64,000 nt of DNA from Echinarachnius parma (lineage: Eukaryota > Echinodermata > Echinoidea > Clypeasteroida > Echinarachniidae): positions 122,505 to 186,504 of the forward strand of contig JBAMJV010007954.1 in the NCBI GenBank assembly GCA_037951105.1. The letters run 5' to 3'. The position numbers were made by a program, and so were the translations under genes. Positions 1 to 64,000 of this stretch are shown here, one piece after another (position 1 is the stretch's first letter; each line of letters starts with the position of its first letter). Under the pieces are notes generated by a model. The model made no database searches and was not told the DNA's origin. It was given only the letters and a program-made list of their open reading frames with translations.

Positions 1-238
1 CACATATCACATATTTATACAAAGTATTAGCCTAATGTAGCTTTTTTTTTATTTTGGTAGAATACACATATTATATATTTATAGTCCAGGCCTGAATAGG
101 TTAACAAGCTCTCATTCAGCATTTTTTGTTTACAATTTAACAGCTAGGTTTGTGTTGACCTTTCTCTGATGTAAAATGATAGTGTTTGTGAAGACTGCCC
201 CCTAGTGGATAGGAATGGGAAGTCACTGCAGTAGGCTG

Positions 239-650
239 AGGATAGAGAGGAGAGGAGAGGAGAGGATAGAAGAGAAGAGAGGATAAGAGATGACAATATA
301 GAAGAGAAATAGGAGAGAGGTGAATAGAGGAGAAACGAATAGAGAGGAAGAGAGAAGATAGGAGAGTAGAGTAGAGATATGGAGAAAATGGGAGAGCAGA
401 GAAGAGAGGGTTGGAGATGACAATATAGAAAGGAGAGAAGAGAAGAAAGGAGAAAAAGGAGAGATGAGGAGAGAAGATAAGAGAGAGGGGGAGAAAATAG
501 GGGAAAAGATAAGAGAAGATATGTGATAAGATAGAAGAGAAGAGTAGGAAGTAGTAGAGAAGAGAAGAGGGGGTAAGAGATGACAAGACAGAAAGAGGAG
601 AGATGAGGAGAGAAGAGGAGAGAGGAGGAGAGAAGATAGGAGAGAGGCCT
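239..650. repeat. Polypurine (GA/GGA-rich) low-complexity tract
   Basis: About 410 bases of almost pure A and G on the plus strand, built from irregular GAGAGG, GATAG and GAGAA units. The apparent 149- and 171-residue minus-strand reading frames here are artefacts of this composition (runs of Ser, Leu, Phe, Tyr). Such tracts can form triplex DNA, but nothing here shows a function. Confidence 0.9.
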
Positions 651-1180
651 TGAAAGCAAGCTCTTTGTCTAGATGCTGGATGTAATTTGATGCTTAGCTA
701 AAAGCCACATCAAGCGGGCAGATTTGCAGTTGCCTGCTATGAGTTATTGGGCTGTGAACTTGCTGCACTTATGTTACTGGTACACAAATACTTTGCACCC
801 AATGATGTGCATGTGTGCAATGAAAACAAACATGATTGCCATTGAAGCATTCATTATTAAATGCAGGCATCATATTCATAAATGCAATCATCATTGTACA
901 GTTGATGAATAATTGATTGGCACATATGCTAGCCATATAACATCTAGCTTATGGAGTAAGCCCCATTAAAAAACAGATACCTTGTTTTTATGAGTACTAT
1001 CTTATACAAATGAAAAATAAAAATGTTATTAAAAAAGTATCAAATTATATTTGTAAACTCACTTTACACATGGTTCAGAATTTCCAATGGTATCAGTTAC
1101 TGAGTCAATATTAGAAATAGTTATCATTTAGGTTTTGTATTTCAAGTGTAAATAGAAAATTGTACAACATTGTTATTATG
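651..1180. other. Unassigned AT-rich stretch
   Basis: No gene, exon with both splice borders, RNA gene or clear repeat seen in this stretch. Confidence 0.5.
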
Positions 1181-1266
1181 TTAACCTGTTCCCTTCAAGA
1201 TTCTGAAATCTCCATAGACTTTGTACACAACCCACCCAGTTCCCGAATCCGGTAGTAAAGGGGTTA
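1181..1266. mobile_element. Short TTAACC...GGTTAA mini-element
   Basis: An 86-bp unit that begins TTAACCTGTTCCC and ends GGGGTTAA, with the shared interior text CTCCATAGACTTTGTACA. Closely related text is at 51777-51856; looser relatives are at 8405, 16951, 17026, 22006, 27776, 43680 and 55190. The TTAA ends suggest a TTAA-targeting DNA transposon remnant, by inference. Confidence 0.6.
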
Positions 1267-1344
1267 AGAATCCATCCCACTCATGTGTATCCATCAACAT
1301 GTTATTTCCAGCTGGCAACATAAGCCTCCACACTAACTTTTTTC

Positions 1345-1592
1345 TGCACTGGCCAGTTCAGGCAAGTGAAATCATAAAATTTGACATTTTACTTGCCCCA
1401 ATATAAAATTAACTTGCCCTCTAACTAATAAATAAGATTTACACGTATGAAATTAGATTGTTCTCTCGTAGCTGAACAATTATTCAGTTGCCCGATCGGG
1501 CAAGCAAACTAGAAAATTTATTAAATTTTACTTGCCCGACACCAATTTTTACTTGCCCCGGGCAAGCGGGCAAGTGCTAGTGTCGAGCCCTG
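1345..1592. repeat. Dispersed 'CTTGCCC/GGGCAAG' repeat
   Basis: Repeated ACTTGCCC and GGGCAAG words, ending GGGCAAGTGCTAGTGTCGAG. The ending recurs at about 31725-31755 and, more weakly, at 43258-43325; related text is at 48633-48855 and 61420-61625. The class is unknown. Confidence 0.55.
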
Positions 1593-1810
1593 TGACTATA
1601 GCCTAGATATACATTGAAAATGTTAAACATTCAGGCATCATATTTTAAGATTAAAAATGATAATGAAGGGAGTATTATTCGAGGAACCCATTACACTAAA
1701 TTTAGATCAAGCAGTGTGCAATTTCTGAAGCATAGTAATTGCTTTATCAAGAAATGTTCTATCCATATTGTCTGGGTCATGTTTCATGAACATTGCAGTC
1801 ATCAAAATTA

Positions 1811-2056
1811 TATACAGGGTGGCCCACAAATAACGGAACGGGGTACTTGCCATACTAAAGACTCATGATGCCCGCCATACTGCATCGAGTAACGATCAAC
1901 CGTGCGCCATTGTGAGTGTGCGTTCAGCTGTGTATATAGAAGAAAGGGTACTAACAATGGTGCACGCATTGAACGTTACTAGTTGCTATGACGGGCATCA
2001 TGTGTCTTCATTATAGCAAGCACCCTGTTCCGTTATTTCTGGGCCACCCTGTATAT
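1811..2056. mobile_element. Palindromic MITE with TA target site
   Basis: The left end TACAGGGTGGCCCA is matched in inverse by TGGGCCACCCTGTA at the right end. The inverted arms run about 110 bp each with moderate divergence, so the element is nearly all foldback. It is flanked by TA/TATA, which fits a Tc1/mariner-type (TA target) non-autonomous element. No transposase is encoded. Confidence 0.8.
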
Positions 2057-2203
2057 CTACATTTACTGAAATTCTTGCATTTGATTGGCTCATGTGGAGA
2101 CAAGTATGAATTATCGCTGAGAATACTGTTTGTGACACAGGGTCCTGTTGATGCATTCCAAGGTGTTTTCAGATTTGACAGGAAGCATGTTCATTTCACC
2201 TTG

Positions 2204-2491
2204 TTAATTTCAGGCATCTTCCAAATAATGTTTTTGTAAATTTCAGCCTTATTTGTAAATTTCAGGCTTCTTCAAATAATGTTTTTGTAAATTTCAGCCT
2301 TATTTGTAAATTTCAGGCTTCTTCAAATAATGTTTTTGTAAATTTCAGCCTTATTTGTAAATTTCAGGCTTCTTCAAATAATGTTTTTGTAAATTTCAGC
2401 CTTATTTGTAAATTTCAGGCTTCTTCAAATAATGTTTTTGTAAATTTCAGCCTTATTTGTAAATTTCAGGCTTCTTCAAATAATGTTTTTT
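2204..2491. repeat. 51-bp minisatellite, left part
   Basis: Direct repeats of 51 bp; GTTTTTGTAAATTTCAG starts at 2230, 2281, 2332, 2383 and 2434, with the next start at 2485 cut by an insertion. Copies are nearly identical. The array resumes at 5613, so the two parts were once continuous. Confidence 0.92.
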
Positions 2492-2536
2492 AGCTCACCT
2501 GAGCCAAAGGCTCAAGTGAGCTATTGTGATCGCTTT

Positions 2537-2606
2537 TTGTCCGTCGTCCGTCGTCCGTCGTCCGTCGTCCGTCGTCCGTCGTGCGTCGTCCGTCGTCCGT
2601 CGTCCG
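2537..2606 (+). repeat. (GTCCGTC)n microsatellite
   Basis: About ten units of a CGTCGTC/CGTCGTG theme inside the element. The same block is at 11041-11115 in the second copy. Confidence 0.85.
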
Positions 2607-3250
2607 TAAACTTTTTACATTTTCATCTTCTTCTCCAGAACCAATGATCGGATTCCAACCAAACTTGGCAGGAATCATATTTAGGGGTAGAGGAACCAAA
2701 GTTGCTAAAATGGTGGGCGTGGCCCCCAGGGGGGCCCTGGGGGAGGGCACCAAATGTTAAAAATATGTAAATTTTAAACATCTTCTTCTCAAGATCCAGA
2801 AGTATGACAGACCTGATATTTCATATTTAGATGCCTCTATTGATGAAGAATGAAAGTTGTTCACAAGATTTTTGTGGGTGGTCCCATAAGGGCCCTGTGG
2901 GCGTAACAGTTTTTTTGGGGGCCCTACCATAGGAAATATACATTTTCATCTTCTTCTCCAGAATCAATGATTAGATTCCAACCAAACATGGCAGGAATCA
3001 TCTTTAGGGGTAGAGGAACCAAAGTTGCTAAAATGGTGGGCGTGGCCCCCAGGGGGGCCCTGGAGGAGGGCACCAAGTGTAAAAAATATGTAAATTTTAA
3101 ATATCTTCTTCTCAAGATCCAGAAGTATGACAGACCTGATATTTCATATGTAGATGCCTCTATTGATGAAGAATGAAAGTTGTTCACAAGATTTTTGTGG
3201 GTGGCCCCACAAGGGCCCTGTGGGCGTAACAGTTTTTTTTGGGGCCCTAC

Positions 3251-3539
3251 CACCTGCAGACCAACTAACAAGCACCTGGTTATCCTTCTCTTGCTCTCAG
3301 CCAATCACCATTCTCCCAAATATGCAAATAAATATGCTAATAGGAAACCCAGACACTTGTTTACATCTAGGACCATGTTTTGACCCAAATCTTTCTATTT
3401 ATAGCATGTGTTTTCATGTTTTGATGTTTTCATGCTTGACCTTGTTAGCAGCTTTCATTGCTAGTACCATTCACACTGCCCAAATAGTTATGATTATTTA
3501 GGTTGCAATTCATTATTTTTTTTGTTATTATTATTTTTT

Positions 3540-3572
<33 letters not shown>

Positions 3573-4260
3573 AGGGGCGGTTTTGTGCGTGAAAATAGTA
3601 GTTCGGATTATTTATGAAAATAAGTATGATTCAAATCATCATGTGCAATACACTTTTGGTGCATCTTTTTGCAAGTGGTGTTTGTGTGTGTGAACAGTGT
3701 AAATTGTATCAGTTTTCATATCCAACATGCAAAATGCATGCTTACAGTATCTTCAGCACTCGGTCAATGGATGGGTGCGGAATAGTTACATGTAGGTCAA
3801 AGTTTGGTCCAGTTGCTCATGTGCATTTTGATTTAAAAATCGTACAATCCAGCAGGTTGTGAGGTGTTTTTTTTGCCTGTGTGAACATGCAAGAAACATA
3901 CTTTTTTTAATGACCCAGCACAATTAAATGAATTAAATAACCTTACTTACTGGGATAGTTAGAATCAAACTCTAAAATTAACCAGCCTTTCGGTGGTCTA
4001 GTGGTTTCACAGCATTCCATTTGCACACTCAGTTGCATTGTGCTTTTTCGACTGTTAGAGACCAGAGAATAAAATGATGCTATTAAATTAACCCATTGGA
4101 ATTAAATGAATATAAAATATGCAAAAAAATAATCATGATTTGAAGCAACATGCAATTGTTACTTTTTAGCATGTGTGAATGCCCCTATTGTATCATTGAT
4201 GTTTTCTAGGTCACATTTTGTTTTTGTTTTATTTTCTTTCTGTTATATGCATTTACTACT
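3251..4260. other. Extra sequence within copy 1, unassigned
   Basis: This block is absent from the second copy of the element. It contains a T-run followed by about 23 G at 3550-3572, but no gene or repeat unit that I recognise. It may be a decayed part of the array or an older insertion. Confidence 0.4.
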
Positions 4261-4929
4261 TATTCAACAATTCTAGCTTAAATTTTGCACAGAGGTATAT
4301 ACTCCTTTAATTATCTTTAGGGAGGGGATCCAAAGTTGCTAAAATGGTAGATGAAGAATGAAAGTTGTTTGTGCATTTTGGTGTTCCTTCAAAAGATGAT
4401 CAAATGATCAAATCATACCGAACCTAGCTGTAATCCCATCAAGGACGAGAGCTATTTTAAGGCACAATTGATCATTGTTTTCCTCTACAAATTGGCAACT
4501 CCTAAATTTCATCGACGGATCAATGGCATAAAAATAGGTGGAAAATATTAAGTAATAACCATTTAAAACAAATATAGTGACTTTGCCGCAAAGATGCCAA
4601 TTTGAACACAAATATATCTGTTTCACAAATACATGTATCACAATGTGTTGCCAATTTGAGGATTTTTTCTAAATTATAGTTATTTACACAATAATAAAAA
4701 TCATTAAAACATAACTAAAGCAGGTAGAGTAACAAAATAGGGCTCTAAAAATAAAGGAATTTATGCTCTTTCTTCATGTACACCTCAAATAACTAGTCTT
4801 ATTCTTACCTAGCTGCATGGGACCCAAGAATGGCTCGTAGGAAATGTGAAATGAATTTCAAATATTTTCTTCTCCACATCAACAAGTATTACAATCTGGA
4901 CATTTTGTAACATGTAGATCTTATCTATA

Positions 4930-5279
4930 TACCCTAAATCTCCGTGTATAAGGCGCACTTTTTTCCGTCGGAAACAAATAGAAAAAGTTGGGGGTGCGCC
5001 TTATACACAGGTACAGCAAAAAAAATATATATATAAGATAGGTAAAAAATAGGTAAAAAATTCAAGTTTATTAAGCAAATTACTAATGAATATTCATACA
5101 TTCATGAGCAGCAGTACTCATTATATATGCAATTATCTAATAATTAACAATTTGTTATAAATTTTTCTCATAATTGAAGATCTTTGTAAGTAAGTGTCCC
5201 AAAACAAAATTTCTTTTTTTTAGAAAGTAGGGGGTGCGCCTTATACACAAGTGCGCCGTACACACGGAGATTTACGGTA
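4930..5279. mobile_element. MITE inserted in the array element
   Basis: The left end TACCCTAAATCTCCGTG mirrors the right end CACGGAGATTTACGGTA, and the 'TATAAGGCGCAC' word recurs in the arms on both sides. It is 350 bp and TA-bordered. It lies between decayed core units and the 3' tail of the larger element, so it is a later insertion. No coding capacity. Confidence 0.75.
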
Positions 5280-5612
5280 AATAACAATGCAAGTTGTCAT
5301 ATCGCAGAATGGCCCCATAGGGTCCCTATGTGAGTGGGGTTAATATGCTGAAGTGGTCAGTGGCTGGTGAAATGTGTTAAGCTTTGTCTTATATGTGTGT
5401 CTGTCTTTTTTTATGATTCACCCAAACATTATGGTAAATCATAATGTTAGGTACAGGGGATCAAAAGTTATTGATTAAATAGTACATCACATTATAGATT
5501 TTGGCATGATTTCAACTGATTTCATATCTTCTGAGGGTGCCAGAGAGAACATGCGCCAGATGTGAATTGATTGACCTCAGGTGAGCGTCGTGCCCCCCTG
5601 GGGCTCTTGTTT

Positions 5613-5820
5613 AAATTTCAGCCTTATTTGTAAATTTCAGGCTTCTTCAAATAATGTTTTTGTAAATTTCAGCCAAACTCCTTGTAAGTTACCTATACAA
5701 TTCAAGCATCTTCAAATAATGTTTTTGTAAATTTCAGCCAACTCCTTGTAAGTTACCTATACAATTCAAACATCTTCAAATAATGTTTTTGTAAATTTCA
5801 GCAAGACCCCTTGTAAGTTA
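5613..5820. repeat. Minisatellite, right part with 64-65-bp variant units
   Basis: It continues the array broken at 2491. GTTTTTGTAAATTTCAG recurs at 5656, 5721 and 5785, with an added CTCCTTGTAAGTTACC segment that lengthens the unit to 64-65 bp. Confidence 0.85.
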
Positions 5821-5821
5821 C

Positions 5822-6027
5822 CTGGCTTTGCATACCAAAGTTGTTAATTTCAACCTGGACTTGTGTTATAATTGGCATAACTATGTGGTTAATTTCAGTG
5901 AATGTGACTATTTGATTGACAGGTGCCAAACATTCTTCAGGAAGTGTGTGAATTTCAATCTCTTTGAATGTAGCATGTAGTTTTGCCAGTACATAATGTG
6001 CCCCTTTGGATGTTTTCTCATTCAGAG
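5822..6027 (-). CDS. Possible minus-strand exon, unknown protein
   Basis: On the minus strand a frame of about 100 codons stays open through AT-rich DNA and reaches a good donor (CAG then GTAACTT) at 5822/5821. A possible acceptor (AATATAG) sits at 6028, giving a 206-nt exon. The peptide has ordinary composition (for example KGAHYVLAKLHATFKEIEIH) and is not low complexity. I do not recognise the family. No partner exon was found. The adjacent minisatellite unit carries the same GTAACTTACAAGG donor text, so the array may have grown out of the intron's first bases. It could equally be a decayed transposon fragment or chance. Confidence 0.3.
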
Positions 6028-6215
6028 CTATATTGTAGTTTAACATTGAAAATGTAATCAAAAAGATTTTGATTAGGCAATTAACTTGCCCCACTTTCCC
6101 CAAGTCAAGATATATACATTGAAAATATACACAGACAGTGCCTTCAGGTTAAATATGTATACTGTTGTATGTTCTTTGGGCGGCATGGTGCTAGCTAGCA
6201 CTGGCTCAATAGCCC

Positions 6216-6460
6216 AGGGGGGCGTTGCATAAAACTCAAAACGCAAAGTTGCGTTTGATTTTCGACGCAAGTCACCAAAAATCAAACGCAACTTTGCGTT
6301 TAAACGCAACTCCGTTGCATAAAGACTTGAGTTTGAAATAAAACGCAACTTTGCGTTTGATATCAAACGCCACTTTGCATCTGATCCATATCATAATTAA
6401 ACTTGCGTTTGATATCAAACGCAAAGTTGCGTTTGATCCAGATGTTTATGCAACGGTCAA
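6216..6460. mobile_element. Nested inverted repeats built from AAACGCAAAGTTGCGTTT
   Basis: It begins GGCGTTGCATAAA and ends TTTATGCAAC, with many copies of the palindrome AAACGCAAAGTTGCGTTT in both orientations and an internal CGTTGCATAAAG. It looks like one MITE inside another of the same family. A related single element is at 22133-22306. Confidence 0.65.
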
Positions 6461-8404
6461 TTGCGATCAAACGCAACTTTGAGAGGGGAAAAAATAAATG
6501 TGAACGCTGCATAGCCATAGGCAAAGAACCTGCTGAACTTTCCCACTGCACAAAGCGCAAGTGCAAAGTGCATGTCTAGAATGTCTGATGCATACCATCA
6601 ATTATTTATTCAATTAGTTTGATTCAGCGATAGACATCTTGTGAATATTTAATGCCCCCACCTCTCAGCTGATGATTGAATGCTGAACCGTATGAATATT
6701 TATGTCATTATGTTCGGCATAATTGTCTGTTGGTACAGACTGAACCGTTTTATTCTCGTTTGACTCTTTGCAAAGTACTTAACAAATTAAATTAAATGAA
6801 TAAATGGAATTTGTAGATTTATTAGAATAAACTTTAGCTACAGTTATAATGTTAACATTCATCATTTGAATTCTGAATATAAATATTAACTAAAAAAATA
6901 GTAATGGTATGTAGCTTAGCTGAATAGAATGATTTTGTTTTGTACTTGTTATTTGCTAAGAGTTCATAGAATGATTTTGGTTTGTACTTGTGATCTACTA
7001 AGAGTTGATAGAATGATTCTGTTTTGTTTCATTGCCTACTTGGCGGTACATGACTTGAATCTGCTGAGCTGCTAACTGTGTAGTGCCCATGCTACATCCT
7101 TCACTTTTCATTCCTTTGAGGCGCATCAATATTAAAATGACCACAACAACTCCTTCTGTGATTGGGGCATAGCTAGGGCCAACCCTGTGGGGAGTTGGGA
7201 GGGGTAGTGTGGGGGGTGGGGGGGGGGGGGTGGGGATGGGTACTAAAGAGGGGGGAAGTTTTACCCCAAGAGGTGTTTGGCCTGTGTTTAAAGTCTAAAC
7301 TGAAACTGGTGCAACAGTGATAAAATGCTCCATGTTCGGGGCAATTAACGTAAAACATATTTTAATGCACATTATTAAATGGAGGCAAATTTGAAAACTA
7401 ACTCTCACTGTTTTCTCCTGCACGGTGCAATGTATTTCTTGATTAGGTATGTTTGGGACTTGGCCCTTGGTTATTGGGGGTGGGGGGGGGGGGGGGGGGG
7501 GGGCGCAGTGATTAGGGGAATAGATAGTGATTTAGGAGCGGGACAATATTACAATATTACCCCTGTCATCCCTTTCTGCCCCACTGCTTAGTGACAGTGT
7601 CTTTTTCACTCTGGACAGAGGGGAAAAAAATGAAGGGATGGCGTCACTGTGTGAGGGAGGAATGTGCACCCAAATGTCTGCCAGACGTGATTGAAATGAA
7701 AATGGGCGCCTGGGTTGAAACTTGGGGGAATATATTACTGTGCTTGATCGTTGAATGGGGGACAGCTACACTACAGAAACACAATATTGTGAAAACGAGT
7801 GATGATAAGTTGGAAAACATATATATTACCCGCATACATAATGTACATGTATGTGAGGGACACCCTTACCCAATAACATGTAATTTACTTTTTATTATAT
7901 TGAAGAAGCAATTGAGTATACATTTTTATATTCGAGGTATGCTTGGAAAAAAATGTCGTATAATATCACTAACCTAAGTCATGAACATTGAAAATAACTT
8001 ACTTACTAATTTTGTTTCTTTTACATCTAACCCAAAAGAGTCAGTTATTAGATACAGTTGCTCTTTATTATTTTATTATTAATTTCCGATGCCCAAAATA
8101 AAATGATAAAACTATATTGTTTGAATTCATGGGAGATTTATGACACCTGACATAGTGAATACCTCTACACCTCTAGAATTACAGTTATCTTTCTGGGATA
8201 ACTATTTTTATATTGCCCGATTTATGCATGTGGGATGCTTGAATTACAAAATGAGTCAAAAATAGTTCTTTATTGCTTGAGAATCTGAGATAGATGCTTC
8301 TCGAATTGCAAGTTTAGGCAAGACGTGTTCAACAGTGGTCATAAACACATACATCAAAGATAAAAGCTGCAAAGAAAAAATGAACGCTGAATTTCAATGA
8401 GCGC
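6461..8404. other. Unassigned region with G-rich tracts
   Basis: Poly-G tracts lie near 7211-7232 and 7479-7503. A 128-codon plus frame at 7591-7977 has no splice borders, recognisable motif or homologue that I know. Between about 6925 and 7030 a 'GAATGATTTTG-TTTGTACTTGT' phrase is repeated about three times. Confidence 0.4.
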
Positions 8405-8497
8405 TTAACACATTCAATACTACTTGATTTTGGTATTACATGCATTCTCCATAGACCCCAGTGGGAGTATTGTAGGGACGGGTCCAGAAGGGGTTAA
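8405..8497. mobile_element. Mini-element of the CATGCATTCTCCATAGA family
   Basis: TTAA-bounded 93 bp containing CATGCATTCTCCATAGACCC. It matches 27776-27870 and, in reverse orientation, 55190-55250. Confidence 0.55.
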
Positions 8498-8881
8498 TGT
8501 CAACAAGTTCCAGGTTCGGAAGGGATGTAATGTGAACCGTCTAACACCGACAACTATTCCCAATCATATTTATTCAGCGTTTTTGTCAGCAAATATTTCA
8601 CGATTCTTCGGGGTCAAATTCTCTATATCCCTTGTGGATGACATATAAACCTACATTCACTTTCAGGCAGTCCAATATGCCTTTCACACCGAACAAATTT
8701 CAAGCGGATGTGTGCGGAGTAGTTCCCAATCTGAAAGGGTACTACGAGAGAATGATTAATGAGACAATATGAAAAGAGGTATTAATTTCTCCTGCTCTTT
8801 AGGCTTAGCTCTGTAAAAATTAGGTTTCACTTTGATAGAACGCTCCGTTTGAAAGAGATCAGATAATCCATATCGAGATCC

Positions 8882-9025
8882 CTAACCAACCCCCTTCAAC
8901 ATTTGTATATCCATTTGGATGCACAGAAACAACTCGCTAAAAACCACCCTAAAAAGAAACTGCCTTGGACCGAGACTACACCACCTATATATACCTGGCG
9001 CTGGGCCATAATTGTCCTCTTTCAA
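8882..9025 (+). repeat. Left inverted terminal repeat of DIRS element
   Basis: 144 bp, essentially the exact reverse complement of 16735-16878. It contains a TATATATA box at 8986-8993 that could serve a promoter reading into the element (inference). Confidence 0.93.
8986..8993 (+). promoter_or_regulatory. TATA-like box in the left terminal repeat
   Basis: TATATATA followed by a GC-rich stretch, upstream of the element's interior. Because it lies in the inverted repeat it also occurs, inverted, near the right end. Promoter role is inferred. Confidence 0.3.
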
Positions 9026-9976
9026 TTTGCGACGCCTTAGAGACAGTCACGCTAGAAATCGCGCTCTTGCATTTGATTCTAAGAATTTTCGTAGCAGTCT
9101 ACAATTAAAGTAAGACCGTTCCTTTTCTATCTATCAGTGTAGCGCAATAACCCTATTTTGATTTGTAAGTCCTTGGACCTTGTCAGAAGCGATATTGAGA
9201 CCATTTTCGGAGCTTTTTGTTAGGTTTTTCTGGCGCTCCGTTGGTGGTTAAGAAAATGACGCATGCGTGAATTTTCGGACGGCTCGCTGTGGGAGTGCTC
9301 CCCCGGAGTTACGGGCGAGATTCGGTCCGAGTTTTCACTCCCAATTAAATTTTTTCTCGGGGCTCTATACCTCGGGTCATGTATAAGATTGAATTTTTTG
9401 GGCTTGCTCGGCCCCCTCGTTCGGGGGGCCTTGCGTCTTGGCTCGTGTATAATGTTGCTTCCTTTCTTTCTATGGCCGTCAATCATTTCGGAGGCGTTGT
9501 GCTCGATTCATGAATGATGTTGAAAGTTTTTACTTTTTATTTTTTGATGTCATGTTTGTATTCTTGCATTCCCGCCATTTTGTTTTTATGGCTTTGTTGT
9601 GGTGTGTGCTAGCTCGACCTCGTGGTCGTGGCTTGTCCTTTTGGCCTTTGTTTTGTTGAGGGGGGGTGGTGCCTCGTCGGGGTCACCATGGGTTGAAACA
9701 TGTGTTGGGGGGAGGTGGCGTCGGGGTTGTTGGCCCTCCGCCCCCTTCCCCTTTCCCCCCCCCCCCCACCCCCACACTTCAAAAAAAAAAAAAAAAAAGG
9801 TGCGGGGGTGCCCGCGAAGGGACAAAAAAAAAAAATAAAAAAATTTGAAAAAAAAAAAAAATTATTTTTTGTTAAAAAAAAAAAAAATAAAAATAAATAA
9901 TTGAGTGCTTATGGGGGGATGCTAACCTCCCTTTTTTCCTTTGGTTTTTTCTTACCTTGTTCCTTTGTGCATCTAG
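9026..9976 (+). other. DIRS 5' leader with poly-A blocks
   Basis: No convincing frame. It contains a poly-C run followed by several A-runs (about 9781-9890), and then a pyrimidine-rich stretch ending in CATCTAG at 9970-9976, a plausible splice acceptor for the next exon. Confidence 0.45.
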
Positions 9977-10503
9977 GTATGACATCGGATGATGGTTGGG
10001 TGGACGTCTTGGCGGCCTCGTCCGGCGAGGGTCACGAGACGGGGAGTTTGAGGCCGGGTTCCCTTCCCCCGGGGCGTTCAATGTCGGTTCCGGGGGAACC
10101 AAATTTAGAATCCCGTGCTACTAATTCGCGCCTCACGGATGGGCGAAGCAGTAGCTGTGGCACCCAGGGGTATCCTATGGCTAGAGGGTTAGTAGGGTCC
10201 CCTGAAGACGGTCCCCCTATCATCGTAGGGCCCGGGGATCGTGGCGTCAGCCGGGGTGCCGTCCCCGGTTGTAATTCGCCTATGATGTCCGGCTTTGGCC
10301 ACGGTGAGCAGTTCAAGACTCGGGCCATTTCTCACCGCACACGTAAGTCCTCTCGCAAGCCGGGTAAGTCCGCTCTTTCCATAGCTTTTGACGGGCGCGG
10401 GACACCGCGCCCGGTGCACTCGAAACGTCGCACCCAGCATGGACGAGTGACTTCTTCTCCCGGGATTCCTGACCGAGGGAGGCCAGTCCCCTCTGGACCA
10501 GGG
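9977..10503 (+). CDS. Exon-like frame in DIRS element (possible Gag-type), cassette A
   Basis: A pyrimidine-rich acceptor (ending CTAG) is followed by GT-ATG at 9979. The frame stays open for 175 codons to a strong GTAAGT donor at 10504. The product starts MTSDDGWVDVLAAS and is rich in Gly, Pro, Ser and Arg, with a basic stretch (RTRKSSRKPGKS). It resembles a disordered nucleic-acid-binding Gag-like protein in composition only; I recognise no domain. The same cassette recurs, with stops and small indels, at 12735-13280, and in a short split form at 10925-10988 plus 12604-12660. Conserved splice-site text in the copies suggests this was a real exon of the element. Confidence 0.4.
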
Positions 10504-10924
10504 GTAAGTCCCATGACGTGATTCCTTCGCTTAGAATAAACCGCTTATCAGGCTGACAAGCGGTATGATATTTCAGGTCTCAAACCTGCATCGTCTAGAT
10601 TTGTATTATTGTTGTCACTTCCTTATTACTAGCCCCTCTCTCGGTGGTAGCACTGGGCCTCGGGGTCAGTTAACACAATTGGGATTGTTGTCAGTAGTTG
10701 ATAGAATTGTTAGAAACCGATAGGAATGTGATTGAGTTGAGTACCACGGTGGTGGAAATCTAATTAGCGCTTCGGCCGTTTTTTCGTGTTATTTATAGCG
10801 CGGCCCCCTCGGAGGGGGCCTTTGCAGCAGCGCTCCGCCCCCTCCCCCCCCCCCCCCCCCCCCGAGATGGGGGGGGGGGGGTGTCTCGTTCCGCGCCGCA
10901 GCCCCCGCGGGGGGGCTAGGCTCA

Positions 10925-10988
10925 GAGATTTGTTGCCGGGTTCCCTTCCCCCGGTTCGCTGTGTGTTGGGACCGGGGGGGTATGGTTT
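10925..10988 (+). pseudogene. Truncated cassette A' (left part), split by insertion
   Basis: Text matching the start of cassettes A and B (GCCGGGTTCCCTTCCCCCGG then TTGGGACC) stops at the nested element and resumes at 12604-12660 with GGGCAAGACAATG and CACCCAGGTGA. Confidence 0.65.
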
Positions 10989-10993
10989 TTTTT

Positions 10994-12603
10994 AGCTCAC
11001 CTGAGCCAAAGGCTCAAGTGAGCTATTGTGATCGCTTTTCGTCCGTCGTCCGTCGTCCGTCGTCCGTCGTCCGTCGTGCGTCGTGCGTCGTGCGTCGTCC
11101 GTCGTCCGTCGTCCGTAAACTTTTTACATTTTCATCTTCTTCTCCAGAACCAATGATCGGATTCCAACCAAACTTGGCAGGAATCATATTTAGGGGTAGA
11201 GGAACCAAAGTTGCTAAAATGGTGGGCGTGGCCCCCAGGGGGGCCCTGGGGGAGGGCACCAAATGTAAAAAATATGTAAATTTTAAACATCTTCTTCTCA
11301 AGATCCAGAAGTATGACAGACCTGATATTTCATATTTAGATGCCTCTATTGATGAAGAATGAAAGTTGTTCACAAGATTTTTGTGGGTGGTCCCATAAGG
11401 GCCCTGTGGGCGTAACAGTTTTTTTGGGGGCCCTACCATAGGAAATATACATTTTCATCTTCTTCTCCAGAATCAATGATTAGATTCCAACCAAACATGG
11501 CAGGAATCATCTTTAGGGGTAGAGGAACCAAAGTTGCTAAAATGGTGGGCGTGGCCCCCAGGGGGGCCCTGGAGGAGGGCACCAAGTGTAAAAAATATGT
11601 AAATTTTAAACATCTTCTTCTCAAGATCCAGAAGTATGACAGACCTGATATTTCATATGTAGATGCCTCTATTGATGAAGAATGAAAGTTGTTCACAAGA
11701 TTTTTGTGGGTGGTCCCATAAGGGCCCTGTGGGCGTAACAGTTTTTTTGGGGGCCCTACCATAGGAAATATACATTTTCATCTTCTTCTCCAGAATCAAT
11801 GATTAGATTCCAACCAAACATGGCAGGAATCATCTTTAGGGGTAGAGGAACCAAAGTTGCTAAAATGGTGGGCGTGGCCCCCAGGGGGGCCCTGGAGGAG
11901 GGCACCAAGTGTAAAAAATATGTAAATTTTAAACATCTTCTTCTCAAGATCCAGAAGTATGACAGACCTGATATTTCATATGTAGATGCCTCTATTGATG
12001 AAGAATGAAAGTTGTTCACAAGATTTTTGTAGGTGGCCCCACAAGGGCCCTGTGGGCGTAACAGTTTTTTTTGGGGCCCTACCATAGGAAATATACATTT
12101 TCATCTTCTTCTCCAGAACCAATGATTAGATTCCAACCAAACATGGCAGGAATCATCCTTAGGGGTAGAGGAATCGAAGTTGCTAAAATGGTGGGCGTGG
12201 CCCTCAGGGGGGCCCTGGGGGAGGGCACCAAGTGTAAAAAATATGTTAATTTTAAATATCTTCTTCTCAAGATCCAGAAGTATGACAGGCCATCGCAGAA
12301 TGGCCCCATAGGGTCCCTATGTGAGTGGGGTTAATATGCTGAAGTGGTCAGTGGCTGGTGAAATGTGTTAAGCTTTGTCTTATATGTGTGTCTGTCTTTT
12401 TTTATGATTCACCCAAACATTATGGTAAATCATAATGTTAGGTACAGGGGATCAAAAGTTATTGATTAAATAGTACATCACATTATAGATTTTGGCATGA
12501 TTTCAACTGATTTCATATCTTCTGAGGGTGCCAGAGAGAACATGCGCCAGATGTGAATTGATTGACCTCGGGTGAGCGTCGTGCCCCCCTGGGGCTCTTG
12601 TTT
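10994..12603 (+). mobile_element. Hairpin-ended element with 323-bp tandem core (copy 2)
   Basis: It has the same 5' hairpin, microsatellite and 3' tail (CCCCTGGGGCTCTTGTTT) as 2492-5612. The core has unit marks at 11131, 11454, 11777 and 12100, exactly 323 bp apart; the fourth unit is cut short at about 12290, where the tail begins. The units are almost identical. The unit length is not a multiple of three, so the 109- to 138-residue frames repeated here are not a gene. It lies inside the DIRS cassette A', so it is younger than the DIRS copy. Confidence 0.85.
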
Positions 12604-12734
12604 GGAACTCCGTTCTGCCACACAGGTGGGCAAGACAATGTATGTAACACCCAGGTGAGTTTGTTGTGTGTGGTATCTAAGCTAGGTCTTGTGCTGCGCT
12701 CTCGTTGGCCTCGGGTAGCGAGGATCGCGAGTCA

Positions 12735-13280
12735 GGGCGATTGAGGCCGGGTTTCTTCCCCCGGTTCGAGTTGAGTTGGGACCAGGGGGAATGGATTTTC
12801 ACTCCCGTTTTGCCTTCGCGCCTCACGGTTGGGCGAGGCAATGTTGTGGCACCCAGGTGATCCCTTGGCTTAAGGTTTGTAGGGTGATCCTGAAGACGGT
12901 CCCCCTATCACTGCAGGGCCCGGGACCGTTGCGCCAGCCTAGGTGCTATCCCCGGTTGTAAGCCGCAGGCGGTACGGTAAGGCCGACTAACCCCAGCTTT
13001 AGATAATTAAGCTATATTAAAGCTAGCTGGGGTTCGCCACGGTAAAAGATGTTATTCCCCGGGCCACTTCTTACCTTTACCAATAAGTCCTCTCACAAGC
13101 AGGAGTAGCCAGCTCGTTCCGAGGCCTTTGACGCACGTGGGTCAGCAGTGCATCCAGGAGCCTACTGGGCATCGTCCAACTTACGACCATACCACGCTGG
13201 TTATATCTACCCAGGATGGACGGGCTACTGCTTATTCCCGGATACCTGGTCTCGGTAGGCCAGTTCCCACCAGGCCGTGG
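12735..13280 (+). pseudogene. Decayed second copy of cassette A (cassette B)
   Basis: It is collinear with 10040-10503: shared phrases include CGCGCCTCACGG, TGAAGACGGTCCCCCTATCA, TATCCCCGGTTGTA-type text and AAGTCCTCTC. It ends with a GTAAGT donor at 13281, at the position equivalent to the donor at 10504. A roughly 90-bp segment around 12970-13060, including an AT-rich hairpin (CCCCAGCTTTA / TAAAGCTAGCTGGGG), is extra. The reading frame is broken. Confidence 0.6.
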
Positions 13281-13371
13281 GTAAGTACTCTTAGTCTTGC
13301 GGCTGTTTCTGTCCGTTCTGTCTGCGCTCCCCCTGGTGCTGTGGTACAGGGGGATGTGATGTACATTTCGG

Positions 13372-13443
13372 GGTGCCGTGGCGCAGCGGTAACGCCTCTG
13401 ACTCCAGGTCAGAAGACTGCGTGTTCGCATCACGTTGGGGTCA
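13372..13443 (+). tRNA. tRNA-Trp(CCA)-like sequence, probably pseudogene
   Basis: A 72-nt cloverleaf can be drawn: D arm GCGC/ACGC (one mismatch), perfect anticodon stem TCTGA/TCAGA with loop CTCCAGG (anticodon CCA), and T stem GCGTG/CACGT. The acceptor stem has a G-G mismatch and several wobbles, and the T loop is TTCGCAT rather than the usual TTCAAAT. The anticodon arm and D arm closely match animal tRNA-Trp from memory. No T-run follows directly. It lies inside the DIRS element, so it is more likely a captured or SINE-derived copy than an active gene. Confidence 0.6.
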
Positions 13444-13916
13444 CCATTATGTGATATGGTTCTTTGGTGTGTATATATTTAGAGTTAAATTTGAAGTTTG
13501 TCCCATACTCGTTGTTCATGACAGTGCGACAATGTATGAGGGAATAGATTTTATGATGTGGCTTCCAGGAGATCCCGTTACTTTAGGTAGTGGGATCGAT
13601 CCGTGCGCTAGCCAGGGTGTCGCCCCGGGCTATTAGACGCTAGCGTAATCTTTGATAATTGCTACGGTAAATTAATTAAGAAAGGAGCCATGTTATGGCT
13701 TGTATTTAAATTTTGGGTACGCATATGGATAAGTTCCTGTCGCTCTCAGTGAATGCTATTTGATTCTTGAGGAGCGGGAGTATGGTTTGAGCCCCGTCTA
13801 GACGTAGGTCATGCTGTGAGCTGTATTAAAATTCTCTCGATATAGTCGTCTTGACCGCATGTCCTTGACGCACAGGTTGATGCGCGTCACTTGCCACGGG
13901 GTGTTTAGTCACCTGC

Positions 13917-14160
13917 GCGGGGTAGGTTCCTTTGGTTCCTTGGTTCCTTTGGTTCCTCCGGGATCTCTGCCCGCGGTAGACCTATCGGGGTGCCCGCGCG
14001 ACCTCTGGCGGGTCCCCTTTTCCGCTGCCCTTTGCTGCGCGGGGCGGGTTCCTTTGGTTCCGTTGGTTCCTTTGGCTCCCCCGGGATCCCTGTCCGCGGT
14101 AGACCTATCCGGGTGCCCGCGCGACCCCTGGCGGGTCCCCTTATCGCTGTCCTTGCTCTT
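13917..14160 (+). repeat. Tandem duplication (about 125 bp) in DIRS interior
   Basis: Two copies of a GC-rich block, beginning near 13920 and 14045, share TTCCTTTGGTTCC, GCGGTAGACCTATC and GCGGGTCCCC. A long poly-C run follows at about 14190-14209. Confidence 0.8.
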
Positions 14161-15015
14161 GTCCCGTGGGGTGGGGGGGGAGCCGGTGCCCCCCCCCCCC
14201 CCCCCCCCCACCGACTTCCCTTTGGTTTTTACCTTCGGGCGTCTAGGTGGGGCGCCGGACAGTTATATTTTTTGTGGAGGTTTCGCTTCCCTCGTCGAGT
14301 GAGGGTCGCGAGGCTGCAGGATGAGGCATCTGTTTGCGGACCAGGCGGGTCCAGATTCGTGTTCGGACGAGACCGCCAGGGCTTTAGGTTGCGTCCTGGC
14401 AGGGTCGCCACGACTCTTGTCTTATGGCTTGTTTGTTGTCTACTACTATCTCCCCTAGGCCTGTGTGGATCCGGCCCGGTTTGAGCCCGATCTCAGGGCA
14501 TAACGTTGCCTGTGGGTCTGGGTTATGCGCCGGGCTCCGTTGCGATGGCCAGTGGGCCATTGTTGGTTTTAAGCCACGCGATCGGCGTTGTTTATGTTGT
14601 GGACAAGGAGTTGTATCATAGGGTCAGCCTCGTTAAGGCGGTTACTCATCAGTTCGATTCCCCTTTCTCAGTCGAATGCTCGTGTGCACGGATGGCGGGC
14701 TGGCCATTGCATTTAAGACAGTTTGGCTTTGATAGGGTGGTTAGCCAACTTGGTATCCCAACGTTCTATACCTCGTTTTCCGGGGGAGGACTGAATTTTC
14801 CGTGGACACAGTCGGGGTTTTCTTCTTCCTCAGCCCCGTTGCTGTGTAACTAAACCTGATCCGGTGTCGTTGGTTCCCTTGCGTACGAGGCTCCCCGGCT
14901 GATATTGTATCTCGGTTTTTTGCCGTTCTAGATGTCCCTTGTTTCAGCATGGAGTCTTTCATTCATCCCCACGCCCCCGTTCGCCTAGGCTGTTGGCAGT
15001 CTCTCGGTTCCCAGG

Positions 15016-15570
15016 TTGGGTTGCGGTCAGTTCAGTGCCGAGGCCTTCTCATTTGGCCTGAAGTCCTTCTCCAGGGACCCCTTTCGGCAGGTGTCGGTGG
15101 TGCCAGGCTCCCACGATCTCGAGGAGTCCGGATATTCTCTTTTCAGAGGTCGTACTTCGTCTGCTCCTTGCAGAGATACTCAGTTGGGTCAGGTCGCTAG
15201 GTCCCTCTTCATCGAGCTGAAGTCACGAGTGATTCCTTCGGGTGGTTCAGATGCCTTCCGTCGCCTACGCATGAGGCTGTTGGCCTCGGCGGAGTCTTGG
15301 CAGGTTCCCGGCCTCCTCATCAGCTTGGTGGTCCTAGTGCCGGTTGTCGTTCTCCTTCCGGTCCCTACAAATGCTCCAGATGCAGGATATTTGGGGGGTT
15401 TTTCTTCCGCCCCTCCAGGGACGGTCGGTCGGGGTTGGGTTCCCGACAGTCCCATGGTCGTTGCAGATATAAGCTGGCGGGGGGGGACGCGAGGCCGTCT
15501 CCTCCCGTCTCAATGGCTCCTTCTCCCCACGGTCTTCAGGATGATTTGCGGGGGGGCAATTAAGTCTTAA
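15016..15570 (+). CDS. Open frame of unknown function in DIRS interior
   Basis: 184 codons open on the plus strand. The first 100 residues look protein-like, with a predicted helical, basic stretch (LFIELKSRVIPSGG, then FRRLRMRLLASAESW); the rest is hydrophobic and irregular, so a frameshift near 15300 is possible. The position upstream of the recombinase fits a Gag or linker part of a DIRS element, but no reverse transcriptase motifs such as YxDD were found here. Confidence 0.3.
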   Translation: MGCGQFSAEAFSFGLKSFSRDPFRQVSVVPGSHDLEESGYSLFRGRTSSAPCRDTQLGQVARSLFIELKSRVIPSGGSDAFRRLRMRLLASAESWQVPGLLISLVVLVPVVVLLPVPTNAPDAGYLGGFSSAPPGTVGRGWVPDSPMVVADISWRGGTRGRLLPSQWLLLPTVFRMICGGAIKS

Positions 15571-16230
15571 TGGACGATAGATTCCTTGAGAGTCATTTAT
15601 CTGGCTTATGTGGGGTAGCTCACATGAAATAGTGATACACATGATTGAGGTGACCTAATATGTATGTAGGTTGCCTATTACTGATGGCACTAACATTAGC
15701 AGTGTATCTGCGGTATTCGTCAGGGCGCTCTATTTATATGAGAATGGGTTTATAGTGACAATATTTGGCTAGTATTGTAGTGGTGGAGTTTGCAATTTGA
15801 GGGCCAGAACATGGCTCATTTGTTGTTTTGCCTATGGTAAAGGAAATGCAAGTATTTGGTAAATGCTTGCCAATTGCAAACTTAATAATTTTATTTGAAT
15901 TATACTGCATCGAGAACCTAGTTCCCGAATCATGCAGGCGCTTTGTGTTACGACGCCCATCTCCCAGGTCTCTGGTACCGTCCTGGGTCTCGACCGGTGT
16001 TCTCAGGCCTTGGTCCGTGCTCCAGGTTGAGCCTATGTTGAGGGCCTCCCTTGGCTGGAGCCGGTCCTGCCGGTCTTCCTGCTGGCGTTGGCCCTGACCC
16101 GAGGCGGAGTACCTGGCGCACCTTGTTAGCATTAGGTCAGGGCTGGTAAGAGATGGGTGGTGGTCGGCCCTTCCGTCCAAGGGGGCTGTTTATTACTGGG
16201 AACCCAGTTTTTTGCCCAGCCGCCGGCCCG

Positions 16231-16290
16231 GGGTCACAAGACCCGGGCAATGGCCGCGTCTGGGCTCCCCTTCGTTAATGGTGCTGGCGA
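16231..16290 (+). pseudogene. Extra HxxR-box fragment of a tyrosine recombinase
   Basis: The frame reads HKTRAMAASGLPFVNGA from 16235, strikingly like HEFRAMADSWALVNGA 105 bases downstream in the same frame. In-frame stops lie between the two. It is either a local duplication of the box or a remnant of a second recombinase copy. Confidence 0.5.
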
Positions 16291-16328
16291 TTCTCGCAGC
16301 AGGACATGATACGCTTGTTTTTAGTCAC

Positions 16329-16500
16329 TTGTCCATGCCCACGAGTTCCGGGCGATGGCCGACTCGTGGGCTCTCGTTAACGGAGCCCCTGTTGGGCGAG
16401 GTTCTACGGGCTCCTTGCTGGGCGTCGCCAAATGCGTTCGTCTCATGTTATCGGCGAGACGTGGTGGCCGGAGGCCCGGTCCTTGCTGAGGCGTTTCTGG
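16329..16500 (+). pseudogene. C-terminal tyrosine recombinase remnant of DIRS element
   Basis: The HxxR box (H codon 16340-16342, R codon 16349-16351) is followed, after a one-frame shift near 16385-16390, by a segment with EVLRAPCW and SPNAFVSCYRRD. The Y codon at 16449-16451 is the likely nucleophile, about 36 residues after the histidine. This spacing and the W-x-S-P-N-x-F-x-x-x-Y pattern are typical of DIRS recombinases as I remember them. The enzyme would integrate the circular cDNA. The N-terminal half and the first catalytic arginine were not found. The frameshift makes it inactive. Confidence 0.75.
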
Positions 16501-16593
16501 CGGCTGGCCCTATGTAGATGTAGTCTGCGTTGTCCGACCCCTCCTCCAGTCAGTAAGTATACTTCCCGTATGCTATTTGTGTGGGTCAGGGAT

Positions 16594-16692
16594 TATACAA
16601 ATGTTGAAGGGGGTTGGTTAGGGATCTCGATATGGATTAAATGAATCTTAGTGATTTCATTATCCATTAGAGATACTAACCAACCCCCTTCA
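16594..16692. repeat. Internal complementary region of DIRS element
   Basis: Bases 16594 to about 16637 are the reverse complement of the left outer end (8865-8908), and the following bases to 16692 are the reverse complement of the right outer end (about 16867-16918). The junction reads TTTAAT-style text at about 16636-16640. This is the template needed to rebuild complete ends during DIRS replication. Confidence 0.9.
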
Positions 16693-16734
16693 TAAATTCC
16701 CTCCCGTCCTCCCCGCGTCGGTAGTCGTGCGCGT

Positions 16735-16878
16735 TTGAAAGAGGACAATTATGGCCCAGCGCCAGGTATATATAGGTGGTGTAGTCTCGGTCCAAGGCAG
16801 TTTCTTTTTAGGGTGGTTTTTAGCGAGTTGTTTCTGTGCATCCAAATGGATATACAAATGTTGAAGGGGGTTGGTTAG
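16735..16878 (-). repeat. Right inverted terminal repeat of DIRS element
   Basis: 144 bp, reverse complement of 8882-9025. It is followed by a unique 40-bp right extension up to the AAT at 16916-16918. Confidence 0.93.
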
Positions 16879-16950
16879 TATCTCTAATGGATAATGAAAT
16901 CACTAAGATTCATTTAATTTCTCTGGAGAAATGGCAATGAAACCGAGCAG

Positions 16951-17105
16951 TTAACCCATTGCCTACTAGAACTGGGTGGATCCTGTATTAACACTATGGG
17001 ATTGTATAATCTAGTAGGGAACAGGTTAACCCATTGCCTACTAGAACTGGATGGATCCTGTATTAACTCTATGGGGATTGTATAACCTAGTAGGGAACAG
17101 GTTAA
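16951..17105. mobile_element. Two head-to-tail TTAACCC mini-elements
   Basis: Two units of about 75 bp (TTAACCCATTGCCTACTAG ... CTAGTAGGGAACAGGTTAA) share the middle TTAA. Inverted ends of 17-19 bp. A diverged relative lies at 43680-43761. Confidence 0.75.
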
Positions 17106-17113
17106 AGGTCAAT

Positions 17114-17338
17114 GGCCCGTGTTCACAAAGGAGGTTTGTACAAACCATGGTTTAAACCATGGTTTACATATCTATGGAATGCCAATTGTAAACTGATGGA
17201 GAGAGAAAGTAAATTCCTTACTTGTTAACAATGTTGATGGTACAAATTCTCTCTCCATCAGTTTACAATTGGCATTCCATAGATGTAAACCACGGTTTGA
17301 ACCATGGTTTGTACAAACCTCCTTTGTGAATACGGGCC
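17114..17338. mobile_element. Foldback MITE, GGCCCGT ends
   Basis: The arms are about 90 bp and nearly perfect: GGCCCGTGTTCACAAAGGAGG at the left mirrors CCTCCTTTGTGAATACGGGCC at the right. A loop of about 40 bp separates them. AAT-like flanks on both sides fit a 3-bp target duplication (Harbinger-like, inference). Confidence 0.85.
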
Positions 17339-17537
17339 AATATGTCTAGTGAGGTTGAACAATACGCTAAACCATATAGTTTCCATATGCCAAACTGAAG
17401 CCCTGCTAACTGGCAGGTGAAATGTAATGTTTGTAACCATGGTAATTTGTCTGGTGAAAGAAGCTCGGTCTGAGTGACACGCCCTGATTTCATCTCTGTT
17501 TATCCAATGAACATTCTGAAGAATTATTTCTCTATTT

Positions 17538-17942
17538 CAGGGAAAAAATTAAAATTTAATTTTCGGGGGGCTACTTTTATAGCTTACGTGCATTCAAATG
17601 ACTCTTAAAAGTTTGTTTTGCATTGAACTCTCAGCACATTTACAGGGTCTCTTTCTTGTCATTATGATTTTCGGGGACTCTTTTTGGCATTTGATGACAC
17701 ACGCAGTACCCCAGGGTACCGTTGTACCCCGGTATCCCGCGTTGTGTAGCGCCATCTTACGTCCAACCGTACCGCAGCTATTGCGTTGTGCATGTATGCA
17801 CGCTATACCCACAGTACAGCCCTAAAAATTAAATAAATAATTAAACAAAATGGCGAATTTTCGTCTGGTACCCCGGGGTACCGTTTATGTCATCATTTAT
17901 GGGGCAAATTCGCCCTGAGCCCCTGTGTATTTTCTTTCACTG
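17538..17942. mobile_element. hAT-like non-autonomous element (CAGGGAAAA...CACTG)
   Basis: It is bounded by the exact 8-bp duplication CTCTATTT (17530-17537 and 17943-17950). The ends begin CAG and finish CTG, and the interior carries the family words GGGGGCTACTTTTA and CCCTGTGTATTTTC. An 8-bp duplication is the hAT signature. A second inverted-repeat element (about 17692-17895, GTACCCCRGGGTACC ends) is nested inside. Confidence 0.88.
17692..17895. mobile_element. Nested MITE with GTACCCC ends
   Basis: Left GATGACACACGCAGTACCCC and right GGTACCCCGGGGTACC ... ATGTCATC form inverted arms. It sits inside the hAT-like element. Confidence 0.55.
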
Positions 17943-18240
17943 CTCTATTTTATCAGTGTTACACCAAAAGAACTCAGTCTGATACTCTTAGCCAAATGTT
18001 ATATCTGGTCACATTCAGAGCATTGCCCAATTGATATGAAAGTTTGAAAGGAAATCAATCTGATTCAAGTCTGATGAAATGAGCGATTAATTTCTCCTGC
18101 TAAAGGGCATGAGATTTAAATCATTCTGTGTCTTATCCATGTCATAATGCTCTTTATGAAAGGATTAGAAACGGGTTATTGTACATAATTATAATTCTAT
18201 TTCTATGGTAATACTAATCAATGCTGCTTAGCATCTAGAT

Positions 18241-18325
18241 TAGTCTTAGTGGCCACCTGTCTACAGTGGACACATTTTTTTCTGTCTCACTTGCATTGGT
18301 TGCTATACACAGGTTTGTCTGTATT
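18241..18325. mobile_element. Partial MITE of the CAAACCTGTCTTAGTGGCCAC family
   Basis: It matches the ends of the two complete copies at 51021-51180 and 51245-51404 but lacks the middle. Confidence 0.7.
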
Positions 18326-18410
18326 AAGTTCTATTTACTGACTATTGGACATTGTGAGTTACTATGGGAACGTTGTTCATGGGTTGTAGTACTTGATGTA
18401 ATGTATACTG

Positions 18411-18920
18411 TCCCCGTGTTCACACACAACAAATTTCATCCCTTAATCATCTCTATAGAATCATCACTAGCGATACGACGTTTCTTTAGTGATGATTAAA
18501 TCAAACCTGGTCTACGTTCACATGCACAGAGCATATATCGAACAACAGCTGTTTTCCAGATGGTGCCAAACCCCCGAATCGTATAAGTGCGCAGTTTGTT
18601 ACTGCGCAGTGTGTTGTCATTTTTTTCTGTCTGCGCTCTCTCTCTGCAGCTGTGCGAGCGAACGTTCGCATTAAGCCACGCCCACTTAGTCATGATTAGC
18701 CAGTTACGGTTGCTCACACACGGAATAAGCGTGATTCTATAGTCAGCTCTCGTACGAAACGACGATAAAACCAGCGTATCGCTAGTCATCTCTAGCGATA
18801 CGTCGTTTCGTTAGTAAGCGTTCAGACACACGAATTTTTAATGGGAAGCTGATTCTATAGTCAGCTGCTGATTCTTTAGTCATGATTAAGGGCTGAAAAT
18901 TGTGTGTGTGAACAAGGGGA
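18411..18920. mobile_element. MITE with TCCCCGTGTTCACACAC ends
   Basis: The left end TCCCCGTGTTCACACACAAC mirrors the right end GTGTGTGTGAACAAGGGGA, followed inside by CCCTTAATCAT and its inverse. Internal inverted repeats include AGCGATACGACG / CGATACGTCG. About 510 bp. No transposase. Confidence 0.78.
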
Positions 18921-20260
18921 ATGAGAATGTTGCCTTCTGTTACGTACATGCACCATTGACATTTGCATCAATCATTATAGCCAACAGCTGGTTCGGAACT
19001 CAACCCTGGGAAACGTATCAAATGAACAAAAAAGGAAGAGAACATAGAATTGATATAGATTATAAGATTTAATAGTGGGGACAATTTTGCTTGATGGTGA
19101 ATATTATTTGTTCTTCCTTTGTGCAAATAGCGAGACTTTGTGTGCAAATACAGAGTGAAGAAATTGTACCGAGAGTTGTTATAAATTTGCCAGAATATTT
19201 GATACTTCCAAGTCAATTGTTAATTATTGAATGTATGTTTGTATATTTACTTGTTTATATAATTATTATTATTAATAAATCTATTCATTGATGTAATTGT
19301 TTGTGTATTTATTAATTCCTTTATTTATGTAACTATTTTATCCCTGCATTTTCAGATATTATGATTTGGGGGCTCTTTATATGATTTTAAGGCTATTCTT
19401 ATGATTTCTAGGACTATTTGATAATTTATGGGGCTCATTTATAGTTGTTCATGAGCTACATTCAAAGCACTCTCAACCTTTATGTATTTTCCACATTTTG
19501 TTGAGGCTTCCAAAACTTTCAGAAGGTTGACCAAAATATTTCACATTTTGCATGTCAATCCAGCTCCATGGCAGTGCGAGGCCTTGACTGCCATAAATAA
19601 CCAGTGCAATCTCCCAGGAACATATGTGGAGTGACATTTGCATACAATACACCAGAGGAATTCACATATAAAGATATCTCACTTCATGAGAAATGTGCCA
19701 TTACCAGGGACAAAGAAACACATGGGGAGCTCAGGGTAAAATAGCCCCTAAATTGCCAAAAGAGCCCCTTAAAATCATAAAAGAGCCCCCCCCACACAAA
19801 TTTACATCTATAGAGCACAGAGTATACCAAATTTCAGAGAGCGATTTACCAGCCAAACGGCTAGAGAAGTAGCCACTAATAATTAAATGATATTCCCCCT
19901 GGCTTTAAGAGGCACATTCTCCCCATCATCAAACAAGTTTATTCCAGGGCACTTTGAAAAAAAAAAAGAAAAAAAGAATGTTATCACCTTTAATGTTCTG
20001 CCTTGGATCCTGTTACAGTAAAACATGGTATTGTTTGTGCAAAGGTCAATAACGGTTAACGGAAGAGTAATCTTTATAGATGGGTTCGTTTATATACTAA
20101 TTGCTTCATTTAGGATCAAAGAAACTGGTCTTTACATACAAGTGGTCTTCTCTACAGGTGGCTGCTAGATCAGGCTCAAAATCAGGTTCAAAATTTGTCC
20201 TCTATGCCCATGGCTTCAACAGGTTATTATTCAAGTTGAAGCTGACATTACATTGTTATT
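18921..20260. other. Unassigned region with remnants of the GGGGGCTC family
   Basis: Fragments of the hAT-like family (GGGGGCTCTTTATATG at about 19368; AAAAGAGCCCC near 19760-19790) lie in otherwise featureless AT-rich DNA. No exon is supported. Confidence 0.5.
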
Positions 20261-20261
20261 A

Positions 20262-21080
20262 GGGGTTAGGGGGTCAATGCTGGAATTCTGCAATTCGCAT
20301 GAAAGTGTGGGGGGGAGGGGCAACCTTTACTTTTGGTAGCTGTCAAACATTGGTATCTGCACTTGACCTAAACTAAAGAATACTTTTTGTGCCATTAGGC
20401 TTAGCTGAGGGATGAAAAATCTTTTTGTAAAGGATTATGGGTTCAATGTTAGAATTATACCAGTCAACAGGGGGGTACAAACTTCACCCTTTCAACTACC
20501 TGCACACTCTTCTACTCATACCGAGATGTAAGCTTCAAGCGTTGGTATCTGCACTTGACATTGAATCCATGTTGTGCCACCAAGGGATGAATGTCTTGTG
20601 ATAAAGGGTCAGGGGATCAATGCTAAACTGCTGGCAGTGATCAAGGGTGGGGGGGGGGGGGGGGGGGGAGGCACACCTCACCCCTCCAGTTCCAACTAGG
20701 CCCCCACATGAGTTTAAAGCCAGGCCTTGGTGTCTGTCTTGATTATTTGCACTTAACATATAGAATTCATGTTGTGCCACCAATGGATGAATGTCATGTG
20801 ATAAAGGGTCAGGAGATCAATGCTAGACCTCTGGCAGTGATCAAGGGGGACAAACTGCACCCCTCCTCCAGTCCCTACCAGACCCCCACGCTCCCACATT
20901 GTGTTTGAAGCAATCAAGCCTCTGGTATATGCACTTGACTCTTATAATCCATGTTGTGTACCACCAAGGCCACGAGGGATGAATGTTCTTTCTAAAAGTA
21001 AAAGGGGATCAATGCCAGAATTCTTCCAGTGATCAAGGGATTCCAGGGGGGCAATCTTCACCCTTCAAACCAGACCTCAC
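20262..21080 (+). repeat. Diverged tandem repeat, about 195-bp unit
   Basis: At least four imperfect units, marked by TATCTGCACTTGAC-like text at about 20353, 20544, 20740 and 20925, and by GATCAATGCTAGA..CAGTGATCAAGG. G- and C-runs (for example 20648-20669) lie within. There is no coding potential. Confidence 0.8.
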
Positions 21081-21194
21081 AGGGTTATGGATCACCCCCC
21101 CCCCCCCCCCCCCCCCCAGCGGCAGGGGTACCTTGTTGCTTGGTCTACACCCGTTTTGTGTACTAGTAGAATCAGAATTTAGAGGCTCGGGATA

Positions 21195-21990
21195 AGGCAG
21201 GGAAAATGTTTTTTTAATTTTTTATCGGGGGCTACTTTTCAAGCATGCCTGCATAAGAATAACCTATTAAAACTAACATGGCATTATGTGTTTCTGAATG
21301 ATTTTCCCATGGAAGGGGGGGGGGGGGGAGGGGGTGGAGGGGGCTTTGAGAAGGGGCAAGGAACCCCATGCCCCTGTAAGAAAAACAAATCATTACAATG
21401 CAGATGTATAATTGTGAAACTCTGTTGGGTGTAGGGGGAGCACACATACTTGGGTTATGTTGTAAGTGCTGTATTTCCCTTTGATCTCATACGTAGTTAC
21501 ATACAACCCAGCATGCTTGGAGTCTCAACGTAGAATAATAATGCTGTTTTGATCAGCGTCACCTGCGATATTGATCTTCGCAAACCGACTGCGGCCCGCC
21601 GTTGTCACCCGACTCTCCTGAGTGCATTTACCCGCGGGTAACTAATAGATTTGTAACCCAATCTTGGTGGTGGTATCTCCCATCTCCAGGGCTGTTGGGT
21701 TCGAAACTGACCCGAGTCCAAGTTTAGAATTATTGGCTCTAACTCAAAGAGGCCCAGCCCACGTTAAGAATCACTGGCAGTAACTCATTGATATCAGTAT
21801 ACTAGAAGAACATATGATTCAAAAGAGCATAGCAGTGATGCACACATACCGTTCTTTTTCATTTGAACGTAGTTCCTAAGGCCTATCCAAGCCTATTTAG
21901 AGATCAGTGGAACTAGAGCTGGTTCTGTGTCATGGTCGAGCTCTCGCCCCCAGTTGCTTGGGTATTATGAGCCCACTCTGGAGATTTTAC
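21195..21990. other. Unassigned stretch with a hAT-like family fragment
   Basis: It begins with CAGGGAAAATG...TCGGGGGCTACTTTTC, the left end of the same family as 17538-17942. No matching right end was found. The remainder is featureless. Confidence 0.45.
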
Positions 21991-22005
21991 TTCCACTCCG
22001 TGATT

Positions 22006-22125
22006 TTAACCCTTTGAAGTGGATTTGAGTTTGTTGATGGATAATACATACATTCTCCATATACTTGACCGTAGTATTTATGAGACCAGTCCTGAGCTTG
22101 ACCGTAGTATTTATGAGACCAGGGC
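22006..22125 (+). repeat. Interrupted mini-element with a local 36-bp duplication
   Basis: TTAACCCTTTG...CATTCTCCATA resembles the 8405/27776 mini-element. CTTGACCGTAGTATTTATGA occurs twice in a row. The element's tail (TCCTGAATGG) appears after the MITE at 22133-22306. Confidence 0.6.
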
Positions 22126-22132
22126 CCCATTG

Positions 22133-22306
22133 CATGAAGAGTTTCGATTAATTGCAAAGTTGCATTCAATGGCACATCAGAAAATTTGCCTAAATGCACA
22201 ATTCTTATTGGCTCATGTGCGCATTTTTTCTGACTTGCGATCAAACGGAACTTTGCGATTAATTGCATCATTGCGATTAATCGCAACTCTTTAATGCAAC
22301 ACCCCT
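22133..22306. mobile_element. MITE with GGCCCCATTGCAT ends
   Basis: The left end CATTGCATGAAGAGTTTCG mirrors the right end CAACTCTTTAATGCAACACC. Internal GATTAATTGCA / TGCGATTAAT words are repeated in inverse. Related to 6216-6460. It interrupts an older mini-element. Confidence 0.78.
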
Positions 22307-22372
22307 CAGTCCTGAATGGTGAAGCCCATTTATCATCATTCCTGCAGTAGTAATAATTTGTAGCATCAGAGG

Positions 22373-22624
22373 CAGGGTAAAATAATATTTTTTTCTCGCA
22401 AGTGCTATTTTTAAATGTTAGAGAGAAAAATCGCCCCTGGCTCGTGAAGATTTTTGCATGCATGGGACTAACTAAGATGTGGCATATGCAGCGAAGGTGA
22501 TTTTGTTCAACAATTTCATTTTGTATTGCCCCTCCTCACCCCCTCCCCTTGTGTTCTGGCTCATTGGGGGGATGTCAAAGGCACAAGGGGCAAATCCCCC
22601 TTTGCCCCGTACATATTTTCGCTG
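22373..22624. mobile_element. hAT-like non-autonomous element
   Basis: 252 bp with CAG...CTG ends, flanked by the exact 8-bp duplication ATCAGAGG (22365-22372 and 22625-22632). It ends CATATTTTCGCTG like its relatives at 17538 and 42325. Confidence 0.88.
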
Positions 22625-22632
22625 ATCAGAGG

Positions 22633-23655
22633 ACAAATCTGTTGAGATCTATTGACAGTACTTAAAATAATTTGGATTAACATTTACATTAACATTAACA
22701 AAGCCTTCTGAATGTATTTACTCGTCTATGTATGCGGTAGTGGAGATGCATTGAGTAGATCTCTTACTTCTCCCTAATTGAGTGGGAGAGAGAGAGCTCT
22801 TATCGAACGTGCTTGGTATTTAACAAGAAACGGGGGCCTCAGCGATGGGAGGTGAATTATGCAAACAAAGTGCTCGGTGATTGAACAATCATTTCTCCAC
22901 GCAAATTGGTCGCGTGGAAGAAACATGGACGGATGGAGTGGGGTGGGCATCAAATGGCATATGAATATGATGCGTTCTCTCATCCGCATGTCAGATCTCA
23001 ATCTACTGTAAAAAGCCCCGGCCCTGCAGGGGGTCTGCCATCAGCTGTAGTCTCTGGCTTGCAGACCCGTGTTATGTGTTAATGTGTCGCTACTTGTGGA
23101 GAAAATGTATGTTTCATTTCTCTTCAGTGCGTTAGATGATGGGAAGAAATGCTTGATTGAATATTTTTCAACAATGCTGTCCTGTTGAATTCATGTAGTG
23201 AATTAGTTGATAATAAGCCGATTTTGTATGGTTGTCAGGAGAAGTAGCTCTAGAAATGTGGGGATCAAGAAATTGCAAGTGTTCAGCACTGAGCTGATAA
23301 TTACTTGAAATCAATTTTGAGGATATGTATATGCTAATTAAAAGAAAGATTATGTTAATTATATAGTAACAAAAATAGATTTTGTTTTTATTTCAAATGC
23401 TTGAGATCTTACCTTGGGTTATATTATTATCCAATCTCAACATGAACAATTTTAAACCACACACAATGAACAAAACAATTATTTAGAATCTTGCACACTC
23501 ACCTTATAAAAATTATATTAGATTTTACTGCTTTGTTGTGCAGGGGGGAAAAAATGCTTTGATAATAAAAGTTTGTACGTGTCTTCGAGGTGTTCCTACT
23601 CAATTTCCTCTCTAATCGACTGACATAAACCTGAGCAGATCGAGGTGATAAACCC
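22633..23655. other. Unassigned AT-rich stretch
   Basis: Nothing beyond short A/T-rich runs and a GAGAGAGAG block near 22786 is seen. Confidence 0.45.
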
Positions 23656-24072
23656 AATTAACTTGATAAGATTCTTCCAGAAGTGATATTTGAGACTTCA
23701 GTCACATACCAGTATCATTGCAAGATTCTTCTGAATGATGTGTGATATTTTTGTACAGAAAGAACAATGTTTACTTCGTGAAAAACATGAAAATTGTGAT
23801 GTTATATCTTTTCCCTGATCATTTGCTCAAAATTTCCAAATTCAGATACTATGGACAATCAAAGTATCCGAATTTGGATACTTGGACTACAATTACAAAG
23901 CGTTCCTGAACACTTTCCAATTCATTTGATTACCTTCCATAATGAGGGAGACAGTTGACAAATGTCACGTCATTCTTTTGTTACCATAAAAGATAACCAA
24001 CAAAGTACAAGATAAATGTGAAAACTCTAAGTAATTTTTATGGAATTTGACAAAGTTAATGGATCCCTTTAA
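23656..24072. mobile_element. Diverged TTAA-family MITE
   Basis: The interior (AGTGATATTTGAGACTTCA, GTATCCGAATTTGGATAC) and the right end GGATCCCTTTAA match copies at 29873-30082 and 36403-36791. The left end is weak. Confidence 0.55.
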
Positions 24073-24335
24073 AAGGAAGCCGTCTAGTCCAGTTGGCACC
24101 AGATTTGGGACAGAAATAAAAACAAATGTTAGACAAATATTTTGCACTGATCTAGTCTGCTGGCTTTCAACTTGGTTTTACATTGAACCATGTACTGTAT
24201 TGTAATGTATGGAGGTTCTTTTAATTGATTTTTAATTTCTTAATTTGTACAATTTTATTTTCATAATTAAAATTTGAAAGAGTTCAATGTGAGAAGTCTG
24301 AAGCTTGGGGGACTTAGTGAGTAAACCGATGCAAA

Positions 24336-24903
24336 TTAAAGGGGTAGTCCGGGCCTGATAAAACCATTCGTTATTTGAATAAGCAGAATAAGAGGCATAA
24401 TTGGTGAAAATTTGATCAAAATCGGACAAGAAACACGGGAGTTATACCTATTTGAACATCATGTAGTAATGATCGATCGTTTCAAAATTGCCGCCATATG
24501 CAACATCATTGACGAGCAACTCGCCATGCCTTTAGTACATGAAAATACACTTATTTCTCATTTTCGTTGCTAAAAATTAATTTTTCTCTGCTTGTTTTCA
24601 CGAATTCAAAGAATAATATCGATGGGTCAACCTCTTTGGAATTTGTAAGCTCATAAATTTGCTTTGTTATTAAGAACATTTTTTTTTTTTTTAATTTCCA
24701 TGTAGAAGTCAAAATGGCTGCAGCTCGCAAGTGACGTCACGATCGATAGCAATTGCGAACGATACTAAAAATCGGAGCAAAGTTCATCCTGTCATAACTT
24801 TTTTATTGCTCTACCGTTTTGGCTCAGATTTTCGATCATCATTCTTCATATTCACTTCATTTTATAGCAAACATCACATTTCTGGGGTGGAATTCCCATT
24901 TAA
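24336..24903. mobile_element. TTAA-flanked element, 568 bp
   Basis: It starts TTAAAGGGGTAGTCCGGGC and ends GGAATTCCCATTTAA, with TTAA at both edges. The inverted similarity is confined to the extreme ends. The start resembles the element at 58958. Kolobok or piggyBac-like non-autonomous origin is inferred from TTAA. Confidence 0.6.
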
Positions 24904-26790
24904 GCACCCTGTCCTAATACAGTTAATTAAAATAACTGACGTGTGATCTCGCAGAATATTTCAAACTGACCAGAAGTATAAAATATAAGATAATTAAAAT
25001 AACTGACGTTGTGAGCTCCTAGAGTGTTGACCTTGCAGGGGTCTTTAATACCAGGAGTCTACCTGGCACCGTTCACCATGCCTTGCCTGAAAGCTTAATT
25101 TCCTGTGTGCTCTGTATTGCCTACTTGGTCACTTCCGCCAGCCCTTCCGCTCCTGCCAGATTCACCCATTTTCACTGTCTCCAGTGGGGTAGCTAAGGGG
25201 GCTAGGGGGCGAGGGCATAACTGCCCCCCTCCCTGCCCATATCATTGGAATTGAACCCCCTTTTCTGCTCTCCCCTGTGGTGTAAATACAGGAATAAAGA
25301 GATTGACATTATCACATTCACAGTTTGTATCCAAACTGTCCCCCCCCCCCCCTATGAGAACCTTTGCACCCACCCCCCTTTTTGCCCACCCCCAAAGCTC
25401 GCCCCCCCCCCCCCCCCCCCTTGTTGGAACATGTACCCCCTCTTTAGCTTTGCCCTTCTATTTGCTCTCATTTGCCCCTCCCTTGTGCCCCTACCTCATG
25501 TTCTCTTTGCCCCCCCACCCCTTTGCCCCCCCCCCCCCATGACTGTAAGGCAGACACTGGCTTTGTCACTGCCAGTCTCCCCCACTAACCATCTCTCTCC
25601 TGTTCAACCTAGCAGCCATGATGCCCGCCCACAGACATTGCCCACAAATTTTGCTGTGGTTTTGTCTCCAGATGCTCTTCTTCTTTTCATCCTACTGTCC
25701 TCTTCTTACCCTTTTATTCTTCTTCCTATTTCCGTATTAATGACTCCAACAGCAGTGTTCAATATTCATCTTCCTCCATGTTGGCCATGTCGGGCAAGTT
25801 TAATCAAGATTTCTGGAGTTTTGCTGGTCCTAGACTGATATTAGCGAGCATAAAACTGGACCTAGGTAGCTCAAGTGATAAAAACAAAACAATACAATCA
25901 TGATTGGTAGACCTTTTTGGGCGAGTAAAGTTAGACATAATCTAATTTTTGGTGGCCCCAGGGCAGTGGGCCAGTGCACACGGACATATTACACATACAT
26001 ACACACATACACCTATACTCCCACACATACACACACTCACAAAAATGCAAGAGAAACACACGTACATGTAGTTGATCATGAGTGCATATAAATACTTGCA
26101 TATATGCAATTACACACAAATTGATTTTCTAATTGCTTGGAAAGATCCAGTCGTGCCTTTTCTTGAGAGACATCCAGTCTTTGTGCGAGTTATTGACGTA
26201 AATATCGATTCACTTGATAATGGGCAAGGTCAATATGATATTATCTAGGCCAGTATTCAATTGAATACTTTATATATTGAGTAAGAAATTCACTGAGCAA
26301 TTAACTTTGTTCGAATTTGAATCATATTTCAGAATTTTGCTTTATACATTTAATCAAAACAAAATCTACTAAAAAGTAAAATACTGAAGATATTGTGATT
26401 AATATCTATTTAGGTTTTTTAAAATCAATCAACTCAATCAATTGTATTCTAACTTTGCAAATTTGTTCAGCAGAGAATTAGTACCTCAGAAGTGAATTAA
26501 ATACCCACCCTGACGATTAAACATGACTCCTTTATTGTCTGTTTAGATAAGATAACATGCTTGAAAAGTTCTTTAATAAAAGTGATGTTTTGTAATTTAA
26601 AACGTGTGTTCAAAACACAGACTGGAAGAGCACTAGTATGTATTACATTTCCTATATAATGTTAAATCATCTTTTAACACCATTCTTAATCATGACATAG
26701 TCGTTTGTTGATCACATATAGTTGTGCTCAATGCAGGCAAAGTCAACTTGATAAATAGTTCATGATACAGTTTTGATGCAAGGAGGGCAT
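24904..26790. other. Unassigned region with poly-C tracts and a CA-rich microsatellite
   Basis: It holds a duplicated ATTAAAATAACTGACGT phrase (about 24925 and 24992), several C-runs between 25340 and 25540 that create a false 197-codon proline-rich frame, and an ACACATAC-rich stretch at about 25985-26045. No gene seen. Confidence 0.5.
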
Positions 26791-26934
26791 TTAAAGGGAC
26801 TTAGTAACATTGTCCAAATCCTCAAAATCCAATTGTAATTCTAGCGGGTCCCTCATACCTTGTATTCGTATTAACAATAAAACTGGGGGACAGGTTTCGT
26901 TTTTTTAAATTTCCCTTTCGTTAAAAGATATTTA

Positions 26935-27175
26935 ATAAAAAAGCTGTATCACTTCGCGTGATCCTGCGCCTTTCTCTATAAAAGTTGATTTAATTATCCT
27001 TGGGATTGGCCCAGTTTATAAAGCTTCTGACTAATCGAGCATTGAAAAGGGTTTCATGGGAACAACCGCCATTCAAAGGTCTTCGTGGCTTGATGGTTTG
27101 AGCACCGGTCTAGCAATCCGGAGGTCTCGGGTTCGATTCCCGGCGAAGCCTATTTTTCTTTGCTCATTTTCAATC
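26935..27175 (+). mobile_element. 241-bp insertion carrying a tRNA-like gene, 12-bp target duplication
   Basis: It is flanked by AAAAGATATTTA on both sides (26923-26934 and 27176-27187). The uninterrupted relatives show the site as a single copy (compare ACTATCTTTATAATG in 41858-42201), so the boundaries are secure. The tRNA lies near its 3' edge, with about 144 bp of upstream DNA including TATAAAAG at about 26979. Confidence 0.82.
27079..27151 (+). tRNA. tRNA-like gene with Ala (AGC) anticodon
   Basis: A full 73-nt cloverleaf: acceptor GTCTTCG/CGAAGCC with one mismatch (position 2-71), D stem GCTT/GAGC, anticodon stem CCGGT/TCCGG with loop CTAGCAA (anticodon AGC), five-base variable loop, T stem TCGGG/CCCGG with loop TTCGATT. 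The B box GGTTCGATTCC is perfect and the A box is good. A T-run (TTTTT) follows at 27153-27157, a Pol III stop. The usual G3-U70 alanine identity pair is absent (C3-G70), so it may not be charged with alanine. It may be functional, a pseudogene or the head of a SINE. Confidence 0.7.
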
Positions 27176-27410
27176 AAAAGATATTTACGATTGAAGTGTT
27201 CAGATGTTTAACTGTCTATGGGATAATTTAAGCCATGTACTAAGTAAGTGCACTGAGTTAGTGAATATCACTTTGCATTTTTGCTAATTTCTCGGCCAAA
27301 AAACATCCAACTAACGTGAAATTTTCACACATTACTTTGAGGACATACCAGATCACACCAATCACTCAACACTTTTTGCACTTGTCAACAAAGTTACTAG
27401 ATCCCTTTAA

Positions 27411-29872
27411 ACCCATCAAGGACAGAAACTTGGTGGATGGAGAATAAGTGAATAGCGACGTCTGAGAGGAAACTGTTTGAAAATAATCAATACAAAAGCT
27501 TAAACAAATCTGAGAAATCACCTGCTCTTATCATAAATGTATTGATTTTTGTAATAGTGCTTATTATGGGATATAAACTCAATTACAAATTGGCCATTGG
27601 AACATGGTGAAGCACAGTATGTTGCTGAATACAAAACAAAAAATTACTAAAGGTTGATAAAAGGCTGATGATCAATATGTCCACTGAGTGACGTATGAAA
27701 GTTTAAAATAATAAATGGAATTTACTAGATCACTTTTTATCTCTGTTCGAATCTTAAAATCAAGGAGCTAACCATTTAACCCATTGACTTTGGTATTGGA
27801 CTTGAGTGTAACATGCATTCTCCATAGATCCCAGCCTGAGTATTTGTAGTGCCAGTCCTGAACGGGTTCATTGAATATTGATGTCATGTAAACATGCAAA
27901 TTCATGGAACATCTACTTTTGTTCATGCGAAACCTAATTTTCATTCTGTATCTGCACGTACAGCTACAACTTACAAGATGTAATTTCAGTCAAGTGTGGC
28001 ATGTCACTAGATCATTACAACTGGTTTTTTAGCGTTTAACCCCTTTTCATATCGCACTTCCAAATTGTTATTTATTATTATTATTATCATTATTATCATT
28101 TATTATTATCATTTCACGGAAGTTTTAGAATATAAGATACATTTCTATTTGTTGGTTCATATTGAAATTTAGGAAAATGAATGAAATTAAATTAAATGAA
28201 ATGAAATATGAAATTGGCTTTAGTCCATTTCTCTACCATTCTAGATCTAAGCTTAATTCCAGATGTGAAAAGTGTAAATATACCCCAGATCTTGTACCAG
28301 CATCTTGTGCTATGGTAGCCTTAATGAAACAATTTACGCTCAAGGTCACGATATGGTCTTCCTTTATGTAAGTCCACAATTAGCAAGCGCCGCTGGTAGA
28401 TGTGGTAAATCTATTTATGGCGGTAGCAGACTATTATCTGAACCACATATTGATATAACGTGTCTATAGTTCGCTGTCATTAAATGCAGGCTCGGCACCT
28501 AGTTGTGTTTTATCAATTTCTCCTGGTACGATTAAACAGTGTATAATTTAAGTTCATGATGTTGCTCTGCATTTGGGTATGATTATAAAAGCTTTGTTTT
28601 AGGGAGGTTTCGGGGAAAATTGGTATAAATATTTATGCTCATTTTATGGTTTAATAAATGAACTGAAATAAAAAATTATATTAGGATCATATAGTCCATC
28701 AAGATGACAAAGTAAATGTTTGAATGCAAGCTCACTGCAAAGCATCTGAATGTTATAGACCAACAAATCTGTATCTTTATTCCGCTCGATGGTCGATTGT
28801 ATACGCTCCATTTAGCGACCAAAATTTGAATATATTTTTTGTATGTTGGGCTTGAATCGTGTGCATGCGACTCGATAGTACAGCGCTAAGTCACACGCAT
28901 GCGCTAACCATAATGGCTTCAAATGGGCCTGCGATGATTTACGACATCGAGACAGTTCCTTATGTATAACTTATTACTTTATTTGACATCAATTTGATTG
29001 ATGGTAGGTATTAAAACAGGATACCATACATGTTAAATTGGAGCTACATACAATGTAAGCAGGGATTATATAGGATCTTAGTTCTTGGAAGAGCCTTTCT
29101 AGAGATTCATTCCATTTCAAATATAACCTGTGATATTTAGCAGTAAGAAGATTCTGGGAAAATCTAACAAAATCAGAAGCTACATGGCAAATGGACGATA
29201 TGCCAATCATGGGCCCTGTTACACAAATATCTGCTTTCAAACACAAGGTACCTCTAAACCAATCATCCTTCAGTATTCATAGAAATAATCTTCATTCGAA
29301 GAATATCAACATTTGTGAAAACAATAACTATATACATGTATATATTGAGAATGTGAGATCTTGATATTTTTTAATAACAGTTTGAGCAATGAGAAAATAT
29401 AAGATTGTATAGGACCTTATTAAACATTCTTAGAATTCTTGTTTGAGATTAGTAGATATCTTCTTACTAAAAATTCCTACTGTGATATTTTTGAGTACAC
29501 ATGTACAATCAAAATGCTGGGATTTTTCCCTTCAAAATCATTTGGGGATTTTTTTCTTTGGCTGTGTCTAGAGAGTGAATTAGCTAAAATGTCAATCATG
29601 GGGCATGTTACACAAAATGTTATGCTAGAACATTTCAAGCGAAAGATTTGCCTGTAGACCAATCAGCCCCGAGTATGTATAGAAATGTGCTCTGCGAATG
29701 ATGGATTGGGGAAATGTGTGCGATAGACCCATGTTAACATGAGGATGTGGGATTTGCAAGTTGATTTTTCTCCTTGCCACATATCTCCATGGCGCATGCA
29801 GTTCCCAGTGCAAACAAATCTTTTCACCCTGGGCAGGTGCAGCCAAAAAAGAAGGGACTGGAATAGTTTGCG
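27411..29872. other. Unassigned region
   Basis: It contains a mini-element of the CATGCATTCTCCATAGA family (27776-27870), a TTA/ATC microsatellite (about 28070-28115), and two weakly similar blocks (about 29195-29270 and 29592-29675) sharing CAATCATGGG..TGTTACACAAA and ACCAATCA. No exon supported. Confidence 0.5.
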
Positions 29873-30082
29873 TTAAAGTGATCCATTAACTTCTAGAAGA
29901 TTTTTTCCAAAGTGATATTTGAGACGTCAATCAACTAATAGTGTAATAGCGTAATGAACAAAATAACAATTTCTGGTCGGCTTTCTTCCTGATTGTTCAT
30001 GTGAAGTATCCAAATTTGGATATTATGAACGATCAAAGTATCAGAATTTGACAAAGTTAAATGAATCCCTGAATCCCTTTAA
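29873..30082. mobile_element. Short TTAA-family MITE
   Basis: It runs from TTAAAGTGATCCATTAACTT to GAATCCCTTTAA. The interior matches 23656-24072 (AAGTGATATTTGAGACGTCA; GTATCCAAATTTGGATA). Confidence 0.65.
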
Positions 30083-30251
30083 CTTCTCTTCACCCAGTCC
30101 CTACACTACAGCCCCCTACTTGCACAAATACCCACAATCTATCTATTCCTCTCAGACGTTCTACTTTTCCACTCTCATTATGTCATCTAAAAGGTCACAT
30201 GCTACCCACCCCCTCCCCTCCACTCGCTCAAATATCCACTGCATCTTAATA

Positions 30252-30474
30252 GCCCGGTCACATATCAACGGATTGCGCAAACGGATGTCAAACGGAGAGC
30301 TAAATTTCCATCCGTTATATACGTTTCTTGTCCGTTCCTTGTCCGGTGATGTACGTTGTTCTATGTTTTGTACATGAAGCAATGGAGACGACTTTCATCA
30401 CCGGATAAGTTAATTTCGCAAATTGTCTATTCGTTGGGCATACGTTTCCGATATCCGTTGATATCTGATGGGCC
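30252..30474. mobile_element. MITE with GCCCGGTCACATATCAACGG ends
   Basis: The right end CCGTTGATATCTGATGGGCC is the inverse of the left. About 223 bp, no coding capacity. Confidence 0.75.
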
Positions 30475-30689
30475 ATTACTATCTTTCCTACTAAAATCTA
30501 TTTGTCCATTTTGCTAGTACTCTCTTACATGCATTGGTATATCATCAATATGGCAGAGTGTTCTAAATTTGAGGGCAATTAATATCCCACCCCCTCCCCT
30601 TATAATATACAGCCACCTCTGGTTTGGATAGTCTGTATGTTCAGACTTATTGAATATATAGTACATCGTACAACATAAATCAACCAATT

Positions 30690-30776
30690 ATTATTATTGC
30701 GCCTCTGAATAATTTATTAGATAGATGGCGCACTATAAATGCTATATATTATTATTATTTATTATTATTATTTTGT
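30690..30776 (+). mobile_element. Possible LINE/SINE 3' tail
   Basis: AGATGGCGCACTATAAATGC followed by an (ATT)n tail. This GCGC-TATAAATGC-(ATT)n ending is common at 3' ends of CR1/L2-lineage retroelements in marine invertebrates (from memory). Only the tail is present. A similar tail, reversed, is at about 47925-47970; the same core, without the (ATT)n tail, occurs near 42232. Confidence 0.4.
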
Positions 30777-32024
30777 AGGACCTTGAATACAGGTATTACA
30801 TTTTAGTTCTTGGGGTGTAAATATAAACTGGCTGTGTTTTCTATAATTTAATATTCTGTATTGTTCAAGGATGCGTGTCTTGTGGACAAAATACAAAAAC
30901 ACAATTGGATTGCCAAATTATCAGGTATGCTTTGGTAAATTTATGGATTTCAGCGAAAGCCTTGAAATAAATTGAAAGTAACCACTTATCACTTATGTTC
31001 ATTCTAAGCTATTGCACATTTGTGTAAACACTGCTAATTAAATGCGTGCATTTCCCAAAGAAAATGGATGAGATCAACGTAAACCAACCAACCTTCATTT
31101 GTACAGGGAGGAAAACAGTTGAAGGCCGAGGGTGTTGTAGTAGGAAGCCAAATGTTTTGTCAAACAAATTTTATTGCCCTGCATTTTTGTTGACATGCTG
31201 ATTTTACACAATAGGGGAACAACAGGGCGTGACCGACTATTTTCCGCTGGTTTTCGAATGGTGCCAACTGCCTTACTTTCTGTGTGTATCTCGACCCCTT
31301 TTCAGATCTACGTAGTATAATTTAAGCCCTTTCAGAAGCAATGTTATACGTCTGGTTTCATGTCTTTATACATCACATCATCTTTGATATCTTTGGTTCA
31401 TTTCCCAACATAAAGAACAAGTTCACAGGCATTTATCTTATTCTAGAAAGACCCAATAGTTTACAATAAATTTGATATAAAATAATTTGATTGAAGTTCC
31501 AATAATACCACTGTTTACTAAAAACATTTTCATATTGTTTGTACATCCTTCAATTGACTACCTGGAGACAATCTGGATATGTTCTAGATAAATACAAGTC
31601 AATGCTCGGAATCTACACTGCATACATTATATGATGCTATGTCAGGGATAACTTACACAAGCTATCACGTTGCCAGGAACATCCTTTGAGGACAGAAATG
31701 CATACAATTTGAAAAATGTCCCGGGCAATATGGCAAGTGCTAGTGTTGAGACAGGACGAGGATACGATTTGGGACCATCGCAGGTCTAAGGAACCTCTTG
31801 ATATGAAAAGGATGTCTAGCTGTGCTTACTGTGAACCAATATTTGACTAGCACCGTTCAGTCCCCGAGTCTCCATTCTTCTAAATAACCCAAGTATGCCA
31901 GATGGTTTTCTAAATGGGTATTGTCCACATTGTTAATTTTGTAAGATAAATGTCCCACCCTTTTTGACGGTCTGTAGTTTTCTTTTCCGTACTTAACGGA
32001 ATAAAAAGGATCATCTTTGACATT

Positions 32025-32057
<33 letters not shown>

Positions 32058-32412
32058 AATCTTTTGTCTGTTTTTTTTTTTTAGTACAATGTGTTGTCTT
32101 TGTGAAGTGTGAAAGAAAATTCAATTGATTATATTTGACATTGAAACCTTAGTAATGGATATACAGTTCTGTTCTATATCATGAATGAAAAAAGTGAAAA
32201 AAGTGTAAATGTAAATCAATGTTTGAACACCTTCTGTGACCATAAATGATTTCAGTGAGTTGTGTCTATTTACATGTATATTTAAAGTATTATGTTTGTG
32301 TTTTTCTGTCATTCTCTTTTATCATCACTTTATTTCATTGAGTTGTGTGTATTTACTGGTAGACCTATATTTTAAATATATTTTCTTTTCTTTCTTTTGT
32401 TTTTTCCTTCAG
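30777..32412. other. Unassigned region, probably intron
   Basis: It includes a copy of the GGCAAGTGCTAGTGTTGAG repeat (about 31725-31755), a (TG)n microsatellite at 32027-32057, and a pyrimidine-rich tract leading into the acceptor at 32412. Confidence 0.5.
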
Positions 32413-32458
32413 CTTACGGAATGACCTGCAACTGTCGGATGATAGTGAAAATGAAGAT
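32413..32458 (+). CDS. 46-nt exon of an AFF (AF4/FMR2)-like protein
   Basis: A long pyrimidine tract ending CCTTCAG is followed by 46 nt and then the strong donor GTAAGTATT. Read after its first base, the exon encodes LRNDLQLSDDSENED, ending on a codon boundary. The acidic serine motif resembles the (E)DDLQLSDSE segment of AFF family proteins, scaffolds of the super elongation complex, as I remember it. The fit rests on about ten residues, so the family call is tentative, but the exon itself has good borders. The next compatible exon is at 50285, implying an intron of almost 18 kb filled with transposons. Confidence 0.5.
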
Positions 32459-33640
32459 GTAAGTATTATACTCAATTATTTAAATAATAATCAAAATAAT
32501 CAAAATAATAAAAGTAACAACAACAATAATGATAATCTATATTATAATAGGAGGACGGGGTTTCGTGTCGGTCGCCAATATTTTTCCGTCGCCAAAATGT
32601 GTCGGTCGCCAAGATTTGTCAGAATGCAGTTTTCAAGCCGCGTCTGGGCAATAAAATCGCGATGCAGCTTCTACTGACGTAATGTGCGTGCGAAAAACAA
32701 ACCCGTAGTGCGTTTTATAACCAAAGTTATCCCTCAAATATTGAACAAATTACTACCGGCCAGGCGCGGAGCGTGAGTCTGCGATAAGCCTTTCGTCTGG
32801 AGCACCTTGTTTACGAGTTGACCGCTATTGAAGTGCCTTGGAAAAACTGCCGTATCTCTCTTGAAACCTTACCAAAATGTATACTTCATATACCATATGA
32901 AAGAAGAATAACCTATTTTTACTGATAAATATAATATTCGAACAAAATAATGTGGGAAAATATTTTTAAAATAGGCATGATCCATACCGCAATTTTTATT
33001 TTTATTTAAGCTTCAGAAAAGTAGAAATTTCATTATTTATCACCCGTGGGCAAGCCGAAACGTAAATATATGATTAATCATACATTTATAAGACTTCACA
33101 CCAAATACCCTGTCAATTTGTTTTTTTTTACAGGGTCATGTCGGGAAAAATCCATGACAATGTCGATTACGAGCCTGCGAGTAATTGTCTCGTGCTACGA
33201 GAGTGGCAGTCCCAACAGTACATTTTCGTGTAGTGTGTTGTGCGACTTGCCATGTATAATTTACTGTACTGGTATAGTGCGCAGGTAGTTCACACACTGC
33301 AAACGAGTGTCAATTTCCAACTCTGGAAACAGAATTAAGAAGAAGCAAGACAATTAAATCGTTCTTATTGTGATGTCTGGAATCATTTCTGCGCTGCATG
33401 TGTGACTGACTGAATTAAATTTGATCTGATCTTGCAATTTTGTTGTATATGCCGATGTTCGGTGCGTGATGGAGATGAGACAAAACAAATTTTCAACGTA
33501 ATATTCGCAAAATTCGCAAAACAAAAACAGGGGATCCTTTTGTGAAGGGCTACCGAAATATGTTGTTCAGTTGCATTTTAAATATTTAGAAACGCTTTTT
33601 GTAATGTCTACTCGAATTGCATACGTATTTGTTTTTGCAC
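32459..33640. other. Intron-like unassigned stretch
   Basis: AT-rich DNA with short AATAAT runs near 32480-32530; no further exon with both borders seen. Confidence 0.45.
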
Positions 33641-33719
33641 TCAAGCAGTGGCGTACCCAGGATTTCTTAAAGGGGGGGGGGGGGGGTTTTAGTCAGCGGG
33701 GGGTAGTCGTAGAAAAATT

Positions 33720-33930
33720 TCAAAGCCGAGACAACAATTTTCGACACTTTCAAGGCCGAGATCACGGTTTTTCGACATTTTCGAGGCCGGGATCACGGTT
33801 TTTCAACATTTTCGAGGCCGAGACTACGGTTTTTTCAACATTTTCAAGGCTGAGACTACGGTTTTTTCGCACTTTTCGAGGCCGAGACCAGCAAAAATTA
33901 CGATCGAGACCGCTAAAATTTGGTCTCGAG
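33720..33930 (+). repeat. 33-bp tandem repeat (CGAGGCCGAGAC...)
   Basis: About five to six units of TTTTCGAGGCCGAGACTACGG-type text (alternating 32-35 bp). A 122-codon frame across it is an artefact of the repeat. It is preceded by CAGTGGCGTACCCAGG and a G-run. Confidence 0.8.
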
Positions 33931-34083
33931 ACCAGTTAAAATTTGAAAGGGTGGGTTCAAACCCCCCAAAACAGTCATTTTTGGGTCAAAGGGGGGGAGG
34001 GGGGGGGGGGGGGGGGGGGGTTGAACCTAGGGTACAATCTCAGTCGGATCTCGGACTCGGCTTCGAATAATTTTCAACGACAT

Positions 34084-34345
34084 CCCCCCCCCCCCCCTCA
34101 AAAAATGTTGACGGTCACCCCCCCCCCCCCCCCTCGAAAAATCTTCACTGGCACCCCCCTCAAAAAAAATTCACCAACAGCCCCCCTCGAAATATCTTAA
34201 TCCCCACCCCTCGAAAAATCCTTACTGACACCCCCTCGAAAAAAAATTCACCGACACCCCCACTCGAATACTTTACTAACATCCCCCTCCTCGAAAAAAT
34301 CCTCACCGCTACCCCCCTCGAAAAATCTTCACTGACACCCCCCCC
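34084..34345. repeat. Tandem CCCCCTCGAAAAATC repeat
   Basis: Irregular units of about 30 bp, CACCCCCCTCGAAAAATCTTCA, degenerate and with variable C-runs. Confidence 0.8.
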
Positions 34346-34400
<55 letters not shown>

Positions 34401-34575
34401 TACCACTGCTACCACTACCACCACTACCACCACTACCACCACTACCACCACTACCACCACTACCACCACTACCACCACTACCATTACTACCACTACTACC
34501 ACCACTACCACCACTACCACTACCACTACCACTACCACTACCACTACCACTACCACTACTACTACTACTACTACA
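34346..34575. repeat. (TAC/CAC)n trinucleotide microsatellite
   Basis: Pure CTA repeats grading into CAC/TAC interspersed units and back. The poly-Ser and poly-Val minus-strand frames are artefacts of this array. Confidence 0.95.
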
Positions 34576-35344
34576 GGCTACTAATACTATACTACTACTG
34601 TATGGTAATAATAATACAATAGTTATAATCAGTGGGGTCATGCATGGTCCAGTACCCACTACACCCATCACTTACTCACACTGCCCCCCTTTCTCCCCCC
34701 TCTCCCTCACTGCCTTCAGCATGGTGTCCATTCCTATTATAGATCTGTTATAATGTATTGTATTTTAATGATTGGATGCCGAACTTAACGAACTGCTGTC
34801 CAAATTTGTAATAATACACTGTTACCCTAACAATAACTTGTATATTATATTATAACCATACAAGCAGAGAATCCACTATAATTAACCATAATAGTGTTTT
34901 TCTACAGGAAAAAAAAATAATGAGTCACAAAAACACAACATATAATATACCTCACTCAAAGATCTGGTGACGGGTAAATTGCTAGTAATATTATAATAAT
35001 AGATAGCATTTACAGTGGGCATTCTATGTAGGTGAACAATTCAGCGGCGCATTATCATTATCCCTTAGCTGGATTTCATCCAAATTAAATGGTTTTGCCA
35101 TGTTTAAAAATGATTTTTCCCTCAAAAGAGGTGACTTTGCCTCAGTCAATATTGGATTATGGGTTGTGGTCTATGGCCAATTAATGGGTGTTACAATAAG
35201 ATCAAATTGTCTTCAAACATGTTTAAAGTGTCTTTATTTTTCATTGGGATGGATTTGTATTTTTAGAGCCATTCATTAACCTATTCAGATATTGTTTGGT
35301 CCTAAAAATACCTGAGGGTGTTTCACAAAGATCCCAAGTTGAAC
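34576..35344. other. Unassigned AT-rich stretch
   Basis: No gene or repeat recognised. Confidence 0.45.
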
Positions 35345-35791
35345 TTAAAGGGGAATTAACCCTTATCCTTTTGAGTTACTGGATGTGATGAGAGCATAAC
35401 TACTATCATTGCTAGTCACTTATTTCCTCATGAATATTCCAGATTACAAAAATAATCAATATTTTATGGACCACTGTCGTCTGCTTTCAATGCCAACAGG
35501 AGGCGGCCATTTCTTCAACTTCTCGCGGTGAAATGACGTGGCAGGCGGAGAACACAATAGCGGGTTACGATGATGCTATTGTGTTCTCCGACTGCCACGT
35601 CATTTCACCGCGAGTAGTTGAAGAAATGGCCGCCTCCTATGGGCATTGAAAGCAGACGACAGTGGTCCATAAAATATTGATTATTTTTGTAATCGGGAAT
35701 ATTCATGAGGAAATAAGTGACTAGCAATGATAGTAGTTATGCTCTCATCACATCCAGTAAGTCAAAAGGATAAGGGTTAATTCCCCTTTAA
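35345..35791. mobile_element. Long near-perfect foldback, TTAA-flanked
   Basis: 447 bp with two arms of about 215 bp that are almost exact inverse copies, separated by only about 15 bp (near 35563-35577). Begins TTAAAGGGGAATTAACCC and ends GGGTTAATTCCCCTTTAA. The very low arm divergence suggests recent origin or gene conversion. TTAA targeting fits Kolobok or piggyBac-type mobilisation. Confidence 0.9.
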
Positions 35792-36402
35792 CACTTAGTG
35801 GGGCTTAAACGCTATGGAAAGCCACTAGTTTCTTTAAATTTGTAAACAAGTTCTTTAAACAGGCCTACAATGTTCATACAAATCATTTAACATTTTCTTT
35901 TATCAAAAAGACTTCAAATTATTTATGTGAAATTTTGTGGACAATTTCCAATATCCGCATTTATGCTCTTGAATATGTTTAATTCCGAAGCTACCAATGG
36001 TTTTCCATAATGTTTTAGTCTTTATTAAGGTAGTGTTACGTTCGACTTGGGATCTTTGTTAAACACCCCCCTGGGCATATCTCAAACCATCTTGGATGGG
36101 TTTACCCATTTAGGACTGGTCCTGGAAATACTTGGGCTGGGGTTTATGGATGATAGATAATGCATGTTTATACCAAAATCAAAATGGTGTTTCATGGGTT
36201 CAAGTTGATCCATCAGCAGCGCAATTTGTTCTGTGCACTGCACTGGCACTACCGAGAAAATAGGAAGCTGCTGATTTGATTAATTACTCTAGTAAGAGAT
36301 GAATCTATTTTGTCTGCACTTTGCTGTCGGAAGTTGATCAACTTGGCCTTCCTGTGGCTAGATGGTCACATTCACTTTAACCTTCCTGGCCTGTCATTTC
36401 AA

Positions 36403-36791
36403 TTAAAGGTGCACCTGTAAAGTGTCAGATATTGCCCAAAATTACATTTGAGACTTCAATCCTATACCAAAAACATTGTAAGATATGTCCGAATGATGTG
36501 TGAAAGTTTCATTAAAAAAGAACACTGCTTTCCTGGTTAAAAAAGCGAAAATTTGCGTCAGCTTTTGCAACAAATTACTGTATAACGTGTATGAGGTTTA
36601 TGACCGTTCATTAACGCTCTTGAGCTAAATGATTATCAATGATAGATATCGTCATACTAAAGGGGAATTTAAAAAAAATCTAACCCTATTTTATTCTTCT
36701 ATTACCATAAGCAAAACAATACGGTAGAAGAGAAATGTGGAAGCTCCAAGTAATTTTCGTGGAGTTAGACACTTTACTGGTTTCACTTTAA
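36403..36791. mobile_element. Diverged TTAA-family MITE
   Basis: TTAAAGGTGCACCTGTAAAG at the left and GGTTTCACTTTAA at the right; the interior shares TTTGAGACTTCAATC and GAATGATGTGTGA with 23656-24072. Confidence 0.6.
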
Positions 36792-37094
36792 CATCTCATT
36801 AATTCTTAAAAACCGGTAATGAAAAGCTAGTTGAGTTAATTCACACGCCTGTGCATGTGGTATTAAAGGTGGTTTTGATTCGTAAATCTGAGGCACGGTG
36901 CCAGCTTGTGAATGCCTTGCGCATGGTGCAACACACTTGCTGGCTCAGTGTAATGTAGTGCACTTAAACTAGCCAGGTTATTAATGTTTGTCAATGTCTT
37001 GTCAATTCAATTAACATCTCATTAATTCTTAAAAACTGGTAATGAATAGGTAGTTGAGTTAATTCACACGCCTGAGCATGTGGTAATATTAAAG
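36789..37094 (+). repeat. Direct duplication of an 80-bp block
   Basis: TTAACATCTCATTAATTCTT...TTCACACGCCTG.GCATGTGGTA occurs at about 36788-36865 and 37011-37087, with different DNA between. Confidence 0.8.
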
Positions 37095-37158
37095 GTGTTT
37101 GCTAGAGCACATTTGACTGTAAACCCTTATCATTGTTACTTCACTCCTTTTGCCCTAC

Positions 37159-37312
37159 CAGGAGAAAACAGATATGATTTCAGAGGCTACCCTAAGCCTG
37201 CCTGCATGAAAAATAGCACCAACAAAAATTGTTTGGCATTAAACTCTAACAAATTCAAGGGGACTCTTTTTGGCATTTGGGATTCTAATTTGCCCTGTAT
37301 TTGTTCACTGGT
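37159..37312. mobile_element. Degenerate hAT-like element
   Basis: CAGGAGAAAAC start and TTTGTTCACTG end, with GGGGACTCTTTTTGGCATTTG inside. Near-matching flanks TGCCCTAC and TTCCCTAC suggest an old 8-bp duplication. Confidence 0.45.
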
Positions 37313-37672
37313 TCCCTACCCTTCCTCCCCAACCCCATATCATTCACACTAGCATTATTCACACAACCAACAATGTGATATCTAAATCTCGATGGATTAT
37401 CAATCAATGGTTTTTAATTGGCACGCATACTATTTTTACACCCACACAGGTGTATTAATAGAATTGGACAAACAACTGACCTAACAAACAAACCACTTGA
37501 CCAATTGTAACTATTCAGCCTCAGCTTGTGAAATTTGAGGCCAAAAGGTATCCATATCATAGCGTGATTCAAGTACCACTATTTTTGTCTGAGAACTTGA
37601 CTCTTATACCCTTTTCATAGTGGTTCTATCAGTGTCACACCAATGAAAATACTGCCTTATGGGCAATTCCAA

Positions 37673-38666
37673 GGTAACGGAAGGACATTCAGACACAATT
37701 TTGGAACTTCAATCAAATAATTCCAGGATCCTGCTTTTGATTTTTTATTCTAAATGGCATGTCTTTGATCCTTGTTGGGACACCTTTGATTTCCACTATT
37801 TCTAAAATTTTGACCGCATTATGTAAATTAGATATGGACACTAATGAGGCCGGTAACGGAAGGACGCCAAAATGGACATGGCTTTTCAAATTTTTTAGTT
37901 ATGACCCAATCTCTGTGAAGTTACGAGGTTTATCATGTTAAGTTGGCTACTAGTCAATTTCCTTATGTTCAAAGAGTATAACACCACCTTTTAAGAAAAA
38001 TATCTACATTGGTATATTAATTATGAGAAATTAATAACTCCAGTGTTCGGTAACGGAAGGACGGTAACGGAAGGACCTCTGAAAAGTCTATTGGAATTGT
38101 ACAATAAAATTAATTTTGAAATTTAAAGACCATTTATGAGAAGGAAACATCTCTTTTGTGGTCTAAAATGAGTTTGTATCATAGATAGCATATGGACATC
38201 ACAACCATTTACATTTCTATTTTTTTCTTACTATATTTCATGCTCCAATAGCTCTTATTCATGGTCAATCCATGGTAACGGAAGGACACTCAGACACAAA
38301 TTGTCAACTTTAAGAAAGACATTTTTAAATACTTGTGTTGTTAGAACAGTCTATTTTGATAACACTACTTCCAAAACATACAGTTTTAAGGTCCCATAAT
38401 TGTTTTGATTTTTTTAATCTCCGCACATTATTGAATATGCATACAAATGAGGTCGGTAACGGAAGGACACTAAAATGGACAAGGTTTTGTTATCAAATCA
38501 GTTTTAACTAAAACTCTGTGATATTAAATAATACAAAATATTTTAAGGGTACACATTTCATTCTCTGAAGGGTTAAGAAGAATTTACTTGTTCTTTGATT
38601 AAAATTTGTCCGCAGATATTTGAGTTATTTCACACAAAGCGGACCAATGTTCGGTAACGGAAGGAC
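37673..38666 (+). repeat. Higher-order repeat, about 600 bp, with GGTAACGGAAGGAC boxes
   Basis: Boxes start at 37673, 37852, 38049, 38063, 38274, 38455 and 38653. Spacings 179/197 then 181/198 show two homologous units offset by about 602 bp. The two units are visibly diverged between boxes (shared text such as CAGACACAA and ACTAATGAGG/ACAAATGAGG), whereas the 14-base box is identical in all. Two further boxes lie at 39622 and 39786. Confidence 0.88.
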
Positions 38667-39600
38667 ATAATGGACTATAATGTATGATATGACACAGTAG
38701 GGTCATTCCATGTCAAATCACCTTTTAAAAATTTGAAAATTTTCATCGCAGCCCCCTTCAAATGTGCTAATATTTGGTATGTATGATATTTCAACCTTTA
38801 AAAGCGCAAATATTTAAGTTTTAGCCCAATCCGCCCAATGGTTTTGGCGCTATGGTCGATTCTTATAGGGGAGTTTTGTAAGAAATGGGCGTGGGCACCA
38901 TTTTTCAAATGGCCATTGTCCATTAGCCGTTGGGTCAATTTATTTTGTAAAGGTGCCATTGGATTGGGGATGTTATGTGCAATCCATTTATGCCATTTGT
39001 GTTCATGCATGAGCGAGTTTGGTTACGATAACCTTTGACCTTAGATTTTGACCTTCCGTTTTACCTCGTGGATCAAATAATTTTGAGAATTTTTTTGCTT
39101 AAATCTTGGCTTGATATAATTTCTACAACATATGAAAGAATTGGACATATTTTATTTCTTGCTTTTTCTACAGCCTTGTTTTTAGTTTGCAAATTTCATG
39201 TAAAATTTAATTATTTTAGACCTACACCCATGTCCAAGAATTCTATAGGGGTGTATTGTATAAAAAAAGACCTATTCAAAGTCATGATCAGAGCCTATTC
39301 ACACCCTGGCTCACCACAGTTAAATAGACCTACTAATCCCCATACAATAGAAATCCAGACAAATGGCATCATGATACAAGGGCCCTGTTGCAGAAAGAGA
39401 TAAAATCAATTGTGAGCCAGATCAAATGTTCTAAATGCACAAATCTGATTGGTTGAAACACAGAAAATTACTAGTCTGACCACGCTACGCCACTGATAGC
39501 TGGCCATTGCAGGTATTGTCTCATTATTTTGGGTTTTCATATATGAGAGACCAATTTTTGAACATAAATTTTGTCATAATATGTAATATGAGGTACCTTG
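38667..39600. other. Unassigned insert between motif blocks
   Basis: It contains GGGTCATTCCATGTCAAATC (a phrase I have seen as a dispersed repeat in other animal genomes), and a 122-codon plus frame at 39035-39403 without splice borders or motif. A degenerate inverse of the box (GACCTTCCGTTTTACC) is at 39050-39065. Confidence 0.4.
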
Positions 39601-41084
39601 TCCATCTGTTACCATGTGTATGGTAACGGAAGGACATTTTCTTTTGTTATTTATTAATTAACGAAGAAACAATGAGTAATACAATTGTTAGCCATGGGAA
39701 GGCCTACTTGAACTTGCTTTGCACTGAAGATTGGTCTGCTCTCTAACAATTATGTGAGCCACAAAATTAAAAATATTGATTTTTCGGTAACGGAAGGACA
39801 TTTTCATAGGCTGAACATAAGAAGTCATTGAAGCATAACAAATCAAATAAATCATACAAATTTACTATTTTACGAAATGGTCTTATCTCGGGAGTCAGAA
39901 TAATGGATTTTAGGCTTAACTGGGGAAATATAAAACAAACACAGGATCAAAACACTTTTTCACAAAAATGTCAAATTTGTGGGGTTCAATTATGGTTATA
40001 AAGTTATTATAAAAAAACAACTAAAATTATGTAAAACTAAAATGTTCTCATTGAATCCCAAAAATATAGAAATTAAGCTTTGATTTGATACCAAATTTGT
40101 ATCATAAAAATGCTTGTAAAATTTTTGGTCAAATGTCCACTTTGGCGTGGAATTGCCCTTATGTAAACAAAGTTGAAACCGCCGCTTTCCCGCATGTGCC
40201 ATTCATACTGCCGGAGAAATTCACTCACTGGGGCAAGCCTCGGCCGGAAGTGAAGAATTATTGCGCAATCGCTTGCTAGCTAGGCGCTACAGTGGCCAGA
40301 ACAAAATAATGACCTTTGACCATTTTCATCAGTGTTTTTCTCCCGAACACATTCAAACACAGCTTTTCATCGGAGTCGCACCGATAAAAAGAGAATTTCT
40401 CCTGCTCTTGAGCAGGAGAATTTCTTCGCCTATTTCTCATCTTTATATCGGCTATTTCTCCTCTGTACCATTCATAGTGGCCGTTTCATCAGGTGCGTCT
40501 GGAAGCATCCGATAAAAATCAGCGCACTATGAAAGGGGAATTAGTGTGATTCAAGTACTGGTACTATTTTTGTTGTGAGAATAAGACTTTTAGGTATACT
40601 AGACAGGATGTGGGTTATAATTGTTGACATATTTCCTCTAGCCAGCTCTAATTTCCCACTAACAGTTTGTTTGTGTGTTTCCAGGCTAGTTTGCCTGTCA
40701 TCAAGTCATATTGTGCCAGAGGGGGGACGTCAATCTCTTTTAATTTGTTATTTCAGATGCAATGGTCATAATTATGTTGTGCAAACATGACGAACTTGGG
40801 CAAGTTGTTTTTTAAATAGGTCCCAATATATACTCCCACTAGCAATACATACACTTCACATTCATAATGGTGATGTATACAAATATCCACAAGCCCTCAA
40901 ATATTATGTACATGTATAAGAAAACCATCAAGCATGCCACATGTTATTTAATGTTGTTATAAATACAGTGACCTTTGCAAATGAATGAGTGAGCTAAACG
41001 ATTTTGAGTTTACATCAATCCAGCCACTCAGATAAAACCAATTCATGTCATTACTGGGTTGCGTTGAGCCCATACAAGTTGCCA

Positions 41085-41480
41085 TTCCAAGTGGCAGAGC
41101 TAGGGGCTACCAAATAGGGGCATTATTGGGGGCAGTATTATGGGATGCATTATTGGGGGCATTATTATGGGGCATAATGGGAGTACTATTAATATTGGGG
41201 AAATTATTGTACTATGTAGGGGTATTATGAGTAAGGGATTATTGTGGGGGCATTATTATTGGGGGCATTATTATGGGATGCATTATTACGGGGCCTCATG
41301 GAGGAATTATTAATACTGGTGTATTACTTGGAAGGCAATGTTACAGGGGAATTATTATTATTGGGGGCATTATTGTAGGGGTATTATGAGTTGGGGATTA
41401 TTGTGGGGGATTTATCATTGGGTTTTTATAATGGGAGCATCATTATGAGGGCATACTATTATGAGGCATTATGGAGAGGC
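41085..41480. repeat. GGGGGCATTATTATTG-type minisatellite
   Basis: Irregular units of about 15-30 bp (GGGGCATTATTATGGG), highly variable in length and sequence. Confidence 0.85.
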
Positions 41481-41857
41481 AGCTTGCATGAACCTGCATG
41501 GTTCAAAAATTATTATGCGGGGATGGGGGGTAGGGGGTAGGGGGGTGTATATATGTAAGATCTTATAGTCCAAGAGAGAATTTTGAATGGAATGATGAAT
41601 AGTTTTTATTCTTTGTTGTGTTATATCATTTTGGGGGGTTGGGGTAGCCCCTTTGTCCCTGTAGCCAGTATTTCACTGTATTAAAGAAACAAACAAACAT
41701 AAAAACAAAGATTGAGTTTGTTGGGTGGACAGATCACAGGCAGGATGTTGCCACGGTAACTGGTACACATTTGTGGAACATGATCAGTCTGAATTTCCTG
41801 TTCTTGGCGTCATGCGTCAGAATGATTTGTTTCATCCATTTCTGTCTGTCATGAATG

Positions 41858-42201
41858 TTAAAGGGATCTACTAACTTTTGTCAACATCTGCACAAACTGA
41901 TGAAGGGTTGATACAATGTGTGTTCCTTTGATCTAATATGTCCACTGAATAACTTGTGAAAATTCCATGTTAAATGAATGTCATATCATATGGCCGAGTA
42001 AAGTGTGAAAATGCTAAATTATGTTGAAACTAGCTTTGTACACAGTTATCATTCATTCTCCAGTGGATATTTATAAATCTGAACACTTCAATGATAACTA
42101 TCTTTATAATGAAAGGGTATTTTGGAAAACTAAAAACTTGTATACCTGCTAGAGTTCTAATCAAGTTTTGTGGATTTTGACGATGTTACTAGATCCTTTA
42201 A
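41858..42201. mobile_element. Intact TTAA-flanked MITE, 344 bp
   Basis: TTAAAGGGATCTACTAACTT at the left; GTTACTAGATCCTTTAA at the right. It is the uninterrupted relative that defines the empty site of the tRNA-bearing insertion at 26935-27175. Also related to 57054-57409. Confidence 0.88.
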
Positions 42202-42324
42202 AAGTCACAGGCTCGGAATAGTTTTACTAGATAGACGGCGCTATACAAATGCTGGACAGGTAAGTAAGTAAGTAAAGTGATCTATTAACTTTGTCAAATT
42301 CAACCAAAATCACATGGAGCTTTC

Positions 42325-42665
42325 CAGCGAAAAAATTAATATTTTTATTTCGGGGGCTCCTTTTCGGGGGCTACTTTTCCAACTTTCGGGGGCTACTTTT
42401 ATCATCTCGGGGGCTACAAATTTCCGGGCTCTTTTTCGAATTTCAGGGGCTACTATTAAGCTCTAATGCTGTAAGTGATCATCTTATAAACATTTGATCA
42501 CGATCCAAACAGAAAATCAAAAAAAAAAAAATCCCCAAAATCCCCCCCCCCCCCCAAAAAAAATATATGAACAAAATTTGGGGGGCTACTTTTTTTTTCT
42601 TCGGGGGCTCTTTTGGGCATTTCGGGGGCGAATTCGCCCGCCGCCCCTGTGTATTTTTTTTGCTG
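42325..42665 (+). mobile_element. hAT-like element, left member of an inverted pair
   Basis: CAGCGAAAAAAT start, TTTTTTTGCTG end, flanked by the exact 8-bp duplication GAGCTTTC. The interior has repeated CGGGGGCTAC blocks and a C-run. Confidence 0.9.
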
Positions 42666-42862
42666 GAGCTTTCACACTTCTCTTGTATCTTGTTGTTTTG
42701 ATGGTAACAGAAGACTGAAATTAGTTTGGATTTTTGCAATTCTCTCCCTAATTATGGAGATATTTGAGATTGAATTCAATAGCGTTCTGGGATGGTTTTC
42801 GCTTGTAGTCAAAAGTATCTGAATGTGGATACTTTGACTGTTTGTAATATCAGAATTCGGAT

Positions 42863-43184
42863 CAGCGAAAAAAATACACGGGGGCGGCGGGCGAATTCTC
42901 CCCCGAAATGCCCAAAAGAGCCCCCGAAAAAAAAAAAAGTAGCCCCCAAAATTTGTATTTTATTTTTTATTTTATTTTTGTAAATATTTTAATTTGGGGA
43001 TTTTTTGGGGGGGATTTTCTGTTTGGATCGCGATCAAATGCTTATAAGATGATCACTTACAGCATTAGAGCATAATAGTAGCCCCTTAAATTCGAAAAAG
43101 AGCCTGGAAATTTGTAGCCCCCGAGATGATAAAAGTAGCCCCCGAAAAGGAGCCCCTAAAATAAAAATATTAATTTGTTCGCTG
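42863..43184 (-). mobile_element. hAT-like element, right member of an inverted pair
   Basis: It is the same family in the opposite orientation, CAGCGAAAAAAAT...TTGTTCGCTG, flanked by ATTCGGAT and ATTTGGAT (7 of 8). With 42325-42665 it forms a large inverted repeat around 197 bp. Confidence 0.85.
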
Positions 43185-44709
43185 ATTTGGATACATCATG
43201 CAAACTCTTTGGGATAAAACCAATGTTGGTGCTTTAGTTTAGACATTGAAGACATTTCAGTTGCCCAAAGTTCACTTTTAGGTTGCCTCTTGCCCACGGG
43301 CTAGTGCTGATTTTGAGCCAGGATTGCTCAACTTGTTTAATCGGTGTTGCAGTAAAATGCCAAGGACTATTTATGTTTTGACAGAATTGAGGTGGGACTG
43401 GCAATCGATTGCCTTTTAAAGTACTTAGTGTGGTGAATCATGGATTGTACTAGTAGAATCCATGTGTAAATGTTGTCACGTGAACAAAGCATAAGTTGAA
43501 TGGGCAAATTATGCAGTATTTATCCGTTTATTTGACTATGTTTGCAAAATAGTGGGTGAAAATGTAATTGCAAACGAAAACAAAGAAAATGCAAATGAAC
43601 ATGCCGTTGTTATATATATTTCATACAACCTCAATGATATTTTGATACATTACTGTGATAGTTTGTGCTAGAACTTCTTTTAAAATCTGTTCCCTACTAG
43701 ATGTTGCAATCCCCATAGAGTTAATACAGGGCCCAACAGGTTCCTGTAGGTAATGAGTTAATATCAAACCATTGAACTTGTATACAGACGCCACAACCGG
43801 TATTTCACCTCCGAAATAAACATTGTGCAATTTGCCTTCCGACAGAGTTATCAAGTACCTTTAAGAAGGCCGCTCCTGAGGCATCGTGGGTAGATTGTCG
43901 GTGATTAATGGCCTGCTTTTCCTGTTTCGCCGAGGATCAATTAGGCATTTCACACGAGCAAAACTGCACGTTTGCTAACAAGACTTTGTACAAGACTTTA
44001 TAATAAGAAGTACTTATGTCGTGAGTTACAGAATTATTACACAAGTGAAAAGATACCATGCAATACAAGCTGCTTATTCCTCATTCACAATTCTTATTCG
44101 TGAGAAATAAACATGTGACCTGGCTTTTATGAATACAGTTTACTTTTAGAAGGTTAAAAGAGAAATCTTTCATCGGATGTCATCGCAGTGTATTTTTTCA
44201 CCGTGCGAAAGGGCCCCGATGAAAGCTGTTCTGGGCGCTAAACGAAAGTGATTGTTGATCATTCCCAGGTTGGTATGCCATCACAACTACTTACATACAT
44301 TTATGTGTATTGTCACTCGCAAATGTGAACTTAATCTTTTGGAACAAGGCAGTATAATGCTATTGAATTATGACGCACATAATGTGTGCATTGGTAATGA
44401 AACTGCGAGATAATTCACAGAGGCATTTAAAACATAATTCCCGTGATATTTGTTAGTTTCTTTGGGCCACCACCTTTTCATTCTTGTTAAGAATCTTTTG
44501 CTTCATGACTAATGTGATGAAATACATGTATTTTTTGCTCTAATATTTGTATGTAAAAAGAAATTTTTACTCATAGTTGAACTTCAGAAATCATGCGCTG
44601 AGGGATCTTGGCTTACATTTGATATCCAGGGCTATATGTTCCTTTCTTGTTAAATTCATGTGCCTTTATCATCCTTGAAGTCCCCAGAACCTAGATGAAT
44701 CATTATGAT
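43185..44709. other. Unassigned region
   Basis: It includes the TTGCCCACGGGCTAGTGCTG repeat fragment (about 43258-43325) and a TTAA mini-element (43680-43761). No exon supported. Confidence 0.45.
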
Positions 44710-44711
44710 TT

Positions 44712-45258
44712 GATTTGATTAGAGTTTATTGTCCAAATGAATACATTTACAACTTACAAACATAATCAAGTTAAATAAACTTTAAGTTACATGTTTTGGG
44801 ATGCAAAACATGGGAAACTTGGCACTCAACACATTGTGGAAGTTGGTTGACCAGGAAGTCTTCAGGGTTGTCGTCCAAGAAAGGAAAAGAGCGGTTTAGA
44901 CTCTGTCTCGGATTATGAGTAATGCTCTTCCGTCTTGCTTTGGTTTTTATGAATGGGTTACCTGTTGATAGAAATGAGTTACTGTGATCAGCACCGTGAA
45001 AAGGCAAAATTTGTTTACGGTTTGTTTTTGTTTGTGTATCGAGTAATAAAGTAATAAAATCTGATTTTCCTGAATTATTGTTTTTTTTACATGGAATGAG
45101 AACAAGGAAGTTAACATGTTTCTAACAACAACAAAATATTCAGGGGGAAATTCAGGAATTAAAACAGGGCTTGCCTTTCGTGTTCGTGTGGGTGTCATAA
45201 CCACGAGAATTTCTGCTGGGATACCTGATATCATCAAATAGGTGGCCGGACCGGCCAC
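44712..45258 (-). mobile_element. Possible retroelement 3' end, minus strand
   Basis: Read on the minus strand it ends in GGACAATAAACTCT followed by (AATCA)n, a familiar LINE 3' tail. Upstream are frames of 103 and 78 codons (45258-44947 and 45007-44771) separated by stops, with a protein-like segment (KARRKSITHNPRQSLNRSFP). I do not recognise the domain and see no clear target duplication. Confidence 0.4.
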
Positions 45259-45683
45259 CAGAAATTCAAATACTTTTTATGATGATTGATCATGATAATG
45301 ATGGTGATATCAACTTGATGCAACATAATATGTTATAGTGCAATTTTAGTTGAAATCAATCTTCAAGAGATCAACGCGGACTAGTTTTCATGAAAGGTAT
45401 ACCAAAAGTTACAATAAAATGCACTTTTCCCTGAAATGTTTTCCTAGATTTGTTGTTTTGGTGTTTTAGATAAAGCCTGTTTTCCATGAAATATAATTGT
45501 TTATATGGCAACAAGGAAGTTATACATGACAGTTTCTCTTGGTTAGGAAAATTAGGAAAACAAATCAACTCTGATTATGACTATTCACTAAAGACATTTT
45601 CACATGCTTTCTATATCAAGTTGACTTCTGTTGCGAGTTCTGACTAAGTTGTTTTGAACATTTTATTGTAAAAAAATTAAAAT

Positions 45684-46226
45684 TTAAAGGGGTAGTTTAG
45701 TTTTGGTAGAGAGGGCGCTGCACATCACAATTTGTTTGTGAGGTAATGAAAAACTGAGTGTCGAATTTGAGAGAACATGCAATTTTAATGGCAGAATAAA
45801 CTTTATTGGGTCGAAATCGACCCACAAACGGCTTAAATATCAATAAATATATCTGATCTTATAATTATTTAGGGCCCAAATAATTAGACGATTTTTAAAA
45901 AAATTTAAAAAAATGCTTGCACTTTTTCAAAAATTTTAAAAAGTGTTTTTTAAATAGTTGTTGATGATCTCTCTATTTAATCATTATTTCAATAAAACAT
46001 CACATGCATAATTTTGTATGAAAAATGGTTGAAACCAATGCCTTTTTAGAAAGCGCCCTCTTGTGTTTTAATGGCTCTTTTTAAATGATAACGGGCTTTT
46101 TAGTTAGTCGTTTGTAATTTTGTATACCTTTCGAGCATGGTGGAGTTATAACTATTAGTTTATAATGTTACTGTCCAGGTTTGGTTACTAAAGTTCAGCC
46201 TTACCAAAACTGAACTACCCCTTTAA
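45684..46226. mobile_element. TTAA-flanked element, 543 bp
   Basis: TTAAAGGGGTAGTTTAGTTTTGGTA mirrored, with two or three changes, by TACCAAAACTGAACTACCCCTTTAA (25-bp inverted ends). The right interior (CTCGA/TCGAGCATG, TGTTACTGTCCAGG) is shared with 53015-53162. Confidence 0.87.
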
Positions 46227-48377
46227 TGGCAGTTTTCTTTTATAAGTCTTACATTGAAAGATAAATTACAAAGGTGAACATTTATGTTTGTTTACATTTA
46301 GGGGTTTCTTAAATAATAGCTTGCTTTAGCTTTTATTTTTAAGGGATACTAGTACATTTACTGATTTAATTGGAACCGTTATCAAAAACATTTTCCATAA
46401 AGGGGATTCTTAGTGAAAGAAGTGTTTCCTCAAGTGAATGAACCTAAAAGAAATGTATTTGCAGCTGTAATGTGGTAGTTTGATTGATAAATTTCAGTCT
46501 AGAATTTTGTAAAAAAATTGAGAAAAACAATTATATGTTTTAAGCAAGAAATTTGTACCTGCCAAATTGTGATGCTGCACACCCCTTTGATTTGAGTGGT
46601 AATAGCCCACCACACTCAGCATATGTTATGCACTGTGTAATATTCATTCACCTGTGTGTGCTGTGTGTATCCATAATGAGTCATTGATAAGGCACTGTGA
46701 GTGTGCTTGTGTGATTTGTACATAAATGTGTGGCTGCCCATATCATTTGCATGTATACAGACATAGTTGTGTGTGTTACAGTGTAATTTGAGAGGCACAC
46801 TAATATTTCATTGTTCTGCTATGCATGCATGCATAGCTCAACATGGGGAGTATACAGGGAAAAAACCATATATATGATCAGCTAGTGTGTGCAGTATATA
46901 GTGCAATGCGAAATAGGGGAAAAAATGGGGAAAAAAGTGTGCGAATCTGGTAGATTGGAAAGCAATGTACTGTCAACAACTAGACTAGAGGATAGAGCCT
47001 TTACACCCATGCAATGCCAATGCCCAATCTGTTATAGATCTCTTGCTTTATAATGGTGCAGGGATCTCGGCAGCGCATGTGGGTAACGCTGTGTGTACGT
47101 TGGTGTATCGTCAGTGTGCCGAAAAGGCTTAATTCGCAATCCGCAGGCATGCTGATGCTTCTCTGATGTGCATGCAGTGTGTGAACTCGGCGATCGGCGG
47201 CATTTACCCTGCGATTAACTGAACTGGCATTCGTACAGACAGTGGGCGAACTAAACATGCTGCTTCTACTTGTTGTAGTACCTACTCCGTGTGTTATCAT
47301 GTCGTCGTTTGTACAGTGGATCGTGACCCTTCCCTCTTGCGTCTCTGATTGGAACTATATGGTCAAAGTCGGGCCAGGAACCTCCTAAGCCTGGATATAT
47401 ATAATTGGAATAAATCACACTACTATACTGGGTATATACCAACACCAGGCCTGCCCCCCTTGGGCCTGTGCCTTTTTTCTTTCTCTGACATAAAATCTAT
47501 CCTTTTATTATTATTTTGCAAGTTAAAAACACTTGAGTTGACTTGAAAAGAGAGAGACGAAGCTAGAATTAAAACGTGAGCAGTCGCATGAAGACAGATA
47601 AATCTCTTGTGATGATTGCACACTTATTTAGGTGGTGATTATGCATTCATTGATAGTAAACATAATCCAAGTGTCATGTTGTAAGATATGTGTACAAGGA
47701 AGGGTCAAGGTCAAAGGTCATTGTTCTTTACATACTACTATTCTATTGATAACACTATTAAACAGGTGCATAAAGGCAATTTTCTTGCTGATATATGTTC
47801 ACAATGATATTGATACGGTTATGATTTATGATTATAAATGCTGTATTGATTATTAATATAATCTTGTCATGTGCTTATAAGTTTATATCAAGGTGCGTGC
47901 TAGCCGTGTAAAGGTGTATTATTGATATATAATAATAATAATAATAATAGACATTTATGTAGCGCATATATATTTAGGAATCGATGCTTGAATTATATTT
48001 TGTAATTCAAATATGAACAGATAACTGTATTTCTTTATTACACAAGTATTTGGGAATGGATTATGGTTATGTTTATGTGAATGCACAAGGGGCTGATAAC
48101 TGATGTGATATATATACAACATTCTCATGGAGCTTTTTTTACGTCTTTAAACTAACCTATATCCGGAAGAAATTGTCTTTGAAATGTTAAAATGTCATAA
48201 TCATATATTCCCAATGTTTTTCAATTTGATTGCATCACAATTCAAAGGTTTCCGGATCGATGCATCTATAGACAAAGGCTTCCCTTTTATCAAGGTGTTG
48301 TATTGACATCAATCTGCTATAATGTATACATGTACATGTATGTCCGCTATACATCCCAACACATACCTGACCCTAGT
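46227..48377. other. Unassigned region
   Basis: GT-rich stretches near 46640-46780, a short palindrome of GCATGCAT text near 46823, and an (AAT)n tail at about 47926-47949. No exon or RNA gene recognised. Confidence 0.45.
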
Positions 48378-48592
48378 ATACAGTGGCATAGCATGGTAGG
48401 ACTAATAATAATAAGGGGGACATGCAAATGATTGGGGGGGGGGGGGGGTGGGGGGTGGCAGAGCTCATGTTTTTCTTTATTTTTACACATATTTTTCTCA
48501 TGTTTGTTATTGCTCCTGGATTATTATTGATGGGAGGGGGGGAGGGGGGGGGGGGGGTGGGGCACGTGCCCCCCGTAGCTATCCCACTGCTA
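48378..48592. repeat. G-rich element bounded by CAGTGGCATAGC / GTAGCTATCCCACTG
   Basis: The two ends are imperfect inverses, and two long G-runs lie between. Similar CAGTGGCGTA-type text next to G-runs occurs at about 33646, 25182, 59874 and 61080. Confidence 0.5.
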
Positions 48593-48861
48593 ATTATAGA
48601 GCTAAGTCAATGTTAGAAATTTACTTTCTCTTGTAGGGGCCCAGTGGGGCAAGTAAAATGAAGAATGATCACATTTTCTTGCCAGAAACCATAATTGTGT
48701 GTAATTGTGTAACCTTAAATAAAGGAATACATTAACACATTTTTTTACATTTTTGATGCCGAGTTGGGAAAGTAAAATTTGGTACTGCACCATTTGAGTG
48801 GCCTGAAGCCCACTTTGGGTGGCCCTGGGCCAGCCCTGGGCCAGCAGGCAACAGGTGCACA

Positions 48862-49866
48862 TTTCTAGCATTGGCTGTTAAATAGGGGTAATGACCGAAG
48901 TCTGAATGGAGAGCCTGTTGTGTCATCACTAATTAACATAGCAATGGCATGCTCCTTTCAGGGGTGGTCCATAAAATCAATTAATAGGGTGATAGTTCTT
49001 AGAAAGGGATCAATGGTTATCGAGGACATATCATAACACAAACAGGGGGGGAATAATTACTTTTTCCTACAAATTGGTGTCAATTGCTGCTTTGTAAGTG
49101 GTGTTGTAAGTGGGTCAGTAAAGAACAAGATTTCGGGAGGCATTTCCAGGGGGGGGGGGGGGGGCAATTTTGAAGAGAGTTGAATAAACTTTTAACTTTC
49201 AAATCGAGTTTGTTTATGTGTAAATGTTCCACTCCCAGGAGAGCATTTCCCAACAGCACTTATTGGGTTTGCACATGCACATGTATAAAGAGGTTCGCTT
49301 TTCCTTTGGGGAGGGGGGTAGTTGGGTAAGTAAACCGTATTATTACTGTATTTGATATATCAGTAGCTTTTATAGTTTGGAACTTACATAGCGTTAAATA
49401 TGTGTACCAGCATTAATCAACCATTTCCAAGTACACTAGTAAGTTTTGAGTGTTCCCCGTCTGAATTTGTTGCTTTTTAAGGACTATGAGACTTCACTTA
49501 TTGCGTAAACAATGTCTTGGTCTTTAAGAATCCTGCCTGTCCAACGAATGTTTATACGCGTGACACCAAAGTTTGGAAGTGCCACATATTTATTGGGTTT
49601 CCGATTTTATAAACTTCCTCTAGAATTCATCACTATCCGATCTACGCAAATGGGCTCTAATCCCATGTTTTTAATTTTGTCTGTAATAATCTAATATTAG
49701 GTTTCTGAGAACCAATGTAATTTAGGGTCTGATAGTGGGAAACTATGGCTTCTCATGACTTCAAACAGTTATATTTGAATTTCCAATATTAAAGTTGCTT
49801 TAATTTATATGTTCTACATTTGTTGTAATTCTTTGTATTTGATTTTATTTCTGCCTGTACCTGTAG
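48862..49866. other. Unassigned stretch, probably intron
   Basis: A G-run at about 49149-49165; no exon with both borders. Confidence 0.4.
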
Positions 49867-49945
49867 GAAGATCAGGAAACGGACCATGTAGAAACCTTAA
49901 TTCGTTCAACGAATGGGGCGAAGAAAACGAAGAATGTGATTTAAG
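49867..49945 (+). pseudogene. Diverged copy 1 of the acidic exon
   Basis: It follows CTGTAG and aligns with the exon at 50285: in one frame it reads RNLNSFNEWGEENEECDLS. In the phase required by the upstream exon it runs into a stop, and the donor position (TTAAGTT) lacks a GT. It is probably a decayed duplicate exon. Confidence 0.5.
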
Positions 49946-50093
49946 TTGAAAATGTTTCTTCTTATAAAGTACAAATATAGGTATAATAATCCTAGATGTT
50001 TTTATATTGTCTGTAATAAGCAATTGAAATTTCATGCTAAAATGAATTTGTTGTCATTCTTTTCATTGTATTTGATTTCATTTCTTCCTTCAG

Positions 50094-50185
50094 GACTCAA
50101 AGAATCAAGATAAGTATAGTACATTGCTTAGGGACCTGAATTCATCCAACGAAGGAGGAGAAGAAAACAAAGATTGTGATTTAAG
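50094..50185 (+). pseudogene. Diverged copy 2 of the acidic exon
   Basis: Acceptor CTTCAG then GACTCAAAG; encodes DSKNQDKY... and RDLNSSNEGGEENKDCDLS in phase 0, without a stop. The donor equivalent reads TTAAGTT, so no normal 5' splice site is present at the expected place; a weak GTGATT lies a few bases earlier. It could be a decayed or rarely used exon. Confidence 0.45.
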
Positions 50186-50284
50186 TTTTAAATGTTTCTT
50201 CATTATTACTAATACTTGGATGAACTTTCACGCTAAATTGGATTTGTTAATTTGTTATTGTTCTGATTTTATTTCTGCCTGTAG

Positions 50285-50370
50285 GAGGAGGAGGAGCAGG
50301 AGACGGACAGTAGGAACCTCAATTCTTCCAACGAAGGGGGAGAAGAAAACGCCTCTTCAAACTCGCAAAG
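50285..50370 (+). CDS. 86-nt acidic exon, likely next exon after 32413-32458
   Basis: Acceptor TGCCTGTAG, then phase-0 codons EEEEQETDSRNL and NSSNEGGEENASSNSQ, ending two bases into a codon at donor GTATTT. It accepts the phase left by the exon at 32458, and together they give an acidic, Ser-rich low-complexity segment as expected downstream of the LQLSD motif in AFF-like proteins. It is the most intact of three tandem exon copies (spacing about 227 and 191 bp). Identity is inferred. A downstream exon was not convincingly found. Confidence 0.5.
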
Positions 50371-51020
50371 GTATTTGTCATTTCATTTTTCCTCATAATT
50401 TTGTCTTCATAATCATAATCTTCTAAAGCAGTTTCATAATATTGAAAGTGAACCGTCATGACATTAATCTAAAATCATCTTTTGTGTCTTATTATAAGTT
50501 GGCCATTCTAGTAGCAGAAGTATCTCACAACTTTAAAATTTTGGCTCGCAAAAGGAAAACAGTATTTTCAACACTAAATTTGAACTCTTTAAAGGGATAG
50601 TCGAGTTTTTATACCAAAACTCGACTTATCCCTTTAAGTTCATACATGAATATTCAATTCATTTAGATCAGGAAGATCCTCTCAAACAAAGGCAGACAGA
50701 TACCTGTGGACTATACGTGTACATGTGTGTGCATGTACCTCTGTAATTGGTCTAGGTAATCAATGTTTTGCAGTTAGCCAAAGACCATCAGATCTGATTA
50801 CGCGTCTTTTCACCACCCAATTGAACAAGAGAGGTGGGATCAATACACAAACACTGTAATATAAGCACAGCACACAGGCAATGTTGTTATCCGCTCAATA
50901 AGCTCAGCCCAGCCTTGTGTAAAAACACTCGATAATGAATTCCGAAGAAATACAAAGCGTCATGGCAGTTTAGCCATTGAAAGGATTACACTCATGGCCA
51001 CCCTTTGCATTGTGTACTTG
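50371..51020. other. Unassigned, with one minimal TTAA palindrome
   Basis: Apart from 50589-50637 nothing is recognised. Confidence 0.4.
50589..50637. mobile_element. 49-bp minimal TTAA palindrome
   Basis: TTAAAGGGATAGTCGAGTTTT, a six-base loop, then AAAACTCGACTTATCCCTTTAA. It is essentially two terminal inverted repeats with no body, perhaps an internally deleted TTAA MITE. Confidence 0.8.
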
Positions 51021-51180
51021 TATACAGTCAAACCTGTCTTAGTGGCCACCTGTCTATAACAACCAACCTGCCCATAGCGGCCATTTAACATGATCCCTGC
51101 AGAGAAGAACAATGGGATGAACCTGTCTACAGTGGCCACTTTTCTTACTTCCCTTCGGTGGTTACTATACACAGGTTGAA
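51021..51180. mobile_element. MITE of CAGTCAAACCTGTCTTAGTGGCC family, copy 1
   Basis: TACAGTCAAACCTGTC at the left and CTATACACAGGTTGAAC at the right are inverse-like; also matched inside by GGTGGTTACTA / TAGTGGCCACC. Confidence 0.75.
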
Positions 51181-51244
51181 CGTTTGTTCATGTACCTTGT
51201 TTTGTGTCTGTTCCCGTATCGTACTGCGGAATAAATATATATCT

Positions 51245-51404
51245 ATAGTCAAACCTGTCTTAGTGGCCACCTGTCAACAGCAACCAACCTGCATGTAGCG
51301 GCCACCAGAAGTGACCCCCTTCATAGATAATGTCAAAATGGAATCTCCAGTGGCCACTTTTCGTATTTCCCTTCAGTGGTCACTATACACAGGTTTGTCT
51401 GTAG
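51245..51404. mobile_element. MITE of the same family, copy 2
   Basis: Same structure, 64 bp downstream of copy 1, with the end GGTTTGTCTGTA. Copies 1 and 2 are clearly homologous but diverged in the middle. Confidence 0.78.
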
Positions 51405-53014
51405 AGGTATGAAGCACTCTGGTCATTGACCAGTGTGAGAGGGTGCATTGTTATGTAATCTCTGCACCCATACAGGCATAGATTAGGGTGTATTGTCACC
51501 CCCTAAGCCCCTCTTATACCCTTGGTTGAATGAATGGAGGGTGAGGAAAAGAGCACCCTTTATATCTTGTAGAAGGGTGGAGAAGGGTTTCTTTTATCTG
51601 AGGATTATGTGGTTCAAGTCAGTCGAAATAATAACACCTGATTTTTTCATTTTTTGTCCTTCATTTTTTTAAATAACGAATTCATTGCCTGATAGTGCCA
51701 TCTAAATATGAAAGCTGCCTTAAATTTAGAAAGATTTAAATGGTTTGATAGATCTGCAAATCAATAATTTACTTTCTTAACCCAATCCCTTTGAGATTCT
51801 GAAATCCCCATAGACTTTGTACATGGCCCACCTGGTTCCCGTAAGCAACAGGTTAAGTGTGATTGTACAAGAATGTCAAAACAAAGTGCTCATAATTTAG
51901 ATAGTTGCGGAGGGAGGCATCATTGGTGATGATGATGATAACTACTATGATGAAAAGGACCAAGAACTACAAAGAAGATGATGGCAGCGATGATCATTAT
52001 TTTTTATGATGACGACAATGAAAATCACGATGATGATGATGAGGAGGCTGGTGACGATGATGATAACAAAGCTAACAAAATAACGAAGATAATCTAGAAG
52101 TTGATTTATGAAAATGGAATTTTGAAGTTGATCGATGGGTGATGAATTTCCATTTGCTTAGAATCTTATCGTCTCGCATTCACAACTTAACAGGGCACCT
52201 CAACATGCCACCCAAGTAGTTGGGTTGTAAGGCTATCCCAAACCTCTTCAGAATGCATGGAGCCCATACTGTACCTTGGGGGGGGGGGGGGGGGGGGTAG
52301 GTCTATGGTATAGTGTAAGGTCCTTGTGTTTTACTAAGATGGTTTTTGCCTTGTATACATACACAGTAGCAATAAGTACTGCACAGGGTCCTGCGCAGCA
52401 GTAGTCACCCTGTACAGAGGTCAAACCACAAATATGTTGCAAATATATTTCCTGCAAAAAAAAGTAGAAAGGAATTATAAACTGTGATTAGATTTTGGTC
52501 ATAATGTAGAATGCTGTGCTCCAACTCTTCATTTTGTATGGAATAATTGAAATTTCGACAGTTAACAAAATCATCAAAAACAAAACAAGAACAAAATGTT
52601 GGCGCTAATTGCAATACAGCAGTGTAGTGATTGGGAGGAAGGCATTGATAAGGTCCATGTATACGTACAATATAAGTGTATTGCAAAAGGCTTTAAGTAA
52701 TGTTGATTTGAATTTTGATATTTGTGTATATTATAGTATCTGAAATAAATCATTTCATGAATCTCTAGTCTCTACACTGACAATTGCGTACGATTTATAA
52801 ATTATTCTTCGTGTACATATAGACCAAAACCGATTTGCTCTCCTGATTATAGTTGTGACAATGAATGTTATGCATGTTATGCATGTATTATCATTCAGAA
52901 CACAGAGGCTTACATGTATGTTACTATCTCTAGAGATTTCTCTCATGTTGAATGAATTAACCTACATACATTTACATGTGTACATGTAGAGATTTGGGAT
53001 CTGACACTGGATGT
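51405..53014. other. Unassigned region
   Basis: It holds the mini-element 51777-51856, a GATGAT-rich stretch (about 51925-52075) and a G-run (about 52277-52297). No gene seen. Confidence 0.45.
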
Positions 53015-53162
53015 TTAAAGGCATAGTACAGTTTTGGTCAAACTGAATTTTAGTAACCAAAACCTGCACCATAACATTGCAAGCTATGCATGCTCGAACA
53101 GTATAAAAATTACAGCAACAACTAAGTAAAAAGCCTGTTATTTTCAGGAACTACCCCTTTAA
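53015..53162. mobile_element. TTAA-flanked short MITE
   Basis: TTAAAGGCATAGTACAGTTTTGG at the left and GGAACTACCCCTTTAA at the right, a shorter relative of 45684-46226. Its right TTAA is shared with the next element. Confidence 0.75.
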
Positions 53163-53610
53163 AGGGAGAGTGCAGATTTAGGTTAGAGGATGCTTCAAAA
53201 ATATTTGCGAGACCAGTATAGAAATGCTACATGTAGGAATGGCAATGCAAAAGCCCCTAATTGTCAAAACAAAACAAGTCAATATCCTTTTTCATTGAAT
53301 CTGTTCAACATAAATAAAGTTATTCAAAAAAGTTGCAGGACTTGACTTACTCGACTTACTCATGTATTGGAATTTCATCAATTTGAAATTCAATGGAATA
53401 TATACCCTTCATATTCAGGAAAATTATTTTAAACTGACTTTGAAATTGATTCTGATAATAATCTTTAGAATGATAAAAAACCTAGTTTAGATTTTATTGT
53501 ACAATTCTAACACGTTGTTGTGCTAACTATCCATTTTCAATGATTAAATACAATTAATACTAATAGCCACCAAAAATTAAGTTTTAACAGAACACTTACT
53601 TTCCCTTTAA
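53159..53610. mobile_element. TTAA-flanked element, 452 bp
   Basis: TTAAAGGGAGAGTGCAG at the left and ACACTTACTTTCCCTTTAA at the right. Abuts the preceding element by sharing one TTAA. Confidence 0.7.
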
Positions 53611-53759
53611 ACACAAAGTGGAAGGCATACATGTGTGTATGGACGGAACCGCAGCCAGTGATGATTTGTAGAAGAAGATAAGCGAGTAATTACTTCTGGA
53701 AGGAAGTCTGCACTTATTAGATGCATCATTTATAGTGGGGTATGAATCTGGCAGATAAC

Positions 53760-53814
53760 AAAATGTTTACTTTGCATGCCATGGACTGTCCATGGCATGC
53801 AAAGTAAACATTTT
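53760..53814. repeat. Perfect palindrome, 27-bp arms, 1-base centre
   Basis: Arms AAAATGTTTACTTTGCATGC... (53760-53786) and the exact inverse (53788-53814). No relative of it is seen elsewhere in the window. Confidence 0.95.
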
Positions 53815-56470
53815 ATGGACACATTGTACTAGAAGTATACATTGATGAATGTGTGCATAGTAATATGCAACAGAAGAATGAAATGGGTTTTTATATTTCA
53901 GATTTCTCCCTAATTATGGAGATATTTAGGCTTTAGAATTTCAAAGCATCTGTGGATGCTTTCGACCTTAGACAAAAGTTCTGAATTTTTATACTAAATC
54001 GTTTTGAAGGTAAAAGCTACATTATCATACCGTTAGCATGTATTGTGAACTATGTATACCTTGCACATTTGAATACTAAGGCAAGTGTAAGAATTATTTG
54101 TTTTTACATTTCAGGTCGTTTGAAAGATTTTTGCTCAAAATGTCAACAGTTCTAATGGAAATGGTAGATCCCCGGTTTCAAAACATCATATTGCACGTTG
54201 GTACATAAAATGTATATTCCATAAATTCTTCAATTTATTTTTAATAGATCATTTGCTTCATTTAGAAAATGTATGCATTTTTTCTGAGTACATTTTCAGT
54301 CCTTAAAAATAAGACTTCTGTGAAAATTGCTCTTATATTTCCATTTCTACACGGTTCTGACCATTGCATTGCATTGGATTAGTGAAGTTTTCACAAGTAG
54401 TGCATCAAAATACATTGTTACAAGATGTTGAAAATAGGGCATGCCAGAAGCTATAGTGGGAAAAGCTATAGGCACACTTTGCTGTTGACCTTGCTGTTAG
54501 TGGTCTTTGTGCTGCAGACCCTGTACATTTGTTATACACTTGTCCATTTCCCTGTACTGTACTTATGAGATGCATTATTTTGGGGAATCTTGATAATTTT
54601 TGCAATACTTTCTGTTTACTGTGTAGATTCAAGTCTCAAGTATGATACTTGAAAACCAAAATTAAAAACTAAATACTTACAACTTCGACAGTGTGGTGGT
54701 CAGTATCAAATCACATTTGAAATGATAGCAACAGTGTCTTTCATTATTTCACAAATCTATCAAATTAAAGATAATCTGTAATGATTACAATCCCCCCCCC
54801 CCCCAAAAAAAAAAAGTGCAATCAAAATCCACACTACACAGGCCTGCTCACACTCACAGCATCACAGGGTCTGTGAAGTTAAGACTATTTGGAGTCATTG
54901 CCAGGAAAATGAAGAAGCAGAGCAGCGGGTCATGGAGGGGTCAGTGCTGTGTTCTGATTGGCTAGCAGCCTTCACCCTGTATTATATTGTGTACATGTCC
55001 ACAAATACATACACCAAGCAGCAAAATAATATTGGGATGTTGTTTGTGGCTAGATTTTAATATCAGAAATGAAAGAAGATGGCATATATTTCTGGAGATG
55101 TCTATTCAATATGTGTCCAGTGACTCCAGTTTGGTGATGCTGTCCTTTTGAACTACAATATGTGTATCTTGTTGAAATATGATTCGTAGTCGATCTCGTT
55201 CAGGTCATGTCATGAAATACTTATGCTGAGGTCTATAGAGAATGCATGGTGTAGCAAAATCAAATCATCTTTTATTGGGTTCAAAATTGTATTTAAATAT
55301 GTAACATTGACATAATTATATGTAGATGAATAGATTAAATAACCAGGACTTTACATCGTGTGTCGCCAAATTGTTGTTTGTAGAGGTTTTAATTTTTATA
55401 AGGAAATATTAATTTTTAATTATCCTCTTGAAAAATGATTGACCGTGAAATACACATTCATGACTTAAAATGTTATGAAGTGCTCAAGTTTCATGTTTAT
55501 GAAATATTAACGCAATCCCCTTAGATCTTGGCTGTTTATAGATTTGTTTATCCCCTACTGTACATGGCCTACTTCATACCTCAAAATATAACAGGAAACA
55601 TAATGTATGTATGGCAGTATATTTCCCAACATTGCCAATATAGAAGCAGTGTTAACTTGGAAGTTTATTTTTTCATCTTGAATTAAATATGATGTAGTTT
55701 GGGGACTTCAGCACAATATACTTGAAAAGATGAAGTACTCAAGTAACATTATGTTTACAAATTTACAATTGAGGGTCGACTGGGCCATTTGTACTGTACA
55801 TAGCTGGTAAAATTATCAAATGAAATTTCTAAGCAAAATTGTTTTTAAAAGTATGTATTCAGTACACAAATGAGAGCTCTTTGCCCTTCTAAACATACAT
55901 ATGTTATAAGCAAATTATTAAAACAAATTCAAAATTAAATGATGGTTTCCCAAGCACATACTAGACATGTAAATGAGGGCGCTTCGTTGAATTACTTGTA
56001 CCAGAATATGTGGGTGAATTATCAACATTTCTCAAAAATTACAAAATCCAATTTGTTATGTTTGCAGGAAAAACACTGTACATGTGCATAATGTAAATAT
56101 TAGGATATATTCTATTTGATAGAAGGACCCAGATCACAATGGCAAGTTGAATGGCGGGAAGAGACAAATGGTAGATCTATTGTGCAGGGTGTCGACATTT
56201 CCCATGCAGTGGCGTGCCATCGATTTATTCATGGGCATTTTCACAATTCCTTTTTGTCTGACCAGAAATGTTGCCCTTAGATAGATGGAGTGGAAGAGAT
56301 ATTATTATTAAAATCCATTTGTTTTCTTTCTCCTTCTCCTTTTTGAAAGAGAAATTAATCAATTTCACCTTTTGTGCAACTACTGTAGTCAGATTAGATA
56401 GATCATTTGGACTGTAGTTTCCGATTGTAGGATCAATGTAGAACAATACCTGGTTATATGCTCATGCAAG
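53815..56470. other. Unassigned region
   Basis: A C-run at about 54793-54804 and a reversed copy of the CATGCATTCTCTATAGA mini-element (about 55190-55250). No exon convincingly supported. Confidence 0.45.
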
Positions 56471-56472
56471 GT

Positions 56473-56784
56473 AGTGGTTTTCTGGGACATTTTTAGCATC
56501 TTTTTTTATACCATCCGGAAGTAAAAAATACATATTACATTATTGGCTATAATCATGGTAATATTGAATGATGACGAATAATTAATTTACAGTACTTCAA
56601 CCAAAATTACTGTTTAAATGGTTTTCTGGTACATTTTTAGCATCTTTTTTTATACCATTCGGAAGTAAAAAATACATATTACATTATTGGCTATAATCAT
56701 GGTAATATTGAATGAAACATTTCTATTTTCAGTTAATTGAATTGACGAATAATTAATTTACAGTACTTCAACCAAAATTAAGTA
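56473..56784 (+). repeat. Tandem duplication, about 147-bp unit
   Basis: Two copies begin GGTTTTCTGG at 56473 and 56620. They are almost identical over about 90 bp; the second has about 28 extra bases before a shared tail (GACGAATAATTAATTTACAG). Confidence 0.9.
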
Positions 56785-57053
56785 TAAATGCTTGATTTTT
56801 TTTTTTTTTTACTTCAGTTTATATGGCCATGGATGGATATGAATGCTTTTATTAGTCCGCATTTATTTCTGAAACTGAAAGTAATCATATCACATCCTGG
56901 CATGCCTTTATAGAGTATAGCATATTGACAACTTAGCGTACTAGTATGTGTGGGCATGTGACATGATTATCACATGCACACTGCAGGTGAAAATATACAA
57001 TGTCTTTTCCTGTTGACAGTGAAAAACATACCCCTCAGGGCAAATCAGCCCAC

Positions 57054-57409
57054 TTAAAGGGATCAAGTAACTTTGTTCGCTAGTGCAGAAAGTGATGAAT
57101 GGTTGGTATAATGTGTAGTTTTGTGAGCTGATATGTCCTGAGTATTGTGTGAAAATTTCACGTTAAATGGATGTTATATGGCAGAGTAATGAGGGAAAAT
57201 GCAAAGTGATAATTGCTAACTTATTGCATGCACTGACTATCCAGTGGATAGTGAAAAATCCAAACACTTAAATCGAAAGGGAAATAAAAACAAAATTAAA
57301 AGAATGTGCTTCATGCTTGTATTGGTAAATATGAATACAAGATATGAGAGAACCACTAGATTTCTAATTAAGTTTTTTAGATTTGGACAATGTTACTAGA
57401 TCCTTTTAA
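57054..57409. mobile_element. TTAA-flanked MITE, 356 bp
   Basis: TTAAAGGGATCAAGTAACTTTG at the left and GTTACTAGATCCTTTTAA at the right; full-length relative of 41858-42201. Confidence 0.87.
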
Positions 57410-57959
57410 TGCCAAATTATAGCCCCCCCCCCCCCCCCCCTAATGATTATGATAAATGCACGCTTCATGTTTTTGGTTAAAACTCATTTTAGAGTGAGTA
57501 ATGTAGGTCTAAAAGAAGCACCCCAAAGAATTATTACCCCTTATACATGCTGATGCAATGTAAAATATATTTATTTTTAATTTGCAGGAATAGAATATTT
57601 GTTTGTTGTTTTATCTTTCACATTCCTGACATGCCAAAGTGTTTGTCCATGCAATCTTTACATTGAAGTCAAATAGTCAATGAGAATTTAGACTTATGAT
57701 TATTTTTAGGGAGATGGTCTCTTTTGGGGCATTTTAGGGGCTACATTAACCTTAGCCTGTATGAATTGTTATCTATTTTCCCTACTGCTCCAAGTCCAAG
57801 GGAAATATGTTTTTTTATTTACAACTGGAAGTGGAATCATTATTAAATGACAGAAATGAATCACTTGCCCACTGGTGACTCAACAATTTGACGCAGCATT
57901 CTGCGCATTATTCAGGCATAATGAATGAATGGATGGACGGCTGAATGAATAGATGAGTG

Positions 57960-58125
57960 AATTGGGAGGCATAATGTATTTCTGAGAGGCAACTATAGTA
58001 CTTGTAACCATATATATGGTTATCATTCTGAACTGCAACTACATTGTACATTTATAGTGCTTGTAATCATATTATATGGTTATTATTCTGAACTGCAACT
58101 ATAGTGCATGTAACCATATATGTGA
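57960..58125 (+). repeat. Minisatellite, about 60-bp unit
   Basis: Units TGTAACCATATATATGGTTATCATTCTGAACTGCAACTA occur about 2.5 times. Confidence 0.8.
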
Positions 58126-58957
58126 CCCGTCCTACGTAGAAGAACCGAAAGTCGACAAAGTTGATTTTCTGGATTTGTATTTAGTTCGATTCAGCAATAT
58201 CTAAGCTTTAAATATGATATAAAGTTTGTCTCATAATGATTCTGCAACGCGGAGTTATTGACGCTTTTCTAAGGCAAATATTGAACGGTCTGGAAATAAG
58301 ATGCCGAGAAAATAGCTCAAGAAACTTTACATCCATTTCGAAAGTGAAATTAGCGTTTTAAGCAGGCCATAAATGAACCGATTGCATGAATAGAATGTCG
58401 TAGCAACCTTTATTCAATTTTCTTGAAAACTTGCATATCAGTAAATATGTATGATATACACCTTCCCTCCAGAAACTGTTGAATATTATCCATGCATTGA
58501 AGAGATATGAACAGATTTAATTACAATTTAAGTGGGTTTGGAACGATAAACTGTACACATCGAGCACATGATACAATAGCGAGCACTTTCAGGTAACAAA
58601 AGGGGCTCCGCTCTGGATCTGTTTATTGTTCGATTAATCGGTATTGACTGGCAGTTTGATTTTAGGAATGCAAACTTGCGTCTGGTGCGTAATGTAAAAA
58701 CTATTACAAAGAACAGTATGTTGATACGTGAAAAGTAAAACGGGGTATCGAAGCTAGACATTTTGGAGGGGGAGGCCCCAGGTACCAAAGGGGGAGGGGG
58801 GGATCCGTTGGTACAGGGTTTGTTTTCGTTCTTTTGGCGGGGATGCCCGGGGATGTCCCTTAGAACATTTTAAAACAGGTCTCTAAGTAACGGAGGCGAG
58901 CCTCGGTCAACTTCAAAATGAGGGTATATAAAAGAGTGGGATTGTGCTTTAGCCAAC
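58126..58957. other. Unassigned stretch
   Basis: Starts GTGACCCGTCCTACGTAG; slightly more GC-rich than its surroundings. No gene recognised. Confidence 0.4.
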
Positions 58958-59689
58958 TTAAAGGGTACCGCCGGGCATGATAAAACCAATACTTAGTTGT
59001 TTTGGTACTTTAATTGAATACCAATCATACTCTCATGGGGTCTGATATGTTTCTGTAATTTGAGAACAATGCAATTAATTACTACGACCTACGTAACCAC
59101 GGCTATTTACTGGTTCGCATGCGCGCGACTTTGTTTGCACGACCGCTCAATCAATACGCGTACGTTAGTATGGTAGTATGCGATTTATCGCTAGCCCGTG
59201 CGATAGTTAGTATCGTATGGCAGTGTGTGCTCGCACTTTGATGTACACACTACAACGGCAGTGTTGGAGTTATGGTACACACAATGCCCAGCGCTATTAT
59301 AGCTACGCACCATGCATAATACAATGTAGATATACTCTGAATGCATGCAACCGTACAATGCTTGTATATAATTATATAGCGCTACGCGTGTATACGGATA
59401 GATGTTGTTTCTGAACGCCAAGTTGATTTTTTATTCGCTGCACTACACAAGAGATTTTCGAGATTTTCTCTGCTTGCTTGCGATATATCGCAGTTGCTTC
59501 CCGATAAGAGGATCGTTAAGTGATATCGTAATCGGAACTGCCGCTGACAGAATGATTGATAGGTGATATTAAAAATGATTATCTGGCGATGTAGAAATAC
59601 TTTCAGGATCACAGACTTGTTTTGTATGTTCATTTAAGATATGTCTTTGATGTAAGAGAGCTAAATCTCTGCCTGGTGGTACCCTTTAA
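58958..59689. mobile_element. TTAA-flanked element, 732 bp
   Basis: TTAAAGGGTACCGCCGGGCA at the left and TGCCTGGTGGTACCCTTTAA at the right, inverse over about 20 bp. The largest TTAA element in the window; the interior has no long frame, so it is non-autonomous. Confidence 0.87.
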
Positions 59690-61419
59690 ACAAGCTCTAA
59701 ATAGCGTTTTTTTTTTTTTTGGTGGTGTGGGGGGGGGGGGGGGTATGCCTTATTATAAATTATTATGAACTACTTTAATATTTAGTACGACAAATTAATT
59801 CTACATACGATTAATGAATGTTATGTTACAGGGCCCAATTCTTTAATCTATATAATACTCACACTCAACCAGTGGTGTACATAGTGTATGAGGTTAGAGG
59901 GTGGGGGGGGGGGGGGAGGGGGGGGGGTGGGTGGGTGTGCAGTTAATTGGATAGGACTTGGGTCGTATTGTCATAAACATACTTTTGTCAAACTCAATAG
60001 GGCCACTATACAATGGAGGCCATTTGGATTACTAATCTCCGTGCACAGTCAATAGGGATTAAAGAATCTCAATGTGCGCTGGCCGCTCTTGACAGCTACA
60101 GAGATTCCAACTTAGCACAAAGGGGTTGTTAAGAGGCGGAGCTTAATATCGATCGCTTTTAGTGGCAAATAATTTTGGAACGCAAACTTTTCAAACCTGC
60201 AAAAAACATGCTTCAAAACTCTGCTTAATTTTTACCTTTCCACTGGATATTTTTACTGGATATTTTGCGTACCGGTAGAACAGAAATCAGGGAAATGTAT
60301 GAGGCAATAATATTTTTTTTCACTTTTTCATGCAATTTCAAATCAATCGTGATTTTCTGAGGTTCGACATCTTGCGACTTCTGGCTCCTCTGCGGATGGC
60401 GAGGCACATATGTGGTTGTTATTCTTTCAGTACCTTGACCCCTGTACCAATTACCCAAGCATTCAACTGAACTGTTACAAAATGTAATCCCATTTCTATA
60501 GGTGGAATTTTATTTTCCTACCAAATGCTTGAGGAGTTTTATTTTGTTTTTTATATGTATCTGTAATAAGTTCACCCTGGCATAAGCTTGGTATGCAGGC
60601 AAAAAATTCTTGTTTGGTAATTTTACAGGTTAATAATGCAAAAGAAAGGAATACATACTGTACATGTCAAAAGTGCAATATGATATGCACTCAAATGGCC
60701 CAAAGACTCCATCGACCCCCACCATTTTCATTTGTTGGTAGTGGTGGAATATGTGCTGGTCATTATAATTGAAATTTTGTTTTCTAGGGTTCTTTTTTAA
60801 GTCCCTAGGTAGGGGAAGACACTACAAACTTTGTAATTCAATGATGAACTCAAATACAGTCTTAGAGGGCCACCATTTTTTGGCATCTCAGAGGGGGATA
60901 GGGGGGGTGGGGGCATGGTAGGCTTGTGCCCTCCCAATAATTTTCAAAAACCAATAAATAAATACAAATTAATAAGGGGAAAATCTGTATTAAAAAAAAA
61001 ACGAAATCAATAATATACGGTATGCCCCTCAATCAATCGCCTACCCCCCCCCCCCCCCCCTGTCCCAAACAACCTGACCGTGCTATGCCACTGGGGTGGG
61101 GAGGGTGGGGGGGGGGGCAAATTGCCTCAAGCTCCTCAAGGCTCAACTGTGTATTTTCCACTGGTTCAGGTCTGTCAATATTGTTTGCTTTTCTCCCACC
61201 ACACTGATTGATAATCTGGACTCAAAGAAATAGTTTTGGGATGACATCATCATCACTGTAGTTTGTGGTATGCCCAGGCCCAGGCATGGGTTGTTCTGTG
61301 TTGTACATGTACTATACTGTGTACAGTGTACCATGTTTACAGTGTAGGAATGGCGTAAGGTTACTATCACAGACTTCTATTATTATACCAAGCCTATAAA
61401 TACAACCTTTTTTTTTTCC
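59690..61419. other. Unassigned region with G- and C-runs
   Basis: G-runs near 59729-59744 and 59901-59930, a C-run near 61044-61060, and a hAT-like fragment ending CTGTGTATTTTCCACTG at about 61146-61162. Confidence 0.45.
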
Positions 61420-61625
61420 ACTTGCCCGTTTGTGCAAGTAAAAATCATAAATGTTCAAATCTTGACTTGTCCAAATAGAACATTTCCTTGCATGCTACTT
61501 CTAGATGAGATTAATGACAATTATGTTGAATGTCTCATTAAAACAAAAATGTTAGAACAGGCAACCAAACTAGACCATTTATGGAAGATTACTTGCCCAA
61601 TATTAGGCCCGGCCTTTTTTTCATT
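61420..61625. repeat. 'CTTGCCC' dispersed repeat, last copy
   Basis: CACTTGCCCGTTTGTGCAAG at the left and TTACTTGCCCAATATTAGGC at the right; related to 1345-1592. Confidence 0.5.
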
Positions 61626-61774
61626 GTAAACGGGGTCTATGCGCATAAGAAGGAAGCATGTAAGCACGGGATAGGATGAATACAGAGATAGGTAAGAGAT
61701 GGAAATAAGAAAGAATTCTAACACAAGTGACAAAAAAGTATTATTATTGCTTCACTCAGCTTATCAGCTCTGCA

Positions 61775-62200
61775 AATTCTTTCTGGCAAGATATGCCAGA
61801 GAGTCTCTGACCTTGACCCAGACCTGAACCAGGCCATCCCTTGTGTGGTTCATTGATCTATTTATGAGCCTAGTCTCAGAATATATGTATCCGTTTTAAA
61901 TACTTCATGACATTCCTTTGGGTCTATGATTATGGTATGGGAGGGTAAGAACTATTGATGTAAATGGAGCCAACCTTTCCCCAAAGACACATTGAACATG
62001 CTTATAAAGTTGAAGGATTAATATGTTCTCCTTTTGCTGTGTTTTAACTTGCTTATTTACCCAACTTGTGTAGAATGTTGTCAGCTTGGCAAGACCAATG
62101 TCAAAATATGCCAGAGAGTCTGACCTTTGACCCTGACCTGAACCCAGGCCACCTTGAGTGGTTCATTGATCTCTTTTTGAGTCTAGTCTTGGATTAGTCT
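61775..62200 (+). repeat. Diverged direct duplication of a 100-bp block
   Basis: ATATGCCAGAGAGTCT..GACC..GACCTGAACC..GGTTCATTGATCT..TAGTCT occurs at about 61790-61880 and 62105-62190. Confidence 0.8.
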
Positions 62201-62260
62201 CTCATTCAGACCCTGTAGAGGGGGATCAGTTGAGTTTGTAACAATATGGGGACATTCCAA

Positions 62261-62462
62261 CAGTGAAAAAATACATGGGGGCTTAGGGCAAATTTGCCCT
62301 CTAAATGCCCAAAAGAGCCCCAAAATCAAGAGCCACCCCCCCCCCCCCCCCCCCCCCCCCCCGTAAGTTGCATGAAGTTCAATGCAAAACAAATTTCATA
62401 GTGGTATTTTTATGCATTCAAGCTTGAAAAGTAGCCCTGAAATAAGTTTTAATTTCCTCCTG
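62261..62462. mobile_element. hAT-like family member with 27-base C-run
   Basis: CAGTGAAAAAATACATGGGG at the left with the family words TGCCCAAAAGAGCCCC, then a C-run (62336-62362) and AAAAGTAGCCC. No clean 8-bp duplication found. Confidence 0.6.
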
Positions 62463-64000
62463 CCTTCATTTTGTGCATGTGTGTGGTGGTGGTGGTGGTG
62501 GGGGGGGGGGGGGGGGGGGGGGGGGGGGTGGGGGGGGGAGAGTTGGTGGGGGTTAACAAAACTATTGTAACAAGTCTGTTTGGTTTTTATCTCACTAGTT
62601 GTCTTTTATCAGAATGTACAGACATTTTGTAATGCTGGATACCCTTGAATGAAAGTACATCCCTTGGGTGTTAATGCGAATATGCAATGACAACATTCAT
62701 TTATTATTCAATCTACCTGTAATATATTCAACATGTTGACCTTGCTGTGTATGATGTGTGGAAAGGGTGCTAAGTCACCTTGTTTTTTTTACCTCGGAGA
62801 TAAACATATTTAAAGCGTGGGAGCCTGACACAGCCTGTTAGAAACAATTTGTAACTCTTTGTTTTTCTACAAATATTCCAATAATGAGAATTATGAAATT
62901 ATTATTATCTTAAAATTTGGCATCACATCCACTGATCTACAAGGGTGAGCCTCTACAAGATAGTGTTTAGAACTCAAAACAGCCGAAAATCAACGCGGCG
63001 TCCTTGTCCCTCTCACCTGACGATAAGCAAGTACACGTGCATTGCGACTGTATCGCTAAATTGGTGAACAAGCTAATTAGGATTCATAAATATATGATGG
63101 AGTAAAGTGATCAGATGACGGGAGAATTAGGTAATTTTCCAGCTGACTGCATTGACGGCATCCCAATTCTAAATTATGCACAATGTATTGTTTTTCCGTG
63201 ATTAACATCACTCATGCTTGACATTGCTTTCAAAACAAAAATAGGTTTCTCTGATCAAAATTTGTCCCCAAAATAACTCCAGAATAATCATCAGAATAAA
63301 CTCCAGAATAAACTTCTTCGCTAGAAACTTTAGGCATGATATGAAATTCTAATTAATGTTATTATGAAAACACATTCATGAAAATATTCCAAATTTGCTT
63401 TTTAATTAATTCTAATAATCTCTATTGGATGTTCATATTTGTAATATTCACTTAACTTTTATTTCAACAATCGCCTTGTATCTGCATTAATTCCACAGCA
63501 AACATGAAGGAATTGCTTCCAAAACTACGATATAAAGACAAATACATATCAGCTAATTGTTCATACAAGCTAGAGTTCTAAAAGAACGCTGAATATACAT
63601 GTAGGTTAACCTATAAGTATAACTGCCCATTTTCTGTAAACAGGTTTCATACCATTTTTGGAATAATCAACATATTGTACAGCATGACTTTAAAAATGGA
63701 AGTGGGGGTGTATGCACTGTGCGCTGCTTGCAAATGAATCACAAACTTGCAATTGACATTGTACTTCTCACAAAGCAAATCGAAAATGATAGCTATTCAG
63801 AGAACTACTCTTCTACTCTTTGTATACAACATTGAATTACTCAATTACATGTATTCCCTACGTGCGTGTGACCTTGTGCCAACAGATTCAAGTCAAGCAT
63901 ATTCATGTATGAAAGAAAGGGTGATGAGTGTAATATTTATTCAATTTCAGGAAATTGTTTCTGTCATAAATTTGGGAATAGAACATGATGCATGTACATG
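62463..64000. other. Unassigned AT-rich end of window
   Basis: A (TGG)n/G-run block at about 62484-62540, otherwise nothing recognised. Confidence 0.45.

What the first reader, a model, noticed from the sequence alone, without database searches (positions are those of the whole stretch)
37609..40538. Nine identical GGTAACGGAAGGAC boxes in otherwise diverged repeats
Seven boxes lie in a 602-bp higher-order repeat, two of them directly adjacent (38049 and 38063), and two more are at 39622 and 39786. The DNA between boxes has diverged clearly while all nine 14-mers are unchanged. That pattern suggests selection on the box, as for a protein-binding site, similar to CENP-B boxes in satellites or transposase subterminal sites.
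Basis: partly seen in the sequence, partly recalled or inferred. Interest (0 to 1): 0.75.

Follow-up and report, generated by a model that had tools for sequence, protein, structure and literature searches.

The report
Nine identical DNA boxes, probably transposon-borne
A stretch of animal-like DNA with no recognised gene, probably a mobile element, carries nine copies of one 14-letter word that stayed identical while the DNA around them changed, which is the pattern expected where a protein, most likely the element's own mobility enzyme, must grip the DNA.

Summary
The window holds exactly nine perfect GGTAACGGAAGGAC copies, all + strand, between 37673 and 39799. Three sites (A, B, C) recur about 602 bp on, and these pairs match at 42/42 bases. 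The A-B and B-C spacers match at only 209/327 aligned bases, though they are clearly homologous (0 of 200 shuffles reach their scores). The DNA after C shows no homology, so about 400 bp were duplicated, not 602. Selection on a DNA-binding site is the best reading.

I read this as a non-autonomous DNA transposon with one-sided, iterated transposase (or helper-protein) sites, as in Galileo, En/Spm and Herves. The termini are only moderately significant (15 of 300 shuffles give such a pair). No transposase was recognised in the 10 of 22 ORFs scanned. No relatives are available, so the superfamily is open.

It is not a CENP-B box. An inverted box-like site (39600) carries two changes. The host genome is not held, so the decisive genome-wide count was impossible. 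It is a good candidate for a known mechanism, not a new class.

The parts
37661..40158 (.). proposed non-autonomous TIR transposon that contains all nine boxes (2498 bp)
   Evidence: only perfect TIR>=11 + TSD>=4 pair in 36-42 kb; 15 of 300 shuffles give at least one; 10 of 22 ORFs of 37609-40538 scanned (7 wholly inside this stretch), none at a Pfam cut-off
37661..37671 (+). left TIR GGGCAATTCCA; the first box starts one base after it
40148..40158 (-). right TIR GGGCAATTCCA (inverted)
37657..37660 (.). TTAT, left target-site duplication (CTTATG 37656-37661 also possible)
40159..40162 (.). TTAT, right target-site duplication (CTTATG 40158-40163 also possible)
37661..38062 (+). first copy of the duplicated block (boxes A, B, C); begins at the left TIR
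   Evidence: no homology to the second copy left of the TIR (p 0.24 and 0.30)
38262..38666 (+). second, diverged copy of the block (boxes A, B, C)
37673..37686 (+). box A1
37852..37865 (+). box B1
38049..38062 (+). box C1
38063..38076 (+). box C1', tandem copy
38274..38287 (+). box A2
38455..38468 (+). box B2
38653..38666 (+). box C2
39622..39635 (+). box D1; in the right arm of an imperfect palindrome 39599-39636
39786..39799 (+). box D2
39600..39613 (-). box-like site with 2 mismatches, inverted to D1
39050..39065 (-). weak box-like site (2-nt insertion, 1 substitution); may be chance
   Evidence: nine other 3-edit sites in the window
40525..40538 (-). outer terminal motif CCCCTTTCATAGTG, 1 mismatch, inverted
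37560..37607 (+). left copy of a ~48-bp direct repeat flanking the outer motifs
   Evidence: 0 of 1000 shuffles
40542..40592 (+). right copy of the same direct repeat

Best explanation
The boxes are iterated binding sites for a sequence-specific DNA-binding protein of a cut-and-paste DNA transposon. The element (37661-40158) is non-autonomous: it carries only cis-sequences, namely short TIRs and an array of 14-bp sites next to its left end. A transposase or helper protein made by an absent autonomous partner would bind the array, and the multiplied sites would raise avidity and end recognition. Copies whose boxes mutated would move less, so boxes stayed fixed in the element's lineage while the spacers of the duplicated ~400-bp block diverged. 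Zero changes in 126 box bases suggest that this copy inserted fairly recently. Shown: identity of the boxes, divergence of the flanks, inverted termini with a direct repeat, no Pfam family in the ORFs scanned. Inferred: selection, the binding protein, its being the transposase, mobility.
For: Nine exact copies against at most 4 of any 14-mer in 200 shuffles. The three homologous boxes match 42/42 while the A-B and B-C spacers match 209/327 aligned bases; at that rate 42/42 has probability about 7e-9. Conservation falls with distance from a box: 46/60 unit-1 bases at 1-10 bp, 32/52 at 11-20, 240/433 beyond (this count includes the non-homologous stretch after C). Boxes fall in all three frames and match at all 14 positions, which argues for constraint on DNA, not protein. 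Termini: 11-bp perfect TIR, TTAT direct repeat, first box one base after the left TIR, duplicated block starting at that TIR with no detectable homology outside it. Precedents seen as passages: Galileo, Herves, CACTA elements, Tol2.
Against: A TIR plus TSD of this quality arises in 15 of 300 shuffles of 36-42 kb, and a second such pair stands elsewhere in the window (5700-8244). The two ends reach their alignment score in 7 of 1000 letter shuffles, with stretches chosen after seeing them. The array is one-sided: the right end has no intact inverted box, and the nearest intact one is about 360 bp inside and points the same way as the left ones. The inverted box-like site at 39600 carries two changes. 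No transposase was recognised (10 of 22 ORFs scanned) and there is no second copy in the window. The TSD length does not fix a superfamily.
Confidence: 0.55

Rival explanations
1. Host transcription-factor cluster: the boxes are sites for a host regulator (by eye TAACGG resembles a Myb site and CGGAAG an ETS site; both recalled, not looked up), giving a homotypic enhancer or promoter, possibly carried by a transposon.
For: Homotypic same-strand sites with diverged spacers fit a regulatory array too; the one-sided array fits a regulatory region better than a pair of transposon ends.
Against: The first box stands one base after a TIR and the duplicated block begins there. Complete identity over 14 bp in 9 of 9 is stricter than usual for transcription-factor clusters (general knowledge). 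No Pfam family reached its cut-off in the ORFs tested (10 across the window; 10 in this region; one ORF is in both); most of the window's ORFs were not tested.
Confidence: 0.22
2. Satellite-type box: a chromosome-structural or recombination-promoting protein binds the box in a degenerate repeat, like CENP-B boxes or Box 1 of Meloidogyne satellites.
For: Box intervals of roughly 180-210 bp and a conserved short box in repeats of low identity, as reported for Meloidogyne (passages of PMC3694981).
Against: Not a CENP-B box; only two copies of the block and no satellite array; two boxes lie outside the block.
Confidence: 0.08
3. No selection: the 14-mer was copied recently into older DNA by templated insertion or short gene conversion.
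For: The abutting pair 38049/38063 shows that 14-bp tandem copying happened once.
Against: Boxes sit at homologous places in both diverged copies of the block; conversion would need tracts ending close to the box edges in unrelated contexts.
Confidence: 0.08

Closest known systems
Galileo (P-element superfamily), Drosophila (passages of PMC3688188)
   Same: Several sites for the transposase's THAP domain, the inner ones inside long direct repeats of the transposon end (footprint at +63 to +80, others at 561-577 and 701-718 bp), with conserved cores; proposed to add binding specificity.
   Different: Galileo-G has a 1.2-kb TIR; here TIRs are 11 bp, boxes are one-sided and nine in number; no THAP transposase found; binding untested.
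CACTA elements: En/Spm with TNPA, soybean Tgmt* (passages of PMC2613891)
   Same: Short subterminal motif (12 bp in En-1) repeated many times, asymmetric between ends (4 against 24 in Tgmt*), described as bound by an element-encoded protein and as a cis-determinant of transposition.
   Different: CACTA termini and, for Tgmt*, a 3-bp duplication; here the termini are GGGCAATTCCA and the duplication reads as 4 or 6 bp.
hAT elements Herves, Tol2, Ac/Ds (passages of PMC3143072, PMC8151067, PMC12910297)
   Same: Subterminal repeats, in Herves a short motif shown to be bound by the transposase; unequal ends.
   Different: 8-bp motif in Herves with variants present; 8-bp TSD in Tol2; here a 14-bp motif with no variant among the nine + strand copies of the element.
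Box 1 of Meloidogyne satellites / CENP-B box (passages of PMC3694981)
   Same: Short conserved box in repeats of 32-64% identity, in higher-order repeats.
   Different: Tandem satellites with a 17-bp CENP-B-like motif; here a single candidate element and a motif that fails the CENP-B core.

Membership tests
Cut-and-paste TIR DNA transposon (any superfamily) | terminal inverted repeats flanked by a target-site duplication | tested here: inconclusive
   GGGCAATTCCA 11/11 with TTAT on both sides, but 15 of 300 shuffled regions give such a pair
Cut-and-paste TIR DNA transposon (any superfamily) | multiple interspersed copies in the genome | not testable with these tools
   no genome held; no second copy in the window at 60 bp or more and E 1e-3
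Cut-and-paste TIR DNA transposon (any superfamily) | transposase, here or in a related autonomous copy | tested here: inconclusive
   10 of 22 ORFs of 45 aa or more in 37609-40538 scanned, none at a Pfam cut-off; consistent with a non-autonomous copy; a partner cannot be sought
CACTA (En/Spm) | termini beginning CACTA with a 3-bp duplication | tested here: not met
   inner termini GGGCAATTCCA with a 4- or 6-bp reading; in the outer motif CACTA lies at the inner, not the outer, edge
hAT / P superfamilies | 8-bp target-site duplication (Tol2; Pdre2) | tested here: inconclusive
   read as 8 bp it is CCTTATGG/CCTTATGT, 7 of 8 (sequence); 4- and 6-bp readings match fully
Galileo-like end organisation | transposase binds the repeated sites | not testable with these tools
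   needs footprinting or EMSA
CENP-B box | core NTTCGNNNNANNCGGGN (recalled) | tested here: not met
   8 of 9 boxes tested with 16-bp flanks: 3-4 of 9 core positions wrong; best anywhere in the element 2 wrong, which 157 of 200 letter shuffles equal and 25 of 200 beat
Satellite DNA | long tandem array | tested here: not met
   two diverged copies of a ~400-bp block only
Homotypic transcription-factor cluster | bound by a host factor and regulating a gene | not testable with these tools
   no expression or binding data

The most novel reading that the evidence does not exclude
A DNA transposon family with a strictly invariant 14-bp recognition site multiplied by duplication of one end only, so that recognition works by a one-sided, same-strand array rather than by paired ends; possibly the site of a host or element protein that also acts on gene expression or chromatin.
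Probability: 0.15. Interest if true: 0.6.

Novelty: new member of a known kind. Interest (0 to 1): 0.4.

Why it matters
If right, the element names its own protein's binding site in one sequence: the diverged copies of the left-end block act as an internal comparison that marks the 14-bp footprint without any relatives. That gives a ready probe for finding the autonomous partner and its DNA-binding domain, and a case for why some transposons pile up recognition sites at one end.

Tried and rejected
CENP-B box: rejected. Coding constraint: rejected, since boxes fall in three frames with all 14 positions identical and none of the 10 ORFs scanned of 22 reaches a Pfam cut-off; three had hits below it, E 0.034-0.1. 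RNA gene: Rfam at gathering scores gives only two tRNAs, both elsewhere. Paired boxes: 0 in viral contigs (gap 150-180) and 0 in genome contigs (gap 165-195). TIR+box and GGTCATTCCATGTCAAATCACC: 0 in viral contigs. The 20-mer GGTAACGGAAGGACATTTTC: one hit, in a Lachnospiraceae MAG, about what chance gives in 257 Gb by my arithmetic; not followed. Local BLAST of the region against the 89 fetched stretches: only the first 20 rows were printed; all had E 0.03 or worse and covered a box. Homology between different box contexts: 28 pairs, two sides each. Only A1/A2 and B1/B2 were clear on both sides; C1/C2 was not significant on either (p 0.16, 0.94), so their pairing rests on register and on the spacer alignment; three other pairs reached p 0.017-0.043 on one side of 56 tests. 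A second enriched 8-mer in the element: none above shuffles. Extension of the inner TIRs outwards: none (p 0.87). Literature: the 14-mer is in no held paper; one search gave 21 papers (20 listed) and one search gave 82 (15 listed), none of the listed titles on this element.

This is a choice, not proved.

Mended on checking: I had first taken the whole 602 bp as homologous and used 318/505 aligned columns as background; one search shows that the part after C is not homologous, and the figure is now 209/327.

Full report
Observation. GGTAACGGAAGGAC occurs nine times exactly in the 64-kb window, always on the + strand and only between 37673 and 39799. Dinucleotide shuffles of 37609-40538 never gave any 14-mer more than four times (200 shuffles). 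Seven copies form two sets in register (A, B, C, with C doubled in the first set), and two more, D1 and D2, lie about 1 kb further right. A box-like site at 39600 on the - strand has two mismatches. A weaker one at 39050-39065 is three edits away, but nine other places in the window are as close, and one outside the element (42703, + strand) is two edits away. So the invariance holds for the nine exact sites, which were picked as exact; related sites that have changed may exist.

How far does the duplication reach? The two sets lie about 602 bp apart, but only part of that is repeated. The A-B and B-C spacers align far above shuffles (0 of 200 reach their scores), while the DNA after C does not (134 of 200 do; p 0.31). 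So a block of about 400 bp, from the left terminus to box C, is present twice. The flanks of C1 and C2 alone were not significant; their pairing rests on register and on the B-C spacer.

Is it selection? The three homologous box pairs agree at 42 of 42 bases; the second C1 box, which has no intact partner, agrees at 8 of 14 in that alignment (50 of 56 in all). The two homologous spacers agree at 209 of 327 aligned bases. Gap-optimised alignment inflates this: shuffles give the same per-base figure (about 65%), and the spacers stand out only by needing fewer gaps, so the true identity is low. At 64% the probability of 42 of 42 is about 7e-9. This treats sites as independent, and the 14 bp were chosen as the shared word, so the figure overstates. 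The decline with distance is a softer check: 46/60 at 1-10 bp, 32/52 at 11-20 bp, 240/433 beyond, counted over the whole 602 bp including the non-homologous part. Identity at every position, in all three reading frames, points to constraint on DNA and not on protein. Zero changes in 126 box bases give a 95% upper bound of about 2.3% change per base since the boxes were last identical, if they then changed freely; the spacers differ far more, so their divergence is older.

Where are they? The first box starts one base after GGGCAATTCCA (37661-37671). The same 11-mer stands inverted at 40148-40158, and TTAT lies directly outside both (37657-37660, 40159-40162). It is the only such pair in 36-42 kb; 15 of 300 shuffled regions give one by chance, and a second such pair (5700-8244) exists in the window. 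Three things favour it beyond that: the box adjoins it; the second copy of the block has a diverged version (GGTCAATCCA, two edits) just before its own first box, though 15 places in the window come within two edits of the TIR; and homology between the copies is not detectable further left (p 0.24 and 0.30 for 30 and 52 bp). Of 22 ORFs of 45 aa or more in 37609-40538 ten were scanned; none reached a Pfam cut-off.

What does it do? The simplest account is a non-autonomous DNA transposon whose transposase, or a helper protein, binds the 14-bp sites. Arrays of such sites are documented: Galileo has THAP-domain sites inside the direct repeats of its long ends (passages); CACTA elements have repeated motifs for TNPA-like proteins, with strong left-right asymmetry in Tgmt* (passages); Herves has a repeated subterminal motif bound by its transposase, and Tol2 has subterminal repeats (passages). 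One study warns that an extra subterminal site can restrain transposition, as in piggyBat (passages), so the array could be regulatory. The weak points are the one-sidedness (seven intact boxes in the left 1 kb, none intact and inverted at the right), the modest significance of the ends, and the lack of any second copy.

Rivals. A host transcription-factor cluster is the main one and explains the one-sided array at least as well; it does not explain why the first box and the duplicated block start at an inverted terminus. A CENP-B box is excluded by sequence; a satellite function is unlikely with two copies. Mechanical copying of the box without selection does not explain the homologous positions in both copies.

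What could not be tested. The window looks eukaryotic (simple repeats, two tRNA-like genes, few long ORFs), but no genome is held for it, so its host and genome-wide copies are unknown. Searches of viral and prokaryotic collections were negative or at chance level, as expected. No held paper prints the 14-mer.

Verdict. A true and well-made observation with the right general inference (selection on a binding site), a repeat that is shorter than stated, a probably wrong element boundary and one wrong analogy (CENP-B). It is most likely a new member of a known kind, a transposon with iterated transposase sites, and worth following once the host genome is at hand.

Noticed in passing
2486-3252 and 10988-12291: A 323-bp tandem repeat in two places, about 98% identical, preceded by 7-bp repeats (GTCCGTC / TCGTCCG); 5301-5612 and 12292-12603 are 99.7% identical: recent copying within the window.
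   Followed up: no
35345-35791: 447-bp stretch that is its own inverted repeat at 95% identity, a foldback-like palindrome; weaker ones at 17113-17339 and 1810-2056.
   Followed up: no
40392-40425: Near-perfect hairpin (16-nt arms, 94%, 2-nt loop) near the right outer motif.
   Followed up: no
38700-38722: GGGTCATTCCATGTCAAATCACC, which begins like the TIR (GGGTCATTCCA against GGGCAATTCCA), 33 bp after box C2; perhaps a further nested end; 0 matches of its last 22 bases in viral contigs.
   Followed up: partly
37864-37879 and 40133-40148: ACGCCAAAATGGACAT, which overlaps the end of box B1, recurs inverted (15 of 16) at the inner edge of the right TIR, a possible second shared end motif.
   Followed up: partly
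36788-36874 and 37011-37100: 90-bp direct repeat, 91% identical, 223 bp apart, left of the element.
   Followed up: no
13372-13446 and 27078-27152: Two tRNA-like genes (Trp CCA, Ala AGC).
   Followed up: no
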